From the NCBI RefSeq assembly GCF_014650335.1, contig NZ_BMUT01000022.1, forward strand, positions 1 through 64,000: a stretch of DNA of 64,000 nucleotides, read 5' to 3'. The stretch comes from Streptomyces hiroshimensis. Lineage in GTDB: Bacteria; Actinomycetota; Actinomycetes; Streptomycetales; Streptomycetaceae. The notes under the pieces were generated by a model. The model had not been told where the DNA came from. It searched no databases and saw nothing but the letters and a program-made list of their open reading frames with translations. Positions 1 through 64,000 of the stretch are shown here, in pieces (within the stretch, counting starts at the first letter, position 1; every line of letters begins with the position of its first letter). Made by a program: the position numbers and the translations under genes.

Positions 1-36
1 CTTCCGCCGCGACGGCTGCTGCCGTCGCGGCGGAAG
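1..36. terminator. Perfect hairpin, probable terminator
   Basis: A 15-bp perfect inverted repeat (CTTCCGCCGCGACGG and its complement) encloses a 6-nt loop. It lies 65 bp beyond the stop of the minus-strand MFS gene and probably ends that transcript. It could also serve a plus-strand gene left of the window. There is no T-run on either side, which is usual for Streptomyces terminators. Confidence 0.6.
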
Positions 37-101
37 GCCGTTGCCGGAAGGGGGGAAGCGCGCGTCCGCCGGCCCGCCCGGGGGAAGGCGAGCCGGCGCT
101 C

Positions 102-1670
102 TTAGACGCCTCCTGCCCTGGGGCTGCTGCCGCTTCCGGTCCCGGCGACCCCGAGCGCAGCGTCCGCCGGCGGCCCCGCACTCCGGACGGATTCCGCACC
201 CCGGCCGTCGGCACGACGCCCCGCACCGCCTTGCAAACCCCGCGCCCCGCGCGGCGAACGCGGCGACCTCAGCAACACCGCCGACACCACCGCACTCGCC
301 CCGAACGCCGCCGCCGCGATCAGCAGCGCGAAGGCGTACCCGGAGCTCGTCGCCGAGCCGGCGCTCTCCCCCGCGTCCCTCAGGCCGGTCGCATGGGCCG
401 TGGCCAGGGAGACGAGGACGGCCAGCCCGACCGTGGGGCCCACCTCCAGCGCCGTGTTGACGACGCCCCCGGCGAGCCCGGCGCGCTCGTCCTCGACGCC
501 CTCCAGGGCGACGACGGTCGACCCGGAGAAGACGCACGCGATGCCCACGGGAAAGACGATGAGCCCGGCGAGCAGCAGGCCCGCGTAGGCGCTGTCGGCT
601 CCCAGCTGCCCGATCAGCACCAGCCCGGCGGCCGCGGCCAGCAGCCCGCCCACCATGACCACGCGGCCTCCGAACCGGCCGATCAGCCGCCCGGCCAGCA
701 TCCCCGTCACGACCTGGGCCGCGCTGAAGGGAAGGAAGGCCGCCGACGTCAGCAGCGGGGAGGCGTTCCGTACCTCCTGGAAGTACAGGGACAGCAGGAA
801 GAAGATCGTCGACATTCCGGCCGAGCCGATGAAGACGGCCCACAGGGCCGTGGCCCGGTGGCGCCGCGCCAGGAAGCCCAGCGGCACCAGCGGGTGCGGC
901 ACGCGCAGCTCGACCGCCACGAACGCGGCGAGCAGCAGCACCCCGGCCGCGACCGGCCCCCACACCACGCCGGCGCCCCAGGGCCGCTCGCCCGCCTGGA
1001 CGAGCCCGTAGCTCATGACGGTCAGACCGGCCGTGACCAGCACCGCGCCCGGCACGTCCAGCCGCACCCGCACGGGGTCCGGCCCCGCGGGCAGCACCCG
1101 CCGCGCCGCGGCCACGGCGATCAGCGACACCGCCACGGGCACCACGAACGACCACCGCCACGACACCCACGTCGACACCGTTCCCGACAGCAGCATCCCC
1201 GCCGTCGCCCCGAAGCCGGCCAGCCCGCCCCACACCGCGAGCGCCCGCGCGTGCCGGGCCTCCTCGGGGTAGAGGGAGCGGACGAGGGACATCGCGGCGG
1301 GTGCGGCGAGCGCCGCCCCGACGCCCTGCACGAAGCGGCCCCCGAGCAGGAAGGCGAAGCCGGGGCCGAGCCCGGCGGCCGCCGAGGCCAGCCCGAAGAC
1401 GGCGGCCCCGGCCACCAGCGCCCGGCGCCGCCCCATGAGATCTCCCAGCCGCCCGCCCAGCATCAGCAGGCCGCTGAACGACAGTCCGTACGCCGCGCTG
1501 ACCAGCGTCAGCTGCGCGCCGGACAGCCCGAGGTCGTGCTGGATCGCCGGCAGCGCCGGCGACAGCATCGTGATGGCCAGGATCAGGACGACCTGCACGG
1601 CGCCCAGCAGGGCGAAGCCGCGTCCGGTGCGCGCGACCGCGCCCGGAGCCGGTGCGTAACCGGAGGACAT
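102..1670 (-). CDS. MFS drug/metabolite exporter, DHA2-like
   Basis: A 522-residue polytopic membrane protein of the major facilitator superfamily, probably a proton-coupled exporter. Motif A is clear as GGRLGDLMGRRR near residues 72-83, and about 14 hydrophobic segments follow, which matches the DHA2 (14-TM) subfamily. The last 45 or so residues are hydrophilic, rich in Arg, Gly and Ser, and probably cytoplasmic. The gene is third in a minus-strand run after the SRPBCC and FAD-oxidase genes, 42 bp behind the latter, so it may export the product of that cluster or confer self-resistance. The substrate cannot be read from the sequence. Confidence 0.88.
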   Translation of the reverse strand: MSSGYAPAPGAVARTGRGFALLGAVQVVLILAITMLSPALPAIQHDLGLSGAQLTLVSAAYGLSFSGLLMLGGRLGDLMGRRRALVAGAAVFGLASAAAGLGPGFAFLLGGRFVQGVGAALAAPAAMSLVRSLYPEEARHARALAVWGGLAGFGATAGMLLSGTVSTWVSWRWSFVVPVAVSLIAVAAARRVLPAGPDPVRVRLDVPGAVLVTAGLTVMSYGLVQAGERPWGAGVVWGPVAAGVLLLAAFVAVELRVPHPLVPLGFLARRHRATALWAVFIGSAGMSTIFFLLSLYFQEVRNASPLLTSAAFLPFSAAQVVTGMLAGRLIGRFGGRVVMVGGLLAAAAGLVLIGQLGADSAYAGLLLAGLIVFPVGIACVFSGSTVVALEGVEDERAGLAGGVVNTALEVGPTVGLAVLVSLATAHATGLRDAGESAGSATSSGYAFALLIAAAAFGASAVVSAVLLRSPRSPRGARGLQGGAGRRADGRGAESVRSAGPPADAALGVAGTGSGSSPRAGGV

Positions 1671-1712
1671 GGGTTCCCTCTTTCCGTCGTGTCACCCGTA
1701 CAAGAGCAGCGC

Positions 1713-3377
1713 TCAGCCCTGCCCCGGCAGCCTCACCGACTGCTCGTGGCGGAAGACGTCCCTCGGGTCCCACCGCGCCTTCACCGCCTGCAGCCTGCGG
1801 TAGTTGCCCTTGAAGTACAGCTCGCTCCACGGCACGCCGGACCCGTTCCATCGCGCCGTATTCAGGTCCGCGTCCGCGTAGTTGACGAAGCAGCCGTCCG
1901 TCACGTCCCCGGGTCTCGGCACGCCTCCGGACGCCGCGTAGACGTCCTGGTAGAACTCGCGGATCCAGGTCAGGTGCCGTTCGTCGTCCGCGGCGTGCTG
2001 CCAGAAGGTGATGTAGTGGAGCTTCATCACGGAGTCCCGCTGCGGTACGGCCGTCTCCGCCGGGCCCACCGCGTTCACCCGGCCCCCGTACGCGCTGATC
2101 ATCACCACGGACATGGGCCCGGAGAAGTCGTCCCTGGTCAGGTGCCGGTAGAACGCCTTGAGCTGGTCTTCCGGAAAGCCCTTCCGCATGTACGCGGACT
2201 TGGCCTTGAACCGGGTGGTGGTGTCGGGCGCGGTGAAGCCCGGCCAGGACGTGGTGGCGTGCAGCCAGGAGATCGTGCGGCGGTCGTCGACCCGGTAGCG
2301 GACGCCCACGCCCTGCGCGACCGCGGCCAGGAAGGCGTCCAGCAGCCCGGACGCGTTCGGCACGGACGCGTCGATCTGCGTCGTCATGGAGAACGACCCG
2401 GCCGACTTGTGCGTCGGCTTCAGCTGGCTGAACAGGCTCGCGTACGGGGAGCCGGGCGCGCTGTTGCGCTCGCACCACCGCCCGTAGTTCCGCAGGATCG
2501 CGGTGAACGCCGCCTCGGTCATGCCCTCCCACGGCCAGGTGACCGTGGAGACGTGCACCTCCGACGGCGGCTGCGGCAGCAGCACGGCAGGGTCCGCCCC
2601 GCCCGCCCCCGGCGACCGCATCAGATACCGCGTGACCACTCCGAGCGCGCCTCCGCCCGCGCCCGTATGCGCCCACAGCAGCTCGCGGTTGGGGTCGTTC
2701 TCCTCCCGCGTGGCGACCACCTTCCGGGCGGTGCCGTTCGCGTCGACGACGACGGCCTCGACCCCGTACAGATGGTCCACGACCAGCCCGTGCAGCCGGG
2801 CCAGCGCACCGTATCCCCCGCCCACGATGTGCCCGCCCGCGCCCACCGAGGGGCAGGTGCCGCCGGGCACGGTCACGCCCCAGCCCCGGTACAGCGCACG
2901 GTAGACGTCCCCCAGCCGGGCGCCGGGCTCGATGAAGAAGGCGCGCCGGCCCGCGTCGTAGCCGACCCGGTCCAGGGAGCCCGTGTCGATGACCAGCCGT
3001 ACGTCGTCCGTGGTCACGAAGTTCTCGTAGCAGTGCCCTCCACTGCGCACTGCCGGTTTGCGGCCGGTGGCGACGGCCTCCTGGACGGCCGCGAGCACCT
3101 GATCGGCCGACCCGACGAGGCGTACGGCGTCGGGCGTGCCCACCCAGCGGCGGTTGGCGCCCCAGACCAGGTCGGCGTAGCGGCGGTCGGAGGGCCTGAC
3201 GGTCAGCGGCCCGAAGGCGGCCGCCTCGGCGGCGGGCCCGGTGTCCTCCGCAAGCGCCGTGCCCTCCGCAAGCGCCGTGCCCGCCGGGCCGCCCAGTGCC
3301 GCCGCCGCACCCACGGCGGCGGCACCGGCGACGACCCGCCGGCGCGAGTACGGCGTTCCGGCCCCGCGCTCACCCAT
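1713..3377 (-). CDS. Tat-exported FAD-linked oxidase (BBE family)
   Basis: A 554-residue flavoprotein oxidase of the berberine-bridge/PCMH family. The N-terminus carries a twin-arginine signal (SRRRVVAG at residues 11-18, then an Ala/Gly-rich hydrophobic stretch), so the enzyme is probably exported folded. The FAD domain shows RSGGHCYE with His115 and GGTCPSVGAGGH with Cys175. This 60-residue His/Cys spacing is that of bicovalently flavinylated oxidases such as AknOx. The C-terminal BBE segment CFVNYADADLN is present. Known relatives oxidise sugars, alkaloids or polyketide glycosides using O2. The start overlaps the end of the SRPBCC gene by 8 bp, indicating one transcript. An 18-bp duplication in the signal-peptide region gives LAEGTALAED. 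Confidence 0.9.
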   Translation of the reverse strand: MGERGAGTPYSRRRVVAGAAAVGAAAALGGPAGTALAEGTALAEDTGPAAEAAAFGPLTVRPSDRRYADLVWGANRRWVGTPDAVRLVGSADQVLAAVQEAVATGRKPAVRSGGHCYENFVTTDDVRLVIDTGSLDRVGYDAGRRAFFIEPGARLGDVYRALYRGWGVTVPGGTCPSVGAGGHIVGGGYGALARLHGLVVDHLYGVEAVVVDANGTARKVVATREENDPNRELLWAHTGAGGGALGVVTRYLMRSPGAGGADPAVLLPQPPSEVHVSTVTWPWEGMTEAAFTAILRNYGRWCERNSAPGSPYASLFSQLKPTHKSAGSFSMTTQIDASVPNASGLLDAFLAAVAQGVGVRYRVDDRRTISWLHATTSWPGFTAPDTTTRFKAKSAYMRKGFPEDQLKAFYRHLTRDDFSGPMSVVMISAYGGRVNAVGPAETAVPQRDSVMKLHYITFWQHAADDERHLTWIREFYQDVYAASGGVPRPGDVTDGCFVNYADADLNTARWNGSGVPWSELYFKGNYRRLQAVKARWDPRDVFRHEQSVRLPGQG

Positions 3378-3891
3378 GGCCGGCCGCCTGCCGGGCGTTG
3401 CGCCGCAGCACCGCCGTCATGGCGTCGAGGGTCGCGGCGAAGTCGGCGTCGAGTTCGTGGAGGTAGGAGTTCTCGCGCAGCACGGCCGACGACGGCGCCT
3501 CGGTCAGCGTGATGCTGAGCGTGAGGGTGAGGTCGCCGTCCTCGTCCTCGCCCAGCTGGTTGGTGATCACCGCGAGGTCGGAGGAGTCCGCGTGCCGGAA
3601 GGTGATGCGGCCGGCCGCGGCGTCCGGCGTGACGCGCTGGACGAGCAGTTGCGCACCGCGCCGCGCCTCGCGCAGGAACCCGTCCTCGTAGCGCTCCAGG
3701 ACCCGGCACTCGGTGATGGCGGGCACGTAGCCGACGGGGTTCTCCGCCTTGTGCAGCAGGACGCGCCACAGCTGCTCGCGCGTGGTGGAGGGGGTTCCGG
3801 GGATATCGCCGGTGCCGGTGCCGTCGGCACGGTCGGTGCTGTCGGCGATGTCGGCGCTGTCGACCTTGCGGGTCCACGAAAGCGTAATCAT
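3370..3891 (-). CDS. AtaL-like SRPBCC protein (DUF1857 type)
   Basis: A 173-residue cytoplasmic protein that resembles the AtaL/DUF1857 branch of the SRPBCC (Bet v 1-like) fold. Recognisable segments are the N-terminal ITLSWTRKV, the LLHKAENPVGYVPAIT helix region and strand pairs around ITFRHADSSDLAVITNQ. ATG at 3891 is chosen because GGAG lies 9 bases upstream; an earlier GTG at 3924 lacks support. The fold binds hydrophobic ligands, and AtaL itself lies in a fungal toxin cluster, but the function of the family is not established. It is the first gene of the minus-strand run with the FAD oxidase and the exporter, and divergent from the SDR gene. Family assignment is from memory of the motif pattern. 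Confidence 0.7.
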   Translation of the reverse strand: MITLSWTRKVDSADIADSTDRADGTGTGDIPGTPSTTREQLWRVLLHKAENPVGYVPAITECRVLERYEDGFLREARRGAQLLVQRVTPDAAAGRITFRHADSSDLAVITNQLGEDEDGDLTLTLSITLTEAPSSAVLRENSYLHELDADFAATLDAMTAVLRRNARQAAGHG

Positions 3892-4026
3892 GCGTTCTCC
3901 TGCGGGCGGCGGGGAAAGGGCCACGGCGAAAAACGATCAGGCCGGTCAAGAGGGCCGGGCCTCACATGGATCAGTGGAAGTCTTCGCCGCATTCCGGGCC
4001 GGGGTCAAAGCCCTTCCCGCTACTGC

Positions 4027-4071
4027 GTCAGGTGCCGGACACGGCCGCTGTCCGTGCTCCGCTCACCTGAC
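4027..4071. promoter_or_regulatory. Nested inverted repeats in divergent promoter region
   Basis: The 292-bp gap between the divergent SRPBCC and SDR genes contains an outer 8-bp repeat, GTCAGGTG at 4027-4034 and CACCTGAC at 4064-4071, around an inner hairpin CGGACA (4036-4041) / TGTCCG (4049-4054). The position between two divergent transcripts fits an operator for a shared regulator. No regulator gene lies inside the cluster. The rest of the gap shows nothing I can name. Confidence 0.45.
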
Positions 4072-4183
4072 GAAGTGCGCCGCGCGCATATTCGCCCGAC
4101 AGCCGACTCCCCTGATGCTGGAGGAAGTTGAGACGGCCCGACCCGGCATCCGGCCCGGCAGTCGCAGAAACAGGAGAGACGCG

Positions 4184-4888
4184 ATGTCCAAGCGATTCAC
4201 AGGCAAAGTTGTCCTGGTCACCGGGGGCGGCGAGGGCATCGGCCGCGCTGCCGCCTTTGCGTTCGCCCGTGAGGGCGCCGAGGTCGTGGTCGCCGGCCGG
4301 CACCCGGAAATGCTGCACGACACCGTCGAGGAGATCAAGGCACTGGGCGGCAGCGCCAGTTGCGGAATCGCCGATGTGACCCACCACGGCGAGAACGGTG
4401 ACGCCTCCGACGCGGAGGCGATCGTGAGCGCCGTCGTCGAACGCCACGGCCGCCTCGACGTCGCCTTCAACAATGTCACCGAACTCGGCCCGAACCAGCC
4501 GGTGGCGGAGATCTGCGAAAGCGTCTGGGGCGAGACCCTGGCCGCCAATCTCACCGGCGTCTGGCTGTCCATGAAGCACGAGATCGCGCACATGGAGCGC
4601 AACGGCGGCGGCGTGATCGTGAATACGGCCAGCAATATCGGCAGCCAGGGCATGCTGCCCGGGCTCGGCGCGTACGCCGCGTCCAAGGCCGCGGTGAGCA
4701 CCCTCACCCAGACCGCCGCCCGTGAATACATCGGCAAGGGCATCCGGATCAATGCCATCAGCCCGTGCCCGCTGGGCCGCGGCGCCAAGGTGGAGGAGAT
4801 CGCCGACACCGTGCTGTGGCTCGCTTCCGACGAGGCGTCCTACGTCGTCGGCCACGACCTGGTCCTGGACCGCAAGACCGCCGTCTGA
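4184..4888 (+). CDS. Short-chain dehydrogenase with shortened substrate loop
   Basis: A 234-residue classical SDR, predicted to be an NAD(P)-dependent oxidoreductase. The cofactor motif is TGGGEGIG (13-20). NN at 96-97 replaces the start of NNAG, the catalytic Ser lies in NTASNIGS (Ser150 or Ser154), and Tyr164 and Lys168 form YxxxK. ATG at 4184 is chosen because AGGAG lies 8 bases upstream. The substrate-lid segment is odd: INAISP at 189-194 runs almost directly into the VEEIADTVLWLAS helix, omitting roughly 20-25 residues usually found there, and the C-terminus ends DLVLDRKTAV rather than the usual VDGG. It is followed at 76 bp by the FAD hydroxylase, probably one operon. Confidence 0.85.
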   Translation: MSKRFTGKVVLVTGGGEGIGRAAAFAFAREGAEVVVAGRHPEMLHDTVEEIKALGGSASCGIADVTHHGENGDASDAEAIVSAVVERHGRLDVAFNNVTELGPNQPVAEICESVWGETLAANLTGVWLSMKHEIAHMERNGGGVIVNTASNIGSQGMLPGLGAYAASKAAVSTLTQTAAREYIGKGIRINAISPCPLGRGAKVEEIADTVLWLASDEASYVVGHDLVLDRKTAV

Positions 4889-4915
4889 CTGCGGTCTGAC
4901 TGCGGTCTGACTGCG
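4883..4915 (+). repeat. 11-bp tandem repeat x3 across SDR stop codon
   Basis: GTCTGACTGCG occurs three times head to tail without a mismatch. The first copy contains the SDR stop codon TGA (4886-4888). Because 11 is not a multiple of three, the copies fall in all three frames. Confidence 0.95.
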
Positions 4916-4964
4916 GTCCCGACCCTAGAGCCCCCGAGTCACCGAGAGGACTGCGAGAGACGAC

Positions 4965-6143
4965 ATGGCCAACATCCTTATCGCCGGGGGCGGCATCGGC
5001 GGTCTCGCGGCCGCCGTGTCCGTGGCCCGCCAGGGTCACCGGGCGACCGTGCTGGAGCGCAGCGACGTCTTCGGCGAGGTCGGCGCCGGCATCCAGCTCG
5101 GCCCGAACGCCTTCCACGCCCTCGACGACCTCGGCGTGGGCACCGAGGTCCGCGCGCGGGCGGTGCTGATCGACGAGCTGCAGTTCATGGACGGCACGAC
5201 GGGCGAGCGCGTCGCCCGCATGCCGCTCACCGGCGCCTACCGCGAGCGCTTCGGCAACCCGTACGCCGTCGTGCACCGCGGCGACCTCTACCAGGCGCTC
5301 CTCGACGCCTGCCGCGCCCATCCCGCCGTGACCCTCCTCGGCGGCCATTACGTGGTGCGCTACGAGCAGGACGCGACCGGCGTCACCGCCGTCACCTGCA
5401 CCGGGCGCCCCTTCCGCGGCGACGTGCTGATCGGTGCCGACGGGATCCGCTCGGCCGTGCGCCGCCAGCTCATCGGGGACGGCGAACCGCGGGTGTCGGG
5501 ACACACCATCTACCGCTCGGTGATCCCCATGGAGCAGGTGCCGCAGGAGCTGCGCTGGAACAGCGTGACCCTGTGGGCCGGGCCCAAGTGGCACTTCGTG
5601 CACTACCCCATAGCGGGCGGCAAGTGCCTGAACCTGGCGGCCACCAGGGACGATGCGGCCACCGAGCCGGTGGCGGGGCTGCCGGTGCCGGCCGGGGACG
5701 TGATCGCCGAGTTCCCCGAGCTGGGCCACGCCGCGCGGCGGCTGCTGGAGCTCGGCACGGGCTGGCGGGCGTGGGTGCTGTGCGACCGCGACCCGGTGAC
5801 GGACTGGACGGACGGCCGGGTGACGCTCCTGGGCGACGCCGCGCACCCCATGCTGCAGTACGCAGCGCAGGGCGCGTGCATGGCGCTGGAGGACGCGGTG
5901 CTGCTCGGCGACCTGCTGCGGGGCGCGGAGTCGGGCGAGGCCTCCCTCGGGCGGCGGCTGGAGAAGTACAACGCGGCGCGGTGCGAGCGCACTTCGCGCA
6001 CCCAGCTGGTGGCCCGGGAGATGGGCAGGCAGCTGTACCACCCGGCGGGGGACGCGGCCCGCGCGCGCAACCGGATGCTCTGCTCCCTGACGACGGACGA
6101 GCTGTACGACAAGGTCGACTGGCTGCACGCGGGCGTGCGCTGA
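4965..6143 (+). CDS. FAD-dependent aromatic monooxygenase (3-hydroxybenzoate 6-hydroxylase-like)
   Basis: A 392-residue single-component class A flavin monooxygenase, expected to hydroxylate an aromatic ring with NAD(P)H and O2. The Rossmann GGGIGG is at residues 8-13, the DG motif (GADGIRS) at 158-163 and the GD motif (LLGDAAHPMLQYAAQGA) from 288. The GD region with HPMLQYAAQGA resembles 3-hydroxybenzoate 6-hydroxylases and salicylate hydroxylases. The real substrate may be a secondary metabolite, given the neighbouring SDR and bicovalent oxidase. No ring-cleavage dioxygenase or other aromatic catabolic gene is nearby, which argues against a simple gentisate pathway here. Confidence 0.85.
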   Translation: MANILIAGGGIGGLAAAVSVARQGHRATVLERSDVFGEVGAGIQLGPNAFHALDDLGVGTEVRARAVLIDELQFMDGTTGERVARMPLTGAYRERFGNPYAVVHRGDLYQALLDACRAHPAVTLLGGHYVVRYEQDATGVTAVTCTGRPFRGDVLIGADGIRSAVRRQLIGDGEPRVSGHTIYRSVIPMEQVPQELRWNSVTLWAGPKWHFVHYPIAGGKCLNLAATRDDAATEPVAGLPVPAGDVIAEFPELGHAARRLLELGTGWRAWVLCDRDPVTDWTDGRVTLLGDAAHPMLQYAAQGACMALEDAVLLGDLLRGAESGEASLGRRLEKYNAARCERTSRTQLVAREMGRQLYHPAGDAARARNRMLCSLTTDELYDKVDWLHAGVR

Positions 6144-6165
6144 CGGGCGCCGGGCCGGGCACGCG

Positions 6166-6197
6166 AAGGACGCCCCCGGGGTGCCGGGGGCGTCCTT
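6166..6197. terminator. Bidirectional terminator hairpin
   Basis: A perfect 14-bp stem, AAGGACGCCCCCGG and its complement, with a 4-nt loop, lies between the convergent FAD hydroxylase and rodlin genes. It is positioned to end both transcripts. Confidence 0.85.
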
Positions 6198-6233
6198 ATG
6201 CGTGGGTGACTGCGGTCGTTCCGGGCGGGCGGG

Positions 6234-6737
6234 TCAGTGCCCGTGGTGCCCGTCGTCGTGGTGGCCCCAGCCGTGGTCGTGACGATCGTGGTCGTGACGG
6301 TCCCAGTCGTCGTCGTGACGGCCGTGGTGGTGGCCGTGGTGGCGCTCGCTGTTCCAGGAGCCGTTGCCCGAGATGATCGGGATCTCGTCCAGGATGTGCG
6401 ACAGCGGGTCGTCGCCGTCGTTGATCGTGGAGTTCTCCGTGCAGGACTGCTGCTGCTGCGAGGAGAGGATCGGGATGTCCTGGAGGCTGATGGGCACCGC
6501 GCCGAGGAGCCCCTGGGCGCCGAGCTTGCCGATGCCGATGCACGGCTTGTTCAGCGAGCCGTTGATCAGGCCCATCTGCGGGCTCATGTAGCCGCCCGTC
6601 CAGGTGTTTCCGTACATCTGGCCCGCACCGTTGGCGTTCGCAACGTCCTGACCGTTGCCGATGGCCATCGCAGGGGTCGCCGACACGCCGGCTGCGGAAG
6701 CCACGAGGGCGGTCGTGGCCATTACTTTCTTGATCAC
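6234..6737 (-). CDS. Rodlin with His/Asp-rich C-terminal tail
   Basis: A 167-residue secreted protein of the rodlin (RdlA/RdlB) family, which organises chaplin fibres into rodlets on aerial hyphae and spores. The GTG at 6737 is chosen because GAGGAA lies upstream and it gives a signal peptide (IKKVMATTALVASAAG..AMA). The family core is clear: SPQMGLINGSLNKPC, PISLQDIPILSS, then CTENSTINDGDDPLSHILDEIP. The two conserved Cys are present. The last 35 or so residues are unusual, an almost pure His/Asp/Gly/Arg run such as HHGHHHGRHDDDWDRHDHD. Rodlins I know are about 130 residues and stop shortly after the SHIL segment. The tail could bind Zn, Cu or Ni. A similar rodlin lies just upstream, so the pair probably arose by tandem duplication. 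Confidence 0.88.
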   Translation of the reverse strand: MIKKVMATTALVASAAGVSATPAMAIGNGQDVANANGAGQMYGNTWTGGYMSPQMGLINGSLNKPCIGIGKLGAQGLLGAVPISLQDIPILSSQQQQSCTENSTINDGDDPLSHILDEIPIISGNGSWNSERHHGHHHGRHDDDWDRHDHDRHDHGWGHHDDGHHGH

Positions 6738-6876
6738 GCTTGGTTCCTCGTTCTGGCTCGACGAATACGGGATCTCTGAGCCCACTGCCTAACTTGGGAA
6801 ATTGCCGGAGGTTATTACCGGATACGACCCTTCACTCATTCGGCCCCAGGTCCGGCATCCGGAGAACAACCAGAAT

Positions 6877-6925
6877 GGGGAATCCCCCTGCCGCGGGGCC
6901 CGCACACCCGCCGCAGGGGGAATCC
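6877..6925 (-). terminator. Imperfect hairpin between the two rodlin genes
   Basis: CCCCCTGCCGCGG and CCGCCGCAGGGGG pair with one mismatch, flanked by GGGGAATCC-type sequence on both sides. The position is about 20-65 bp beyond the stop of the upstream rodlin gene, so it probably terminates that transcript and gives the downstream rodlin its own promoter. Confidence 0.55.
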
Positions 6926-6943
6926 GTCCGACTACCGCGGTGC

Positions 6944-7405
6944 TCAGTGGCCGCCGAATCCCGGGTGCCCGCCGAAGCCGCCGTGGCCACCGTGGCCACC
7001 GTGGCCACCGTCGCTCTTGTTGCCGGAGCCGTTGCCCGAGATGATCGGGATCTCCGAGAGAATGTGCGACAGCGGGTCGTCCCCATCGCTGATCGTGGAG
7101 TTGTCGGTGCACTGCTGCTGCTGCTGCGAGGAGAGGATCGGGACGTCCTGGACGTTGATCGGCACCGCGCCGACGAGCCCCTGGATGCCGATCTTGCCGA
7201 TGGCCAGGCACGGCTTGTTCAGCGTGCCCTGGATCAGGCTCATCTGCGGGCTCTGCTTGCCGCCCGTGTGCGTGTTGCCGTATCCGGTCTTCGCGGCGTT
7301 GCCGTTGGCGACGTCCTGGTCGTTCCCGATGGCCATGGCGGGGCCGGAGATGGCACCGACCGTGGACACCGCGAGGGCGGTCGTGGCAATTACCTTCTTG
7401 AGCAC
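6944..7405 (-). CDS. Rodlin with Gly/His-repeat tail
   Basis: A 153-residue secreted rodlin paralogue. The signal peptide is LKKVIATTALAVSTVGAISGPAMA, and the mature core reads SPQMSLIQGTLNKPC, PINVQDVPILSS, CTDNSTISDGDDPLSHILSEIPIISGNGSG. The C-terminal extension consists of Gly-Gly-His repeats (GGHGGHGGHGGFGGHPGFGGH), different in composition from the His/Asp tail of the neighbouring rodlin but also a candidate metal-binding or adhesive tract. In S. coelicolor rdlA and rdlB are divergent, as I recall; here both are on the minus strand in tandem. Family membership is firm; which one corresponds to RdlA or RdlB cannot be decided. Confidence 0.9.
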   Translation of the reverse strand: MLKKVIATTALAVSTVGAISGPAMAIGNDQDVANGNAAKTGYGNTHTGGKQSPQMSLIQGTLNKPCLAIGKIGIQGLVGAVPINVQDVPILSSQQQQQCTDNSTISDGDDPLSHILSEIPIISGNGSGNKSDGGHGGHGGHGGFGGHPGFGGH

Positions 7406-7577
7406 GTCCTAAGCCTTTCGATCGTGTAGCGCCCCCACTGGGAAAGCGTTCTGAATAACTCCGGCCCTATACAGAGGTTCCGGGCTTTCACTCATTCGAG
7501 CCAGTGGGATCGCTGCAGGTAGGACTGCCCGACAAATGTAAATACGGCGCGCGGTCATACCGGTGACGCCGGTGATA

Positions 7578-7799
7578 TCAGCGGCCGAGCCGCCGATAGG
7601 TCAGGATGCTGGTCAGCGTGACATAGCGGTACTGGCCGCCCTGGACGGTGGTGAGAATTCCGCGGTCGATGAGCCGCTCGACGGTCCACGGGGTCAGGCC
7701 GAGCAGCCCGGCGGCGGTGCGCAGGGGCAGGCTCATGTCCTCGAAGATCTCGGGGAACGGGGGGCGCACGGCCGCGGCCGCCTCGGTGGGCGCGCTCAT
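7578..7799 (-). CDS. Small HTH DNA-binding protein, coupled to DsbA-like gene
   Basis: A 73-residue protein whose second half (SLPLRTAAGLLGLTPWTVERLIDRGILTTVQGGQYRYVTLTSI) reads as a MerR/excisionase-type winged helix: helix-turn-helix, then a two-strand wing. Its ATG shares one base with the upstream TGA stop (TGATG), so translation is probably coupled to the DsbA-like gene. It has no ligand-binding or integrase partner nearby, so a small transcription regulator is likelier than an excisionase. Confidence 0.65.
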   Translation of the reverse strand: MSAPTEAAAAVRPPFPEIFEDMSLPLRTAAGLLGLTPWTVERLIDRGILTTVQGGQYRYVTLTSILTYRRLGR

Positions 7800-8482
7800 C
7801 AGAAAGCGGCGTCGACGGGACGGCCGGCAGGACGCCCGACGGGACGCCCGGCAGGACGTACGGCCGCCACCATCGCCCCGTGCAGCGCCTGCTCGCTCTG
7901 CACACCCAGCAGAACGGCATCGTCGCCGATCTTGAACACCGGTGGTGCCGGGACTCCGTGGCGCCGCAGCCGGTGCAACTCCCCGCGCAGTTCCTCGGCT
8001 TCGTCCGACCCCTTCGCCAACGCGCCTGTCCCGCCCGGCCCGAGCTCCACCCCGCACTCCTCCGCGATCTCCCGCAGCACCGCCTCTCCGGCGATGTGCA
8101 GGCCGTCGGTGAAGTGCGCGCGGAAGAGCCGTTCGACCACGGGCTCGGCCAGGCCCTGCTCCGCGGCGCGGCCGATGAGCAGGTGGGCGCGGAAGCTGCC
8201 GGTGGCGATCGCCCGGTCGTAGCGCAGCTCCAGCCCGTCGCGCGCGGCCTGCCAGGTGAAGATCTCGGCCTGCGTCGCGGCGTACGGGCCGAGCATCCGT
8301 TCCAGTACGGGCATCAGGGGCTGCGGGCTGTCGGAGGCGGCCGGGGCGATCTCGTAGGGGCGGAAGGTGATCGCGACGTCGGTGCCGTGGGCGCGCATCC
8401 GGTCGGCGGCGCGGACCAGGCGCGTATAGCCGATGTAGGAGTGGACGCAGATCACGTCCAGGACCATGTCCGCCCTCACCAT
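7799..8482 (-). CDS. DsbA/FrnE-like thioredoxin-fold protein with CxxS site
   Basis: A 227-residue DsbA-family protein of the FrnE / 2-hydroxychromene-2-carboxylate isomerase group, judged by the YIGYTRLVRAADRM helix, the TFRPYEIAP strand, the central helical insertion and the C-terminal VPAPPVFKIGDDAVLLGVQS (cis-Pro strand). FrnE enzymes usually carry CPWC before YIG; here the site is CVHS (Cys12-Ser15), so a disulfide-forming pair is missing. A glutathione- or mycothiol-dependent isomerase/transferase or monothiol role is more likely than a disulfide oxidase. The tail repeats RPAGRPVGRPAGRPV. ATG at 8467 is a possible alternative start with a better ribosome site. It is divergent from a TetR regulator. 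Confidence 0.72.
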   Translation of the reverse strand: MVRADMVLDVICVHSYIGYTRLVRAADRMRAHGTDVAITFRPYEIAPAASDSPQPLMPVLERMLGPYAATQAEIFTWQAARDGLELRYDRAIATGSFRAHLLIGRAAEQGLAEPVVERLFRAHFTDGLHIAGEAVLREIAEECGVELGPGGTGALAKGSDEAEELRGELHRLRRHGVPAPPVFKIGDDAVLLGVQSEQALHGAMVAAVRPAGRPVGRPAGRPVDAAF

Positions 8483-8514
8483 TCGGATCCCCCCTCCGAT
8501 GCCCGCCGATCACG

Positions 8515-8534
8515 CTTACCGGTCGGTTGGCTAG
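8515..8534. promoter_or_regulatory. Candidate TetR operator upstream of DsbA-like gene
   Basis: CTTACCGGTCGGTTGGCTAG is a 20-bp imperfect palindrome of the ACCGGTCGGT type common for TetR-family regulators, lying 33 bp upstream of the DsbA-like start. A related half-site GGTTTGGCT recurs near the TetR start at 8884. The remaining 8535-8860 stretch of this 448-bp gap contains no convincing gene or signal. Confidence 0.5.
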
Positions 8535-8860
8535 TTAGAGAGAACGTAAGACGTGCCTTGTGGGTCGTCAAGCACGTATGTCAAGGAATGGGTGGCGATG
8601 CACGCCTCACGGGGTGTCCGGCGAATGGCGCTGACGCGGCCCATGTCGGGCGCCTCTATGGCCACTTGGCCACCATCCGGCCACCCTGACCACGACAATG
8701 TATGCATTGCGTGTCGGTGGTGTCGCGGTCGGCCGCTGCGCCCTCCGCCAGGGGTTCCATCTGCGGCATGATCTCCACTCCCCCTGACGTGCGCGGAGGC
8801 GGACCGGCACGTCCACTTGCTTGCAGGAGCGGGCAGTTGAGATCGGCAGGAAGGTAGGCT

Positions 8861-8894
8861 GCCAGCTAACCGGGCGTCAAGTAGGTTTGGCTGG
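8861..8894. promoter_or_regulatory. Imperfect inverted repeat upstream of TetR gene
   Basis: GCCAGCTAACC (8861-8871) and GGTTTGGCTGG (8884-8894) form an inverted repeat with one indel, ending 36 bp before the TetR start. Its half-site matches the one in the candidate operator at 8515-8534, consistent with one regulator controlling both divergent genes. Confidence 0.4.
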
Positions 8895-8930
8895 GGGGCG
8901 ACAGGTTCACGACAACGGCAGGAGAGACCC

Positions 8931-9536
8931 ATGGGCAGCACCCCTCAGGCGCGCAGGAGCGACACCCGGGAGCGCATCCAGAAAACGGCCCTGGACCTCT
9001 TCGTCTCACGTGGTTACGAGAAGACGTCGCTACGGGAGATCGCCGAGGAGCTCGGCGTCACGAAGGCGGCGCTGTACTACCACTTCAAGACGAAGGAGGA
9101 CATCCTCAGCGCGATCTCACGGGATCTCGGCAGGCCGGTGGACGAACTCATCGTCTGGGCGGAAGAACAACCACCCACGATGGAGACGAAGCGGGAACTG
9201 CTGCGGCGGTACAGCGTGGCCCTGGGGTCGGCGATGCCGATCTACCACATCCTGCAGGAGAACCAGGCGACGCTGCGCGACCTGGCGATCGGTCAGGAGC
9301 TGCGCGACCGGGTGACCACGATCTCGCGGCTGATGCACGCGGGCGACCTGGCCTTCGAGTGCCACGCGCGCGTGGCGAGCGCGGTGATGACGGTGCACTT
9401 CGGCGCGTTCACGCTCGACGCGCTGGGCGGCACGGCGGAGGAGCGCCGCGAGGCGCTCCTGGAAGTGGCCCTGGACACCCTGGCGGGCGTCCGCGCCCCG
9501 GACCCGGCCAGCGCGCTGGCAGCGGGCGGCAACTGA
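8931..9536 (+). CDS. TetR-family transcriptional regulator
   Basis: A 201-residue TetR regulator. The N-terminal HTH spans about residues 15-58 ([46 protein letters not shown]). The rest is a helical ligand domain with no recognisable ligand signature. It lies 448 bp from the divergent DsbA-like/HTH operon, and half-sites near both promoters make that operon the likely target, with autoregulation. The start is supported by GGAGAG about 9 bases upstream. Confidence 0.9.
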
Positions 9537-9584
9537 CACGGCGGGCCGAGCCCGCACAACCCTCGTGCGGCAACTGATCGCGCG

Positions 9585-9897
9585 GGCCACGCCCGCACAA
9601 CCCCCCGCCGCAACGGCGCGCAACCGAAACGGCGCATCCCGGCGGTGCCCAACCAACCCCGGCCCAGCTGGAACGGCACCGCCGGACAGCGCCATCGTGG
9701 CGCGCCACCGCTGCGGCGGAAGGAAGACGCCGGGCCACCCCGCCCACATCCAGGCCACGCCCGCACACCCCCCCGCCGCAACGGCGCACAGCCAAACGGC
9801 GCATCCCGGCGGTGCCCAACCAACCCCGGCCCAGCTGGAACGGCACCGCCGGACAGCGCCATCGTGGCGCACCACCGCTGTGGCGGAAGAAGAACGC
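9585..9897. repeat. Direct repeat of about 146 bp, two copies
   Basis: Copy one is about 9585-9730 and copy two about 9753-9897, offset 167-168 bp. The copies are nearly identical over most of their length, with a one-base indel and scattered changes near 9620 and 9790. The repeat lies in the 479-bp gap between the two TetR-family genes. No reading frame in it looks protein-like, and I could not find a transposase or target duplication. Confidence 0.9.
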
Positions 9898-10020
9898 ATG
9901 GGCACCGCCGCCCGCGAGGGCACCCCGCGGCGGAAGAAGAACGCACGGGCACCGCCGCCCGCGAGGGCACCCCGCGGCGGAAGGAAGACGCACAGGCACC
10001 GCCGCCCGCGAGGGCCTACG
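9884..10020. repeat. 47-bp tandem repeat, about three copies
   Basis: Units run 9884-9930, 9931-9977 and, degenerating, 9978-10020. Each begins CGGAAGAAGAACGCA and carries GGCACCGCCGCCCGCGAGGG. The first unit overlaps the end of the second copy of the 146-bp repeat, and the last runs into the stop codon of the butyrolactone-receptor gene (10016). The array is presumably a slippage or recombination product. Confidence 0.85.
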
Positions 10021-10678
10021 CCGCCCCCACCGGCTCCAGCGCCGCGAGCGCAAGCGCCCGCGCGCCGCGGCCCGGGGCCATGTCCAGGCGGGCCAGGACC
10101 GCGGGGACGGCGACCGACGGCATCAGGTGCTCGTACAGAACGATCGCCCGCCGTTCCAGGTCCGCGCGGTCGGACATCGACTGCGACATCGCGTTGATCC
10201 CCCCGAACGCCCCGACGATCAGCTCGGCGACCTCCCACGCCACCACGTCCGGTAAGACCTCCCCCCGTTCCTTGCCCTCCACCAGCAGCCGGGTGTGCAG
10301 TTCGGTCCAGCCCGTGAAGGGCCCGCTGCGGTGGAGCGCGGGCGAGCCGTGCTCCATCGTCAGCCGCACGCTGCCGCGCAGCACGGGGTCCACCAGCAGC
10401 TGGTGCGAGAAGACCATCCCGAGGTCGACGAGCCGCTGCATCCGGCACCCTCCGGGCACGTCCAGCAGCGCGGACGTCGCCTCGGCCTGGGCATCGATGA
10501 CCGCGTGCGCCAGGTCCTCCTTCGAGGGGAAGTGGAAGTACAGCGCCCCCTTGGTCACCTCCGCCCGCGCCAGGATCTCGTTGATCGTGGCCGCGTCGTA
10601 GCCCCGTTCGTCGAACACCACCGCGGCCGCTTCCAGGATGTTCTGTCGAGTCCTGATCGCACGGTCCTGCTTGGCCAC
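10016..10678 (-). CDS. Gamma-butyrolactone receptor-like TetR regulator (ScbR/ArpA family)
   Basis: A 220-residue regulator whose N-terminus (AKQDRAIRTRQNILEAAAVVFDERGY, then INEILARAEVTKGALYFHFPSKEDLA) is the hallmark of ScbR/ArpA-type gamma-butyrolactone receptors. These bind autoregulatory elements and release DNA when a butyrolactone or similar signal binds. The GTG start at 10678 is preceded by GGAGG at 7-bp spacing. No afsA-type synthase or reductase gene is adjacent, so this is an orphan receptor or a pseudo-receptor responding to other ligands. It is divergent from an alpha/beta-hydrolase gene, with iterated motifs in the shared 250-bp promoter region. Confidence 0.88.
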   Translation of the reverse strand: MAKQDRAIRTRQNILEAAAVVFDERGYDAATINEILARAEVTKGALYFHFPSKEDLAHAVIDAQAEATSALLDVPGGCRMQRLVDLGMVFSHQLLVDPVLRGSVRLTMEHGSPALHRSGPFTGWTELHTRLLVEGKERGEVLPDVVAWEVAELIVGAFGGINAMSQSMSDRADLERRAIVLYEHLMPSVAVPAVLARLDMAPGRGARALALAALEPVGAA

Positions 10679-10827
10679 GGCACGCCTCCGGGTCGTTGGG
10701 GCCCGCGCACCGCCGGGCGCGGTGCGGGGGGCTGGGCATCCAGCGGCCGCAGCCGGTACCGGGCGCGCCCGCGGCGTCGAGCGTATGCAGCACACCGGCG
10801 TCAAGGGAGGAGAGCGAACAAGCCAAC

Positions 10828-10863
10828 GTGCTTCTCCGACGTGCGTCTCCAGCGTGCGTCTCC
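10828..10863. promoter_or_regulatory. Three CGTGCKTCTCC iterons in divergent promoter
   Basis: CGTGCTTCTCC (10828-10838), CGTGCGTCTCC (10840-10850) and CGTGCGTCTCC (10853-10863) repeat at 12-13 bp, with a weaker CGTGTATCT at 10869. They sit between the butyrolactone-receptor homologue and the divergent esterase. GAACAAGCC lies directly upstream at 10815 and could be half of an ARE-like site. Confidence 0.5.
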
Positions 10864-10928
10864 TCAAGCGTGTATCTATGGACGGGCGAGGGAGCCGACG
10901 TCGAGGGAGCCGAGGGAGCGCGCCGGCG

Positions 10929-11987
10929 ATGAGTCTCACCGGAACCGCCTTCTTCGCCGCGCTGGCCGCGGCGACCGTCTGCACCGTGCTGGCCACCCTC
11001 CTGCTCTGGTCGCGGATCCCCGGCCCGTCCCCCGTGCGCTGGGCGTCCCGCGTCGCCCTGATCGGGCTCTGCCAGGCCACCGCCATCTGCGTCGTCGCGG
11101 CCTGGATCAACACCAGCTACGGCCTCTACGCCTCCTGGGACGACCTGCTGGGCCGCACCGGCGGCGGCCCCGTGGCGATGCCGGGCCCGCCGCCCGAGCG
11201 CGCCCGCTTCCTGCGCGGCGATGCGGGCATGCGGCAGACGTACGTCCGGGGTCCGCGCTCGGCGCTGTCGGGCCAGGTGATGGTCTGGACGCCGCCGCAG
11301 TACGACGACCCGCGCTACCGCCGGTCCCCCTTTCCGGTGGTGATGCTGCTGCACGGCGTGCCCGGCTCCCCGCAGTCCTGGCTGGAGCAGGGCCACATGC
11401 CGGGGGACTACGCGAAGCTGCTGCAGGCGGGGGCGAGCCGGCCGTTCATCCTGGCCGTTCCGGTCATCGACCCCGGCGGGATGGACACGGACTGCTCCGA
11501 CGTCCCCGGCCACAAGGTCGCCACCTGGCTCTCCGAGGACGTACCGTCCCTGATCCGCCATCACTTCCGTACGGGGAAGGGCCCCGGCTCCTGGGGCCTG
11601 CTGGGCATCTCGACCGGCGGCTACTGCGCGGCGAAGCTGCCCCTGCAGTACCCGAAGGTCTTCGGGGCGGGCGCGGCCCTGGATCCCGACCCGCTCACGG
11701 GTGCGCAGGGCGCGCTGCCCGATCCCGGGCAGCGGGAGCGCAACAGCCCGACATGGCTGGTGGCGCACACGAACGACACCGGCGTCGGGCTGTTCCTGGC
11801 GACGTCACGGCAGGACCGCGCGAGCCCGCCCTCGCTCATCGAGCAGTTCCGGCAGGCGGCGGACGGCAGCGGCGTCCGGCTGCGGACGATGCTGGCCCCG
11901 GCGGGCGGGCACAACTACCACACCTGGATCTCCATGTACCCGGCCGCGTTCTCCTGGCTGAGCGAGGAGCTGACGGGGCCGGACTAG
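10929..11987 (+). CDS. Membrane-anchored alpha/beta-hydrolase (esterase D/antigen 85 type)
   Basis: A 352-residue protein with two N-terminal hydrophobic segments (residues about 5-27 and 39-60) followed by an extracytoplasmic alpha/beta-hydrolase domain of the putative esterase (PF00756-like) family. The nucleophile elbow is GISTG with Ser228, the likely His is His328 in GGHNYHTW, and Asp283 is a candidate acid. Conserved blocks TPPQYDDPRYR and DTDCSDVPG are shared with the convergent gene at 12019-13203, so the two are paralogues. The ATG at 10929 is preceded by GAGGGAG. Mycolyltransferases share the fold, but Streptomyces lacks mycolates, so an esterase acting on the cell surface is the reasonable inference. 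Confidence 0.82.
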   Translation: MSLTGTAFFAALAAATVCTVLATLLLWSRIPGPSPVRWASRVALIGLCQATAICVVAAWINTSYGLYASWDDLLGRTGGGPVAMPGPPPERARFLRGDAGMRQTYVRGPRSALSGQVMVWTPPQYDDPRYRRSPFPVVMLLHGVPGSPQSWLEQGHMPGDYAKLLQAGASRPFILAVPVIDPGGMDTDCSDVPGHKVATWLSEDVPSLIRHHFRTGKGPGSWGLLGISTGGYCAAKLPLQYPKVFGAGAALDPDPLTGAQGALPDPGQRERNSPTWLVAHTNDTGVGLFLATSRQDRASPPSLIEQFRQAADGSGVRLRTMLAPAGGHNYHTWISMYPAAFSWLSEELTGPD

Positions 11988-11990
11988 ACG

Positions 11991-12012
11991 GACCTGCCGG
12001 ACCAGGCAGGTC
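11991..12012. terminator. Short bidirectional hairpin between convergent esterases
   Basis: GACCTGCC and GGCAGGTC form an 8-bp stem with a 6-nt loop immediately after the stop of the plus-strand esterase and just beyond the stop of the minus-strand one. It probably acts as a shared terminator. Confidence 0.6.
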
Positions 12013-12018
12013 GTTCCG

Positions 12019-13203
12019 CTAGTTGTTCACATCCTGCGGGAACGTCATCTGCTTGCCCATCCACTCCAGCGTCGGCCCGACCTCACGCCGCCACGTGGTG
12101 AAGTTATGGCTCCCCGACGGAAGAATGATCTTCGAGGCGGTCATCGGCTCTTTGACGGCCTTGAGGAATTTCTCCGTCTCCTTGAGGTTCTTCTCGCCTT
12201 CCTTGCTGCTGGTGACGAGCACCGAGACGCGCGGCGGGGGCAGATTCTTCAGCCGCCAGATCAGATCGTGCTCGCGCTTGTTCTTCTCCCCCTCCTCGCC
12301 GTCACCGAAGAGGTTTCCCGTGGTCAGATCATTCTTGATCTTGTAGTCGGCGGAGAGGGCGCCGGCCACCGGATAGCTGCCGGGCTGCCGCATGGCGAGT
12401 TCCAGCGCGCACGTGCCGCCCGAGGAGTACCCCATGACGCCCCACGCGCTGGCCTCGTGGCCGACGCGGTAGGCGCTCTTCAGGGCCTCGGGCAGGTCCT
12501 TGGTGAAGTAGGTCTCCGACTGCGGGCCGCCGGGGACGTCCACGCACTCGGTGTCGCGCGGCGGGGCTATCGTCGGGCGGACCATCACGATCACGGTCGG
12601 CTGCATGCGGCGCTCGCCGATCAGCTCGCTCGCCTTCTTCGGCATCCCCAGGAAGTGGGAGAGGTTCGTGATGCCGCCGGGGTAGCCGCTGATGGCGATG
12701 ATCACGGGGAAGCGCTGCCGCTTGTACTGCTCCTGGAAGTACTGCGGCGGCAGGTAGACGAACGCGGGCTCCACGACCCCCGCGCGGCGGGCGGTCAGCC
12801 GCACCGACTCCATCGCGCCGACCTTCTCCTTCGGCCCCTTGGGGATGTCGGACTTGTCGATCCCCTCCGTGCCGGTGTTCTTCACGAGCCCGCCCTTGCC
12901 CGCGTCGACCGGCGCGGCGTTCGGGCCGCCGCCGTTCTCGATGCCCTGGGTGACCTGCCCCGGCGCCCGGTCGTACTTGCCGATCAGCTCGCCCCACGAG
13001 CCGTAGAAGCTGTTTTCGGCATTCACCGCGAGCAGCACCGAGGACATGATCGTCAGCTGCGTGACCAGGATCGCGCCGAGCCGTCCGAGCACCGGCAGCA
13101 CGCCGCGCCCGGAAAGTCGCGGCCAGAGCCATAGAGTGAGACCCACACAGACCACGGCGACGAACACCACCGTGTACAAGAGCGACCTGCTGGTCAGGCC
13201 CAT
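12019..13203 (-). CDS. Membrane-anchored alpha/beta-hydrolase paralogue
   Basis: A 394-residue paralogue of the convergent esterase. It starts with two hydrophobic segments (about 8-27 and 36-60), a linker rich in Gly, Lys and Pro (80-130), then the hydrolase domain: LPPQYFQEQYKRQRFPVI, DTECVDVPGG, nucleophile GYSSG with Ser260 and a catalytic-type His366 in GSHNFTTW. The shared YGSW/DDLLG-type segment after the second hydrophobic stretch shows that the membrane anchor and the enzyme were duplicated together. ATG at 13203 follows GAGAGG. The substrate is unknown; surface lipid or ester hydrolysis, or acyl transfer, is plausible. Confidence 0.85.
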   Translation of the reverse strand: MGLTSRSLLYTVVFVAVVCVGLTLWLWPRLSGRGVLPVLGRLGAILVTQLTIMSSVLLAVNAENSFYGSWGELIGKYDRAPGQVTQGIENGGGPNAAPVDAGKGGLVKNTGTEGIDKSDIPKGPKEKVGAMESVRLTARRAGVVEPAFVYLPPQYFQEQYKRQRFPVIIAISGYPGGITNLSHFLGMPKKASELIGERRMQPTVIVMVRPTIAPPRDTECVDVPGGPQSETYFTKDLPEALKSAYRVGHEASAWGVMGYSSGGTCALELAMRQPGSYPVAGALSADYKIKNDLTTGNLFGDGEEGEKNKREHDLIWRLKNLPPPRVSVLVTSSKEGEKNLKETEKFLKAVKEPMTASKIILPSGSHNFTTWRREVGPTLEWMGKQMTFPQDVNN

Positions 13204-13418
13204 GTGCCTCTCAACTCCCTGCCCCTGGGGTGGGTACTCGTGTTCGGTAAAGCGATACTCACCGATGAAGAGGCCGGAATGGGTGGACAGGGTTGCCCTG
13301 GACCCATTTCTTACCCTGCTCTTGTCCTGCCCGTGGCTTGTCCGCCCCCTGTCGTTATCGTCCCGGAAACCGTGCGCGTCGGCGGGTGGGTACGGGTTCC
13401 GGTGGGCAAGAAGGGCGC

Positions 13419-14069
13419 ATGGGTGACGTCTTCCTTCGCAGGCTGAGCCGCTGGCAGGCCGACCAGTACCGCGACCAGCTCGCGGATCTGCACGTGACGG
13501 CCTACGCGGAGCCGCACGGCCACGGCGGGCCTGAGCACGGAGGGCCTGAGCACAGAGGGCCCGGACGCGGCAGGTCCGGGCTCGGCGGGTCCGGGAGCGA
13601 GCCGCGCGTGGAGCCCTTCCACAGCCGCGACCGCTTCCGCGAGCGGCTCGCCGAGCACTCCGCGCGGCCGGGCTTCGACCTGGTGGTCGCGGACGCCGGG
13701 GGCCCGGTGGGCTGCGCGTACGGCTATCCGCTCGCGCGCGACAGCGCCCGGTGGCAGGGCTTCCTCGGCCCCGTGCCCGGCGATCTGGAGGAGCTGACGG
13801 CCGCCGGCCGGGTCTTCGCGGTCGCCGAGCTCGTGGTCGCCCCGCGCCACCGCCGCCAGGGCATCGGCCGGCGGCTGCACGACCGGCTGCTGTCCGGCAG
13901 CGGCGCGGCGCTCGCGGCGCTGGTCCTGGCCCCCGGGGACGCGCACACCCCGGCGGCGGAGGCCGTCCGCCGCGCGTGGGGCTGGCAGCGGGCGGGCCGG
14001 GTGCGCCCGCCCGCGGCGGGGGACGTGGGGGACGCGCTGGAGGTCTTCGTCCGGCCACTGCGGCGGTGA
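13419..14069 (+). CDS. GNAT-family N-acetyltransferase
   Basis: A 216-residue acetyltransferase. The acetyl-CoA-binding motif is VAELVVAPRHRRQGIGRRLHDRLL (about residues 130-153, R/QxxGxG/A present as RRQGIG). An insert near residues 28-55 consists of EHGGPEHRGPGRG-like low-complexity repeats, probably a disordered loop. The substrate is unknown. ATG at 13419 is chosen because AAGAAGGG lies upstream; earlier starts in the frame would add an Arg/Pro-rich non-conserved leader. Confidence 0.8.
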   Translation: MGDVFLRRLSRWQADQYRDQLADLHVTAYAEPHGHGGPEHGGPEHRGPGRGRSGLGGSGSEPRVEPFHSRDRFRERLAEHSARPGFDLVVADAGGPVGCAYGYPLARDSARWQGFLGPVPGDLEELTAAGRVFAVAELVVAPRHRRQGIGRRLHDRLLSGSGAALAALVLAPGDAHTPAAEAVRRAWGWQRAGRVRPPAAGDVGDALEVFVRPLRR

Positions 14070-14097
14070 CGGATCCGCTGCGCCGGTGACCGGTCCG
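14058..14097 (+). repeat. 20-bp tandem duplication across GNAT stop codon
   Basis: CTGCGGCGGTGACGGATCCG (14058-14077) is followed directly by a copy with three mismatches (14078-14097). The stop TGA (14067-14069) lies in the first copy and is preserved at the same place in the second. Confidence 0.85.
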
Positions 14098-14166
14098 GCG
14101 CCCTCGTCGGGTGCCCCGGAGGTTTACGCTCCGCGTGACGCGAAAGCGACGCCTGTGGCGCTCTGT

Positions 14167-14210
14167 GACGCCTGTTTCTGACGTGGCGGACGCCTGTTTC
14201 TGACGTGGCG
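14167..14210. repeat. 22-bp perfect tandem repeat in VWA upstream region
   Basis: GACGCCTGTTTCTGACGTGG plus CG is repeated twice without change (14167-14188, 14189-14210), preceded by a partial copy near 14149. It lies 190-234 bp upstream of the VWA gene in a 331-bp gap and could hold paired regulator sites. The gap also has a short GTCCCC/GGGGAC palindrome near 14329-14343 and no gene. Confidence 0.9.
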
Positions 14211-14400
14211 TGAATTTCCGTGGCCCCAAGTGGGCGTAAGGCCCGTCCCCCGTGCGTGGGGCGGCCGGGAGTGCCTCGCGAGGGTCTGAGCATGCGGGGA
14301 ATAGGGGGGCGGCTAGCCTTACGTCACCGTCCCCCCGGGGGACGTATACCCGCAACACAGACATTTCATAGCTCCCGAGACACGTGAAGGACTACTCCAC

Positions 14401-15720
14401 ATGGGCATTCGGAGTCTGCTGCGGAACGCGTTCGGCCGGTCCAGGACAGCGACGGCCGAGCGAGACGACGCGAGCCTGCCCCAGCAGAGCGCGCCGCCTT
14501 CCGTGCCCGCACCCTCGCAGGAGCCCGACCCACGGGCCGAAGCGCACCCCGAACCGGTCGTGGCCCGCCCACGGGCCGCCGAACCGGACATCACCGAACC
14601 CCTCCGCGCGCCGGTGCCGCCGCAGCAGGGCGGCGACCGCATCCCCGACCCCGGCCCGCTGGAGCCGAACGTGCCGCCGCGGCCCGGCCCCGGTCCCGGC
14701 CCGCGCCCCGGCCCGGGCCCCATGCCGCCGGAGCCGAGCCCGGAGCCCGAGCCGCAGCCCACGCCGGTTCCCACGCCGAAGCCGATCCCCGAGCCGGAGC
14801 CCGTCCCGCCGGTCGACCCCGAGCCGGTCCCCGAGCCGGCCCCCGGTCCGGACCCGGTCCGCAAGCCGGAGCCCGCGCCGGGCCCGACGCCGGAGCCGGC
14901 CCCGGCCATGCCGCCGCGCGACGAGGCCCCCGCGCAGACCGCTCCCGTGCAGACGGCTCCCGCGCAGACCGCTCCCGTACAGACCGCCCCCGCGCAGAGC
15001 CCCGCCATCAGCCTGACGAAGGTGGAGCAGTCCGCCCCCGGACTGGTCAGTCTCTACAAGGCCGCCGGCGTCTCCCTGGAGAAGCAGGGCCTGACGGGGC
15101 AGCGCGCAGCCGTCTACCTCGTCCTCGACCGCTCCGGCTCCATGCGCGAGTTCTACAAGAACGGCACGGTCCAGCACCTCGCCGAGCAGGCCCTCGGCCT
15201 GTCCGCCAACCTGGACGACGACGGTACGGTCCCGGTCGTCTTCTTCTCGACGGACGTCGACGGCGTGGCCGAGATCGACCTCGGCGGCTACGAGGGCCGC
15301 ATCGAGGAACTCCACTCCTCCATGGGTCACATGGGCCGCACCAACTACCACTGGGCGATGGAGGCGGTGATCGAGCACTACAAGAAGTCCGGCTCGACCG
15401 CCCCCGCGTTCGTCATCTTCCAGACGGACGGCGGCCCGTACAGCAAGCCGGCCGCGGAGCGGGCCCTGTGCGAGAGCGCGAACCTGCCGATCTTCTGGCA
15501 GTTCGTGGCCTTCGGCGACCCGGAGGGCAAGGGCTTCGACTTCCTCCGCAAGCTGGACGCCCTGCCGGTCCCGGAGAAGCGCGCCGTCGACAACGCGGGC
15601 TTCTTCCACGCGGGCCGCGACCCGAAGTCGCTGACGGCCGCCCAGCTCTACGCGGAGCTGATGGTGGAGTTCCCGGACTGGCTGAAGGAAGCCCGGGCGG
15701 CGGGCATCGTCAAGGACTGA
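14401..15720 (+). CDS. VWA-domain protein with Pro/Glu-rich N-terminus
   Basis: A 439-residue cytoplasmic protein. Residues about 20-200 form a Pro-rich, disordered region made of PEP/PxP repeats (PEPEPVPPVDPEPVPEP) and a short QTAPVQTAPAQTAPV array. The C-terminal part is a von Willebrand A domain with a MIDAS: DRSGSM near 242-247, a Thr in GRTNYHWAM and FQTDGG further on. Close relatives, as I recall, are the TerF/TerY-like VWA proteins associated with tellurium-resistance (TerD) systems of actinomycetes, but no terD gene is visible here. Likely a metal-dependent scaffold rather than an enzyme. Confidence 0.85.
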   Translation: MGIRSLLRNAFGRSRTATAERDDASLPQQSAPPSVPAPSQEPDPRAEAHPEPVVARPRAAEPDITEPLRAPVPPQQGGDRIPDPGPLEPNVPPRPGPGPGPRPGPGPMPPEPSPEPEPQPTPVPTPKPIPEPEPVPPVDPEPVPEPAPGPDPVRKPEPAPGPTPEPAPAMPPRDEAPAQTAPVQTAPAQTAPVQTAPAQSPAISLTKVEQSAPGLVSLYKAAGVSLEKQGLTGQRAAVYLVLDRSGSMREFYKNGTVQHLAEQALGLSANLDDDGTVPVVFFSTDVDGVAEIDLGGYEGRIEELHSSMGHMGRTNYHWAMEAVIEHYKKSGSTAPAFVIFQTDGGPYSKPAAERALCESANLPIFWQFVAFGDPEGKGFDFLRKLDALPVPEKRAVDNAGFFHAGRDPKSLTAAQLYAELMVEFPDWLKEARAAGIVKD

Positions 15721-15741
15721 GAAGGACCGAGAAAGAACCAC
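15712..15741 (+). repeat. 10-bp tandem repeat across VWA stop codon
   Basis: AAGGACTGAG (15712-15721), AAGGACCGAG (15722-15731) and a degenerate AAAGAACCAC follow each other. The stop TGA (15718-15720) lies in the first copy. Confidence 0.7.
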
Positions 15742-15749
15742 GCGAACCC

Positions 15750-15779
15750 GGTCCCGGGGCGGAAAACCGCCCCGGGACC
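15750..15779. terminator. Strong bidirectional terminator
   Basis: GGTCCCGGGGCGG and its exact complement form a 13-bp stem around AAAA. It separates the VWA gene and the convergent histidine-kinase gene, whose stop is 6 bp away. Confidence 0.88.
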
Positions 15780-15784
15780 TTCGC

Positions 15785-16852
15785 CTACCGCCCCGGCTCG
15801 GGTATCTCCACGGTCACGCGCAGCCCCCCGCCCCGGTTCGGCGCGGCCCGGGCCCGTCCCCCGTGGGCGCGGGCGATCGACTGGACGATGGACAGGCCCA
15901 GGCCCGTGCCGCCGGACAGGCGTTCCTTGCCCCGGCCCCGCCGGAACGGCTCGAAGAGGGCCGGGATGTCCGCCGCGGCCACGACCGGTCCCGAGTTGCG
16001 CACCACCAGCCGGCCCGGCTCGACCAGCACGTCCACGGCGCCGCCCCGGTGGTTGTAGTCGACGGCGTTCCGCAGCAGGTTCCCGGCCAGCTGGCCGAGC
16101 AGGACGCGGTTGCCGCGCAGCGGCGCCCGTTCGCTGCGGACGGAGAGCCGTACGCCCGCCCGTTCCGCGCGCCCCGCGACCGCCGCGGTCTCCTCCGAGA
16201 CGATGTCGGCGAGGTCGAGGGGGTCGCGGCGTTCCAGGCCGCGGTCGCTGCGGGCGAGCAGGAGCAGGTCGTCCATGAGGCGTTCGGAGCGGCGGTTGGC
16301 CTCCAGGAGCGTCGTCCGTACGCGGGCGAGCTCGTCGGGGGACGGGTCCCCGTCCAGCCCCACCTGGATCGCCGTGCGCTGGACGGCCAGCGGCGTGCGC
16401 AGTTCGTGCGAGGCGTTGGAGATGAAGCGCCGCTGGCTCTCGAAGGCGCCCTGCACGGGGCGCAGGCAGCGGCCCGCCGTCCACCAGCCCACCCCGACCG
16501 CCAGCAGCGCCGTCACGAGCAGCGCCGCGGCCGACCACATGATCATCTGCTGGGAGGCGGCGGCGCTGACGTCGCCCGAGATCCGGGACGCCGTCCACGC
16601 GTTCACCCTCTCCCCCGGCCGCACGAGCTCGACCGGCACGGCGTTCCGCGCGATCGTCGTCGCCCGCTCCTGCGTGCCGGCGCGCGAGAGCAGGTTCACG
16701 GTGAGCAGCAGGGCCCCGCCGAGCACCAGGAAGATCCCGCCGAAGGCCACGGCGATCCGCGTACGGGCCGTGAGGAACGGCCGCCTTACGGGTTTCACCC
16801 TCGCCGGTTTCCCGCCCGCAGACTTCACGCTCGCAGACCTCACAGACCTCAC
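15785..16852 (-). CDS. Sensor histidine kinase
   Basis: A 355-residue membrane histidine kinase. It has TM1 at about residues 33-53, an extracellular sensor of about 50 residues, TM2 at about 104-124, a short linker, HisKA with phospho-acceptor His149 in SNASHELRTPLA, and HATPase_c with N box NLLRNAVDYNH and G box GGTGLGLSIVQ. The GTG start overlaps the response-regulator stop by four bases (GTGA), so the two are translationally coupled. An earlier in-frame start would only add sequence that reads through the regulator gene. The signal is unknown; the small sensor suggests an envelope or membrane cue. Confidence 0.92.
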   Translation of the reverse strand: MRSVRSASVKSAGGKPARVKPVRRPFLTARTRIAVAFGGIFLVLGGALLLTVNLLSRAGTQERATTIARNAVPVELVRPGERVNAWTASRISGDVSAAASQQMIMWSAAALLVTALLAVGVGWWTAGRCLRPVQGAFESQRRFISNASHELRTPLAVQRTAIQVGLDGDPSPDELARVRTTLLEANRRSERLMDDLLLLARSDRGLERRDPLDLADIVSEETAAVAGRAERAGVRLSVRSERAPLRGNRVLLGQLAGNLLRNAVDYNHRGGAVDVLVEPGRLVVRNSGPVVAAADIPALFEPFRRGRGKERLSGGTGLGLSIVQSIARAHGGRARAAPNRGGGLRVTVEIPEPGR

Positions 16853-17502
16853 AGGGCGTACCCCACGCCCTGCACCGTACGGATCAGCGCCGGCTCCCCG
16901 AGCTTGCCGCGCAGCTTGCTCATCGCCACGCGCACCGCGCCCGTGAACGGGTCGGCGTGGGCGTCCCACGCGCGCTCCAGCAGCTCCTCCGCGCTGACGA
17001 CCGCCCCGTCGGCCTCCAGCAGCAGCTGCAGGATGGCGAACTCCTTGGGCGAGAGGTCGAGGTCGCGGCCCTCGCGATCGGCGGTCCGGCGCACGGTGTC
17101 GAGCCGCAGCCCGGCCTTCTCCAGCAGCGGCGGCGCCGGGCGGGCGCTGCGCCGCCGCAGCGCCCGCACCCGCGAGATCAGCTCGGGGAACTCGAACGGC
17201 TTGGGCAGGTAGTCGTCGGCTCCCAGGTCCAGCCCCGCCACGCGGTCCTCCATCGAGCCGGCGGCGGTGAGCATCAGGATGCGGGTGCGGGAGCCGTTCG
17301 CGACGAGGTGGCGGGCGACGTCGTCGCCGTGGACGCGGGGCAGGTCGCGGTCGAGCACCACGACGTCGTAGTCGTGGAGGGAGAGGTAGGCGATGGCGGC
17401 GTCACCGCTGTAGACGGTGTCCACGGCGAACCCGGCCCGGCGCAGGCCCGTGGCGACCAGCTCGGCCAGTATCTCTTCGTCCTCGGCGACCAGTACCCGC
17501 AT
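16849..17502 (-). CDS. OmpR-family response regulator
   Basis: A 217-residue regulator with an N-terminal receiver (acidic pair AEDEE, phospho-acceptor Asp51 in VVLDRDLP, conserved Lys in LPKPF near 101) and a C-terminal OmpR winged helix (SPKEFAILQLLLEADG, then VRVAMSKLRGKLG and the IRTVQGVGYAL wing). It is the partner of the coupled histidine kinase. ATG at 17502 is used; the frame continues upstream but without homology. Confidence 0.93.
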   Translation of the reverse strand: MRVLVAEDEEILAELVATGLRRAGFAVDTVYSGDAAIAYLSLHDYDVVVLDRDLPRVHGDDVARHLVANGSRTRILMLTAAGSMEDRVAGLDLGADDYLPKPFEFPELISRVRALRRRSARPAPPLLEKAGLRLDTVRRTADREGRDLDLSPKEFAILQLLLEADGAVVSAEELLERAWDAHADPFTGAVRVAMSKLRGKLGEPALIRTVQGVGYAL

Positions 17503-17737
17503 GTCCTCGTCCGTCTCCTTCGACAGCGCATCCCCTCCCAGGATGCGGTGTACAGGAGGACATGTTTCGCAAACCTCTCTATTAACTGGATAGCGGTGAC
17601 ATGAACGCGCCGCTCGCGCCCCTGGGGATGCCTCCGCGCGCCCCTGGAGCGCGGTTACGGAGAGCCGATCGAACAACTACGGTTGGTAATCGCAGGATCA
17701 CTCTTCGCATACGATGCATAGGCGTACAGGAGCTCTC

Positions 17738-17920
17738 ATGGCCGTTCCCGGCGAAGCCGTCCCCAGCGAGGAAGCCGAGGTGAAGACGTCCCACGCGGGC
17801 ACTTTCGCCTCCCTCCAGGACGCCGTCGACTTCGTCACCCAGCCGCCCGCCCAGGGCAGCGGGGAGGCCGGATTCTCCTACCGGGCCGACGGGCAGGTCG
17901 ACGTCGTCTACTTCCTCTGA
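17738..17920 (+). CDS. Small acidic protein of unknown function
   Basis: A 60-residue protein, MAVPGEAVPSEEAEVKT at the start and ADGQVDVVYFL at the end, with no cysteine and no membrane segment. AGGAG lies 7 bp before the ATG, and a TACGATGCATAG-like AT-rich stretch upstream may be the promoter. The good ribosome site and normal codon use support a real gene. I do not recognise the family. It is divergent from the two-component pair. Confidence 0.65.
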   Translation: MAVPGEAVPSEEAEVKTSHAGTFASLQDAVDFVTQPPAQGSGEAGFSYRADGQVDVVYFL

Positions 17921-17943
17921 GGCTTCCTTGAGAGGGAGGGGGA

Positions 17944-17979
17944 ACCGGGTGGCGGGAGGGGCAGCCCCCGCCACCCGGT
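17944..17979. terminator. Bidirectional terminator
   Basis: ACCGGGTGGCGGG and its complement form a 13-bp stem with a 10-nt loop between the convergent small-protein and ricin-hemopexin genes. Confidence 0.85.
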
Positions 17980-18015
17980 CACAACGGCCCGGCGGTCCTT
18001 TACGGTCCTCTGCGC

Positions 18016-19251
18016 TCAGCCCCACAGCCCCAGCAGGAACGGGTACGCGTCGAGGATCTTCCCCGGCCCGTGGATCACCTCGCGGAAGGTGAAGACGAGG
18101 TACTGATCGCCCTTGACCGCGAAGAAGTGCATCTCGTCGCCCACCGCCGCCGACGCGATCGCATCGGGCCTGCACGGCTCGGGCAGGTGGTCCAGCCGCA
18201 CCGGCCGCACGTCGCGCCGGTCGGCGCCCCGCCGCCCTGCGCCCGGCGCCCGCGGCAGGTCGATCAGCGCCGTCGCGCCCTTCTCCCCGAACACCAGGTG
18301 GTAGCGGCCGTCCGGCGTCCCCGGCACCGCCGCCTTCACCGCCCCGCCGATCACCGGCTCCAGCTGCTCCCGCGGGTAGTAGAAGTCGGTGCTCCGCAGG
18401 CTCTCGCCGCTCCCCCGCTCCGAGAACTCCACCACCAGGTCGCCCTTGACGCCCAGGTACCGGTGATCGCTCCACCCCGGCGCCCGCGTCACGAAGTCGA
18501 AGCCCCCGTGGAACTCCTTCGGCAGGTGCGGGAACTGCTCGCTGATCTTCCGCGGCCCGCCCGTCTCCACCCGGTTGCGCTGCGAGAAGCGGATGGTCTC
18601 GTCGCCGCGGAAGCCGTCGAAGGCGACGTACGGCGTCGTGCTCCCCGGCACCCACTTCGACACCGTGCCGAAGATCCCGCCGGACGCCTCCAGCGAGGCC
18701 TTGAGCGCATTGGTGAGCGTGGACAGCAGCCCGCGCGAACTCGGCTCCACGAGCGTTCCCGCCAGCGCGTGGAAGAGCTTCGCCTCCCCGCGCGGCTCCA
18801 CGGCCTCGAAGCGCCAGACGCTGTTCTCCTCGTCCCCCGCCTGCTGCTCGACGACGGCATCGACGGCCGCCGAGTGGCCGCGGACGTTCAGCTCCAGCCC
18901 GCTGTGGACGTTGATGATCCTGTATTCGTCGCCGTTGCGGATCTCCCAGGTCTGGCTCTGATACGCCGGGTCGTTCTCCTCCAGGTGCCGCTGCTCGGCC
19001 GGTGCGCCCGGGTCCTTGCGGCAGTGCCGCACCTGCAGATAGCGCCCGCTGTGCTGGTTCTGCAGGCGGTAGACGTTCTCGCCGCCCTGCCCGGGCTCCA
19101 GGCGCCACGCCTGGCTCGCCCGCTGCGGCCAGTCGTGGAGCGGCTCCTGGACGATGTCGGCGGCGTCGTGCCTGCTGAGTCCCCGGACCGTCAGATAGAG
19201 CCCGGTCTTGTGGTTCCTGACCAGGTACGTGGTTGTGGCGTGGACGCTCAT
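18016..19251 (-). CDS. Ricin-type lectin plus hemopexin-like protein
   Basis: A 411-residue protein. Residues 1-150 form a ricin-B-like beta-trefoil with QxW-type motifs at QAW (47-49), QTW (100-102) and SVW (144-146). From about residue 190 the sequence has hemopexin-like blades: YVAFDGFRGDETIRFSQ, HRYLGVKGDLVVEFSE, GRYHLVFGEKGATALIDLP and MHFFAVKGDQYLVFTF. ATG at 19251 follows AGGAGG at 5 bp. No signal peptide is visible, so it is cytoplasmic or leaves by a non-classical route. A carbohydrate- or protein-binding role is inferred; insect- and plant-type hemopexin lectins are possible analogues. Confidence 0.75.
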   Translation of the reverse strand: MSVHATTTYLVRNHKTGLYLTVRGLSRHDAADIVQEPLHDWPQRASQAWRLEPGQGGENVYRLQNQHSGRYLQVRHCRKDPGAPAEQRHLEENDPAYQSQTWEIRNGDEYRIINVHSGLELNVRGHSAAVDAVVEQQAGDEENSVWRFEAVEPRGEAKLFHALAGTLVEPSSRGLLSTLTNALKASLEASGGIFGTVSKWVPGSTTPYVAFDGFRGDETIRFSQRNRVETGGPRKISEQFPHLPKEFHGGFDFVTRAPGWSDHRYLGVKGDLVVEFSERGSGESLRSTDFYYPREQLEPVIGGAVKAAVPGTPDGRYHLVFGEKGATALIDLPRAPGAGRRGADRRDVRPVRLDHLPEPCRPDAIASAAVGDEMHFFAVKGDQYLVFTFREVIHGPGKILDAYPFLLGLWG

Positions 19252-19306
19252 GAACCCTCCTGGGTACGGAGCGGACGTCGGTACGTGCCGGTTCAGGCCG
19301 CCCACC

Positions 19307-20287
19307 CTAGGGCCGGGGAGGGAGGGTGCCCAGGGCAGCCCCGGCCAGTTCCTGGCGGGTCGCGAGCTCGGCCTTGACGGCGGCCAGTTCCTTCGCGTTC
19401 CGCTCGATCTCCTGCCGCTGGTACGCCGCGTCCACCGCGAACCAGACGCCCACCACGTTGTGCTCCTTCTTGCACTGCGCGTCGGCCGCCGCCGTCTCCC
19501 GCTCCTTCGCGGACGCCTCGGGCGTGCGCCAGGCCGGGTCGGCACCCGCCTTGAGCGGGTCCCCGTACGCCGGGAAGCCGCGCTGCTTCATGCAGGCCGC
19601 CCACTGGTCGAAGACGGCCACCACGCGCGGGTCCCGCTGCGACCGCTCGAAGCTCCCGGTGTTGATCCGGTCGGCGACCGGGGCGTCTCCCCCGGCCTCG
19701 GCGTTGTCCGCCCGGAGCGCGGACCGGGCTTCGCCTGTACAGCCGCCCGGGGGGACCGTACGCCCCTTGATGCGCTGGCCGCCCTTCGCGGCGGCGGTTC
19801 CGGGCTTGACCTTGGGGTCGTCCGTGCCGGTGAGGACGATGGTCGCCTCGGGAGTGAGGGAGGGCGGCGGAGGCGGCTTGGGCGGAGTCCGCGGGCTGCC
19901 AGGCGGGGCGAAGCCGTAGCGGGCGGCTTCGACCGGATCGGTGATGCCGTAGCGGTACTGCGTACGGGTCTTCGGCCGGAAGGGGGTTGCGGGGGCGGGT
20001 GGTTGATAAGTGACCTCGAAGCGGCGCATGCAGCGTTCTACGAGGGTGCGCCGGGCGGAATCGAGGCGGTCGGCCTGGTCATTGGTGAGGAGGTAAGGGT
20101 CGATGGGAAGGGAGTGGGAGGCGGCGGACGTCATCGCGGGAAAAGCACTGGGCTGGGGAACCTTGTCGCCGGAGGAGGACGACGAACACCCCGCGGCCGC
20201 GAGAAGAACGCCCGCGAGGGTGACAGTGAGAGCGCCCCGCCCGTGACGACGGGCGGGGCTCCCTGTACGCGAGGACAGCTCGGTCAA
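19307..20287 (-). CDS. Secreted lipoprotein, function unknown
   Basis: A protein of about 326 residues with a type II signal peptide (RRHGRGALTVTLAGVLLAAAGC, lipobox LAAAGC) followed by a Ser-rich linker. The mature part has a Pro-rich stretch (PPKPPPPPSL), paired Cys and a helical C-terminus (ERNAKELAAVKAELATRQELAG). No ATG or GTG precedes the signal peptide in frame. The most likely start is TTG at 20287, overlapping the upstream stop as TTGA. The hairpin at 20234-20259 then falls inside the first codons, which is odd for a terminator. Related lipoproteins of this type are common in Streptomyces but uncharacterised. Confidence 0.65.
   Translation of the reverse strand: MTELSSRTGSPARRHGRGALTVTLAGVLLAAAGCSSSSSGDKVPQPSAFPAMTSAASHSLPIDPYLLTNDQADRLDSARRTLVERCMRRFEVTYQPPAPATPFRPKTRTQYRYGITDPVEAARYGFAPPGSPRTPPKPPPPPSLTPEATIVLTGTDDPKVKPGTAAAKGGQRIKGRTVPPGGCTGEARSALRADNAEAGGDAPVADRINTGSFERSQRDPRVVAVFDQWAACMKQRGFPAYGDPLKAGADPAWRTPEASAKERETAAADAQCKKEHNVVGVWFAVDAAYQRQEIERNAKELAAVKAELATRQELAGAALGTLPPRP
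20234..20259 (-). terminator. Hairpin after the inhibitor gene, inside the lipoprotein start region
   Basis: GCCCCGCCCGT and ACGGGCGGGGC form an 11-bp perfect stem with a GACG loop. It begins 25 bp beyond the stop of the inhibitor-like gene. If it terminates, downstream lipoprotein expression would depend on read-through; it also overlaps the presumed lipoprotein signal-peptide codons. Confidence 0.6.
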
Positions 20288-20703
20288 CTGAACCGACCGG
20301 ACTCGTTGTTGTTCCGCAGGTGGTCGTTGAGGTTCGCGGCGCCGCCGGGCGCGATGCGCTGGTGCGCGCCCTGGTAGTTCGGCATCGAGTAGACCGTGAA
20401 GGCGCTGTTGAAGTCCCAGTTGTCGACCGACGCCGCATTGTTGCGCACGGTCGCGTTCGAGCCTTCGCTGCCCCGCGTCGAGCTGCTCGACACGAAGTTG
20501 TTGTCCCGGTAGTTCGCGTCGTTGCTGTACTGCTTGTAGATCGCACCCGTGTAGTTCTGGTAGTAGAACAGACACGCATAGCCGGTCGAGCAGCTCTGCG
20601 TGAAACTGTCCGTCGCCGCGGATGCCGGCGAGGTGGCCAGAAGACCCGAACCCGCGGTGGCGACGGCAATCGCCCCGGCCACGGCCAGACGCTTGAACCT
20701 CAT
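20284..20703 (-). CDS. Secreted peptidase-inhibitor-like protein (I36/SMPI type)
   Basis: A 139-residue secreted protein. The signal peptide (RFKRLAVAGAIAVATAGSGLLATSPASA) is followed by a mature part of about 108 residues rich in Asn, Ser, Tyr and Gly. It has the pattern SCSTGYACLFYYQNYTGA and later SMPNYQGAHQRIAPG, as in the small crystallin-like Streptomyces metalloproteinase-inhibitor family (I36). Two Cys could form a disulfide. The predicted role is inhibition of extracellular proteases. It is followed by the lipoprotein gene with a possible TTGA overlap. Confidence 0.75.
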   Translation of the reverse strand: MRFKRLAVAGAIAVATAGSGLLATSPASAATDSFTQSCSTGYACLFYYQNYTGAIYKQYSNDANYRDNNFVSSSSTRGSEGSNATVRNNAASVDNWDFNSAFTVYSMPNYQGAHQRIAPGGAANLNDHLRNNNESGRFS

Positions 20704-20799
20704 ACGAAAACCCTCCTGTTTCGCTCGTTTGCAGGAAGCGTTTCGGTTTCGGTCGCCATCCTGTCCGGCGGGCGTGACAAAAGACAGCGCCTTCGATCC

Positions 20800-21540
20800 T
20801 CATCGAAACTCGCAGCTCGAATTCACGAGCGCGGAACCCGTACGCGTACGGACGTGCAGCGCGCTCGTTCCGTTCGGGACGGTCCTGAGCAGGCCCGCGT
20901 CCCGCAGGGCCGACAGGTGATGGCTGACCGTCGGCGCGGAGACGCCTACGCGGCGGGCGAGCTCCCCGGACGTGCAGGCCGTCCCGGCGGCGATGAGGAT
21001 CCCGGCGCGCGTGGCGCCCATGAGCCGGGCCAGCGCCTTGTCGCCCGCGGGGTCGGATTGCGGCTGAGCCGCCGGGTGTACGAGGACGGGCGGTGCGGCC
21101 GGGTCCTCGGGCAGGTGCCCCACGCCGTGGCAGAAGTGCGACGGCTGGAGCAGCAGCCCCCGGCCGCGGAGGTCGCAGTCCCGGTCCACGGCGCTGCGGA
21201 CGTGCAGGGTCGGCGGCATCCACCGCATGGTGGGCACGTAGCTGCGGAGCAGCCCGTTGACCCCGCCGTCGAGGAGGGCCCGGATCCGCAGGGCGCGGTC
21301 GCCGTCGACGCTGGACCGGATGTCCTCCCAGTACGGGTCGATGGCGACCTCCCGGTACGCCTCGGGCGGCCGCGGGTGGGGCAGCTGCGCGAGGACGTCG
21401 CGGTGCCAGTCGCCGTAGCGCGGCGGCACGACGCGTCTTCGTAAGTGCCGCAGACTCAGCACCAGTTCCCACTGGGGGTCGGGGCCGGTCGCCACGCGCG
21501 TGTTGAGCAGATCTGTGTCGGTGAAGTGAATTCGCAGCAC
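20800..21540 (-). CDS. ArsR-like winged-helix transcription regulator
   Basis: A 246-residue protein with a C-terminal ArsR-type DNA-binding domain (ILIAAGTACTSGELARRVGVSAPTVSHHLSALRDAGLLRT, then the wing to the end). The N-terminal 150 residues form an unclassified domain with several Trp and Pro residues (DPYWEDIRSSVDGDRALR, LQPSHFCHGVGHLP). Actinomycetes carry many such regulators with this layout. No metal-binding CxC motif of classical ArsR is present, so a metal sensor is unlikely. The target is unknown. Confidence 0.85.
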   Translation of the reverse strand: MLRIHFTDTDLLNTRVATGPDPQWELVLSLRHLRRRVVPPRYGDWHRDVLAQLPHPRPPEAYREVAIDPYWEDIRSSVDGDRALRIRALLDGGVNGLLRSYVPTMRWMPPTLHVRSAVDRDCDLRGRGLLLQPSHFCHGVGHLPEDPAAPPVLVHPAAQPQSDPAGDKALARLMGATRAGILIAAGTACTSGELARRVGVSAPTVSHHLSALRDAGLLRTVPNGTSALHVRTRTGSALVNSSCEFR

Positions 21541-21572
21541 CGCGGCAGAGTGTCAAGGGAGCTGCGGGGGCA

Positions 21573-22529
21573 CTAGGCGAATTGTGGCTGAGGTGCATTT
21601 TGGCCGACTTCGGCAGGGCGGCGGCCTTGCCGGGTCATGGCGCGCAGCCGTGCGACGCGGGCGCGGACGTCAGCCGAGTCCGGGGCGTCCGGGGGCGGTT
21701 CGACGCCGCGGCAGGTGCGGCAGAGACCGCCGGGGAGCGCTTCGGGGCGGCCCGGGGTGCCGCAGTCGGTGCATTCCATGTCCCAGCGGGGTGTGGGCGC
21801 GGCCTGCGCCTCTGCATGCGGGGTGGGGAACGGCTCCGGAGGGAGCCGGTCGATGAGCCTCTTGCGAGTGAAAGCACCGGGGCAGTGGATGACGTCGGGG
21901 AGCCCGTTGCAGAGGATCCGCGCGAAGTCCTGTGGCGTGATGCCCCGCGCGAACCACTCGGCCGCGAGGGGTTCGAGGGCGGCGCAGTCGGCGGCGGAGA
22001 GGGTGAGGCGGGGGTCGGAGAGGCCGAGGGTGGCGAGGGCGATGTAGGCGGGGGAGGCCTCGGGGCGGGCGTGGTCTTGGTCCTGGTCTTGGGGCGCGGC
22101 GGCCGTCACGGTCGTCGCGGCCCTTGCAGGGACCGGCTTCGGCTTGCCGCCGGAGCCCTCCAGGAGGTCATCCAGGAAAGCCTTCCACCAGGCGTCGCTA
22201 CGCGCCGTGCGGGAGAAGAACCAGCGGGACACCCACTGGGTACGCCCCTCGCCGACGACGCGCCGGACGCGGCGCAGGTGGCCGGCCTCGGACAGGGCAT
22301 TGAGGGCGGAGGCGACGGCCTGCTGTCCGTAGGCGGCGAGCTCTTTGGCGAGGGTCTTGATGTCGACGGCGGCGCCGTCGGGAAGCCGGTCGATGTGAGC
22401 GGCGATGGAGGCTTCGCGGGCGGGCAGATGAGCGAAGTCGTCCCGGCCGCGCGGGGCTTGGCCGGGCGCGGAACGCTTGCCGTAGCCGGGCGCGGCCATG
22501 GGGGGAGCGGTAAGCTGAGCGGTAGCCAC
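21573..22529 (-). CDS. HTH protein with C-terminal zinc ribbon
   Basis: A 318-residue protein. Residues about 30-115 form a MarR-like winged helix (REASIAAHIDRLPDGAAVDIKTLAKELAAYGQQAVASALNALSEAGHLRRVRR). The middle is a helical region after a Gln/Asp-rich linker. Near the C-terminus CTDCG and CRTCRG make a four-cysteine zinc ribbon. GTG at 22529 is chosen; the internal ATG at 22499 has no ribosome site. Such proteins are common in Streptomyces accessory regions. The function is unknown, but a DNA-binding regulator is likely. Confidence 0.72.
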   Translation of the reverse strand: MATAQLTAPPMAAPGYGKRSAPGQAPRGRDDFAHLPAREASIAAHIDRLPDGAAVDIKTLAKELAAYGQQAVASALNALSEAGHLRRVRRVVGEGRTQWVSRWFFSRTARSDAWWKAFLDDLLEGSGGKPKPVPARAATTVTAAAPQDQDQDHARPEASPAYIALATLGLSDPRLTLSAADCAALEPLAAEWFARGITPQDFARILCNGLPDVIHCPGAFTRKRLIDRLPPEPFPTPHAEAQAAPTPRWDMECTDCGTPGRPEALPGGLCRTCRGVEPPPDAPDSADVRARVARLRAMTRQGRRPAEVGQNAPQPQFA

Positions 22530-22560
22530 CAGATCAACTTTCTCTTGATCTCGTCGGTCA

Positions 22561-22596
22561 GACCCCGGCTCGGTGCTCCAACACCGGCCCGGGGTC
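22561..22596. promoter_or_regulatory. Two-part hairpin upstream of HTH gene
   Basis: GACCCCGG (22561-22568) pairs with CCGGGGTC (22589-22596), and inside it CGGTG pairs with CACCG. On the minus strand it sits in the presumed leader of the HTH gene, 32 bp before its start; on the plus strand it is followed by GCTTTGTTGT. It could be a leader structure or a small terminator. Confidence 0.45.
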
Positions 22597-22799
22597 GCTT
22601 TGTTGTGGCGCACGCTACACGCCGAACGCGTGGCGTGGTGGCCCAGTTGCGGAAAGTCATATGGGTGTGGTTACGCGCGTGCTTGCGCGCGTCCGCGCGA
22701 GGCTTGGGTGGGAGGGTGGGGAGAAACCTCCCGCCCATTCCGTGTATGGATCGCTCGAATCCCGGCCCCCGAATCCCGAAGCTCGGCGTGGTGGGTGGG

Positions 22800-23744
22800 A
22801 TGTCAGAGGCTGCTGGCAGCATCACCGCCATGAACGTCACCCGTACCACCCCGCCGCGGCCGCTCGACGTCGCCGCGCTCTTCCCTGAACTGGGCCCGCT
22901 GGCACGCACGGCGATCCGGTTGCATCCCCGTCCCGGGTCTCCGTCGCCGCGCGACAGTTCGGTCGGCGGGCCGCTGCTGTGGCCCGCCGACGAGCCGTGG
23001 CCGTACTGCGACGAGGCGCACGGGTTGTACGACAGTTCGACCGACGAGGAGTACGAGGGGCCGAACCCCATGGTGCCCGTGGCCCAGCTGTACGTGCGCG
23101 ACGTACCCCTGCTGCGACCACCCGTTGGGGCCGATCTGCTCCAGGTGCTGTGGTGTCCCTGGGAGCACGAGCCGGATTACAAGCCGCCGACCGTGCTGGT
23201 CTGGCGATCCGCTGCCGAGGTCACCGACGTCCTCGCCGCGCCGCCCGAGTCGACCGAGGGGGAATACGAAGGCTACTTGCCGGTGCCGTGCATGCTCGCG
23301 CCGGAGCAGATCACCGAGTACCCCAACTACTTGGAGCTGAGCAAGGAGCTGCAGCAGCCGCTGAAGGACTGGAGCAGGTGGCAGGCAGCCGACGCCGGTG
23401 TGGACAGCTCCTACGCTCCCTACCCGGAGGCGTTCTACTCGAGCGCGCTGTCCGACGCCCCGGGCTGGAAGGTCGGCGGCTGGGCCCCGTGGGGCCTCAC
23501 CGATCCTGTCGCCCGGTTCTGCGCCGATTGCGGCGCCGGCATGGTCCCGCTGCTGACCATAGCCTCGGTCGAATGGGACAGCGGCAGCAAGAGTTGGGTC
23601 CCGTACGAGGATCGAGACCTCGCCGAGTCCGGCAATGGCGGCGCGTCGAGCCCGCCCAAGGTCCATATCTCCAGGACCAACAATCTGCAGCTCTACGTCT
23701 GCCCGGAGTCCCCGGACCATCCGCACACCGACCTGATCCAGTGA
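22800..23744 (+). CDS. DUF1963-like protein (YwqG family)
   Basis: A 314-residue cytoplasmic protein of the YwqG/DUF1963 type, judged by GGPLLWPADEPWPYC near the N-terminus, the VAQLYVRDVP and DLLQVLWCPWEHE segments and the WKVGGWAPWGLTDPVA motif, followed by a CADCG pair near residue 240. Two starts are possible: ATG 22800 (GGTGGG upstream) and ATG 22830 (no clear ribosome site, but closer to where homologues start). The function is unknown; the family occurs sporadically near polymorphic toxin immunity genes, but nothing here shows a toxin. Confidence 0.75.
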   Translation: MSEAAGSITAMNVTRTTPPRPLDVAALFPELGPLARTAIRLHPRPGSPSPRDSSVGGPLLWPADEPWPYCDEAHGLYDSSTDEEYEGPNPMVPVAQLYVRDVPLLRPPVGADLLQVLWCPWEHEPDYKPPTVLVWRSAAEVTDVLAAPPESTEGEYEGYLPVPCMLAPEQITEYPNYLELSKELQQPLKDWSRWQAADAGVDSSYAPYPEAFYSSALSDAPGWKVGGWAPWGLTDPVARFCADCGAGMVPLLTIASVEWDSGSKSWVPYEDRDLAESGNGGASSPPKVHISRTNNLQLYVCPESPDHPHTDLIQ

Positions 23745-23848
23745 GCCACCAGCCCAGGCGGGGACGGGGTGAACGGCGTCCGACGGCCCTGAGGGGGAAC
23801 CCCGAGCCTCGGGATTCGGGGCCCGGGGGTGGGCGCGGAGTGGTGTGG

Positions 23849-24592
23849 TTGGGATCCGTGGGTCGGGCGCGGGTCAGAACAGGCCGGCAGCAGGGGGGAG
23901 AGGTGGGGGGCTCGGGTCCGGCTCGTTGGCTGTGCGGTGGGTGGGTTGTTGGCCGCCGTACTCCTGCCGTCACGGATGCGGCTGCGTGAGGAGACCGGTC
24001 TGTCCGTCTGTGGCTGAGGGGGAGCTGGCAGCTGCCGCGATGTGGTGCCTGCCGTCGTGGGCGCTTCGCTCAGCTCGCCACCGTCGTGGCCGGGCAGCCG
24101 GGTGTCCCTGAGCGGGGGTTCCTGTGACAGAGAGCGCGTGGTGGGGCTGCAGGTGGCTTGCGGCCTGCAACTCGGCCCGCTTATCCGCCGCGGCGGGCGG
24201 CTAACTGTCCCCGAGTGGGCTCGTCTGTGACAGGGGCAGCTTCGTGGGGTCGTTGAGGTGCTCGGCCGTCATCCCGGGTCACTTATCCGCCGCCCTCCAC
24301 CCACGCCGGTTGATTACCGCGCCCAAGTGCATCCCGCAGCCGGACGAGCAACCACAACGGCGGGAAACCGAGCGAAGCGCCCACGACGGGCCCAGCCACA
24401 TCGCGGCAGCTGCCAGCTCCCCGCCAGCCCAGGTTTATGGGACCGGTCTCCTCACGCGCGTGCATCCGTGACGGCAGGAGTACGGCGCCCAACCGCCCAC
24501 CGGCCGCACACCTCACCCACCGAACCCGAGCCCCCCACCTGTCCCCCCGCTGCCAGCCTGTTCTCACCCGCACCCACCCCACGGATCCCAGC
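23849..24592. repeat. Long imperfect inverted repeat, arms about 260 bp
   Basis: The left arm is about 23849-24105 and the right arm about 24330-24592; the right arm read on the minus strand matches the left at roughly 75-80 percent by eye. Exact shared blocks include GCCGTACTCCTGCCGTCACG, GTGAGGAGACCGGTC and GTCGTGGGCGCTTCGCTC. The 224-bp spacer carries two CTGTGACAG motifs (24122, 24225) and two CTTATCCGCCG motifs. The whole 862-bp gap between the DUF1963-like gene and the DUF397 gene holds no convincing coding frame. Confidence 0.85.
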
Positions 24593-24606
24593 CCGGGTCG
24601 GCGCCT

Positions 24607-24909
24607 TTACGCCGCGGCGATGTAGGCGACAAACCCCGCCCAGGCGGGGGCGCCTACGGCGAGTTGGGGGCCAGCCTTCTCCTTGGAGTCGCGTATATGG
24701 ACGCCGCAGGAGCTGCTGGCTATCTCGACGCAGTTGTCACCTTCGTCGTCGCTGCGGCTGGACTTTCGCCACGGCAGTGCAACTTCGACACACTCGCTGC
24801 CATCCCCGTCGCTATAGCTGGACTTTTGCCACGGCAATGCCACTTCCACACAGTTGCTGCCATCGTCGTCGCTATAGCTGGACTTGAACCATGCCAGACC
24901 GTCATTCAC
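24607..24909 (-). CDS. DUF397 protein with triplicated core motif
   Basis: A 100-residue DUF397 protein. Members normally have one W.KSSYS..G..CVEVA unit, then VAVRDSKD and a C-terminal WAAFV helix. Here the first unit is present three times: AWFKSSYSDDDGSNCVEVA, PWQKSSYSDGDGSECVEVA and PWRKSSRSDDEGDNCVEIA, each 20 residues, followed by GVHIRDSKEKAGPQL and PAWAGFVAYI. The GTG start overlaps the XRE stop by four bases (GTGA), so the pair is coupled. In Streptomyces, XRE/DUF397 pairs influence development and antibiotic production and have been likened to toxin-antitoxin pairs. Confidence 0.9.
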   Translation of the reverse strand: MNDGLAWFKSSYSDDDGSNCVEVALPWQKSSYSDGDGSECVEVALPWRKSSRSDDEGDNCVEIASSSCGVHIRDSKEKAGPQLAVGAPAWAGFVAYIAAA

Positions 24910-25715
24910 AGCTCATCTACCAATCTCTGGATGAATTGTGCAGAGTCCTCGGCGTTGAGCGCCTCCATTCGGAACTTCGCATAGCGCTCCGTCATGACGT
25001 GCACCTCATCGCTGTCCGAAGTCAGGAGACTCATTTGCTGCCCCTCAGCCAGAGACATCCGCACGTGATCTTTGGTCTCCAGGATCACGAGCGACCCGCT
25101 CAACGCCGAGGAAACGACCTTGCTGAAAGGAAGTACCTGCAGGGCCACATTGCGCATACTCCCGGCCTCCAGCAGGTGGAGCAGCTGACGCTTGTGCACC
25201 GCCGCGCCCCCCATCGGAGAACGCAGCGCAGCCTCGTAGATCACGAAGCTGAACTCTGCGGAGGGCTTGCGAGTGAGGAGGTGCTTGCGTGCCATCCGCG
25301 CTGCGACCCGCTCAGCTACCGTCTCCTCATCCAAGGCCGGGCAGCGATCCCCGATCAGCGCCTGCGCGTACTCCTCGGTCTGCAGGAGCCCGGGCATCAG
25401 GGCACACTCGTACGACCAGATACTGAGCGCTTCGGCCTCGTGCCGGATGTAGTCGCGCGTTCGCGCGGGAAACTTCTCCCTCGTGAGATACCCGAGCCCC
25501 GCCTTCAATTTTCCCCGCGCCCCGAAGAGCTCATCCGCGATCTCCGCCATCCGCGGCGGGCACGCGCGCCGCCCCTGTTCCACGGACCTCACCATTTCCG
25601 CGGAATAGCCGACCGCTTCGGCGACTTCTTCCCGTGACAGCCCCGCCTCCTGGCGCCACATCATGAACTGGTTTCCGAGGTACCGATGGTTGACCGGAAG
25701 AAAAACCTCGCCCAT
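24906..25715 (-). CDS. XRE-family regulator with Scr1-like (DUF5753) domain
   Basis: A 269-residue regulator. HTH_31 spans about residues 10-70 (LGNQFMMWRQEAGLSREEVAEAVGYSAEMVRSVEQGRRA). The rest is the DUF5753/Scr1 domain: IWSYECALMPGLLQTEEYAQALI, VAARMARKHLLTRKP, LHLLEAGSMRNVALQVLPFS and the C-terminal YAKFRMEALNAEDSAQFIQRL. It is the partner of the DUF397 gene, which overlaps its stop. A CTGTCACAG motif lies 17 bp upstream of the start and recurs twice in the nearby inverted-repeat spacer. Confidence 0.92.
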   Translation of the reverse strand: MGEVFLPVNHRYLGNQFMMWRQEAGLSREEVAEAVGYSAEMVRSVEQGRRACPPRMAEIADELFGARGKLKAGLGYLTREKFPARTRDYIRHEAEALSIWSYECALMPGLLQTEEYAQALIGDRCPALDEETVAERVAARMARKHLLTRKPSAEFSFVIYEAALRSPMGGAAVHKRQLLHLLEAGSMRNVALQVLPFSKVVSSALSGSLVILETKDHVRMSLAEGQQMSLLTSDSDEVHVMTERYAKFRMEALNAEDSAQFIQRLVDEL

Positions 25716-25731
25716 GCCCGCAGACCCTCCC

Positions 25732-25740
25732 CTGTCACAG
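25732..25740. promoter_or_regulatory. CTGTCACAG motif at XRE promoter
   Basis: A 9-bp near-palindrome lies 17 bp before the XRE start. The same motif, CTGTGACAG, occurs at 24122-24130 and 24225-24233 in the spacer of the long inverted repeat. The clustering suggests an autoregulatory site for the XRE protein. Confidence 0.4.
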
Positions 25741-25832
25741 ATGGCATACCCTCTGGCCAGAGATTCCGCACATCACGGCCCGTATCCATCCCGTAACACG
25801 TCACGCTACGCCCCCGTGGGCATCTATACGCC

Positions 25833-26105
25833 GTGAGTAATGAAAATCCCCCCCGAACCCCGCGGACTCCCCGAACCCCGCGGAGCGTCTACCGCTTCGG
25901 TACCTGGACACTGACCCCTGACCGCGAGCCCGACGCCGAGCCCGTCACGTACGCGATGCAGTGCGCCGTCTGCGAGGAGCGCTCCGCCCCGGGCGAGGAC
26001 CCGGCCGCCGCCCAGGCCTGGACCTTCCGGCATGCCGGGCGGAACCCCTCCCACCACACCTACCGGGAGGTGATCACCCGGCCCTGGCGCACCTGGATGG
26101 CCTGA
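25833..26105 (+). CDS. Small CxxC protein, function unknown
   Basis: A 90-residue protein, with a PRTPRTPRTPR repeat at the N-terminus followed by VYRFGTWTLTPDREPDAEPVTYAMQCAVCEERSAPGEDP and HAGRNPSHHTYREV. One CxxC pair and two or three His could bind zinc. Similar small proteins are frequent in Streptomyces near XRE/DUF397 loci, as I recall, without known function. There is no ribosome site before the GTG. CTATAC ends four bases upstream of it, so the mRNA may be leaderless. Confidence 0.7.
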   Translation: MSNENPPRTPRTPRTPRSVYRFGTWTLTPDREPDAEPVTYAMQCAVCEERSAPGEDPAAAQAWTFRHAGRNPSHHTYREVITRPWRTWMA

Positions 26106-26195
26106 GATGGCCGGAAGAAACGGCGCGCGGTCAGCCCCGGTCGCTCGGATACGCTAAAGGCCTCCATATACACCCGCGACCAGGGAGCAGCCGAA

Positions 26196-27917
26196 ATGGC
26201 TCGACACCTCATCACCAGCGCCCTTCCGTATATCAACGGGATCAAGCACCTGGGCAACATGGTGGGGTCCATGCTCCCGGCGGACGTGTACGCCCGGTAC
26301 CTCCGCCAGACCGGTCGCGAGACGCTGTTCATCTGTGCCACCGACGAGCACGGGACCCCGGCCGAGCTGGGCGCCAAGGAGCTCGGCCTGCCCGTGGACG
26401 AGTTCTGCGCCAAGCAGCACGACGCGCAGAAGGCGATCTACGACGGCTTCGCGCTGTCCTTCGACTACTTCGGCCGCAGCTCCTCCCCGCAGAACCGCGA
26501 GATCACCCAGCACTTCGCGCGGCAGCTGCAGCAGAACGGGTTCATCGAGGAGCGCTCGATCCGCCAGGTCTACTCCCTGGCGGACGGCCGCTTCCTGCCC
26601 GACCGCTACATCGTCGGCACCTGCCCGCACTGCGGCTACGACAAGGCCCGTGGCGACCAGTGCGAGAACTGCACGCGCGTCCTGGACCCGACGGACCTGA
26701 TCGACGCCCGCTCGGCGATCAGCGGCAGCAGCGACCTGGAGGTCCGCGAGACCAAGCACCTCTTCCTCCTCCAGTCGAAGCTGCAGGGCGAGGTCGAGGC
26801 GTGGATCGACGAGCACGGCAAGGACTGGCCGGTCCTGGCGTCCTCGATCGCCCGCAAGTGGCTGACCGAGGGGCTGAACGACCGCGCGATCACGCGTGAC
26901 CTGGACTGGGGCGTGCCGGTCCCGGCGGACACGTGGCCGGAGCTGGCGGCCGAGGGCAAGGTCTTCTACGTCTGGTTCGACGCCCCGATCGAGTACATCG
27001 GCGCGACGAAGGAGTGGGCTGACCAGGACCCGGAGAACCGGGACTGGAAGTCCTGGTGGTACGAGGCGACGGACGTCCGCTACACCCAGTTCATGGGCAA
27101 GGACAACGTCCCGTTCCACACGGTGATGTTCCCGGCCACCCAGCTCGGCGTCCGCGAGCCGTGGAAGAAGGTCGACTACGTCAAGGCCTTCAACTGGCTG
27201 AACTACTACGGCGGCAAGTTCTCCACGTCCCAGAAGCGCGGCGTCTTCACGCACGACGCCCTGGAGCTGCTGCCCGCCGACTACTGGCGCTACTTCATGA
27301 TGGCCAACGCCCCCGAGTCGGACGACACGTCGTTCACGTGGGAGCTGTTCTCGGCCACGGTGAACAAGGACCTCGCCGACGTCCTCGGCAACTTCGTCAA
27401 CCGCGTGCTGTCGTTCTCGAAGAAGCGCTTCGGCGAGACGGTCCCGGCCGGCGCCGAGGCGGGCGAGGCCGAGACGAACCTGGGCCGCGAGATCGCCCAG
27501 CTGCTCCAGGAGTACGAGGAGCACATGGAGGCCATGCAGTACCGCAAGGCCGCCCAGGCCCTGCGTGCACTGTGGAGCGCGGGCAACTCGTACCTGGAGA
27601 CCAAGGCCCCCTGGCTGGAGATCAAGACCGACCCGGAGGCCGCGGCGCTGACGCTGCGCACGGCGATGAACCTGATCCACCTGTACTCGGTGATCTCGGA
27701 GCCGTTCATCCCGCAGTCGGCGTCGGCCATGCGCCTGGCGTTCGAGCTCGCCGACGACACGCGGACGTGGGTCACGGCGGACGAGGCCCGCTCGCTGTCC
27801 TTCGTCCCGGCCGGTACGCCGTTCAGCGTCCCGCCGGTGCTCTTCGCGAAGATCACCGAGGATGATCTGGCCGCCTACCGCGAGCGCTTCGGCGGCGGCG
27901 AGGAGCCGGCGGCCTAG
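26196..27917 (+). CDS. metG: Methionyl-tRNA synthetase
   Basis: A 573-residue class I aminoacyl-tRNA synthetase that charges tRNA-Met. The HIGH motif is KHLGN near residue 15, the KMSKS equivalent is KFSTSQK near 341, and a zinc knuckle, [17 protein letters not shown], lies around residues 144-160. The anticodon-binding helical domain follows. The C-terminal tRNA-binding appendix of longer MetRS is absent, normal for this subtype. GGAGCAGCC lies before the ATG. It is followed by a strong terminator. Confidence 0.97.
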
Positions 27918-27947
27918 TCACCCCGCAGACCGCACAGCAAGCAGCCG

Positions 27948-27980
27948 AGGGCCCGGAACCGAGGAGGTTCCGGGCCCTCC
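27948..27980 (+). terminator. metG terminator
   Basis: GAGGGCCCGGAACC pairs with GGTTCCGGGCCCTC over 14 bp with a 5-nt loop, 31 bp after the metG stop; flanking AGCAG/CTGCT extends the stem imperfectly. Confidence 0.88.
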
Positions 27981-28077
27981 GTGCTGCCTGTTGATGGAAC
28001 GGTAATCGTCCGTTGAGACCGGCGGACCAGGCTGGAGGCCACACCGTACGGGGAAGCCGGGGAGACGAGGAAGAGCA

Positions 28078-28455
28078 GTGTTCAAGAAGCCGATCACCAT
28101 CAGCGTGCACGCGACCGACGAGCTGGCGCGGGCCCGGTTCGCCCGGGAGGTGCGGGCCGTGCTGCCCGAGGTGCAGGTGGTGCGGCGGGACGAGGACGGG
28201 GACGTCGAGTTCGTCCTCATGGGAGCCGACGACCCGGCCGCGGCGGCCACCCTGCGGCGGCTGACCCGCGCGGGCGAGGCGCCCGTGGTGCTGGTCGCGG
28301 ACGAGCTCGGGGAGAGCGAGCTGATGGCGGTGGCGGAGTACGGCGTGGAGTCCGTGCTGTGGCGGCCGTCGATCACGCGGCGGCAGCTGTCGCGGGCCGT
28401 GCACAGCGCGGCGGGATGCTGCCCGAAGCTGCCCATGGTGACCGCACTCATGTGA
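28078..28455 (+). CDS. Receiver-like protein, probably a truncated LuxR regulator
   Basis: A 125-residue protein. The alpha/beta pattern (ITISVHATDELARARFAREVRAVLP, VEFVLMGADD, APVVLVADEL, YGVESVLWRPSITRRQLSRAVHSAA) matches a response-regulator-like N-terminal domain, but the phospho-acceptor Asp is replaced (VLMGAD). As I recall, homologues continue with a LuxR-type HTH; here the similarity ends near residue 112 and the protein closes with CCPKLPMVTALM. There is no HTH in any frame before the next gene, 20 bp on. It is either a remnant or a stand-alone domain. GAGGAA lies before the GTG start. Confidence 0.65.
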   Translation: MFKKPITISVHATDELARARFAREVRAVLPEVQVVRRDEDGDVEFVLMGADDPAAAATLRRLTRAGEAPVVLVADELGESELMAVAEYGVESVLWRPSITRRQLSRAVHSAAGCCPKLPMVTALM

Positions 28456-28457
28456 CG

Positions 28458-28478
28458 CTGCCGTCATACTGCCGTCAT
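28458..28478 (+). repeat. 10-bp duplication between stop and next start
   Basis: CTGCCGTCAT occurs at 28458-28467 and 28469-28478, directly after the stop at 28453-28455. The second copy ends in the ATG (28477) of the DinB-like gene, which has no obvious ribosome site. Confidence 0.8.
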
Positions 28479-29013
28479 GGTGACGACAGAGCGGGCCATC
28501 CCACCCCTGACGGCCGATGAGCGCACCACACTGGAGAGTTGGCTGGACTTCCAGCGCGCCACCCTCGCGCGCAAAGTCCACGGGCTGACCGACGAGCAGG
28601 CACGGGAGCCGGCGGCTCCCCCGTCCACGCTGAGCCTGCTGGGGCTCGTGCAGCACATGGGCGAGGTGGAGCGGCAGTGGTTCCGCAGAGTGCTGCAGAG
28701 CCAGGCGGCGCCGCCGCTGTACGGGCCGGAAGCGGGCGGCGGGGCGAGAACCGCCGAAGACCTGGGCGAGGAGAACGTGGGCCTCGTCGTCGCGCCGGAC
28801 GCGAGCCTCGCGGAGGCCATGGCCGTGTGGAAGGAAGAGGTCGCCCGGGCCCGGGCCGCCTGCGCGCCGCTGTCGCTGGACGCGACGGGGACGGTGCGGG
28901 GGCAGGACGTCTCCCTGCGGTGGATCTTCCTGCACATGATCGAGGAGTACGCGCGGCACAACGGGCACGCGGACCTGCTGCGCGAGCGCACGGACGGCGA
29001 GACGGGCTACTGA
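28477..29013 (+). CDS. DinB/DUF664 family protein
   Basis: A 178-residue four-helix-bundle protein of the DinB/DUF664 group, likely a metal-dependent bacillithiol/mycothiol-type transferase or related enzyme. The three metal-binding His are apparent: His in LLGLVQHMGEVERQW and two in FLHMIEEYARHNGHADLLRE. The substrate is unknown; mycothiol is the probable thiol in an actinomycete. The start codon lies within the duplicated CTGCCGTCAT, and no Shine-Dalgarno sequence is visible. Confidence 0.85.
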   Translation: MVTTERAIPPLTADERTTLESWLDFQRATLARKVHGLTDEQAREPAAPPSTLSLLGLVQHMGEVERQWFRRVLQSQAAPPLYGPEAGGGARTAEDLGEENVGLVVAPDASLAEAMAVWKEEVARARAACAPLSLDATGTVRGQDVSLRWIFLHMIEEYARHNGHADLLRERTDGETGY

Positions 29014-29037
29014 AGGACGGGTCCCTGACGACACGCA

Positions 29038-29071
29038 TGAGCCCCCGCGCCGAGGACGGCGCGGGGGCTCA
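29038..29071. terminator. Bidirectional terminator
   Basis: TGAGCCCCCGCGCC pairs with its near-complement GGCGCGGGGGCTCA around a short GAGGAC-containing loop, between the convergent DinB-like and aspS genes. Confidence 0.88.
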
Positions 29072-29095
29072 CGGACGTACGGACCTACCGGGGAA

Positions 29096-30859
29096 CTACT
29101 TGACGACCGGCTTGCGGATCGACAGGTGGAGCTCCTTCAGGCGGGCCTCCTCGACCTCGCTCGGGGCGCCCATCAGCAGGTCCTGAGCGTTGCCGTTGAG
29201 CGGGAAGGCGATGGTCTCGCGGATGTTCGGCTCGTCGGCCAGGAGCATCACGATGCGGTCCACGCCCGGGGCGATGCCGCCGTGCGGCGGGGCGCCGAAC
29301 TTGAAGGCGCGCAGCATGCCGCCGAACTCGCGCTCCACGTCCTCGTTGGAGTAGCCCGCGATCTCGAACGCGCGGTACATGACCTCGGGCTCGTGGTTGC
29401 GGATGGCGCCGGAGGACAGCTCGATGCCGTTGCAGACGATGTCGTACTGCCAGGCCAGGATGTCCAGCGGGTCCATCGTGTTCAGCGCCTCCAGGCCGCC
29501 CTGCGGCATGGAGAACGGGTTGTGCGAGAACTCGATCTGGCCGGTGTCCTCGTTCTTCTCGAACATCGGGAAGTCGACGATCCAGCAGAAGCGGAAGACG
29601 TCCTCCACGAACTGGCCGGCGCGCTTGGCGGCCTCGACGCGCACGGCGCCCATGATCTTGGAGACCTCGTCGAACTCGCCCGCGCCGAAGAAGATCGCGT
29701 GGCCGGGCTCCAGGCCGAGGCGCTCCACGAGGGCCTTGACGTTCTCCTCGGTGAGGAACTTGGCGATCGGGCCGGTGAGGGCGTTCTCCTCGCCCACACG
29801 CACCCAGGCCAGGCCCTTCGCGCCCTGCTCGACCGCGTAGTCGCCGAGGCCGTCGAAGAACTTGCGCGGCTGGTCACCCGTGTTCGGGACGGCCAGCGCA
29901 CGGACGTGCTTGCCGGCGAAGGCCTTGAACTCCGAGCCCTCGAAGACGTCGGAGACGTCCACGAGCTCCAGCTCGGCGCGCAGGTCCGGCTTGTCGGAGC
30001 CGTACTTGAGCATGGCCTCGCGGAAGGGGATCCGCAGGAACGGCGAGGTGACGTGGCGGCCGTTGCCGAACTCCTCGAAGAGGTCGGTCATGACCTTCTC
30101 GATGACCTGGAAGACGTCCTCCTGCTCGACGAAGGACATCTCCACGTCGAGCTGGTAGAACTCGCCCGGCGAGCGGTCGGCGCGGGCGTCCTCGTCACGG
30201 AAGCAGGGCGCGATCTGGAAGTAGCGGTCGAAGCCCGCGATCATCAGCAGCTGCTTGAACTGCTGCGGGGCCTGCGGCAGGGCGTAGAACTTGCCGGCGT
30301 GCAGACGGGACGGCACCAGGAAGTCGCGCGCGCCCTCGGGGGAGGTGGCGGACAGGATCGGGGTGGCCATCTCGTTGAAGCCGAGGGCGGTCATCTTCTC
30401 GCGCATGGAGGCGATGACGGCGGAGCGCAGCATGATGTTGCTGTGCATGCGCTCGCGGCGCAGGTCGAGGAAGCGGTACTCCAGGCGGCGCTCCTCGTTC
30501 ACCCCGTCCTCGGCGTTGATGGTGAAGGGCAGCGGCTCGGCGGCGCCGAGGACCTCGACCGCGTCGACCTCGACCTCGATCTCACCGGTGGGGAGCTCGG
30601 GGTTGATGTTGTCGGCACCACGGCTGACGACCTTGCCGTCGATGCGGACGACGGTCTCCTTGGTGAGGTGGCTCAGCGCCTCGTTGGCGGGGGTGCCGGG
30701 ACGGGCCACGAGCTGCACCAGGCCGTGGTGGTCGCGGAGATCGATGAAGAGGATGCCGCCCAGGTCGCGCCGATTGTGCAGCCAGCCACTCAGTCGCACG
30801 TCGGTGTCGACGTCAGCCGCACGGAGCTCGCCGCAGGTGTGGGACCGGTACCGATGCAT
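29096..30859 (-). CDS. aspS: Aspartyl-tRNA synthetase
   Basis: A 587-residue class II synthetase of the bacterial type. The N-terminal OB-fold anticodon domain ([26 protein letters not shown]) is followed by motif 2 ([10 protein letters not shown]), the GAD insertion characteristic of bacterial AspRS and motif 3 ([13 protein letters not shown]). ATG at 30859 matches the conserved [13 protein letters not shown] start. It is divergent from the SpoIIE phosphatase; the 177-bp gap shows no named element. Confidence 0.97.
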
Positions 30860-31036
30860 CGTTCATCCAAGTCGTGATCGAGGGCGTGGGCCAGCCCGCC
30901 TACCGCGCAGGGCTCGTACCTGCGGCACGGGGCTGGCGTGCATACAACACGGGAGCAAGGGTACTGCGCGGTTGTAAAGATCCGCCCACCGTACCTTCGG
31001 TGGTACCCATGGCGCGGACCTGCATAAAGTAGGGCA

Positions 31037-33205
31037 ATGCGCACCGAGGACGTACTGGCCGCCACCGCGACCGGCCTGTGGCACTGGGACAACGCCACGC
31101 GCATCGCCACCTTCGACGCCGAGGCCGCCCGGCTGCTGGGACTCCCGGCCACCCGTACGGAGCTGACGGAATCCGCCACCAGGGCCCGCTTCCACGCCGT
31201 GGACTGGGTGGAGATCCAGGGCGTGATCAGCCTGGCCGTGGCGGAGGGCACGCTCGCCGAGGCGCGGCTGCGGGTCGTGGACGAGGCGGGGCGGGTCCTG
31301 CGGACGGTGCGCTGCCGCACGCGGCCGCAGCTGCGCGCCGCGGCCGCCGGGCGGATCGACTTCGTACTGATCGGGACGCTGCAGGAGGTGCCGGAGCCGC
31401 AGCCGGGCACATCCGCGGCGCGGACGGCGGTCACGGGCGACTGGCGGCGCAACCGCGAGGCCTTTCTGCTGGACGCGGGACGGGCGCTCGCGGAGGCCCG
31501 CTCGACGGCCGAGGTGCTGCGGACGGCGGCCGGGCTGTCGATGCCGGGCTTCGAGCCGTCGGGGCTGGCGGTCTTCAGCTCGGTGGGCAACCGGGTCCGG
31601 GTGATCGGGCACCACGGGTACGCGCCGGGCAGCGCGGACCCCTTCCTGGACCTCCCCATGGACGCGGCCTACCCGGCGGCCGAGGTCATCCGCACCGGCC
31701 GCGCGATCTACCTGCCCGCGCCCGAGGACTACGAACGCCGCTTCCCGCAGGCCTGGCAGGACGTCGCGCACTTCGGACGGCAGTCGTGGGCGTTCCTGCC
31801 GCTGATCAACGCCGGGCAGGTCATCGGGGCGTGGATGGCCGGCTTCAGCGTGCCGGTGTCCTTCACTCCCGACGAGCGGTCCGTCCTGACGACGGTGGCC
31901 CGGATGCTCGCGCAGGCCCTGAGCCGGGCCAGCGTGCACGAGTCCGAACGGGAGCTGACCGTCGGCCTGCAGCGGTCCATGATGCCCACGCTGCAGCAGG
32001 ACATCCCCGGGATGTCCGTCGCCGCGCGCTACGTGCCCACCGGCGGCGGGCTGGAGGTCGGCGGCGACTGGTACGACATGATCCCGCTCCCCCTCGGCAG
32101 GATCGCCCTCGTCATCGGCGACGTCCAGGGCCACGACGTACGGGCCGCCGGGCTCATGGGCCAGCTCCGGATCGCCCTGCGCGCCTACGCCTCCGAGGGC
32201 CACCACCCCGACGCGGTCCTCTCCCGGGCCTCCCACTTCCTGGCCGGGATCAACGCCTCCGAGACCGAGGGCGACGAGGCCGAGCCGCGCTTCGCGACCT
32301 GCCTGTACATCGAGGTCGACCCGGAGAGCGGGCGGCTCGACATCGTCCGCGCCGGGCACCCCAACCCGGCCATCCGGCTCGGCGACGGGACCATGCTCGT
32401 CCGCAACACCGCGGGCGGGCTGCCGCTCGGCATCGACCCCGACACGGACTACCCCACGACGCGGCTCGTCCTCGAACCCGGCGAGACGATGATCGTCTGC
32501 ACGGACGGGCTGATCGAGACCGGCGGCCACGACCTGGACAGCGGGTGGGACCGGCTGCGCGAGGTCATCGAGGGACAGCCGCTCGAACTCGGCGGGGGCG
32601 GCGTCGGGCCCGACGGCAGCGACCTGGAGGCGCTCGCGGACGCCCTCGTCCGGGCCGTCCACGGCCCGTCCTCCCACTACACGACCGGGCCGCTCCTGGA
32701 CCGGCGCGAGGACGACATCGCCGTCCTGCTGCTGGCCCGCGAGGACGGCACGGCGGGCGCGGAGCCCTCGGCTCTGCCGCACCCGGTGCGGCGGACGGTC
32801 CTCACCATCGCCCAGGCCGAACCGGAACGCATCGCGGAGGCGCGGCAGCAGGTGCGCGACCTGTTGCACGACTGGCCGGACGAGGACCAGGTCGACTCCG
32901 CCGTCCTCATGGTCTCGGAGATGGTCACCAACGTCCTCGTCCACACGGACGGGGACGCGGTGCTCATCGCCCGCATCAGCGGGGAACACGGGACGCGGTG
33001 CGTCCGCGTCGACGTCTCGGACAGCAGCGACGAACTGCCGCACCGCCGGCACCCCGGCGAGATGGCCTCGTCGGGGCGGGGGCTGGTGCTGATGGAACTC
33101 CTGGCCGGGGCGTGGGGGGTGGACCCACGGGGGGAGGGCAAGAACATCTGGTTCGAACTGCACGAGAAGGAGGGGGCAGGGGTCCCCTCGGTCCCGGTGG
33201 GCTAG
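31037..33205 (+). CDS. SpoIIE-type PP2C phosphatase with PAS, GAF and RsbW-like kinase domains
   Basis: A 722-residue signalling protein. The PAS fold covers about residues 1-115, a GAF domain 140-300, the SpoIIE PP2C phosphatase 315-550 (GGDWYDMIPLP, VIGDVQGHD, FATCLYIEVD, TDGLIETGG) and an HATPase_c/RsbW-like anti-sigma module 580-715 (VSEMVTNVLVHTDG, SSGRGLVLMELL). Such proteins reset anti-sigma-antagonist phosphorylation and thereby control SigB-like sigma factors in Streptomyces. No transmembrane segment is visible, so it senses cytoplasmic signals. No sigma or antagonist gene is adjacent. Confidence 0.92.
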   Translation: MRTEDVLAATATGLWHWDNATRIATFDAEAARLLGLPATRTELTESATRARFHAVDWVEIQGVISLAVAEGTLAEARLRVVDEAGRVLRTVRCRTRPQLRAAAAGRIDFVLIGTLQEVPEPQPGTSAARTAVTGDWRRNREAFLLDAGRALAEARSTAEVLRTAAGLSMPGFEPSGLAVFSSVGNRVRVIGHHGYAPGSADPFLDLPMDAAYPAAEVIRTGRAIYLPAPEDYERRFPQAWQDVAHFGRQSWAFLPLINAGQVIGAWMAGFSVPVSFTPDERSVLTTVARMLAQALSRASVHESERELTVGLQRSMMPTLQQDIPGMSVAARYVPTGGGLEVGGDWYDMIPLPLGRIALVIGDVQGHDVRAAGLMGQLRIALRAYASEGHHPDAVLSRASHFLAGINASETEGDEAEPRFATCLYIEVDPESGRLDIVRAGHPNPAIRLGDGTMLVRNTAGGLPLGIDPDTDYPTTRLVLEPGETMIVCTDGLIETGGHDLDSGWDRLREVIEGQPLELGGGGVGPDGSDLEALADALVRAVHGPSSHYTTGPLLDRREDDIAVLLLAREDGTAGAEPSALPHPVRRTVLTIAQAEPERIAEARQQVRDLLHDWPDEDQVDSAVLMVSEMVTNVLVHTDGDAVLIARISGEHGTRCVRVDVSDSSDELPHRRHPGEMASSGRGLVLMELLAGAWGVDPRGEGKNIWFELHEKEGAGVPSVPVG

Positions 33206-33230
33206 GCGCCCGCCGGTCCCGGTGGGCTGG
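33189..33230 (+). repeat. 17-bp direct repeat across SpoIIE stop codon
   Basis: CGGTCCCGGTGGGCTAGG (33189-33206) contains the stop TAG. After 7 bp, CGGTCCCGGTGGGCTGG (33214-33230) repeats it with TAG changed to TGG. Confidence 0.85.
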
Positions 33231-33250
33231 GCCCCGCCCCTCCGCCGGGG

Positions 33251-34085
33251 CTACGACGCGGGGATCACGCCCAGGCGGCCCGCCTGGTAGTCGTCAAACG
33301 CCTGGGCCAGTTCGGCGTGGGTGTTCATGACGAACGGGCCGTAGTGCTGCATCGGTTCACGGATCGGCAGCCCCCCGAGCAGCACTACCTCGAAGTTCTC
33401 CGTCCGGGACTCCTGCTTCTTGTCGGCCCGGATGGTCACCGAGTCGCCCTGCCCGAAGACGACCGTCTGCCCCATCGCGAAGGGCCGCCCCTCCGCGCCC
33501 GCCGAGCCGTGCCCGGCGAGCCCGTAGGCCAGGGCGTTGAAGTCGGGGCGCCACGGGAGCGCCAGCTCCGCGCCGGGGCTCACGGAGGCGTGGATCATCG
33601 TGATGGGCGTGTGCGTGGCGCCCGGCCCCGCGTGCCCGCCCACGTCACCGGCGATCAGCCGGACGAGCGACCCGCCGTCCTCGGAGGCCAGCAGCCTGAC
33701 GCTGCCCCCGCGGATGTCCTGGTACTTCGGCGCCAGCATCTTGTCCGTACTCGGCAGGTTCACCCACAGCTGGAGGCCGTGGAAGAGCCCGCCGCTGGCG
33801 ACCAGCTCCTCCGGCGGCGTCTCGATGTGCAGCAGGCCGGAGCCGGCCGTCATCCACTGCGTGTCGCCGTCGGTGATGACGCCACCGCCGCCGTGCGAGT
33901 CGCGGTGGACGAAGGTGCCGTCGATACTTGTAATTGATCCCCGCGAAGGCCCTGCGCACGGGGAATCCCTCGCCCTCGAAGCCCGCCGGAGCCGTGCCGA
34001 CGTACAGCACCGGCCGCTGCGGGGCGCCCGCCGGGGCGGAGACCCGCGGCAGGGTCAACGGGTTCTCGACGGTCACTGCTGGCAT
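33251..34085 (-). pseudogene. Pirin-family gene with internal deletion and frameshift
   Basis: The reading frame starts well (GAGGAGG ribosome site, then the pirin N-terminus PAVTVENPLTLPRVSAPAG..GFEGEGFPVRRAFAGINY) but around 33925-33935 it jumps frame and position. In the next frame the protein resumes as IDGTFVHRDSHGGGGVITDGDTQWMTAGSGLLHIE and runs to the normal C-terminus. The segment normally between AGINY and IDG, about 40-45 residues including the HPHRGFETVTY metal-binding histidines, is absent. The deletion also shifts frame, so no full-length product is possible. Intact pirins are Fe-binding cupins with quercetinase or redox-sensor activity. Confidence 0.88.
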
Positions 34086-34170
34086 GACGACCTCCTCGGT
34101 TCGTTCATCGTTCAATTTAGTTGAAGGGTGAACAACCTGCAAGGGCTGCCGCATTCCCGCGCGGCGGATC

Positions 34171-35133
34171 ATGGACACTGGATCAATGCGCCAGAACGCC
34201 TCCGGCCCCCGCCCGGCCGCCGTCACCGCCCTCGTCGCCGCGGTGCTGGCGCTGGCCGCGCTCGGTGTCGTCGTGGCGGAACACGGCCTCGCGACGGACT
34301 CCCCCGTGGCCGACGGGGACGCCTCCGGCCACTTCGCGCAGACCAGGGCCCAGGGGGACGAGACCGCGGAGGCGATGCGGTCGGCCGTACGGGCCGAGAA
34401 CGGCACGGCCCCGCTCAGGCCCGCGGCCGGCGGCAAGACCGACCCGCTGCCCGCCTCCGACCCCCTGCGCGCCACGGAGGCCCCGGCCTCCCCCGCCGTC
34501 GGACCGCTGTTCTACACGGGCCAGGGCGCGCCCGGGCACGGCTGCAGCGCGAGCGTCGTCCACAGCCCCAAGGGCGATCTGATCATCACCGCGGCACACT
34601 GCGTCTACCAGGACGGATTCCGTACGGACATCGCCTTCGTACCGGGCTACCGCGACGGCGTCGCCCCGTACGGCGTGTGGGTGCCGACGTCGGTCGACCT
34701 CGACCCGGAGTGGGCGGCCGACCGCGACCCGGACCACGACGTGGCGTTCCTGCGGGTGCGCCGGGCGGGCGGCGGGGACACCGGCACCAAGCCGCTGGAG
34801 CAGGTCACCGGCGCGGAGCGCATCCGCTTCCGGCCGGCGGCGGGCCGGCCGACGCGGGTGATCGGCTACCCCCTGGGCGAGGAGCGCCCCGTCTCCTGCC
34901 AGAACCGCACGACGGCCTACAGCCCGACCCAGCTGCAGTTCGACTGCGCGGACCTGCCCAACGGCACCAGCGGCGGCCCCCTCCTGACAGACATCGACCC
35001 CGCGACCGGGCTGGGCACGGTCAACGGGGTCATAGGCGGCCACGACGAGGGCGGCGACGAGCAGACGTCGTACAGCTCGTATTTCGGCGACGGGATCGAG
35101 TCCCTCTACCGGAGAGCGACGGGCACGGGCTGA
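34171..35133 (+). CDS. Secreted trypsin-like serine protease
   Basis: A 320-residue exported chymotrypsin-fold protease. An N-terminal hydrophobic segment (AAVTALVAAVLALAALGVVVA) acts as signal or anchor; a pro-like region to about residue 105 precedes the catalytic domain. The triad is His in ITAAHCVY, Asp in DHDVAFLRV and Ser in NGTSGGPL, with Cys pairs CSAS..AHC and SCQN..DCAD. The start may be ATG 34171 or ATG 34186. It is adjacent to, and divergent from, the pirin pseudogene. Target unknown. Confidence 0.88.
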   Translation: MDTGSMRQNASGPRPAAVTALVAAVLALAALGVVVAEHGLATDSPVADGDASGHFAQTRAQGDETAEAMRSAVRAENGTAPLRPAAGGKTDPLPASDPLRATEAPASPAVGPLFYTGQGAPGHGCSASVVHSPKGDLIITAAHCVYQDGFRTDIAFVPGYRDGVAPYGVWVPTSVDLDPEWAADRDPDHDVAFLRVRRAGGGDTGTKPLEQVTGAERIRFRPAAGRPTRVIGYPLGEERPVSCQNRTTAYSPTQLQFDCADLPNGTSGGPLLTDIDPATGLGTVNGVIGGHDEGGDEQTSYSSYFGDGIESLYRRATGTG

Positions 35134-35322
35134 GCCCCGGCAGGCACCGCCGAACTGCGCCACAGGGGCTGATCACCGCTGCGGCGGAATCAAACCGCCG
35201 GCTTCGCCGAACCCCGCCCGCAGGGCCCGCGCCGTCTTGCCGCAGGCAAGAAAAGATCCGCCGCGACGGCGAGCAACCCCCACCGGCATGGCCGGCGGTG
35301 CCGAGCGACCGTCACCCACGAC

Positions 35323-35793
35323 TCAGCCGTAAAGCCTCCGCATCGTGAAGTCCACCATCTGCTCGACCGCCTTCGCGTCGAAGACCATCCGGTGGTCGCC
35401 CTCGATGTCCAGCACGAAGCCGTAGCCCGTCGGCAGGAGGTCGATGACCTCCGCGCCCGTGATGACGAAGTACTTCGACTCCTTGCCCGCGTACCGCCGC
35501 AGCTCCTTCAGCGAGGTGAACATCGGGATCACCGGCTGCTGGGTGTTGTGGAGGGCGAGGAAGCCGGGGTTGTCGCCGCGCGGGCAGTAGACCTTCGACG
35601 TGGAGAAGACGGTCTGGAAGTCCTCCGCGGACATCGACCCCGTGGTGAAGGCCCGCACCGCGTCGGCGAGCGACGGAGGGGACGGCTCCGGGTAGAGCGG
35701 CTGTTCGCCGTAGACACCGGGGCCGCCCGGCTGCTGCGGCGGCGGTGGCGGCGCGTAACCCTGCGTGCCCGCGTTCTGGTCGTAGCCGTACAT
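35323..35793 (-). CDS. SseB-family protein
   Basis: A 156-residue cytoplasmic protein with a Gln/Pro/Gly-rich disordered head ([21 protein letters not shown]) and an SseB N-terminal-type domain: [40 protein letters not shown] and [25 protein letters not shown]. The function of SseB-fold proteins in actinomycetes is not established. The stop lies 190 bp from the end of the protease gene; that gap shows only a small TCTTGCC/GGCAAGA hairpin near 35224-35240. Confidence 0.82.
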
Positions 35794-35946
35794 GCGCCAA
35801 AGCGTAGCGGCGTACGCCGTCGATTGAGACTGGTCACAGTCGGTCCGACAGGGGTTGCGTCTTATTACCCGTGGGTAGCATCATGCAGATTACTGCCCGG
35901 TACGTATTTGAGGGTTCGTCCTCCCAGCCACTACGGAGCCGTTGTC

Positions 35947-37773
35947 ATGGGCCACTACAAGTCGAATCTCCGCGACATCGAGTTCAACCTCTTCGAGGTT
36001 CTCGGCCGCGACAAGCTGTACGGCTCCGGCCCGTTCGCGGAGATGGACGTCGAGACCGCCAAGGACATCCTGTCGGAGATCACGCGCCTCTCGGAGAACG
36101 AGCTGGCCGAGTCCTTCGCCGACACCGACCGCAACCCCCCGGTCTTCGACCCCGAGACCAACACCGCCCCGGTTCCGGACACCTTCAAGAAGAGCTACCA
36201 GGCGTACATGGACGCCGAGTGGTGGCGCCTCGGCATCCCGGAGGAGATCGGCGGCACCACCGCCCCGCGCTCGCTGATCTGGGCCTACGCCGAGTCCATC
36301 CTGGGCTCGAACCCGGCCATCTGGATGTACTCCTCGGGCCCGGCCTTCGCCGGCATCCTCTTCGAGGAGGGCACCGAGCAGCAGAAGCACATCGCGAAGA
36401 TCGCGGTGGAGAAGCAGTGGGGCTCCACCATGGTGCTGACCGAGCCGGACGCCGGCTCGGACGTGGGCGCCGGCCGCACCAAGGCCGTGCAGCAGGAGGA
36501 CGGCTCCTGGCACATCGAGGGCGTGAAGCGCTTCATCACCTCGGGTGAGCACGACATGGCGGAGAACATCCTCCACTACGTCCTCGCCCGCCCCGAGGGT
36601 GCCGGCCCGGGCACCAAGGGCCTGTCCCTCTTCCTCGTGCCGAAGTACGAGTTCGACTTCGAGACCGGCGAGCTGGGCGAGCGCAACGGCGTCTACGCCA
36701 CCAACGTCGAGCACAAGATGGGCCTCAAGGCCTCCAACACGTGCGAGATGACCTTCGGCGACAAGCACCCCGCCAAGGGCTGGCTCATCGGCGAGAAGCA
36801 CGACGGCATCCGCCAGATGTTCATGATCATCGAGTTCGCCCGGATGATGGTCGGCACGAAGGCCATCGCCACCCTCTCCACCGGCTACCTCAACGCGCTG
36901 GAGTACGCCAAGGAGCGCGTGCAGGGCCCGGACCTGGCCAACTTCATGGACAAGACCGCGCCCAAGGTCACCATCACCCACCACCCCGACGTGCGCCGCT
37001 CGCTGATGACGCAGAAGGCGTACGCCGAGGGCATGCGCGCCCTGGTGCTCTACACCGCCTCCGTCCAGGACGAGATCATGGTCAAGGAGGCCGCGGGCGA
37101 GGACGCCAAGGCGCTGCACGGCCTCAACGACCTGCTCCTGCCGATCGTCAAGGGCTACGGCTCCGAGAAGTCCTACGAGCAGCTCGCCCAGTCGCTGCAG
37201 ACCTTCGGCGGCTCCGGGTACCTGCAGGAGTACCCGATCGAGCAGTACATCCGCGACGCCAAGATCGACACCCTCTACGAGGGCACCACGGCGATCCAGG
37301 GCCAGGACTTCTTCTTCCGGAAGATCGTCCGTGACCAGGGCCAGGCCCTGAACACCCTCTCCGAGGAGATCAAGAAGTTCCTGGCCTCCGAGGCCGGCGG
37401 CGAGGACCTGGCCGGCGCCCGCGGCGCGCTCGCCAAGGCCGCGGTGGACCTGGAGGCGATCGTCGGCAAGATGATCACCGACCTCACCGCCACCGGCGAG
37501 GACGTCAAGAACATCTACAAGGTCGGCCTGAACACCACCCGCCTGCTGCTGGCCTCCGGTGACGTCGTCGTCGCCTACCTGCTGCTCAAGGGCGCGGCCG
37601 TGGCCGCCGAGAAGCTGGACGGCGCCTCCGCCAAGGACAAGGCGTTCTACACCGGCAAGATCGCGGCGGCGAAGTTCTTCACCTCCGACATCCTGCCGCG
37701 CGTCTCCGTCGAGCGCGGGCTCGCCGAGGTCGTCGACAACTCCCTGATGGAGCTGGACGAGGCCGCGTTCTAA
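35947..37773 (+). CDS. FadE5-type acyl-CoA dehydrogenase
   Basis: A 608-residue acyl-CoA dehydrogenase of the FadE5 subgroup, FAD-dependent alpha,beta-dehydrogenation of acyl-CoA in beta-oxidation. The start [24 protein letters not shown], the FAD/substrate region [16 protein letters not shown], the catalytic Glu in [11 protein letters not shown] and the C-terminal MELDEAAF match M. tuberculosis FadE5 as I recall it. The C-terminal extra helical domain gives the longer length. ATG at 35947; AGCCGTTGTC before it gives only a weak ribosome site. The product needs an electron-transferring flavoprotein, encoded elsewhere. Confidence 0.93.
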
Positions 37774-37798
37774 GACCGCCGCGACCCTCGTAAACCCC

Positions 37799-37844
37799 CG
37801 GGGCAGGAGCCGGGCGCGCAAACCCGCGCCCGCCTCTTGCCCCG
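37799..37844 (+). terminator. Terminator after fadE-like gene
   Basis: CGGGGCA (37799-37805) pairs with TGCCCCG (37838-37844) around an inner stem GGGCGCG (37812-37818) / CGCGCCC (37825-37831), with mismatches between. Confidence 0.7.
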
Positions 37845-37861
37845 CTCCCTATCCTGAGGCC

Positions 37862-39154
37862 ATGAGCTCTGCGCACCGCTTCGACCGCGGCCACACCGAC
37901 GACCTGATGACCTTCCTCGCCGCCAGCCCCTCCCCGTACCACGCGGTGGCCAACACCGCGGAGCGGCTGGAGAAGGCGGGCTTCCGTCAGGTCGCAGAGA
38001 CCGACGCGTGGGACGGCACGACAGGCGGCAAGTACGTGACGCGCGGTGGCGCGATCATCGCCTGGTACGTGCCGGAGGGCGCGACGCCCGCCACCCCCTT
38101 CCGGATCGTCGGTGCGCACACCGACTCCCCCAACCTGCGCGTCAAGCCGCTGCCGGACACCGGCTCGGCGGGCTGGCGCCAGGTCGCCGTCGAGCTCTAC
38201 GGCGGCACGCTGCTCAACACCTGGCTGGACCGCGACCTCGGCCTCTCCGGCCGGATCACCCTCCGCGACGGCAGCCACCGCCTCGTCAATGTGGACCGCC
38301 CGCTGCTGCGTGTGCCGCAGCTCGCCATCCACCTCGACCGCGGCGTCAACCAGGACGGCCTCAAGCTCGACAAGCAGCGCCACATGACCCCGATCTGGGG
38401 CCTCGGCGAGCCGAGCGAGGGCGATCTGATCCGCTTCGTGGCCGAGGAGACCGAGGTCGCCGCCGAGGACATCACCGGCTGGGACCTGATGGTCCACAGC
38501 GTCGAGCCGCCGGCCTACCTCGGCCGTGACCAGGAGCTCCTCGCCGGCCCGCGCATGGACAACCTGCTGTCCGTGCACGCCGGTACGGCCGCGCTGACCG
38601 CCGCCATCGGCTCCGAAGGGCTGCCGTTCATCCCGGTCCTGGCCGCGTTCGACCACGAGGAGAACGGCAGCCAGTCCGACACCGGCGCCGAGGGCCCGCT
38701 GCTGGGGAACGTGCTGGAACGATCCGTCTTCGCCCGCGGCGGGACGTACGAGGACAAGGCCCGCGCCTTCGCCGGCACGATCTGCCTCTCCTCCGACACC
38801 GGCCACGCCGTCCACCCCAACTACTCCGAGCGCCACGAGCCCGGCCACCACCCGGTGCCCAACGGCGGCCCGATCCTGAAGGTGAACGTCAACCAGCGCT
38901 ACGCCACGGACGGCAGCGGCCGGGCCGTCTTCGCCGCCGCCTGCGAGCGGGCGGGCGTGCCCTGGCAGCACTTCGTCTCCAACAACTCCATGCCCTGCGG
39001 CACCACCATCGGCCCCATCACCGCGGCCCGGCACGGCATCGCCACCGTCGACATCGGCGTGGCCTGCCTGTCCATGCACTCGGCGCGGGAGCTGTGCGGC
39101 GCGGACGACCCGTTCCTGCTGGCCGCGGCGCTGACGGCGTTCCTGGAAGGCTGA
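37862..39154 (+). CDS. M18-family aminopeptidase
   Basis: A 430-residue cytoplasmic metallo-aminopeptidase (M18, ApeB/PepC-like) that removes N-terminal, preferably acidic or hydrophobic, residues. Metal and catalytic motifs are VGAHTDSPN, AFDHEENGS (catalytic Glu), LSSDTGHAVHPN and, near the C-terminus, VACLSMHSARE. Two zinc ions are expected. The following lipoprotein gene starts 5 bp after its stop. Confidence 0.95.
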   Translation: MSSAHRFDRGHTDDLMTFLAASPSPYHAVANTAERLEKAGFRQVAETDAWDGTTGGKYVTRGGAIIAWYVPEGATPATPFRIVGAHTDSPNLRVKPLPDTGSAGWRQVAVELYGGTLLNTWLDRDLGLSGRITLRDGSHRLVNVDRPLLRVPQLAIHLDRGVNQDGLKLDKQRHMTPIWGLGEPSEGDLIRFVAEETEVAAEDITGWDLMVHSVEPPAYLGRDQELLAGPRMDNLLSVHAGTAALTAAIGSEGLPFIPVLAAFDHEENGSQSDTGAEGPLLGNVLERSVFARGGTYEDKARAFAGTICLSSDTGHAVHPNYSERHEPGHHPVPNGGPILKVNVNQRYATDGSGRAVFAAACERAGVPWQHFVSNNSMPCGTTIGPITAARHGIATVDIGVACLSMHSARELCGADDPFLLAAALTAFLEG

Positions 39155-39159
39155 GTTCC

Positions 39160-39807
39160 ATGCAACACGGACGTACGCTGCGCCTCGCGGGCGCGGCGCT
39201 GGCCTTCGCCGCCGCCTTCACCCTCACGGCCTGCGGCAGCAACGGTGACGGCGACGGCGCGAAGAAGGACGGCAAGGACGACAAGGGCACGCAGGCGGCC
39301 GGTGCTTCGACGGCGGGCGCTTCGGCCGGCGCCGAAGAACCCGCCGAGGACGAGCCCGCGGCGGACGACAACAAGCCGCAGGACAAGGGCGACGCCTGCG
39401 GCCCGGGCGACCTGAAGGTCGAGGCGAAGAAGGCACAGGGCGGCCGTCTCCTGCTGGTGGCGACGAACACCGGCGGGAAGCCGTGCACCGCCTACGGCTT
39501 CCCGTTCCTGCGCTTCGACCAGGACCAGGCGACGGCGGGCGTCGGCGAGGAGACCAAGCCGAAGGCGCCGGTGAAGGTCGCGCCCGGGAAGGCGGCGTAC
39601 GCGGGCGTCACGCCCACCGCGGCGGACGGTTCGGGCGGCCCCGGCCGCGACGTCAAGAAGCTGTCGGTCACCTTCCAGACGCAGGGCGGCGACCCTCTGC
39701 AGGGCGACCCCGCGGCACCCGCCCTGCCGGGCGGCTCCCTGCACGTCGACGACCAGGCCCGCGCCACGTACTGGGTGGGCGACGAGGCCGCCGCGCTCCG
39801 CGGTTAG
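39160..39807 (+). CDS. Secreted lipoprotein, DUF4232-like
   Basis: A 215-residue lipoprotein with lipobox LTAC (Cys25), a charged Asp/Lys/Glu and Ala-rich linker and a C-terminal beta-domain beginning DACGPGDLKVEAKKAQGGRLLLVATNTGGKPCTAYGFP, typical of the DUF4232 family in actinomycetes. The ATG at 39160 has GGAAGG upstream within the aminopeptidase gene, so the two form an operon. Function unknown; the domain is often extracellular and disulfide-bonded. Confidence 0.85.
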   Translation: MQHGRTLRLAGAALAFAAAFTLTACGSNGDGDGAKKDGKDDKGTQAAGASTAGASAGAEEPAEDEPAADDNKPQDKGDACGPGDLKVEAKKAQGGRLLLVATNTGGKPCTAYGFPFLRFDQDQATAGVGEETKPKAPVKVAPGKAAYAGVTPTAADGSGGPGRDVKKLSVTFQTQGGDPLQGDPAAPALPGGSLHVDDQARATYWVGDEAAALRG

Positions 39808-39888
39808 CAGGCTCTCCGAGCACGCCCGGTCCGGCACCACCGGATTCCCCGGTGGTGCCCCGGGCCTGGTGGCCCCGCGGGAACGGCC

Positions 39889-39922
39889 GTCAGCCGTCCA
39901 GGCCCGTCAGCCGTCCAGGCCC
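39889..39922 (-). repeat. 17-bp perfect tandem repeat across NHL-protein stop
   Basis: GTCAGCCGTCCAGGCCC is present twice with no mismatch (39889-39905, 39906-39922). The stop of the minus-strand NHL gene (TCA at 39907-39909) lies in the copy nearer the gene; the second copy repeats the last codons GLDG-stop out of frame. Confidence 0.95.
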
Positions 39923-41745
39923 GCGAGGACCAGCGGCAGCCGGTCCGCGCCGCCCGCGACGATCCGCACCGGGACGCCCCAGTCCTGCTGGTGCATGTGG
40001 CACGCCGGGTACTCGTTCTCCGGGTCGTCGTCGCAGGACGCCGCCATCGCGGAGACGTGCAGCACGCCTTCCGTCACGGACCCGTCCAGCACCAGGTCCC
40101 GGCCGAGGTCCGTGCCCTGCCCCGAACCCTCCGCGAGGAGCTCGGGCGGGGTGGAGCTGACGAGCAGGCGCGTGGAGGGCCCGTAGCGCGTGTCGAGCTT
40201 CTGGCCCGCCGGGGCCTGGAAGACGACGTCCAGCCGCAGCCGCCCGGGCGCGACGTCGGTGGCGGCCCGCTGCGTGCGGTGCGCCACGGACTCGACCCGT
40301 ACGGCCTCCTCGGGCAGGCGCAGCCGGGTCAGCCGGTGCCGGGCGGACTCCACGACGACGATGTCGTCGCCCGCGAGCACGGCGGCGGAGGGCTCCCGCA
40401 GGTCGGTCGCCAGCGTCGTGACCTCGCCGGTCGCGGGGTCGTAGCGGCGCAGGGCGTGGTTGTAGGTGTCGGAGACGGCCACGGAGCCGTCCGGCAGGGC
40501 GGTGACGCCGAGGGGGTGCTGGAAGAGCGCCTGCCCGGCCTCGCCGTCCCGGTGGCCGAAGTCGAAGAGGCCGGTGCCGGCGGCGGTACGGACGACGAAT
40601 CCGTCCCCGTTCCCGTTCCCGTCTCCGTCCCCGTCGCGCTCGATGTACCGCAGCGCGGACGTCTCGGAGTCGGCGACCCACAGCCGGTCCCCGGCCGCGG
40701 CGAGCCCCGACGGCTGGGCGAACCAGGCCTCGCGCGCGGGGCCGTCGACAAGCCCCTCGTTGGTCGTGCCGGCCGCGACCTCGACGGTGCCGCTCTGCGG
40801 GTCGTACGTCCACAGCTGGTGCACGCCGGCCATGGCGATCCACAGCCGGTCGGCGAACCAGGCGACGTCCCAGGGGGAGGACAGGGAGACCTCGCGGGCG
40901 GGGCCGGAGGTGGGCTGTCCCTGCATCCACTGGCGCCCGGTGCCGGCGATGGTCTCGACGGCGCCCGTCTGCAGGTCGTACGTCCGCAGGGCGTGGTTGA
41001 CGGTGTCGGCGACGACGACCTTGCCGCCGCCGGATTCGCCGCCCGGCAGGAGCGCGAGGCCCTGCGGCTCGCTGAAGGAGTCGGCGCCGAAGCCGCGCTC
41101 GCCGCTGCCGATGCGGCGGACGACGCTCTCGCCGTCGGCGGCCAGCTCGACCAGCTGGTGGCGCGTGGAGTCGGAGACGAGGAAGCCGCCGCCGGGCAGC
41201 ACGACGGCCTTGCCCGGGAAGCGCAGGTCGGTGGCGACGGGCTCGGGGGCGACGTACGGGCCGTCGCCGCGGCGCAGCGTCCCCTTGGCCGCGTGCTCGG
41301 CCTCCAGCTCCTCTACGAGCTTCTCCAGGGCGTGCGCGTGGCCCTCACCCGCGTGCTGGGCGACGACGTAGCCCTCGGGGTCGATCACCACGAGCGTGGG
41401 CCAGGCGCGCACGGCGTACTGCTTCCACGTGGCCAGCTCGGGGTCGTCGAGAACGGGGTGGTGCACCTCGTAGCGTTCGACGGCGTCGACAACGGCCTGG
41501 TGCTCGGCCTCGTGCACGAACTTCGGCGAGTGCACACCGATGATCACCACGGTGTCGCGGTGCTTCTCCTCCAGCTCCCGCAGCTCGTCCAGCACGTGCA
41601 GGCAGTTCACGCAGCAGAACGTCCAGAAGTCGAGGATGACGATGCGTCCTCGCAGGTCGGCGAGGGAAAGGTCGGTGTTGCCGGTGTTCAGCCAGCCGCC
41701 CTTGCCGATCAGTTCGGGGGCGCGGACGCGTGCGCGGTGTGCCAT
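39907..41745 (-). CDS. Thioredoxin-NHL repeat protein
   Basis: A 612-residue cytoplasmic protein: an N-terminal thioredoxin-like domain (residues about 10-150; active-site CVNC at Cys45-Cys48 after DFWTFC) and a six-bladed NHL beta-propeller (about 190-470; DSTRHQLVELAADG, DTVNHALRTYDLQTG, DSETSALRYI, DTYNHALRRYDPATG), then a C-terminal beta domain. It is homologous in layout to human NHLRC2. ATG at 41745; alternative starts at 41760-41763. Predicted thiol-disulfide reductase or scaffold; substrate unknown. Confidence 0.9.
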   Translation of the reverse strand: MAHRARVRAPELIGKGGWLNTGNTDLSLADLRGRIVILDFWTFCCVNCLHVLDELRELEEKHRDTVVIIGVHSPKFVHEAEHQAVVDAVERYEVHHPVLDDPELATWKQYAVRAWPTLVVIDPEGYVVAQHAGEGHAHALEKLVEELEAEHAAKGTLRRGDGPYVAPEPVATDLRFPGKAVVLPGGGFLVSDSTRHQLVELAADGESVVRRIGSGERGFGADSFSEPQGLALLPGGESGGGKVVVADTVNHALRTYDLQTGAVETIAGTGRQWMQGQPTSGPAREVSLSSPWDVAWFADRLWIAMAGVHQLWTYDPQSGTVEVAAGTTNEGLVDGPAREAWFAQPSGLAAAGDRLWVADSETSALRYIERDGDGDGNGNGDGFVVRTAAGTGLFDFGHRDGEAGQALFQHPLGVTALPDGSVAVSDTYNHALRRYDPATGEVTTLATDLREPSAAVLAGDDIVVVESARHRLTRLRLPEEAVRVESVAHRTQRAATDVAPGRLRLDVVFQAPAGQKLDTRYGPSTRLLVSSTPPELLAEGSGQGTDLGRDLVLDGSVTEGVLHVSAMAASCDDDPENEYPACHMHQQDWGVPVRIVAGGADRLPLVLAGLDG

Positions 41746-41855
41746 GCAACCATCCAACATCATGGATGCGCGTCCGCATTCCCCCGTCCGGGGTGCGGGC
41801 ATGATCGCCACACGGACTTAACGTCCCGGGACCCTCTTACCGTCCCAAGGCCCTC

Positions 41856-42635
41856 TTAACGTCCCAGCACCCTGTCCTTCAGTGCCGGGAACTCCTCGCG
41901 GACCTTCGCGACCCTCGCCGGGTCGAGGTCCACGGTGAGGACCTCCTCGCCGGGGCCCGCCTCCGCGAGGGTCTCGCCCCAGGGGTCGAAGACGACGCTG
42001 TGGCCGGCCTGCTCCACGCCCGCGTGGGTGCCCGCCGTGCCGCAGGCCAGGACGTAGGACTGGTTCTCGACCGCCCGCGCGCGGGCCAGCAGCGTCCAGT
42101 GCGCGCGCCGCTTCGCGGGCCAGCCGGCCGGGATGACGAAGGTCTGCGCCCCGGCGTCGACCAGGGCCCGGAACAGCTCGGGGAAGCGCAGGTCGTAGCA
42201 GGTGGCGAGGCCGAGCGTGGTGTCCGGGAGGGGGGCGGTGACGGGCTCCGTGCCGGCGGTCATCAGGACGGCCTCGCCCTTGTCGAAGCCGAAGCGGTGG
42301 ATCTTCCGGTACGTGCGGGCGAGTTCACCGGAGGGCGAGAAGACGAGAGAGGTGTTGCAGAGCGCCCCATCGAGAGCCTTTTCAACGATGGAACCGGCGT
42401 GCAGCCAGACACCCGCATCGCGCGCTGCATCGGACATCGCGCGGGCCGTTGGGCCGTCCAACGGTTCCGCTGCGGCGGCGAACGACTCGAAGGCGAACGC
42501 CCCGACGTGCCACAGCTCCGGCAGGACGACGAGATCGCTGCCGGCCTGCTCCTGTACGAGCGCGGCGGCACGGGCGCGCCGTTCGGCGACCGGCTCCTGC
42601 GGATCGACGTTTATCTGAATCAGGGAAGCGCGCAC
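41856..42635 (-). CDS. Nitrilase-superfamily carbon-nitrogen hydrolase
   Basis: A 259-residue amidase-type hydrolase. The catalytic triad is Glu40 (LPELW), Lys111 (YRKIHRFG) and Cys146 (LATCYDLRFPEL). The sequence resembles omega-amidase/Nit2-like members, which deaminate alpha-ketoglutaramate or similar amides; the exact substrate is inferred only. GTG at 42635 is chosen; another GTG lies three codons upstream. It is divergent from the mycothiol-dependent isomerase-like gene. Confidence 0.88.
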   Translation of the reverse strand: MRASLIQINVDPQEPVAERRARAAALVQEQAGSDLVVLPELWHVGAFAFESFAAAAEPLDGPTARAMSDAARDAGVWLHAGSIVEKALDGALCNTSLVFSPSGELARTYRKIHRFGFDKGEAVLMTAGTEPVTAPLPDTTLGLATCYDLRFPELFRALVDAGAQTFVIPAGWPAKRRAHWTLLARARAVENQSYVLACGTAGTHAGVEQAGHSVVFDPWGETLAEAGPGEEVLTVDLDPARVAKVREEFPALKDRVLGR

Positions 42636-42758
42636 AGTACCCACCACTCTCAGCACACGAAACCTCTGCCGGGTCGCCCGTGCGCAGCGTAACTTAACTG
42701 CAGAGCACCCAGACAGCACTTGCCCCGCACCCGCTGCCCAGCACGCCCGAGGGATCAC

Positions 42759-43589
42759 GTGACCGTCCACCCGAATCTTCAGCCGGCCATCGACGCCTGG
42801 ACCCACTCCATCGAAGCGATCAACGACCTGGTCAAAACGCTCGCCGAGAGCGACTGGAACCGGGCCACCGAGTGCCCCGGCTGGTCGGTGCGCGACGTCG
42901 TCTCGCACGTCATCGGCGTGGAGACCGAAATGCTGGGCGAGCCGCGGCCGATGCACACGCTGCCGCGCGACCTCTTCCACGTCACCGACGAGTTCTCCCG
43001 CTACAACGAGGTGCAGGTCGACGTGCGGCGCTGCCACACCGCCCTGGAGATGACCTCCGAGCTGGAGCTCGTCATCATCCGCCGCTCCCGGCAGCTGCGC
43101 AACGAATCGCGCGGGCCGCAGACGGCGATCCGCTGGCCGCTGGGCTCGGGCAACGAACAGCCCCTCGAACGCGCCCTGGTGGTACGGGCCTTCGACGTAT
43201 GGACGCACGAGCAGGACCTGCGGCGCGCCCTCGGCATGCCCGGCAACCTCGACTCGCCCGCGGCCGTCATCTGCCGTGACTTCCTGCTGGGCGCCCTGCC
43301 GAAGGTCGTGGCCAAGGATGCCGGCGCGCCGCCGGGATCCGCGGTCGCCTTCGACGTGCACGGCCCGCTGGAGTTCCTGCGGACCGTGCGCGTCGACCCG
43401 CAGGGCCGCGGGAGGATCGACAGCAGCGTGTCGCTGGGGCCGACGGTCACGCTCGGGATGGACTGGGAGACGTACGCCCGGCTGGCGTGCGGCCGGGTGC
43501 ATCCGGAGGCGGCGCTGGGGCGGGTCAAGGTGGAGGGCGACGCCGGGCTCGCGGAGGCGATCCTCCGCGAGTTCGCGATCACGCCGTAG
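42759..43589 (+). CDS. Mycothiol-dependent maleylpyruvate isomerase-family protein
   Basis: A 276-residue protein of the MDMPI family. The N-terminal DinB-like four-helix bundle has the motif PGWSVRDVVSHVIGVETEMLGEPRPMHTLP, and the conserved VVRAFDVWTHEQDLRRALG carries metal-ligand His and Glu. The C-terminal SCP2-like domain is FAITP-ended. Members act on thiol conjugates with mycothiol as cofactor, but only maleylpyruvate isomerase is proven. GTG at 42759 follows GAGGG. No gentisate genes are nearby, so the substrate is probably different. Confidence 0.88.
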   Translation: MTVHPNLQPAIDAWTHSIEAINDLVKTLAESDWNRATECPGWSVRDVVSHVIGVETEMLGEPRPMHTLPRDLFHVTDEFSRYNEVQVDVRRCHTALEMTSELELVIIRRSRQLRNESRGPQTAIRWPLGSGNEQPLERALVVRAFDVWTHEQDLRRALGMPGNLDSPAAVICRDFLLGALPKVVAKDAGAPPGSAVAFDVHGPLEFLRTVRVDPQGRGRIDSSVSLGPTVTLGMDWETYARLACGRVHPEAALGRVKVEGDAGLAEAILREFAITP

Positions 43590-43612
43590 CCGGCGCTTCC
43601 GCCCGGCCCCGC

Positions 43613-44917
43613 TCACGCCGGTACGTGCACCGTCTCCACTCTCGACGCCACGATCCGCTCGCGCTCACGCTGCTGCGCCCGCGTCCGCAGCCGCAGGATC
43701 TGCGACAGCCCCAGCGCCTCCAGGACGAAGACGGAGGCGAACGCGATCCGGTAGTCGTCCCCGGTCGCGTCCAGCAGCACGCCCACGGCCAGCAGCGTCG
43801 TCATCGAGGCGACGAAGCCGCCCATGTTGACGATGCCGGAGGCGGTGCCCTGGCGCTCGGGCGGGTTGGCGGGGCGGGCGAAGTCGAAGCCGATCATCGA
43901 GGCGGGGCCGCACGCGCCGAGCACGAGACACTCGGTCACCAGCAGCCACATGGGCGCGTGCCCGCCGGGCCAGCCGGTCACCGCCGCCCACAGCAGCGCC
44001 GTCGCGGCGACGGTGCCGAGCGCGAGCGGCAGCCGGGCCGCGTGGTGGCGGGCGATGATCTGCCCGTAGACCAGCCCGACGGCCATGTTGGAGAGCACGA
44101 CGGTCGTCAGCAGCAGCCCCGCGGTCTCCCGGGACAGGCCCTGCGCCTCGACGAGGAACGGCATGCCCCACAGCAGCAGGAAGACCATCGCCGGGAACTG
44201 CGTCGTGAAGTGCACCCACATGCCGAGCCGGGTGCCGGGCTCCCGCCAGGCCCGGACGACCTGCCGCCGGACGAAGCCCTTGCCGCCGGTCTGCTCGCTC
44301 GCCGGCGGCTCGTGGCCCTCCGGGTGGTCCTTCAGGAACAGCAGCATCAGGACGAGGACGAACACCCCCGCGGCCGCGCTGCCGCCGAAGGTGGCGGTCC
44401 AGCCGGCGCCGTGCAGCAGCCGGGCCAGGAGCATCGTGGAGACGAGGTTGCCCGCCATGCCGAAGAGCGCCGCGACCTGCGCGATCATCGGGCCGCGGCG
44501 GGCGGGGAACCAGCGGGCGCCCAGCCGCAGCACGCTGATGAACGTCATCGCATCGCCGCAGCCGAGCAGGGCCCGGCTGGCCAGGGCCGTCTCGTACGAG
44601 TGGGAGAGCGCGAAGGCGAGCTGCCCGGTGGTGAAGAGCACGGCGCCCAGGGCCAGCACCTTCTTGGTGCCCAGCCGGTCGACCAGCAGGCCGACGGGTA
44701 TCTGCATGCCCGCGTACACGAGCAGCTGGAGTATGGAGAAGGTGGACAGCGCGGAGGCGTTGATGTGGAAGCGCTCGGCGGCGTCGATCCCGGCCACGCC
44801 GAGGCTGGTGCGGAAGATGATCGCGACGAAGTAGACCCCGACGCCGATCCCCCAGACGGCGGCCGCGCGCCGTCCGCCGGGTGGGTCTCCGGGCAGCACT
44901 GCGGCCCCCTGGCTCAT
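43613..44917 (-). CDS. MFS transporter
   Basis: A 434-residue, 12-TM major facilitator. The start AAAVWGIGVGVYFVAIIFRTSLGVAG and the QIPVGLLVDRLGTKKVLALGA loop (motif A) place it near the anion/sugar-phosphate (ACS-like) branch; a cytosolic loop in the middle is EHEPPASEQTGGKG. It shares direction with the GntR gene, 53 bp before it, and is probably in one operon; the GntR regulator likely controls it. Substrate unknown. Confidence 0.9.
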   Translation of the reverse strand: MSQGAAVLPGDPPGGRRAAAVWGIGVGVYFVAIIFRTSLGVAGIDAAERFHINASALSTFSILQLLVYAGMQIPVGLLVDRLGTKKVLALGAVLFTTGQLAFALSHSYETALASRALLGCGDAMTFISVLRLGARWFPARRGPMIAQVAALFGMAGNLVSTMLLARLLHGAGWTATFGGSAAAGVFVLVLMLLFLKDHPEGHEPPASEQTGGKGFVRRQVVRAWREPGTRLGMWVHFTTQFPAMVFLLLWGMPFLVEAQGLSRETAGLLLTTVVLSNMAVGLVYGQIIARHHAARLPLALGTVAATALLWAAVTGWPGGHAPMWLLVTECLVLGACGPASMIGFDFARPANPPERQGTASGIVNMGGFVASMTTLLAVGVLLDATGDDYRIAFASVFVLEALGLSQILRLRTRAQQRERERIVASRVETVHVPA

Positions 44918-44933
44918 CGGTTCTCCCCCCGCT

Positions 44934-44984
44934 CGTTCATCGCATCCACCCGTTCATCGGACCCACTCGTTCATCGGATCTCGC
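44934..44984 (-). repeat. 17-bp tandem repeat x3 across GntR stop codon
   Basis: CGTTCATCG recurs at 44934, 44951 and 44968, exactly 17 bp apart, with 3-6 variable bases per unit. The GntR stop (TCA at 44971-44973) lies in the third unit, so the two extra units fill the space to the MFS start at 44917. Confidence 0.85.
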
Positions 44985-45645
44985 CCTGCGCCAGGTTGCG
45001 CACCCAGCTCACGTGCTGGTCGATGACGGCGACGGCGCCCTCGGCGTCACCGGCGCGCAGCGCATCGAGGATCTCGGTGTGCTCGGCGTGGTTCTTGGCG
45101 ATGCGGTCGGGGTGGGCGTGCATCACGGCGACGCCCATCCGCAGCTGCCTGTCGCGCAGCTGGTCGTAGAGCCGGGAGAGGATCTGGTTGCCGGCGCTGC
45201 GCACGATCTCGGCGTGGAAGGCGCGGTCGCTGACGGAGACCGCGGCCAGGTCGCCCGCGGCGGCCTGGCGTCCCATGTCCTCCAGCAGCTCCTCCAGGCG
45301 GCCGATGAGCACCGGGGAGGCGGGCACGGCCTTGGCCGCCGCGTACTTCTCCACCAGCAGCCGGGTCTCGACCACGTCCGCGATCTCCTGCGCGGAGACG
45401 GGCAGGACGAGGGCGCCCTTCTTCGGATAGAGCTTGAGCAGCCCCTCGGCCTCCAGCCGCAGCAGCGCCTCGCGCACCGGGGTGCGCGACACCCCGACGG
45501 CCTCGGCGAGATCTCCCTCGGTGAGCAGCGTGCCGCCTTCGTAGCGGCGGTGCAGGACGGCTTCCTTGATGTGCGTGTAGACGCGCTCGGCGGCAGGCGG
45601 CTGCTTGATCACGGGCTTGATCGTCGCGGGGGGAGCTGTTGGCAT
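44971..45645 (-). CDS. GntR-family regulator with FCD domain
   Basis: A 224-residue regulator. Winged HTH (AERVYTHIKEAVLHRRYEGGTLLTEGDLAEAVGVSRTPVREALLRLEAEGLL) is followed by an FCD ligand domain with the metal-coordinating pattern DRAFHAEIVRSAGN and HAEHTEILDAL. The target is probably the downstream MFS gene, to which it is joined with 53 bp. ATG at 45645 is used; GTG 45651 is possible. TTGTATCTAA, 10 bp upstream, resembles a GntR-type half-site but is weak. Confidence 0.9.
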   Translation of the reverse strand: MPTAPPATIKPVIKQPPAAERVYTHIKEAVLHRRYEGGTLLTEGDLAEAVGVSRTPVREALLRLEAEGLLKLYPKKGALVLPVSAQEIADVVETRLLVEKYAAAKAVPASPVLIGRLEELLEDMGRQAAAGDLAAVSVSDRAFHAEIVRSAGNQILSRLYDQLRDRQLRMGVAVMHAHPDRIAKNHAEHTEILDALRAGDAEGAVAVIDQHVSWVRNLAQGEIR

Positions 45646-45716
45646 GCGCACAGCTTAGATACAACATACATACGCAGAAAGAGGGAGTCCGAGGTCCGGA
45701 CAGGGAGCGTCTCGCG

Positions 45717-46547
45717 CTACGGCGCCGTCCAGCCGTCCACGGGCGTGATGAAGACGAACCTCAGGTCGGGACGCTGTATCGGCAGCAGCACATGAGTCGT
45801 CACGCGTACCTCGTGCCCGCCGTGGAACGGCAGCCGCAGCCGGAAGACATCGCCGTCGCGGTGCTCGACCACGTCGTGCTCCTCGGCCCAGATGCGCCGG
45901 CAGTCGGCGTCCGCGTCGAGGATGTCGCGGACGAGCGTGCGCAGTCCGGCGTCGGCGGGGTTGCTGTTGGCGGCGACGCGCAGCATGGCGAGGTACGTAC
46001 GGGCACAGGCGTCCTCCCAGTCGAGCATCTGCTCGCGGGCCTCGGGATCGAGCAGCGCCCAGCGCATGAGATTGGCGCCGGGCCGGCGCACCCAGGGAAA
46101 CCACTCCGCCATGAGGGAATTCGCCGCGACGATATTCCAGGCCACATCGGAGAGATAGGCGGGATAGGACACCTGCTGTTCCAGCAGGACTCTGACGCCA
46201 TGCGGCAGATCGCCCGCATCGCCCGGTTCGCCGGAGATTCCGCCGGGCGGCCGCCGGCCGCACACGGCGAGAAAGAGCGTGAGCGTCTCGGCCTCGCTCA
46301 GCCGCAGTGCGCGGGCGACCCGGAGCAGGAAATTCTCGGAGAAGTCCTGCCGGCGGCCGGCCTCCAGCGCGCGGTACCAGCCCTCGCTCACGCCGGTGAG
46401 CCGGGCCACGTGGGCCTGGGAGAGGCGGCGTCCGGGGCGGGGGAAGACACCGCGCAGCTCGGGGACGGTGCGTGCGTCCACACGGGCCCGCCAGGCGCGG
46501 AGAAGACGGCTGATGGATTCACCGTCCACGTGGTCGGCGCCGTCCAC
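45717..46547 (-). CDS. MmyB-like XRE regulator
   Basis: A 276-residue regulator. The HTH (GRRLSQAHVARLTGVSEGWYRALEAGRRQDFSENFLLRVARALRLSE) is followed by the MmyB-type PAS-like domain: YPAYLSDVAWNIVAANSLMAEWFPW, NLMRWALLDPEAREQMLDWE and FRLRLPFHGGHEVRVTTHVLLP. These regulators bind fatty-acid-like ligands and usually control an adjacent oxidoreductase; here the neighbours are the E2 gene and, in the other direction, the GntR gene. GTG at 46547 with GGAGG 5 bp upstream. An operator-like palindrome lies 14 bp upstream. Confidence 0.9.
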   Translation of the reverse strand: MDGADHVDGESISRLLRAWRARVDARTVPELRGVFPRPGRRLSQAHVARLTGVSEGWYRALEAGRRQDFSENFLLRVARALRLSEAETLTLFLAVCGRRPPGGISGEPGDAGDLPHGVRVLLEQQVSYPAYLSDVAWNIVAANSLMAEWFPWVRRPGANLMRWALLDPEAREQMLDWEDACARTYLAMLRVAANSNPADAGLRTLVRDILDADADCRRIWAEEHDVVEHRDGDVFRLRLPFHGGHEVRVTTHVLLPIQRPDLRFVFITPVDGWTAP

Positions 46548-46560
46548 GCGTCCTCCAATT

Positions 46561-46579
46561 CCGACACTGCAAGTGTCGG
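46561..46579. promoter_or_regulatory. Perfect palindrome upstream of MmyB-like regulator
   Basis: CCGACACT and AGTGTCGG, spaced by three bases, form an 8-bp perfect inverted repeat 14 bp before the start codon. Position and symmetry fit an autoregulatory operator. Confidence 0.65.
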
Positions 46580-46665
46580 TCAATCTTAAGTAAATTGCCC
46601 CGCACGGGCTATTCCAGCTGCTGACCTGGGTGGGATTCCCGAGGCCGCTCCGCATGACGGCAGCT

Positions 46666-46728
46666 GGCCCGGACGCCGCTCTCTCTCCTCGCTGGAGGGG
46701 GGTGAGGAGGGAAGCGTCCGGGCCTTTT
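46666..46728 (+). terminator. Plus-strand terminator with U-run, no gene upstream
   Basis: GGCCCGGACGC (46666-46676) and GCGTCCGGGCC (46714-46724) form an 11-bp stem around a loop with a second CTCTCCTC-like pairing; TTTTGT follows on the plus strand. Both flanking genes are on the minus strand, so on the plus strand it would end an unannotated transcript (about 46590-46728). On the minus strand it may also terminate the bkd transcript, without a U-run. Confidence 0.55.
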
Positions 46729-46801
46729 GTCGTTTCCTATTCAACTATTGGTTACAGCACCGGTTTGTTCCGGCGCCGGTCCATTGCCATCCGGCACCGG
46801 T

Positions 46802-48262
46802 TCATTGCCAGCTGATCAGCCGCTGCGGATTCTCCAGCACGGCGGCCGTATCGGCCAGCACCTTCGAACCGAGCTCGCCGTCGACCATGCGGTGGTCGAA
46901 GGAGAGCGCCAGCGTCGTCACCTGGCGCGGCTTGACCTTGCCCTTGTGCACCCACGGCTGCAGCTTGATCGCACCGACGGCCAGGATCGCGGACTCGCCC
47001 GGGTTGAGGATGGGCGTGCCGGTGTCGACGCCGAAGACGCCCACGTTGGTGATGGTGACCGTGCCGCCGGACATGGCCGCCGGGCTCGTCTTCCCCTCGC
47101 GGGCGGTCGCCACCAGCTCCGACAGCGCCGTGGACAGCTCGGGGAGCGTCTTGGCGCCGGCGTCCTTGATGTTCGGCACGATCAGCCCGCGCGGCGTGGC
47201 CGCCGCGATGCCCAGGTTCACATAGCCCTTGCGGACGATCTCCTGGTTCTCCTCGTCCCACGACGCGTTCACGTCCGGGTTCCGCTTGATCGCGACGAGG
47301 AACGCCTTCGCGACGAGCAGGAGCGGGTTGATCCGCAGACCCGCCATGTCCGGGTCTTCCTTGAGCTTCTGGACGAGCTTCATCGTGCGGGTGACGTCGA
47401 CGGTGACGAACTCCGTGACGTGCGGCGCAGTGAAGGCGCTCGCGACCATCGCCTGGGCGGTGGCCTTGCGGACGCCCTTGACCGGGATCCGCGTCTCGCG
47501 CGCGGCGAGGTCCGTCACGGCCGCGGGCACCCCCGCGACGGCCGCCGGCTCCTCCGCGACCGGGGCAGTCGCGGCCGAGGCGGCGGCGTGGACGTCTTCG
47601 CGGGTCACGATGCCGTCGGCACCGGACGGCACGACGGAGGCGAGATCGACCCCGAGGTCCTTGGCGAGCTTGCGCACGGGGGGCTTGGCGAGGGGGCGGG
47701 GGCCCGCCGGCGAAATCTTTTCGGCCGCGGTGCCGGGCACTATGGGCGCGGGTTCTGCGGCCGCAGGGGTGCCGGCCACGCCCGGGGCCGGACGCCCGTT
47801 GAGCTCGGCCTGGACGGCGGCGGCCACCGGGGAAGCCGCCTGCTGCGCAGGCTGCTTACGCGCGCGCCGCTTCGTGGACGACGGCGCCGCCCCGTAACCG
47901 ACGAGCACGGCCTGCCGCCCCTGCGGCTCCTCGGGCTCGGCGGCGACCGGCGCAGCGGCCGGTGCGCTCTGCTCCGGCGCAGCCGGCCCCGCTCCCGGCT
48001 GGGTGTCCACCGAGATGATCACCTGGCCGACGTCGACCGTCGTCCCCTCGGGGAACCGCAGCTCGTGCACGACCCCGTCGAACGGGATCGGCAGCTCCAC
48101 GGCGGCCTTGGCCGTCTCGACCTCGCACACCACCTGCCCGTCGGCGACGGTGTCGCCGACGGCCACGTACCACTTGAGGATCTCGGCCTCGGTGAGTCCC
48201 TCGCCCACGTCGGGCATCTTGAACTCGCGGAAGCGCTGGTCGTTCGCGGTCCTTGCAGTCAT
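46802..48262 (-). CDS. bkdC: Branched-chain keto-acid dehydrogenase E2 (acyltransferase)
   Basis: A 486-residue lipoyl acyltransferase. An N-terminal lipoyl domain carries the lipoylated Lys in VCEVETAKAAVE. An Ala/Pro linker follows, then a peripheral-subunit-binding domain (VRKLAKDLGVDLASVVPSGADGIVTREDV) and the catalytic domain with SFDHRMVDGE. It accepts the acyl group from E1 and transfers it to CoA, supplying branched acyl-CoA starter units. It is the last gene of bkdA-bkdB-bkdC (24 bp after bkdB). ATG at 48262. Confidence 0.95.
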   Translation of the reverse strand: MTARTANDQRFREFKMPDVGEGLTEAEILKWYVAVGDTVADGQVVCEVETAKAAVELPIPFDGVVHELRFPEGTTVDVGQVIISVDTQPGAGPAAPEQSAPAAAPVAAEPEEPQGRQAVLVGYGAAPSSTKRRARKQPAQQAASPVAAAVQAELNGRPAPGVAGTPAAAEPAPIVPGTAAEKISPAGPRPLAKPPVRKLAKDLGVDLASVVPSGADGIVTREDVHAAASAATAPVAEEPAAVAGVPAAVTDLAARETRIPVKGVRKATAQAMVASAFTAPHVTEFVTVDVTRTMKLVQKLKEDPDMAGLRINPLLLVAKAFLVAIKRNPDVNASWDEENQEIVRKGYVNLGIAAATPRGLIVPNIKDAGAKTLPELSTALSELVATAREGKTSPAAMSGGTVTITNVGVFGVDTGTPILNPGESAILAVGAIKLQPWVHKGKVKPRQVTTLALSFDHRMVDGELGSKVLADTAAVLENPQRLISWQ

Positions 48263-48285
48263 GGTCACGACTCTCCTCAAACCCC

Positions 48286-49265
<980 letters not shown>

Positions 49266-49266
<1 letters not shown>

Positions 49267-50417
49267 CAGTGGCTCTCCTCGGCGAACGAAGCCTGGTAGG
49301 CGGCGAACTGGGCGCGCTCCTCGTCGACGAGGGCGTGGCCGTCGGCGTAGATGTTGTCGAAGATCGCCATGTCGTCGGGGTCCGGCATGGTGCGGACGCG
49401 GTCGCGCACGTGCTTGGCGAGCTCGTCGGCCTCGGTCTCCAGGGCGGCGAAGAAGGCCTCGTCGGCGTGGCCCTCGCGCTCCAGGTACGCGCGCAGGCGC
49501 GCGATGGGGTCCTTGGCCTCCCACAGCTCGCGCTCCTCGTCGCGGCGGTAGCGCGTCGGGTCGTCGGAGGTGGTGTGGGCGCCCATGCGGTACGTGAAGG
49601 CCTCGATCAGCATCGGGCCCTGGCCGGTGCGGGCCCGGTCGAGGGCGGCCTTGGTGACGGCGAGGCAGGCGAGGACGTCGTTGCCGTCGACGCGGACGCC
49701 GGGGAAGCCGTAGCCCTGCGCGCGCTGGTAGAGCGGGACGCGGGTCTGCTTCTCGGTGGGCTCGGAGATGGCCCACTGGTTGTTCTGGCAGAAGAAGACC
49801 ACCGGGGCGTTGTAGACGGCCGCGAAGGTGAACGCCTCGGCCACGTCGCCCTGGCTGGAGGCGCCGTCGCCGAAGTAGGCGATGACGGCGGAGTCGGCGC
49901 CGTCCTTGGTGATCCCCATGGCGTAACCGGTCGCGTGCAGCGCCTGCGAGCCGATGACGATCGTGTAGAGGTGGAAGTTGTTCTCGTTGGGGTCCCAGCC
50001 GCCGTTGTTCACGCCGCGGAACATGCCCAGGAGGTTGGTGGGGTCGACCCCGCGGCACCAGGCGACGCCGTGCTCGCGGTAGGTCGGGAAGACGTAGTCG
50101 TCCGGGCGTGTCGCCCGGCCGGAGCCGATCTGGGCGGCCTCCTGGCCCAGCAGGGAGGCCCACAGGCCCAGTTCGCCCTGGCGCTGCAGCGTGGTCGCCT
50201 CGGCGTCGAACCGGCGGGTCAGCACCATGTCGCGGTACAGGCCACGCAGTTCCTCGGCGGTCAGGTCGATGGAGTAGTCGGGGTGCTCGACCCGCTCGCC
50301 CTCCGGCGTCAGCAGCTGTACGAGCTCGGGCTCGCCTGCCGCCTTGGCGGTCTTGGCGCCGGCGCGCTTGCTGCCGCCGCGGCGCGGCTTGCGCGCGGCA
50401 GTGCTGTCCACAGTCAC
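49266..50417 (-). CDS. bkdA: Branched-chain keto-acid dehydrogenase E1 alpha
   Basis: A 383-residue ThDP-binding alpha subunit. The ThDP motif is GDGASSQGDVAEAFTFAAVYNAPVVFFCQNN. The N-terminal 35 residues are Lys/Arg/Ala-rich (ARKPRRGGSKRAGAKTAKAA), and the phosphorylation-loop region RYRRDEERELW is present. GTG at 50417 is preceded by GGAGGAG. As I recall, S. coelicolor carries a second bkd operon here next to an orphan DevR-like regulator, the same order as in this window. Confidence 0.95.
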
Positions 50418-50762
50418 GTGTGCTCCTCCGTCTGTCCGGCCCCCGGGGTCGCCGGCGGCCAGAGGGGGTTCCCCCGCCGTGAGGCAGGAGAATGCTCGCT
50501 CGATCCCCGACGGCACACGGGGTGGGTGTGCCGAGGCCGGAACCGGGCGTGACAGGCGCCCCGGCGAAAGGCCTGCAATAAGCACGTTACCCAGAAGGCC
50601 GCATTCCTGCGAAACCCCGCCTGACCTGCAATTTTGCTTGGATTTCCAAGTAAATCGAGAAAGCGGGGCGACGCTCCTGGTCACGACCTTGTGAGCACAG
50701 CCCGTGCGGGCTGCCGGAACGACGGCACGTTATCCCGGAGGACAAGAGCAGGGGAAGACTCG
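50418..50762. promoter_or_regulatory. bkdA/response-regulator divergent region with palindrome
   Basis: The 345-bp gap holds a palindrome at 50633-50654: CTTGGA-TT-TCCAAG extended as TTTGCTTGGA / TCCAAGTAAA with one mismatch. This A/T-rich dyad resembles Lrp/AsnC-type sites, and BkdR regulators of branched-chain degradation are of that family, so it is a candidate operator. Nothing else in the gap is clear. Confidence 0.45.
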
Positions 50763-51440
50763 GTGTGTGAGACTGGCCCTGTGCCCGAACAAGGAAAAAT
50801 CACGGTATTTCTGCTCGATGACCACGAGGTCGTCCGGCGCGGGGTGCACGAGATGCTCTCCGTCGAGGCCGACATCGAGGTCGTCGGGGAGGCCGGTACG
50901 GCCGCCGACGCACTGGTGCGCATTCCGGCCGTGCGGCCGGACGTCGCAGTTCTGGACGTTCGCCTTCCGGATGGCAGTGGCGTCGAAGTCTGCCGGGAAA
51001 TCCGATCGCAGGATGAGCACATCAAATGCCTGATGCTCACCTCCTTCGCCGATGACGAGGCACTCTTCGACGCGATCATGGCGGGCGCGTCCGGTTACGT
51101 ACTGAAAGCCATTCGTGGCAATGAGTTGCTCGCCGCCGTGCGGGACGTGGCGGCCGGGAAATCCCTGCTCGACCCCGTGGCGACGGCGCGGGTGCTGGAG
51201 CGGCTGCGCAGCGGCAAGGAGCCCAAGGGCGACGACCGCCTCGCGAGCCTCACCGACCAGGAGCGCCGGATCCTGGACCTGATCGGCGAGGGCCTGACCA
51301 ACCGCGTGATCGGCGAGCGGCTGCATCTGGCCGAAAAGACGATCAAGAACTACGTCTCCAGCCTGCTCTCCAAGCTCGGCATGGAGCGGCGCTCCCAGGC
51401 GGCGGCGTACGTGGCCCGGCTGCAGGCCGAGAAGCGGTGA
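50763..51440 (+). CDS. DevR/OsdR-type orphan response regulator
   Basis: A 225-residue NarL-family regulator. The receiver begins ITVFLLDDHEVVRRGVHEML, with the phospho-acceptor in VAVLDVRLPDG, Thr/Lys as MLTSFADDEALFDAIMAGASGYVLKAI, and the LuxR-type HTH SLTDQERRILDLIGEGLTNRVIGERLHLAEKTIKNYVSSLLSKLGMERRSQAA. It is closely similar, from memory, to mycobacterial DosR/DevR and Streptomyces OsdR, which answer hypoxia, NO and redox signals. No histidine kinase is adjacent. GTG at 50763 (GGGGAAG upstream) or GTG 50781. A DevR-like box lies 19 bp after the stop. Confidence 0.92.
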   Translation: MCETGPVPEQGKITVFLLDDHEVVRRGVHEMLSVEADIEVVGEAGTAADALVRIPAVRPDVAVLDVRLPDGSGVEVCREIRSQDEHIKCLMLTSFADDEALFDAIMAGASGYVLKAIRGNELLAAVRDVAAGKSLLDPVATARVLERLRSGKEPKGDDRLASLTDQERRILDLIGEGLTNRVIGERLHLAEKTIKNYVSSLLSKLGMERRSQAAAYVARLQAEKR

Positions 51441-51459
51441 ACGTACGGTAAACCGGTGA

Positions 51460-51479
51460 TTCGGGACCAATGTCCCGGG
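51460..51479. promoter_or_regulatory. DevR/OsdR box
   Basis: TTCGGGACCAATGTCCCGGG matches the mycobacterial DosR consensus TTSGGGACTWWAGTCCCSAA at 16 of 20 positions, including all of GGGAC-N4-GTCCC. It sits 39 bp upstream of the flavin/PLP-oxidase-fold gene and 19 bp past the DevR-like gene. Confidence 0.8.
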
Positions 51480-51503
51480 CTATAGGGGCGGGTGCCCCTA
51501 TAG
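51480..51503. promoter_or_regulatory. Second DevR-like palindrome
   Basis: CTATAGGGGC and GCCCCTATAG form a perfect 10-bp inverted repeat with a 4-bp spacer. The core GGGGC-N4-GCCCC has the same geometry as the DevR box core, and its centre is exactly 22 bp from that of the box at 51460-51479. Confidence 0.6.
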
Positions 51504-51518
51504 ACGGGTGGGGCAGGC

Positions 51519-51968
51519 GTGCACAGTGGTGCCATGCTCTCCGCGCAGCCCGACCGACACCGAGCCCTCGAACTGCTCGACCGCACCCCCTACGGCCGCC
51601 TTTCGGTCAGCATGCGCGCACTCCCCTTCGTCACCGTCGCCCGCCACATCGTCTCCGGCGAGAGCGTCCTGCTCCGCCTGCACGGCGACTTCGGCTACGC
51701 CCAGGCCTGCGACGGCAACGTCGTCGCGTACGGCGCCGACAACCTGAGCGACCGGCGCGAGGGCGACGAGGCGGTGTGGACGGTGCAATTCGTCGGCACG
51801 GCGCGCCTCTTCGTCCCCTCCGGAGACGACCTGGAGCGCTTCGGGCGGCCGCCCCGTACGGCGGACGCGGCGCCCTTCCGTGCCGAATACCTGTGCATCG
51901 AACCGCAGTTCATCACCCTGCATCACCTCGAAGGGGTCCCCGCGCGACAGGCCGCGCACTCAGCGTGA
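51519..51968 (+). CDS. Pyridoxamine 5'-phosphate oxidase-fold protein
   Basis: A 149-residue split-barrel protein (PNPOx-like, FMN-binding type). It has an N-terminal helix, LLDRTPYGRLSVSMRALPFVTVARHIVSGESVLLRLH, and strands VVAYGADNLS and AVWTVQFVGTARLF, ending in LCIEPQFITLHHLEG. In mycobacteria similar proteins are members of the DosR regulon. The upstream DevR-box pair supports control by the adjacent regulator. GTG at 51519 is chosen (GGTGGGGCAGG upstream); ATG 51534 is possible. Cofactor (FMN or F420) cannot be decided. Confidence 0.85.
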   Translation: MHSGAMLSAQPDRHRALELLDRTPYGRLSVSMRALPFVTVARHIVSGESVLLRLHGDFGYAQACDGNVVAYGADNLSDRREGDEAVWTVQFVGTARLFVPSGDDLERFGRPPRTADAAPFRAEYLCIEPQFITLHHLEGVPARQAAHSA

Positions 51969-51983
51969 TCTAACATTTGGGAC

Positions 51984-53123
51984 GTGCCACGCTCACTTGT
52001 CACCGATGTCCCGCCCGACGCCGCACCCGACATCGGACCTGACACCGGACCTGACACCGGGCCTGACACCGGCACGCTGCGCACCCTGCTGCGCCGCTAC
52101 GACCGGGCCGGCCGGCTGGTCTCCTGCACGCCCCTCACCCAGGGCCTCCTCAACCGCGGCTACCGCCTCACCACCACCCGCGGCAGCTTCTTCCTCAAGC
52201 ACCACCTCGACGGCGACCAGGCCGCCATCGCCCGCCAGCACGGCGTCACCCTGCGCCTGGCCGCCCTCGGCCTGCCCGTCGCCCCGCCGGTCGCCCGCAC
52301 CGACGGCACCACCGTCACCGTCCTCGGCGGCCGCTGCTACGCCCTCCACCCGTGGGTCGACGGCCGCCACCGCGACGGCGGCGAACTGACCCGCACCCAG
52401 TCGCGCAAGCTCGGCGCCCTCCTCGGCCACGTCCACACCTGCCTGGCGAAGGTCTGCCGCGAGGAGCCCCCCGACGGCCCGGCGGGGCTCACAGAAGGCC
52501 CTGGAGGGGCCTCTGAGGGCCCCGGAGGGGCCGGACGGCCCGCAGACGCCTCCGCGGACCCCCAGGACACCTACGCCCTCATCGAGGAGCTTCTCGGGCT
52601 CGTACGCCGCGGCAGGGGCAGCCGCCCGCGCGACTCCTTCGACGAACTCGCCGAACACCGGCTGATCGAACGCCGCGCCCTGCTGGAGCGCCACGCCCAC
52701 CGCCGCCCAGCCGACGGCACCGCCCCCGGCTGGGTGCACGGCGACTTCCACCCGCTCAACCTGCTCTACCGCGGCGGCGAACCCGCCGCGATCGTCGACT
52801 GGGACCGGCTGGGCGTACAGCCCCGCGCCGAGGAGGCCGTCCGCGCCGCCGTCATCTTCTTCCTGCGCCCCGACGGCACCCTGGACCTCGCGAAGATACG
52901 CCCGTACGCGCGCGCGTACCGGCGGGCGAGCGGAGCGGACCCCGCCGAGCTGGGCGCGGCCGTGCACCGGGTGTGGTGGGAGCGGCTGAACGACTTCTGG
53001 ATGCTGCGCTGGCGCTACCAACTGGGCGACCACCGCGCGGATCCCGGCTTCCCGGCCTCGGCGGCGCTGACGGTGTGGTGGACGCGCTCGTACGAGGCGG
53101 TGCGGGACGCGTTCACGGAGTGA
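51984..53123 (+). CDS. Aminoglycoside phosphotransferase-family kinase
   Basis: A 379-residue APH/choline-kinase-like protein. The catalytic loop is HGDFHPLNLLY near residue 252 and the Mg-binding IVDWDR near 270. The head contains a PDTGPDTGPDTG repeat, and a low-complexity GLTEGPGGASEGPGGAG insertion lies around 175-185. The substrate is unknown; many actinomycete members act on small molecules rather than antibiotics. It starts 15 bp after the oxidase-fold gene, likely the same operon. Confidence 0.85.
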   Translation: MPRSLVTDVPPDAAPDIGPDTGPDTGPDTGTLRTLLRRYDRAGRLVSCTPLTQGLLNRGYRLTTTRGSFFLKHHLDGDQAAIARQHGVTLRLAALGLPVAPPVARTDGTTVTVLGGRCYALHPWVDGRHRDGGELTRTQSRKLGALLGHVHTCLAKVCREEPPDGPAGLTEGPGGASEGPGGAGRPADASADPQDTYALIEELLGLVRRGRGSRPRDSFDELAEHRLIERRALLERHAHRRPADGTAPGWVHGDFHPLNLLYRGGEPAAIVDWDRLGVQPRAEEAVRAAVIFFLRPDGTLDLAKIRPYARAYRRASGADPAELGAAVHRVWWERLNDFWMLRWRYQLGDHRADPGFPASAALTVWWTRSYEAVRDAFTE

Positions 53124-53165
53124 GCAGGTGCACGACTGCAGGTGCACGACTGCAGGTGCACGACT
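53124..53165 (+). repeat. 14-bp tandem repeat x3 directly after APH stop
   Basis: GCAGGTGCACGACT occurs three times in tandem without mismatch, starting at the base after the stop TGA (53121-53123). Confidence 0.95.
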
Positions 53166-53197
53166 GAGGGCACCCAATGCCGCATTGGGTGCCCTCA
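53165..53197. terminator. Bidirectional terminator
   Basis: TGAGGGCACCCAAT and its perfect complement (14 bp, loop GCCGC) lie between the convergent APH and kinase genes. Confidence 0.9.
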
Positions 53198-53224
53198 AGT
53201 ACTTGTCGCCGTCCGCCGGCCGGA

Positions 53225-54889
53225 TCAGGTGCCCGGGGTCGTCCCCGTGCCGCCCTGGCCGGCGGCGGTGCCGACGGTGCCGGACTGCCCGGCCGTGGTG
53301 CCCGTGGTGGTGCCGGTGCTGCCGGACTGGCCCGTGGTGGTGCCGGGCTTGTTGTCGCCGCCGCCGGTGGACGGCTTGCTCGACGGGTCGGGCTGGGTCG
53401 ACGGGTCCGTCGAGGGCGGGGCGCTGGACGGCGGCGCGGACGTCCCGTGCGACGGCTTGCGCCGGCCGGTGCCCTCGTCGGTGTCCGTGGTGTCGTCCTC
53501 GCTGTCCGAACCGCGCTGACGGCCCGTGTCACCCGTGGTGCCGTTGTGGCCCGGGGTGGGGGACTTCTGGGCGTCGGGGCTCTGCGAGCCGGAGGGGCCG
53601 GGGGTGGACGGGCCGACGGAGTTCTTGTCCTTCGACGGCTTCTGCCCCGTGCCGCCGCTCGTCTGGAACGCCTTCAGCGCGTACACCGCGCCCGCCACCA
53701 GCACGATCGCCACCACGGCGGCGATGAGCAGCATCTTGCCCTTGCCGCCGCCCTGGCCACGGCCGCCGTTGCCGCCGTAGCCGTCGAAACCGCCGTCGTC
53801 GCCGTGGCGGGGCGGCAGTATCGGCTGCGCCGAGGTGCCGCCGCCGTGCTGCGGGCGCTGCATGGCGGTGGTGTGCTGGCCGCCGACGGCGCCCATCACC
53901 TGCGTGGCACCGCCGATGTGGTCGATGGGGCCCGTGTCCCAGGCGCCGGTGTGGGCGCCCGCGTCGTGCAGCATCTGCAGCGCGTACTGGACCAGGCCGC
54001 GCATCTCCTCGGCGCTCTGGAACCGGTCGTCCGGGTCCTTGGCGAGGGAGCGCATGACCAGGCCGTCGAGCTCCGGCGGCACGCTGCCGAGGACCTGCGA
54101 GGGCGGCACCGGCATGTCCTGGACGTGCTGGTAGACGACCGAGAGCGGGGTCTCGCCGGTGAACGGCGGACGCAGCGCCAGCAGTTCGTAGAGCAGGCAG
54201 CCGGTGGCGTAGAGGTCCGAGCGGGCGTCGACGGTCTTGCCGAGGGCCTGCTCGGGCGAGAGGTACTGCGGGGTGCCCATGACCATGCCGGTCTGGGTCA
54301 TGGTGGAGGCCGCGCCGTGCAGGGCACGGGCGATGCCGAAGTCCATGACCTTGACCGCGCCGCTGTTGGTGATGATCACGTTGGCGGGCTTGATGTCACG
54401 GTGCACGATGCCGTGCTGGTGGCTGTAGGCCAGGGCCTCCAGCACGCCGGAGACGATGATGAGCGCCTGCTCGGGCGGCGGGGCATCGGCGTTGAGCAAC
54501 AGGTCGCGGATGGTGCGGCCTTCAACCAGCTCCATGACGATGTACGGCACGACGTTGCGGCCGACGGTGTCCTCGCCGGAGTCGTAAACGGCGACGACCG
54601 CGTGGTGGTTGAGCCCGGCGACCGACTGCGCCTCGCGCGTGAAGCGGGCCTTGGACACCGGGTCCTCGGCGAGGTCGGCGCGGAGCAGCTTCACCGCGAC
54701 CGTACGGCCCAGGCGGACGTCCTCGGCGGCGAAGACCTCGGCCATGCCGCCGCGGCCCAGCCTGTGCGTGAGGCGGTAGCGGCCGTCCCCGACGAGCCCT
54801 CCGTTACCCCACATTTCCGGCACATCGGGCATTCCGCCCTCGTTGGCGTCAGGGTCGGACGGACCCTGGGCGCTCTGCGTCTGTGCCAT
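53225..54889 (-). CDS. Transmembrane Ser/Thr protein kinase
   Basis: A 554-residue PknB-type kinase. Kinase domain about residues 38-300: GRGGMAEVF, catalytic HRDIKPANV, DFG in VMDFGIARA and the activation-loop GTPQYLSPEQA. A glycine-rich linker and one TM segment (LLIAAVVAIVLVAGAVYAL, near 405-425) follow. The extracellular part has no PASTA or sensor domain but is a Ser/Thr/Pro/Gly/Lys-rich run, which is odd for a sensor kinase. The gene is divergent from the PASTA kinase. In S. coelicolor the same divergent kinase pair occurs, as I recall. Confidence 0.93.
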   Translation of the reverse strand: MAQTQSAQGPSDPDANEGGMPDVPEMWGNGGLVGDGRYRLTHRLGRGGMAEVFAAEDVRLGRTVAVKLLRADLAEDPVSKARFTREAQSVAGLNHHAVVAVYDSGEDTVGRNVVPYIVMELVEGRTIRDLLLNADAPPPEQALIIVSGVLEALAYSHQHGIVHRDIKPANVIITNSGAVKVMDFGIARALHGAASTMTQTGMVMGTPQYLSPEQALGKTVDARSDLYATGCLLYELLALRPPFTGETPLSVVYQHVQDMPVPPSQVLGSVPPELDGLVMRSLAKDPDDRFQSAEEMRGLVQYALQMLHDAGAHTGAWDTGPIDHIGGATQVMGAVGGQHTTAMQRPQHGGGTSAQPILPPRHGDDGGFDGYGGNGGRGQGGGKGKMLLIAAVVAIVLVAGAVYALKAFQTSGGTGQKPSKDKNSVGPSTPGPSGSQSPDAQKSPTPGHNGTTGDTGRQRGSDSEDDTTDTDEGTGRRKPSHGTSAPPSSAPPSTDPSTQPDPSSKPSTGGGDNKPGTTTGQSGSTGTTTGTTAGQSGTVGTAAGQGGTGTTPGT

Positions 54890-55188
54890 CAGTCCTCGCC
54901 GTCGTGTCTGGCCGCGTCGCGCGGAAGGCGCTGCGGTGGGAAAACGGTCTTCCGCTAAGGCACGCTACAGGTTCCACGGCGCGCGCCGGTCCGGGATGGA
55001 CGCGCTATCAAACCCGCACGGGCCTGGGCAAGGCAAATTCCGTGACGTCTTGTCTCGCATCCCGTCACGGAACGGGCACGCGGCTTGACGTGCCCGCGGC
55101 CTGGGGCAGACTTGGCCGAGATATATCGACAGAACCGACGGAACGGGGCCGCACGGATCACCGTACGGATCCCGGACCGGCGGACCAT

Positions 55189-55248
55189 ATGCCGAATCAC
55201 ATGCCAAACCGTATGCCGAACCGAATGCCGGAACGTATGCCAGGCAGT
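55189..55248 (+). repeat. 12-bp tandem repeat x5 upstream of PASTA kinase
   Basis: Five imperfect units, ATGCCGAATCAC, ATGCCAAACCGT, ATGCCGAACCGA, ATGCCGGAACGT and ATGCCAGGCAGT, follow each other without a gap. The period of 12 keeps one reading frame open. Confidence 0.9.
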
Positions 55249-55275
55249 GCGCCCAAGGGGGAAGAGGAACGATGA
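55189..55275 (+). CDS. Leader peptide with MPNR-like repeats, overlapping the PASTA-kinase start
   Basis: A 28-codon ORF encoding MPNHMPNRMPNRMPERMPGS, then APKGEEER. It ends in TGA at 55273-55275, which overlaps the kinase ATG as ATGA. The first 60 bp are five 12-bp units (55189-55248) that begin ATGCC and encode a four-residue repeat. Each unit offers a Met start in the same frame. The overlap suggests translational coupling or a regulatory leader. GGCGGA lies upstream of the first ATG. Codon bias is not informative at this length. Confidence 0.6.
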   Translation: MPNHMPNRMPNRMPERMPGSAPKGEEER

Positions 55276-57059
55276 GCCAGGACGGCGCACAGGGCCGCTA
55301 CACGGGCCGGTCTGTCGGCGGCGGCCGCTACCAGCTCCGCGACCTGCTGGGCGAGGGCGGCATGGCCTCCGTCCACCTGGCCTACGACTCCGTCCTGGAC
55401 CGCCAGGTCGCCATCAAGACGCTCCACACCGAGCTGGGCCGCGAGGCGTCCTTCCGCGAGCGGTTCCGGCGCGAGGCGCAGGCCGTCGCCAAGCTCACAC
55501 ACACCAACATCGTCTCGGTGTTCGACACGGGCGAGGACGACCTGGACGGGTCGACCATGCCGTACATCGTCATGGAGTACGTCGAGGGCCAGCCGCTGCG
55601 CTCCGTCCTCGACACCGACGTGCACCAGTACGGCGCCATGCCCACCGAGAAGGCGCTGAAGATCACCGCCGATGTGCTGGCGGCACTCGAGGTCAGCCAC
55701 GAGATGGGCCTGGTCCACCGCGACATCAAGCCCGGCAACGTGATGATGACCAAGCGCGGCGTGGTCAAGGTCATGGACTTCGGCATCGCCCGCGCCATGC
55801 AGTCCGGCGTCACGTCGATGACGCAGACCGGCATGGTCGTCGGCACCCCGCAGTACCTCTCCCCCGAGCAGGCGCTCGGGCGTGGCGTCGACGCCCGCTC
55901 CGACCTGTATTCGGTCGGCATCATGCTCTTCGAGCTGCTGACCGGGCGGCTGCCGTTCGACGCGGACTCCCCGCTGGCCATCGCCTACGCGCACGTCCAG
56001 GAGGAGCCGGTCGCTCCCTCCTCGATCAACCGCTCGATCCCGCCGGCGGTCGACGCCCTTGTCGCCCGGGCGCTGAAGAAGAACCCGAACGAGCGCTTCC
56101 CGAGCGCCGAGTCCATGCGCGACGAGTGCGCGCGCGTGGCGGGCACGGCGCAGTCCGCGCCCTCGCCGATCATCATCGCGGGCGGTCCGCCGGCGCGCAG
56201 CGGCGCGGGCGTCGGCTCCGCCGTCTTCCCGCCCGTCGACCAGCAGACCCTTGCGCCGGGCCCTGGAGGCGTCCAGACGCCCTATCAGCCCCCGGCGGCC
56301 CCGGGGCCGTACAACGGCGGCTACGGGCCCTCCTCGGGCGCCCAGCAGGCCACCCAGGCCGGCGGGGGCTACGCGACCCCGGTGCATCCCTTCCAGGGCG
56401 CTCAGGGCCCCAGCACGCCCCCGCCCTACTCGATCAGCCCGTCCTCCGGCCCGTCGACCTCCGTCGGGTCGCCGTCGGGCGGCGGCAAGAGCAACAAGGG
56501 CGTCGTCATCGGCTCGGCGGTCGTCGCGGGTCTCGCGGTCATCGGTGTGATCGCGGCGATCACGCTGAGCGGCGGCGGTGGCGACGACGACAAGGGCAAC
56601 CAGGCCGGCAGCGGCGGCACCACCGGCGGGCAGAGCCAGGCGCCGGTGCCGGGCGGCGGCGGTACGACCACCAGTGGCGGCGGTACGAGCACGAGCGGTG
56701 GCGGTACGAGCACCAACGGCGGCACGACGGCCGGCGGTACCGCGGGCGGCACGCAGAGCAAGCACAAAGAGGGCGACAAGAGCAAGACCATCGACCCGGC
56801 GAAGTGCACCAAGGCCTACGAGTACTACAGCGACAAGTCGAAGAAGTCGGCTCCCGACTTCCGGTACATGTACATCGATTCCGTGAAGTCCTGCCTCCAG
56901 GCCGCGGGCTGGAAGTACCGGATCGACCCGGGGTCCGAGAACACGTGGGGCAAGGGCACGGTCCTCAACCAGGTGCCGGCTGCGGGCGACCCGTTCGACC
57001 CGAAGTCGCCGTCGGACCAGTTCGTGCTGACCGTCTCGACGGGTGACCCGGCCCCGTAA
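55272..57059 (+). CDS. PASTA-type transmembrane Ser/Thr kinase
   Basis: A 595-residue Hanks-type kinase. Catalytic domain about residues 20-285: GEGGMASVH, Lys in VAIKTL, HRDIKPGNV, VMDFGIARA, GTPQYLSPEQA. A Pro/Gly/Gln-rich linker precedes one TM segment near 410-430 (GVVIGSAVVAGLAVIGVIAAI). The extracellular part has GTTTSGGGTSTSGGGTSTN repeats, then one PASTA-like domain (SVKSCLQAAGWKYRIDPGSENTWGKGTVLNQVPAAGD) to the end. PASTA domains sense peptidoglycan fragments. GAAGAGGAACG precedes the ATG. Confidence 0.93.
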   Translation: MSQDGAQGRYTGRSVGGGRYQLRDLLGEGGMASVHLAYDSVLDRQVAIKTLHTELGREASFRERFRREAQAVAKLTHTNIVSVFDTGEDDLDGSTMPYIVMEYVEGQPLRSVLDTDVHQYGAMPTEKALKITADVLAALEVSHEMGLVHRDIKPGNVMMTKRGVVKVMDFGIARAMQSGVTSMTQTGMVVGTPQYLSPEQALGRGVDARSDLYSVGIMLFELLTGRLPFDADSPLAIAYAHVQEEPVAPSSINRSIPPAVDALVARALKKNPNERFPSAESMRDECARVAGTAQSAPSPIIIAGGPPARSGAGVGSAVFPPVDQQTLAPGPGGVQTPYQPPAAPGPYNGGYGPSSGAQQATQAGGGYATPVHPFQGAQGPSTPPPYSISPSSGPSTSVGSPSGGGKSNKGVVIGSAVVAGLAVIGVIAAITLSGGGGDDDKGNQAGSGGTTGGQSQAPVPGGGGTTTSGGGTSTSGGGTSTNGGTTAGGTAGGTQSKHKEGDKSKTIDPAKCTKAYEYYSDKSKKSAPDFRYMYIDSVKSCLQAAGWKYRIDPGSENTWGKGTVLNQVPAAGDPFDPKSPSDQFVLTVSTGDPAP

Positions 57060-57063
57060 GGCC

Positions 57064-57093
57064 GCTGTCTCGCAGAGCGGCTGCCTCGTAGAG
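57064..57093 (+). repeat. 16-bp-period duplication just after PASTA-kinase stop
   Basis: GCTGTCTCGCAGAG (57064-57077) and GCTGCCTCGTAGAG (57080-57093) differ at two positions; the stop is TAA at 57057-57059. Confidence 0.7.
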
Positions 57094-57099
57094 CCGCCG

Positions 57100-57150
57100 T
57101 TGTGCGTGTGCCCGGTACGTCTTGAGGGGACGTACCGGGCACACGCACAA
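57100..57150. terminator. 22-bp perfect-stem terminator
   Basis: Bases 57100-57121 and 57129-57150 are perfect complements over 22 bp with loop TTGAGGG. It lies between the convergent PASTA-kinase and bpa genes. Confidence 0.93.
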
Positions 57151-57166
57151 GCGAAGTGACGCTTAT

Positions 57167-57206
57167 TCAGGACTGCAGGTCAGGACTACGGGGTCAGGAC
57201 TACAGG
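57167..57206 (-). repeat. 13-14-bp tandem repeat x3 across bpa stop codon
   Basis: TCAGGACT begins at 57167, 57180 and 57194, each followed by a related five-to-six-base tail. The bpa stop (CTA on the plus strand, 57200-57202) lies in the third unit, nearest the gene. Confidence 0.85.
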
Positions 57207-57763
57207 TAGGGGCCCGAACGCGCGCCGCCGTGCTGCGGGCCCTCGCCGTCGTCCTCTCCGAGGACACCGGCCGGCAGCGCCCTGCGCATCTGCTCCAGCT
57301 GGGCGCGGGCTGCCATCTGCTGGGCGAACAGCGTCGTCTGGATGCCGTGGAACAGGCCTTCCAGCCAGCCGACCAACTGGGCCTGCGCAATGCGCAGTTC
57401 CGCCTCGCTGGGCACGCTGTCGTCCATGAAGGGGAGCGACAGGCGCTCCAGCTCCTCGACCAACTCGGGGGCCAGGCCGTCCTCCAGCTCCTTGACGGAG
57501 CTGTGGTGGATCTCCTTGAGCCGGACCCTGCTCGCCTCGTCGAGAGGTGCGGCCCGCACTTCCTCCAGCAGTTGCTTGATCATGCTGCCGATGCGCATGA
57601 CCTTCGCAGGCTGTTCGACCATCTCCGTCACCGGGACCTCGCGCGACTCGTCGTCGCCCGCCCCGCCGCCGGGGCTGGCGCTGCCGAGAGCCATGCCGTC
57701 CGGGCCTACGACCAGGACTTTGGGGCTCTCCTCCTGCGACCGTTCATTCCTCGGCATATCCAT
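57200..57763 (-). CDS. bpa: Bacterial proteasome activator
   Basis: A 187-residue homologue of mycobacterial Bpa (Rv3780), which assembles into a ring, opens the 20S proteasome gate and promotes ATP-independent degradation of unfolded proteins. The diagnostic core is LVEQPAKVMRIG-like (VEQPAKVMRIGSMIKQLLEEVRAAPLDEASRVRLKEIHHSSVKELEDGLAPELVEELERLSLPF) and AQAQLVGWLEGLFHGIQTTLFAQQMAARAQLEQMRR. The extreme C-terminus is GPYL; the mycobacterial protein, as I recall, ends GQYL, a gate-opening motif. Whether Gln-to-Pro matters is open. ATG 57763. Confidence 0.92.
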   Translation of the reverse strand: MDMPRNERSQEESPKVLVVGPDGMALGSASPGGGAGDDESREVPVTEMVEQPAKVMRIGSMIKQLLEEVRAAPLDEASRVRLKEIHHSSVKELEDGLAPELVEELERLSLPFMDDSVPSEAELRIAQAQLVGWLEGLFHGIQTTLFAQQMAARAQLEQMRRALPAGVLGEDDGEGPQHGGARSGPYL

Positions 57764-57943
57764 GCCGCCATTCTCTCGCACATGTGATTTCCCCCTGTTG
57801 ATGCCCCCGTACACGCCTGATCCACCGTGCCACACGCCCTTGCGCGCGCCCCTTTTTCACTCCGCGCGCCCCTTTTCCCCCGGCATCTCGTCTTTTCACC
57901 CGGCTTCCCGTCCGGCATCTCATCGGTTCAGCACGTCATCGGT

Positions 57944-58597
57944 TCAGCGCGGCCGCCTCAGCCGCAGGGCGAAGAATCCGAGGCCGAGTCCGGTGAGGGC
58001 GAGGCCGGTTCCGAGGGGCAGCACGCGCAGCACGCGGTCTCCGTAGGCCGCGGACCTGGCGTTGCGGGCGGCGGAGGGCCGGGTGGAGACGGGGTCGGGC
58101 GTCACCTGCCCGACGGGGCCCTGCTGCTGATCGGCGGCGCCGCCCGCCTCGTCGACGGCCGCCGACGGCCCGGTGCCGGGGGCGTCCTCCCCGGGCACGT
58201 CCTCCACGGGGCCGTCCGCCTCGCCGCCGTCCGCCTCGCCCGTGTCGCCGGAAGGGTCCGCGGACGGCGATCCGCCGGGCGGAGACGCGGCGGACGGCGA
58301 TCCGGCGGGGCCGGATATCCCGGAGGGCGAGGGCGGGGCGGTCCGGCCGGGGTGGAGGCGGCCCTCGCCCGCGGACGTCCCGGCGAGCCGGCCGTCGCGG
58401 GTGGCGGACGGGGACGGGGCGTGGCGGGTGGGGCCGGAGGCCGTGCCGGCCGGGCCCGGCGGAGGCCGTCCGGGGGACGGCTCGGGAGGCTCCAGGCCCG
58501 GCGCGACGGCGACGACCAGGACGGTGGCGGCGAGCACCGGCCCGGCTATGAAGCCTGTCCGCAGTCCCGCCCGCAGTCGGCCGCCGCCCATGCCCAC
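57944..58597 (-). CDS. Membrane protein with Pro/Gly/Ser-rich extracellular region
   Basis: A 217-residue protein with an N-terminal hydrophobic segment (FIAGPVLAATVLVVAVAP), a long Gly/Pro/Ser/Asp-rich region (residues about 40-190) and a C-terminal TM segment (LGTGLALTGLGLGFFALRL) followed by RRPR. Layout suggests a single-pass or two-pass surface protein. I do not recognise the family. GTG at 58597 with GAGGGCGGCGAC upstream. Confidence 0.65.
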   Translation of the reverse strand: MGMGGGRLRAGLRTGFIAGPVLAATVLVVAVAPGLEPPEPSPGRPPPGPAGTASGPTRHAPSPSATRDGRLAGTSAGEGRLHPGRTAPPSPSGISGPAGSPSAASPPGGSPSADPSGDTGEADGGEADGPVEDVPGEDAPGTGPSAAVDEAGGAADQQQGPVGQVTPDPVSTRPSAARNARSAAYGDRVLRVLPLGTGLALTGLGLGFFALRLRRPR

Positions 58598-58757
58598 GTC
58601 GCCGCCCTCCGCTCTCCGCCCGAGCCGCTCGCACCCACCCTCACACGGGGTGGGCGGGGCGGCGCGGTGGGTGGCTCAGGAGGGTGGCCGGGGCGGCGCC
58701 CGGGGGGCTTACGGGGCGCCGTCCGGGGCGTGTCCGGGGCCTCGTCCGGGTGTGCGG

Positions 58758-59735
58758 TCAGACCGTGAGGAGGATCTTCCCCACGTGGGCGCTCTGCTCC
58801 ATGACGCGGTGGGCCTCGGCGGCCTCCGCCATCGGCATGGTGCGGTCCACGACCGGCCGCACCCGCCCGCCGGCGATGAGCGGCCACACGTGCTCCCGTA
58901 CGGCCGCGATGATCGCCGTCTTCTCGGCCAGCGGGCGGCCGCGCAGGGAGGTCCCCATCACCGCGGCGCGCTTGGTGAGCAGGGCCGCGAGGTCGAGCTC
59001 GGCCGTGCGGCCGCCCTGCAGGCCGATAATCACCAGGCGCCCGTTGAGGGCGAGGGCGTCCACGTTCCGCGCGAGGTACTTCGCCCCGACGATGTCGAGG
59101 ATGACGTCGGCGCCGACGCCGCCGGTGACCTTGTGCAGCTCCTCGACGAAGTCCTGCTCGCGGTAGTCGATGAGGATGTCCGCACCCAGCTCGCGGCAGG
59201 CCTCCAGCTTGTCCGCGCTGCCGGCGGTGACGGCGACGCGCGCGCCGACGGCCTTGGCCAGCTGTACGGCCATGGTGCCGATGCCGCTGCCGCCGCCGTG
59301 GACGAGGAAGGTCTCACCGGGGCGCAGGTGGGCCACCATGAACACGTTGGACCAGACGGTCGCGGTCACCTCGGGCAGGCAGGCCGCCGTGACCAGGTCC
59401 ATGCCGTCGGGGACGGGCAGGAGCTGGCCCGCGGGGACGCAGACCTTCTGCGCATACCCGCCGCCCGCCAGCAGCGCGCACACCTCGTCGCCGACCGCCC
59501 AGCCGCTCACCCCGGGGCCGAGGGCCGCGATCCGGCCGGAGCACTCCAGGCCGGGGTAGGGCGACGCACCGGGCGGCGGGTCGTAGAAGCCCTGCCGCTG
59601 GACGACGTCGGCACGGTTGACGGCGCTGGCCACGACCTCGACCAGAACCTCGCCCTCGGCGGGTACGGGGTCGGGCACTTCGGTCCACACCAGGGCCTCG
59701 GGCCCGCCCGGTTCGGAAATGGTGATCGCATACAT
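58758..59735 (-). CDS. Zinc-free NADPH:quinone oxidoreductase (MDR family)
   Basis: A 325-residue medium-chain dehydrogenase of the quinone reductase type. The N-terminal MYAITISEPGGPEALVW and SAVNRADVVQRQG lead into the Rossmann GGGSGIGTMAVQLAKAVGARVAVTAGSADKLE. The zinc-ligating Cys/His of alcohol dehydrogenases are absent, as expected for QOR. Probable one- or two-electron reduction of quinones or enones with NADPH. Divergent from the potassium channel gene. Confidence 0.92.
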   Translation of the reverse strand: MYAITISEPGGPEALVWTEVPDPVPAEGEVLVEVVASAVNRADVVQRQGFYDPPPGASPYPGLECSGRIAALGPGVSGWAVGDEVCALLAGGGYAQKVCVPAGQLLPVPDGMDLVTAACLPEVTATVWSNVFMVAHLRPGETFLVHGGGSGIGTMAVQLAKAVGARVAVTAGSADKLEACRELGADILIDYREQDFVEELHKVTGGVGADVILDIVGAKYLARNVDALALNGRLVIIGLQGGRTAELDLAALLTKRAAVMGTSLRGRPLAEKTAIIAAVREHVWPLIAGGRVRPVVDRTMPMAEAAEAHRVMEQSAHVGKILLTV

Positions 59736-59777
59736 GGTCGCGAGGCTACCGCCGGGAGACCGGAATGATCACGGAAT

Positions 59778-60887
59778 ATGGGGGCCATGGTGACGCGCAA
59801 GATGAACCGGATCTCGCTGTTCCACACCCTGTGGAACCGCACCCGCGGCGAGGCCGACGACGACGCCGAGGCGGGCCGTTCCATCGTGATGCCCGCCCGG
59901 CGCGTCGCGGCGCCGCTGCGGCAGGTGCTGCAGCGGCTGGTCATGGCCCTGCTGGTGCTGGCCGTCACCACGCTGATCGTCTACGCCGACCGCGAGGGCT
60001 ACCACGACAACGGAGGCGGCGGCGTCGACTTCCTGGACGCCGCGTACTACGCGACCGTGACCCTGTCGACCACGGGCTACGGAGACATCACGCCGGTGAG
60101 CGACTCGGCGCGGCTCACCAATATCTTGTTGGTCACGCCGCTGCGCGTGCTGTTCCTGATCATCTTGGTGGGAACGACCCTGGAAGTGTTGACCGAGCGA
60201 ACGCGCCATCAGGTGCGCATCCACCGTTGGAGGAACCGGATGCGGGAGCACACCGTCGTCGTCGGCTACGGCACCAAGGGCCGGCACGCCGTCGAGACGC
60301 TGCTCGGGCAGGGCAAGCCCAAGAGCCAGATCGTCGTGGTCGATCCGCAGAAGAAGGTGGTCGACGCCGCGGCGGCCGAGGGCCTGGTGGGCGTCCTGGG
60401 CGACGCCACGCGCTCCGAGACCCTGCTGCGGGCGGAGCTGGCGCGGGCCTCGCAGATCGTGATCACCACCCAGCGGGACGACACGGCGGCGCTGGTCACC
60501 CTGACGGCCCGCCAGCTGAACAAGTCGGCCAAGATCGTCGTCGCCGTCCGGGAGGACGAGAACGTGCCGCTGCTGCGGCAGAGCGGCGCGAACACGGTCG
60601 TGACGAGCTCCAGCTCGGCCGGCCGCCTGCTCGGCATGTCGATGATGAGCCCGAACGTCGGCACGGTGCTGGAGGACCTGCTGACGTACGGCAACGGCCT
60701 GGACGTGGCCGAACGCCCGGTCACCAAGCGGGAGGCGGGCCACTCGCCGCGCGACTGCGAGGACCTGGTCGTGGCGGTGGTCCGCGGGCACCGCCTGCTG
60801 CACTTCACGGACCCGGAGGCGGGGACGCTGCAGCTGGCGGACAGGGTGATCACGATCAGGAAGGCCGGGGCGCCCGAAGCGGGCTGA
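59778..60887 (+). CDS. TrkA-N type potassium channel
   Basis: A 369-residue ion channel: two TM segments around the selectivity filter STTGYGDITPV (residues about 97-107), then a cytosolic RCK/TrkA-N domain with VVVGYGTKGRHAVETLL and VVVDPQKKVVDAA, ending in a TrkA-C-like region. Conducts K+; the NAD(H)- or ATP-binding domain gates it. ATG 59778 lies 42 bp from the divergent oxidoreductase start. Confidence 0.92.
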   Translation: MGAMVTRKMNRISLFHTLWNRTRGEADDDAEAGRSIVMPARRVAAPLRQVLQRLVMALLVLAVTTLIVYADREGYHDNGGGGVDFLDAAYYATVTLSTTGYGDITPVSDSARLTNILLVTPLRVLFLIILVGTTLEVLTERTRHQVRIHRWRNRMREHTVVVGYGTKGRHAVETLLGQGKPKSQIVVVDPQKKVVDAAAAEGLVGVLGDATRSETLLRAELARASQIVITTQRDDTAALVTLTARQLNKSAKIVVAVREDENVPLLRQSGANTVVTSSSSAGRLLGMSMMSPNVGTVLEDLLTYGNGLDVAERPVTKREAGHSPRDCEDLVVAVVRGHRLLHFTDPEAGTLQLADRVITIRKAGAPEAG

Positions 60888-60938
60888 GACGACGGGAGCA
60901 CCAGGACGACTGCGGGAGCCCAGGGCCCGACGGGACCT

Positions 60939-62540
60939 TCAGGGCCTCGACGGGAGCCCCAGGACCTCGACGGACCGTCCTGCTCCGCCCGGCGGTACGA
61001 CAGCCAGCGCGTCGGCCGCCGCCAAGCCACGCAACATCGCGGGCCCGTGGAACCGCAGAGGCCGCACCCGGCCGGGGCCGTCGTACGTGACCGGCACGAG
61101 CCGGGTATCGGCAGGGTGCCCGGACACCGCCTCCACCGGCACGGCCCGCACGGGCTCGTCCACCGCTCGCCCGGTGAGCGTGCACAGCAGCGGCTCGGCG
61201 AGCGTCAGCAACCCCGCCACCGCGGCGAGCGGATTCCCGGGCAGCCCGACGACGAGGCGCCCGGGCGCGAGCCTGGCGAGCAGCATCGGGTGCCCGGGCC
61301 GCACGGCGACGCCGTCGACCAGCAGCTCGGCACCCAGACGGTGCAGCGTGGGGTGGACGTGGTCCACGGGCCCGGAGGCGGTACCGCCGGTGGTGACGAC
61401 CACGTCCGCGGTGGACGCGGCGAACGCCTCGTACAGCGCCTCCGCGTCGTCACCGATGCGCAGCGCCTCGGCCGGCTCGGCGCCCAGCGCCCGCAGCCAG
61501 GGCCCGAGCATCGGCCCGAGCGCGTCCCGGATCAGACCGCCTTCGGGCAGGCCCTCGCGGAGCAGCTCGTCGCCGAGGACGAGTACGTCGACGCGGGGGC
61601 GGCGGGTGACGGTCAGCGTGTCGTAGCCGGCGGCGGCCGCGAGGCCGAGCAGGGGCGGCGTGACGACCGTTCCCGCCTGCACGAGCCGGTCGCCCTTCCG
61701 GCACTCGCCGCCGCGCGGCCGGATGTCCTGGCCGTGGCTGACATGGCGGTTGGCGAGCAGCTCGCCCTGCACGGTGACCTCGCCGTGCTCGCTGCGCAGC
61801 ACGGCCGTCGCTCCGGCCGGGATCGGCGCCCCCGTGGCGATCCGCAGGGCGTGCCCGTCGCGCAGCGGGCCCGTGCCGGGGCGGCCGGCGAGGACGTCCT
61901 GCTCGCCGGGCGGGGGGAGGCGCCACGGGCCGGGGCCGGAGACGGCCCAGCCGTCCATGGCGGAGGTGTCGAAGGAGGGCAGGTCGGTGAGGGCGACGAG
62001 CGGCTCGGCGAGGACCTGCCCGAGGGCGTCGCCGAGGGGCCGCTCCTCGGCGGGGAGTGCCTCGGCGGCCGCGGCGGCGACGGCGCGGGCGGTGGGCCAG
62101 GAGGTGGAGTGGGGTGCGGAGCAGGGTCCGGCGTGGGGTGCGGAGTGCGGGGTGGTGGGGGGCGTGGCGTCGGCCGTCATGTGGCGGGCCCGTTTTTCGT
62201 CCTCGGCGGCATCGATGAAGGGGAATGCGTCGAAGGAGGGGGCGGGGCCGGGACCGGGACCGGGCTCGTCTTCGGGACCGGTCCTGCGGTGCGCGGCGGG
62301 CACGGCACCGACGCCTCGTCCACCGTCGACCACGCCGCCCCCGACGGGTATCTCGTCGAACGGGAAGTACACGAAGGGGGCTTGGGTGCTGCCGCGCGGG
62401 GCGTCGTCGACGTCGTAGGCGGGCCGCTCGGCGCGGCGGGCCGCGGGGCGGGCGTGGTGGCTCCGCCGGTCGTCGGCGAAGAGGGCCAGTGCCTCGTCCG
62501 TCGCCCGGTCGAGCGAGGAATCCGCGTCGGCGTCACTCAT
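60939..62540 (-). CDS. moeA: Molybdopterin molybdotransferase with long N-terminal extension
   Basis: A 533-residue MoeA homologue, inserting molybdate into molybdopterin. MoeA domains start near residue 125: SFDTSAMDGWAV, LRIATGAPIPAGATAVLR, VDVLVLGDEL, VTTGGTASGPVDHVHP and LVVGLPGNPLAAVAGL. The preceding part (residues 1-120: DRATDEALALFADDRRS, FVYFPFDEIPVGGG) is Asp/Pro/Gly-rich and atypical for MoeA, which is usually near 400 residues. The start overlaps the mobA stop (ATGA). ATG 62540 is favoured by that overlap, though a shorter start near the ATG in RHMTADATP (residue about 120) would restore normal length. Confidence 0.9.
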   Translation of the reverse strand: MSDADADSSLDRATDEALALFADDRRSHHARPAARRAERPAYDVDDAPRGSTQAPFVYFPFDEIPVGGGVVDGGRGVGAVPAAHRRTGPEDEPGPGPGPAPSFDAFPFIDAAEDEKRARHMTADATPPTTPHSAPHAGPCSAPHSTSWPTARAVAAAAAEALPAEERPLGDALGQVLAEPLVALTDLPSFDTSAMDGWAVSGPGPWRLPPPGEQDVLAGRPGTGPLRDGHALRIATGAPIPAGATAVLRSEHGEVTVQGELLANRHVSHGQDIRPRGGECRKGDRLVQAGTVVTPPLLGLAAAAGYDTLTVTRRPRVDVLVLGDELLREGLPEGGLIRDALGPMLGPWLRALGAEPAEALRIGDDAEALYEAFAASTADVVVTTGGTASGPVDHVHPTLHRLGAELLVDGVAVRPGHPMLLARLAPGRLVVGLPGNPLAAVAGLLTLAEPLLCTLTGRAVDEPVRAVPVEAVSGHPADTRLVPVTYDGPGRVRPLRFHGPAMLRGLAAADALAVVPPGGAGRSVEVLGLPSRP

Positions 62541-63511
62541 CGCGCGTCGTCGGCCTTCTCGGCGGTTCCACCGCTGGTGGGCTCCGCGGCGGCGCCTGCC
62601 TCGGCAGGCCCCGCGACCGAACCGCCCCCGGCGGGCCTCCCCGCCGTGCCGCCCCCGGCGGTAGCCGCCTCCGCGGCAGCCGCCTCCGCCGCCCACCCCT
62701 GGGCGAGCGCGACGGCCTTACGGGTCGCCTCGGCCACCGCTTCGGGGCCGCCGCCCGCGCGCCCCGCGGCGTAGCCGACGAGGAACGTCGTCAGGGGCGC
62801 GGCGGGGCGGGCCACGCCGTGCGCGGCGTCGCGCGCGAGGTCCAGGAGGGCGGTGGTGTCGACGTCGAGGTCGATGCCGAGCTCGGCCTTGGCCGCGGAG
62901 ATCCATTCATCCAGCACGCTCCCATCGTCCCTGATGCGCGCGCGGGCGGTGGCGACGTCCTCCCAGGTGTCGCAGTCGAAGGAGGCCGTGGGGTGCGGGA
63001 ACCGCCCGAGGGTCAGCTCGTCGGTCAGCAGCCGCAGGGGCAGCCCGGCGAGGCTGCCGTGCTCGGCGGCGAGCAGCGCCAGCTCCCGGCGCAGCGGCTC
63101 GGTGCGGTAGGCGGCGACCAGCGGCTGGTCGCGCCCGTCGAAGTCGGTGAGCAGGACGCCCTCGACGTACGGGCCGCCGGTGGCCGCCGCGGCGAGCAGC
63201 GCCCGTACGGTCTCGGCCCGCAGGAAGGGCAGGTCGGCGGAGAGGACGAGCGTGGTGGCGGAGGCCGTCTGGCGCAGGCCGGCGGCGAGCCCGGCGAGCG
63301 GGCCGCCGCCGGGCGGCTCCTCGCGGGCCCACCGCACGGGCCGCGCAGTGGGGCGCCGGGGCCCCACGACGACGGTCTCCTCGGCGTCCGCGCACGCCTC
63401 CAGCACCCGGTCCAGCAGTGTCCGCCCGCCCACGCGCAAGGTGGGCTTGTCGGCGCCGCCCAGTCTGCGGGCCGCGCCACCGGCGAGCACTACGGCGTCG
63501 TAACCAGTCAC
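62537..63511 (-). CDS. mobA: MobA-like nucleotidyltransferase fused to DUF6457
   Basis: A 324-residue protein. An N-terminal MobA-like GTP/CTP transferase domain (LAGGAARRLGGADKPTLRVGG, SADLPFLRAE, DFDGRDQPLVAAY) is followed from about residue 200 by a helical domain (LDEWISAAKAELGIDLDVDTTALLDLARDAAHG) of the DUF6457 type and an Ala/Gly-rich tail (GGGTAGRPAGGGSVAGPAEAG). MobA attaches GMP to molybdopterin. Overlaps moeA by ATGA, a molybdenum-cofactor operon. Confidence 0.88.
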   Translation of the reverse strand: MTGYDAVVLAGGAARRLGGADKPTLRVGGRTLLDRVLEACADAEETVVVGPRRPTARPVRWAREEPPGGGPLAGLAAGLRQTASATTLVLSADLPFLRAETVRALLAAAATGGPYVEGVLLTDFDGRDQPLVAAYRTEPLRRELALLAAEHGSLAGLPLRLLTDELTLGRFPHPTASFDCDTWEDVATARARIRDDGSVLDEWISAAKAELGIDLDVDTTALLDLARDAAHGVARPAAPLTTFLVGYAAGRAGGGPEAVAEATRKAVALAQGWAAEAAAAEAATAGGGTAGRPAGGGSVAGPAEAGAAAEPTSGGTAEKADDAR

Positions 63512-63546
63512 CCGACGAGTATGGCCGTTCGGAACGGGGCGAAGGC

Positions 63547-64000
63547 TCAGAGGGAGCGCAACAACACAGCGGGCTGCTCGACGCAGTCGGCCACGTACCT
63601 CAGGAAGCCTCCCGCCGTGCCCCCGTCGCAGACCCTGTGGTCGAAGGTGAACGACAGCTGCACCACGTGCCGTACCGCCAACTCGCCCTGGTGGACCCAG
63701 GGCTTGGGGGCTATCCGGCCCACGCCCAGCATGGCCGCCTCGGGGTGGTTGATGATCGGCGTGGAGCCGTCGACGCCGAACACGCCGTAGTTGTTCAGCG
63801 TGAACGTGCCGCCGGTGAGATCGGCCGGGGTCAGCGTGCCGGAGCGTGCCGCCTCGGTGAGGCGGGCGATCTCCGCGGAGAGCCCGGCGGCGTTGCGCAG
63901 GTGGGCGTCCCGGACGACGGGGACGACCAGGCCGCGCTCGGTCTGCGCCGCGAAGCCGAGGTGGACGCCGGGCAGGCGGACGATCTCCCGGGCTTCGGTG
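63547..64000 (-). CDS. 2-oxoacid dehydrogenase E2, C-terminal part (runs off window)
   Basis: Partial; the 5' end lies beyond base 64000. The visible 150 residues are the acyltransferase catalytic domain: LVVPVVRDAHLRNAAGLSAEIARL, DLTGGTFTLNNYGVFGVDGSTPIINHPEAAMLGVGRIAPKPW and the active-site FTFDHRVCDGG. It is a paralogue of the bkdC gene at 46802-48262 (active-site FDHRMVDGE there). Probably the E2 of the other branched-chain keto-acid dehydrogenase operon, which lies near this one in S. coelicolor as I recall. The substrate cannot be confirmed. Confidence 0.9.
   Translation of the reverse strand, partial: TEAREIVRLPGVHLGFAAQTERGLVVPVVRDAHLRNAAGLSAEIARLTEAARSGTLTPADLTGGTFTLNNYGVFGVDGSTPIINHPEAAMLGVGRIAPKPWVHQGELAVRHVVQLSFTFDHRVCDGGTAGGFLRYVADCVEQPAVLLRSL

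Follow-up and report, generated by a model that had tools for sequence, protein, structure and literature searches.

The window analysed here, a stretch of 64,000 nucleotides from Streptomyces hiroshimensis (contig NZ_BMUT01000022.1), contains a long inverted repeat beside an XRE–DUF397 gene pair, with a methionyl-tRNA synthetase and an AspRS-type synthetase as further neighbours. What is this repeat, and what is it doing behind a chromosomal operon? An earlier note had suggested the remnant of a duplicated promoter or leader of an XRE–DUF397 locus, or a large hairpin transcript. Single-strand origins are familiar components of plasmids and integrative elements. The account that we prefer, with a confidence a little better than even, is that of a dispersed noncoding element whose inverted arms are of the sti-type single-strand origin (sso) family, which forms a putative two-way origin of second-strand synthesis and which has spread by recombination.

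The inverted arms and the single-strand origins of plasmids

Placed in inverted orientation, 23847–24089 and 24352–24593 align with 81.4% identity over 247 columns (BLASTN, E 3e-61), and a global alignment of both arms has 209 identities in 249 aligned pairs (84%). The ungapped blocks of the arms are complementary at 84%, 77% and 86%. The arm-to-arm local score of 148.5 lies far above the maximum of 38.5 found in 500 dinucleotide shuffles. The long inverted repeat is thus real, with an identity of 81–84%; the coordinates first given for it hold to within a few bases, and the identity first given was slightly too low. The best outer borders are 23847 and 24593, and the inner borders extend from 24089/24352 for the strong match to 24117/24317 for the weak one (Table 1). 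The two frames that cover arms are without a Pfam match, and no transposase is recognised among the ten nearest window proteins and frames scanned with Pfam.

The motif CTGTGACAG, to which the earlier note had drawn attention, does occur three times in the window, at 24122 and 24225, both in the spacer, and at 25732 on the minus strand. Shuffled sequences hold 0.38 copies on average, and three copies were reached in 2 of 100. Since the two spacer copies are spaced by about 102 bp, which is also the period of the degenerate direct repeat in the spacer, they are not independent of each other. As an operator common to the spacer and the XRE promoter, the motif found no support over eight modules: 9-mers common to a spacer and the region upstream of its own XRE gene are no more numerous than those in common with the upstream regions of other modules (1787 of 5000 permutations reach the observed value), and of the eight modules compared only that of the window contains CTGTGACAG. 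At one locus of 'Streptosporangium' nondiastaticum (C133a; L109 6393–6896 and 5380–5700), a 9-mer repeated in the spacer recurs upstream of the XRE gene, as CTGTGACAG does in the window. A scan of 23700–25900 gave no promoter site (0.3 in shuffles) and one terminator site (0.7 in shuffles). There are no tRNA genes within the window, and hence no tRNA attachment site there, and phage records gave no match to the element.

Among plasmid records, an 861-base region of the window has matches in 63, of which 61 are filed as Streptomyces; in none of the 63 is 80% of the region found in one place, and no gene underlies the match among the matches listed, for which the gene table is incomplete. The match to pSN22 has 72.4% identity over a quarter of the query (E 1e-17). 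Used in turn as query, the pSN22 piece finds pIJ101 7441–7659 (77%, E 3e-33), pJV1, pSVH1 and others, 67 records altogether, and an element arm from Streptomyces klenkii matches pIJ101 over 106 columns at 74.5% (E 6e-11 in a small local set). A 135-aa ORF on the minus strand of pIJ101 (7970–8377 of the record) has the match some 310 bp downstream of it. For pIJ101, pSN22 and pJV1 we follow PMC4170104, PMC9761944 and PMC11985553: SpdA2 has 135 aa and the sso, which is sti, lies downstream of spdA2 (PMC4170104), and sti is 0.2 kb long (PMC9761944). The position and length of the match fit this description, and because it lies downstream of the 135-aa ORF, as in PMC4170104, we take pIJ101 7441–7659 to be the mapped sti. 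Judged by these matches, each window arm is homologous to the sti-type sso (minus origin) of the Streptomyces rolling-circle plasmids pSN22, pIJ101, pJV1 and pSVH1, the link from window arm to pIJ101 running through pSN22 and the identity of sti in pIJ101 being taken from gene position. Single copies of related sequence are found elsewhere in the genus: at E 0.001 the window query matches 30 of 101 genomes, with five candidates scored for each. A plasmid filed as Pseudomonas sp. SK2 (NZ_CP061946.1) carries a pIJ101-type sso with the same score as pIJ101; it is possibly a vector or a misfiled record.

The cores of 34 sequences were aligned, comprising the two window arms, 13 other element arms, the klenkii copy C7, eight plasmid copies and ten single copies of other genomes; the cores besides the window arms represent 32 of the 49 listed. 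The block GGGGAGC..GCWGCTGCCGCGATG is nearly invariant across all 34 and is present in both window arms. Column conservation in the 15 element arms follows that in a reference set of 18 sso from plasmids and other genomes, with a Spearman coefficient of 0.53 (152 columns; none of 142 circular shifts reaches this value). There are 33 reference-invariant columns, of which 30 are invariant in the element arms and 32 are kept by each window arm, and 56 of the remaining 119 columns are invariant in the element arms. A strict core pattern is kept in 23 of 27 arms, C7 included.

Three helices in the core have 93.1% of their cells paired, against 27.7–59.5% when slid, and show 8 double changes, where shuffles give 2.3 and none of 500 gives as many; these helices were chosen after reading the same alignment on which they were tested. 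There is no excess of pairs with a change on both sides (313 of 500 shuffles as high) or of further pair types (424 of 500). RNAalifold alone gives 11 pairs and no double changes. The DNA folding energy of a single arm is no better than that of shuffles for both window arms and pIJ101, and the pSN22 sso has a z of −2.1. We regard the support for the helices from this alignment as modest.

Table 1. Features assigned to the inverted repeat and its surroundings (positions in the window)
Feature	Position	Strand	Evidence
Left arm, homologue of sti-type sso; strongly matched as far as 24089	23847..24117	+	aligns in inverted orientation with the right arm; homologous to plasmid records, pSN22 among them
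Right arm, sti-type sso homologue; strong match 24352–24593	24317..24593	-	inverted match; alignment
Left-arm sso core	23942..24095	+	34-sequence alignment; 32/33 reference-invariant positions kept
Right-arm sso core	24345..24499	-	34-sequence alignment; 32/33 reference-invariant positions kept
Conserved sso motif GGGGAGC..GCWGCTGCCGCGATG with small conserved hairpin, left arm	24019..24042	+	
Conserved sso motif, right arm	24399..24422	-	
Two nested helices, left sso core: 23961–23964/23990–23993 (columns 23–26/53–56) and 23970–23974/23985–23989 (columns 32–36/48–52)	23961..23993	+	covariation, partial support
Outer-end motif GGGTNARRACAGGCYGGCAGC, left arm	23871..23891	+	exact motif search
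Outer-end motif, right arm	24549..24569	-	exact motif search
Spacer, degenerate two-unit direct repeat	24118..24316	.	units 24161–24191 and 24263–24293, 102 bp apart
DUF397 protein, 100 aa, second operon gene; stop codon faces right arm	24607..24909	-	Pfam PF04149; genome search
XRE-family regulator (HTH_31 and DUF5753), first operon gene	24906..25715	-	Pfam
Accessory gene beyond the far side of the element, without Pfam family	22800..23744	+	missing from the same locus in three related genomes

In pSN22, pIJ101, pJV1, pSVH1 and pSNA1, a GntR-family gene lies no more than 0.7 kb from the match, with another gene between the two in pIJ101 and pSVH1, and in most plasmid stretches looked at the sso is a single copy. 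Two plasmids (L073 and L074) have two sso-like copies each, about 4.2 kb apart and direct, not inverted, within the stretches fetched. AICE-like settings were annotated for the sso of genome G064 (FtsK-like, GntR and RepSA) and for klenkii C7, a single sso within about 6 kb of GntR, FtsK-like and RepSA genes (RepSA at C7:31131–32393). At the window locus the setting of a sti-type sso, an ssDNA-making replicon with rep, spd or GntR neighbours, was not found, and integrase, RepSA and FtsK-like genes are absent among the 20 window proteins and frames (of about 60) scanned with Pfam. By sequence the arms belong to the sti-type sso family; the window locus lacks that family's setting. They share with the sso of pIJ101, pSN22, pJV1 and pSVH1 a noncoding sequence of about 200 bp with a conserved core and helices. 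Unlike these, the window element is doubled, inverted and chromosomal, carries some 60 bp more at the outer end and a spacer of tandem repeats, and sits behind an XRE–DUF397 operon instead of near a GntR gene and spdA or rep. With the AICE-like (pSAM2-type) copies it has the core and the chromosomal location in common, whereas the two annotated copies stand alone near FtsK-like, GntR and RepSA genes, C7 moreover falling outside the group of element arms.

It is possible, if less probable to our minds, that inverted sso pairs are leftovers of recombined rolling-circle plasmids or AICEs, multiplied by recombination and without a present role. RepSA, the one family searched for, has no match in the window genome or in nondiastaticum, as would suit such leftovers; the sso conservation pattern retained by the element arms speaks against them.

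A dispersed element docked behind XRE–DUF397 operons

The window genome holds further copies, for which the earlier note had suggested a search: 15 of its 18 matches to the query lie at nine other places. With a klenkii arm as query, matches number 9 in the window genome, 15 in S. klenkii, 10 in S. roseoverticillatus and 15 in nondiastaticum. Inverted pairs in which both arms exceed 200 bp were found 11 times, once in the window genome, three times in S. klenkii and seven times in nondiastaticum, where 14 of the 15 arm matches belong to the seven pairs. No pair above 200 bp was seen in S. roseoverticillatus, but three of its longest matches are at the end of a contig or close to it. The window genome (C8) has one short, collapsed pair and klenkii (C3) has two, and several copies have decayed to 40–70 bp. 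Truncation of this kind would be expected of leftovers, while the recurrence of inverted pairing at 11 loci and the inner tails or repeats common to the element copies aligned speak against them.

At E 1e-15 the klenkii arm matches at least 33 of 392 genomes of the genus, two candidates per genome being scored. The outer-end motif GGGTNARRACAGGCYGGCAGC has exact matches in 3 of the 392 and is missing from the plasmid sso copies in the arm–plasmid alignment. A slightly wider outer-end pattern, searched in 84,980 named genomes (a set that may omit the window genome's own records), hits 22 stretches. Of these, klenkii, roseoverticillatus and nondiastaticum account for 13, and we take the remaining nine, scattered over other bacteria, for chance.

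The spacers of 7 of the 11 pairs were searched for direct repeats, which have periods of 102–184 bp, mostly about 121 bp. Two or more units of good likeness are present in six of these seven spacers, and the likeness is weak in the window, the spacer of which we read as the counterpart of the tandem repeats in other copies. One spacer, that of L107 in nondiastaticum, was searched more widely; it has no match in plasmids and matches 11 of 61 genomes at E 0.001, the strong matches (<1e-7) being in klenkii only. A full alignment of the window pair with the three klenkii pairs shows one of them to match over the whole length at 71%. The inverted repeat of the window represents a single copy of a small, dispersed noncoding element composed of an sso arm, a tandem-repeat spacer (degenerate here) and an inverted sso arm. 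The genus name of the nondiastaticum record (NZ_PXWG01; L101, L097, L106, L107 and L109) is probably wrong, as its methionyl-tRNA synthetase DNA is 96% identical to that of the window and it is syntenic with Streptomyces.

Grouping of matches within 1500 bp gives 32 loci in the four genomes (window, klenkii, nondiastaticum and roseoverticillatus). At 11 of these the nearest element border lies 3–34 bp behind the Pfam DUF397 match, from the end of which the distance is measured; one locus is at 82 bp. At three more loci (window genome C8, klenkii C2 and nondiastaticum C33) the border comes to about 20 bp or less from a small ORF that follows an XRE gene; the ORF of klenkii C2 is unrecognised as DUF397 by Pfam. 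Docking is therefore seen at 14 of 32 loci, always at 35 bp or less and with the outer end toward the gene. With some 100 DUF397 genes in 31 Mb, our arithmetic puts chance docking far below one locus of 32. The position next to DUF397 is thus no accident, and its excess over chance also weighs against mere leftovers. The remaining 18 loci are farther than 35 bp from a DUF397 match or lookalike. They include the AICE copy (klenkii C7) and three loci of one layout, with an arm 711–729 bp upstream of an XRE gene (klenkii C19, nondiastaticum C133a and roseoverticillatus C26). The idea of a duplicated promoter or leader finds no support, since the arms are homologous to plasmid sso and are sited behind the operon, not in front of it.

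XRE–DUF397 gene pairs have been proposed as toxin–antitoxin systems (PMC10364602 and PMC4239341). PADLOC, run on five window proteins, gave no match for the XRE or the DUF397 protein. The window DUF397 gene has three 60-bp direct repeats at 24725–24904 (75 and 68% identity), an internally multiplied N-terminal part. At L063 two related ORFs of 63 and 69 aa (4616–4807 and 5786–5995; 77% in part) resemble DUF397 partners and have no Pfam match; one lies behind an XRE/DUF5753 gene and the other beyond the sso pair.

Could the element act as RNA? Read-through from the XRE–DUF397 operon would then yield a long hairpin, by which the transcript is terminated or stabilised, or which RNase III cuts. 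We consider this improbable. The right arm does begin, at 24593, only 13 bp behind the stop codon of the DUF397 reading frame, and the 747-nt RNA of the window element folds with −575 kcal/mol (z −25 against 20 shuffles), so that the hairpin transcript of the earlier note is physically possible. Bidirectional 3′ ends are described in S. clavuligerus for 10 of 24 XRE–DUF397 pairs (PMC8269248), and the outer end alone survives in five decayed docked copies (window genome C2 and C6:374660; roseoverticillatus C11:238537, C18:113536 and C37). Likeness between the arms of one element is, however, not maintained: it is 0.790 for the seven nondiastaticum pairs against 0.798 for random pairing (as good in 3665 of 5000) and 0.809 against 0.811 for the three klenkii pairs (2683 of 5000). 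Arms of the same element being no more alike than others, it is each single arm, as an sso, that is conserved and not the hairpin as a pair. The conserved core is moreover that of the plasmid sso, single in most plasmid stretches looked at; a docked arm behind DUF397 in nondiastaticum (L107 3360–3595) is without a partner arm of its own; the 18 undocked loci are not beside a DUF397 match; and none of the six listed Rfam matches to 20000–28000 reached the gathering score.

Descent and probable exchange between copies

At the locus corresponding to that of the window, the pair is present in nondiastaticum. In S. roseoverticillatus some 60 bp of arm and part of a repeat are kept there, along with SDR and LysR genes, and klenkii has no element and a RimK-type ATP-grasp gene. 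Such truncation and absence are again in keeping with leftovers. The window locus itself has an extra gene (22800–23744), which belongs to no Pfam or PADLOC family and is flanked by a 29-bp inverted repeat (90%) at 22761–22789 and 23799–23827. In nondiastaticum similar halves of this repeat stand close together without the gene, as if the accessory gene had been inserted into the loop of a terminator-like hairpin. Part of this gene matches nine Streptomyces plasmid records, eight of them at 80–90%. At 20800–21540 there are weak CARF/Csa3-like PADLOC matches, and Pfam reads this region as an ArsR-type HTH.

Two nondiastaticum copies, C99 (the orthologue of the window copy) and C133b, agree in long identical blocks and also in the final 43 bp of the DUF397 gene of C99. 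C133b carries a 12-bp insertion relative to C99, and directly in front of its DUF397 tail there is no DUF397 or XRE match. Arms at orthologous loci are the best match in one of eight comparisons and are above the mean of the alternatives in five; three of the eight involve klenkii C19 and nondiastaticum C133a, the orthology of which is supported by about 170 bp of left flank and one further weak match. From the five of eight, we infer that a trace of vertical descent remains. In the arm tree the element arms form one group (98/98) with klenkii C7 outside, and 21 of 32 inner branches are left open. The shared blocks and the tree seem to reflect exchange of sequence between copies, to which independent insertion may be the alternative.

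Insertion might be the work of an unknown transposase preferring the ends of DUF397 genes, the element then being a non-autonomous transposon (MITE or foldback), which we think most improbable. The traits of such elements are present: copies are several and dispersed, with long terminal inverted repeats, internal tandem repeats and no coding capacity (coding checked on two window frames), and C133b is a copy at a new site that carries the DUF397 tail of another locus. Against this, target duplication at the borders is not above chance in any of the 11 pairs (the borders are fuzzy and set by hand, and short duplications could escape), a finding that would equally suit leftovers, and no empty site with a duplication was found in the loci compared. 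The stretch common to C99 and C133b starts inside a gene and not at a fixed end, and the outer ends vary. The BrickBuilt MITE of Porphyromonas gingivalis, as described in PMC4596501, is likewise dispersed and intergenic, with inverted-repeat ends and an internal tandem array, but has small ends and 23-bp repeats, in contrast to the origin-related arms of about 250 bp and the repeats of about 121 bp found here.

A working model

For paired sso arms, two origins for second-strand synthesis, one per strand, would be the simplest working model. An sso works in one orientation, and an inverted pair would therefore offer one usable origin to whichever strand is exposed. The orientation dependence is in line with the behaviour of pIJ101, in which cop is reported to act on sti only in its natural orientation (PMC9761944). 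We propose that the arms could still start the synthesis of a complementary strand on single-stranded DNA, needing nothing but host factors, and that the inverted cassette would help its carrier DNA to become double-stranded after rolling-circle replication or uptake. Copies would spread and exchange sequence by recombination between homologous arms, without a transposase, and this recombination may at times take along the tail of a neighbouring DUF397 gene. A comparable idea is the DSO-qacC-SSO model for Staphylococcus plasmids (PMC5037232), in which an sso aids the spread of a neighbouring gene without a transposase; that model is a plasmid one with a double-strand origin, whereas here the sso is doubled and inverted.

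Why such an origin should be kept on the chromosome with XRE–DUF397 modules is a matter for tentative suggestions, of which we think neither likely. A module exposed on either strand might be made double-stranded at once, so that it could be carried along by rolling-circle plasmids or AICEs and become established through arm recombination; or the arms might compete with incoming plasmids for the host factors of the sso, a chromosomal form of 'strong incompatibility'. A paired, repeat-bearing, DUF397-docked chromosomal sso was not met in searches of an open-access library. Inverted sso pairs that are dispersed over the chromosome and docked at XRE–DUF397 operons suggest a use of these origins outside plasmid replication, and they may bear on the spread of the abundant, fast-evolving XRE–DUF397 pairs in Streptomyces.
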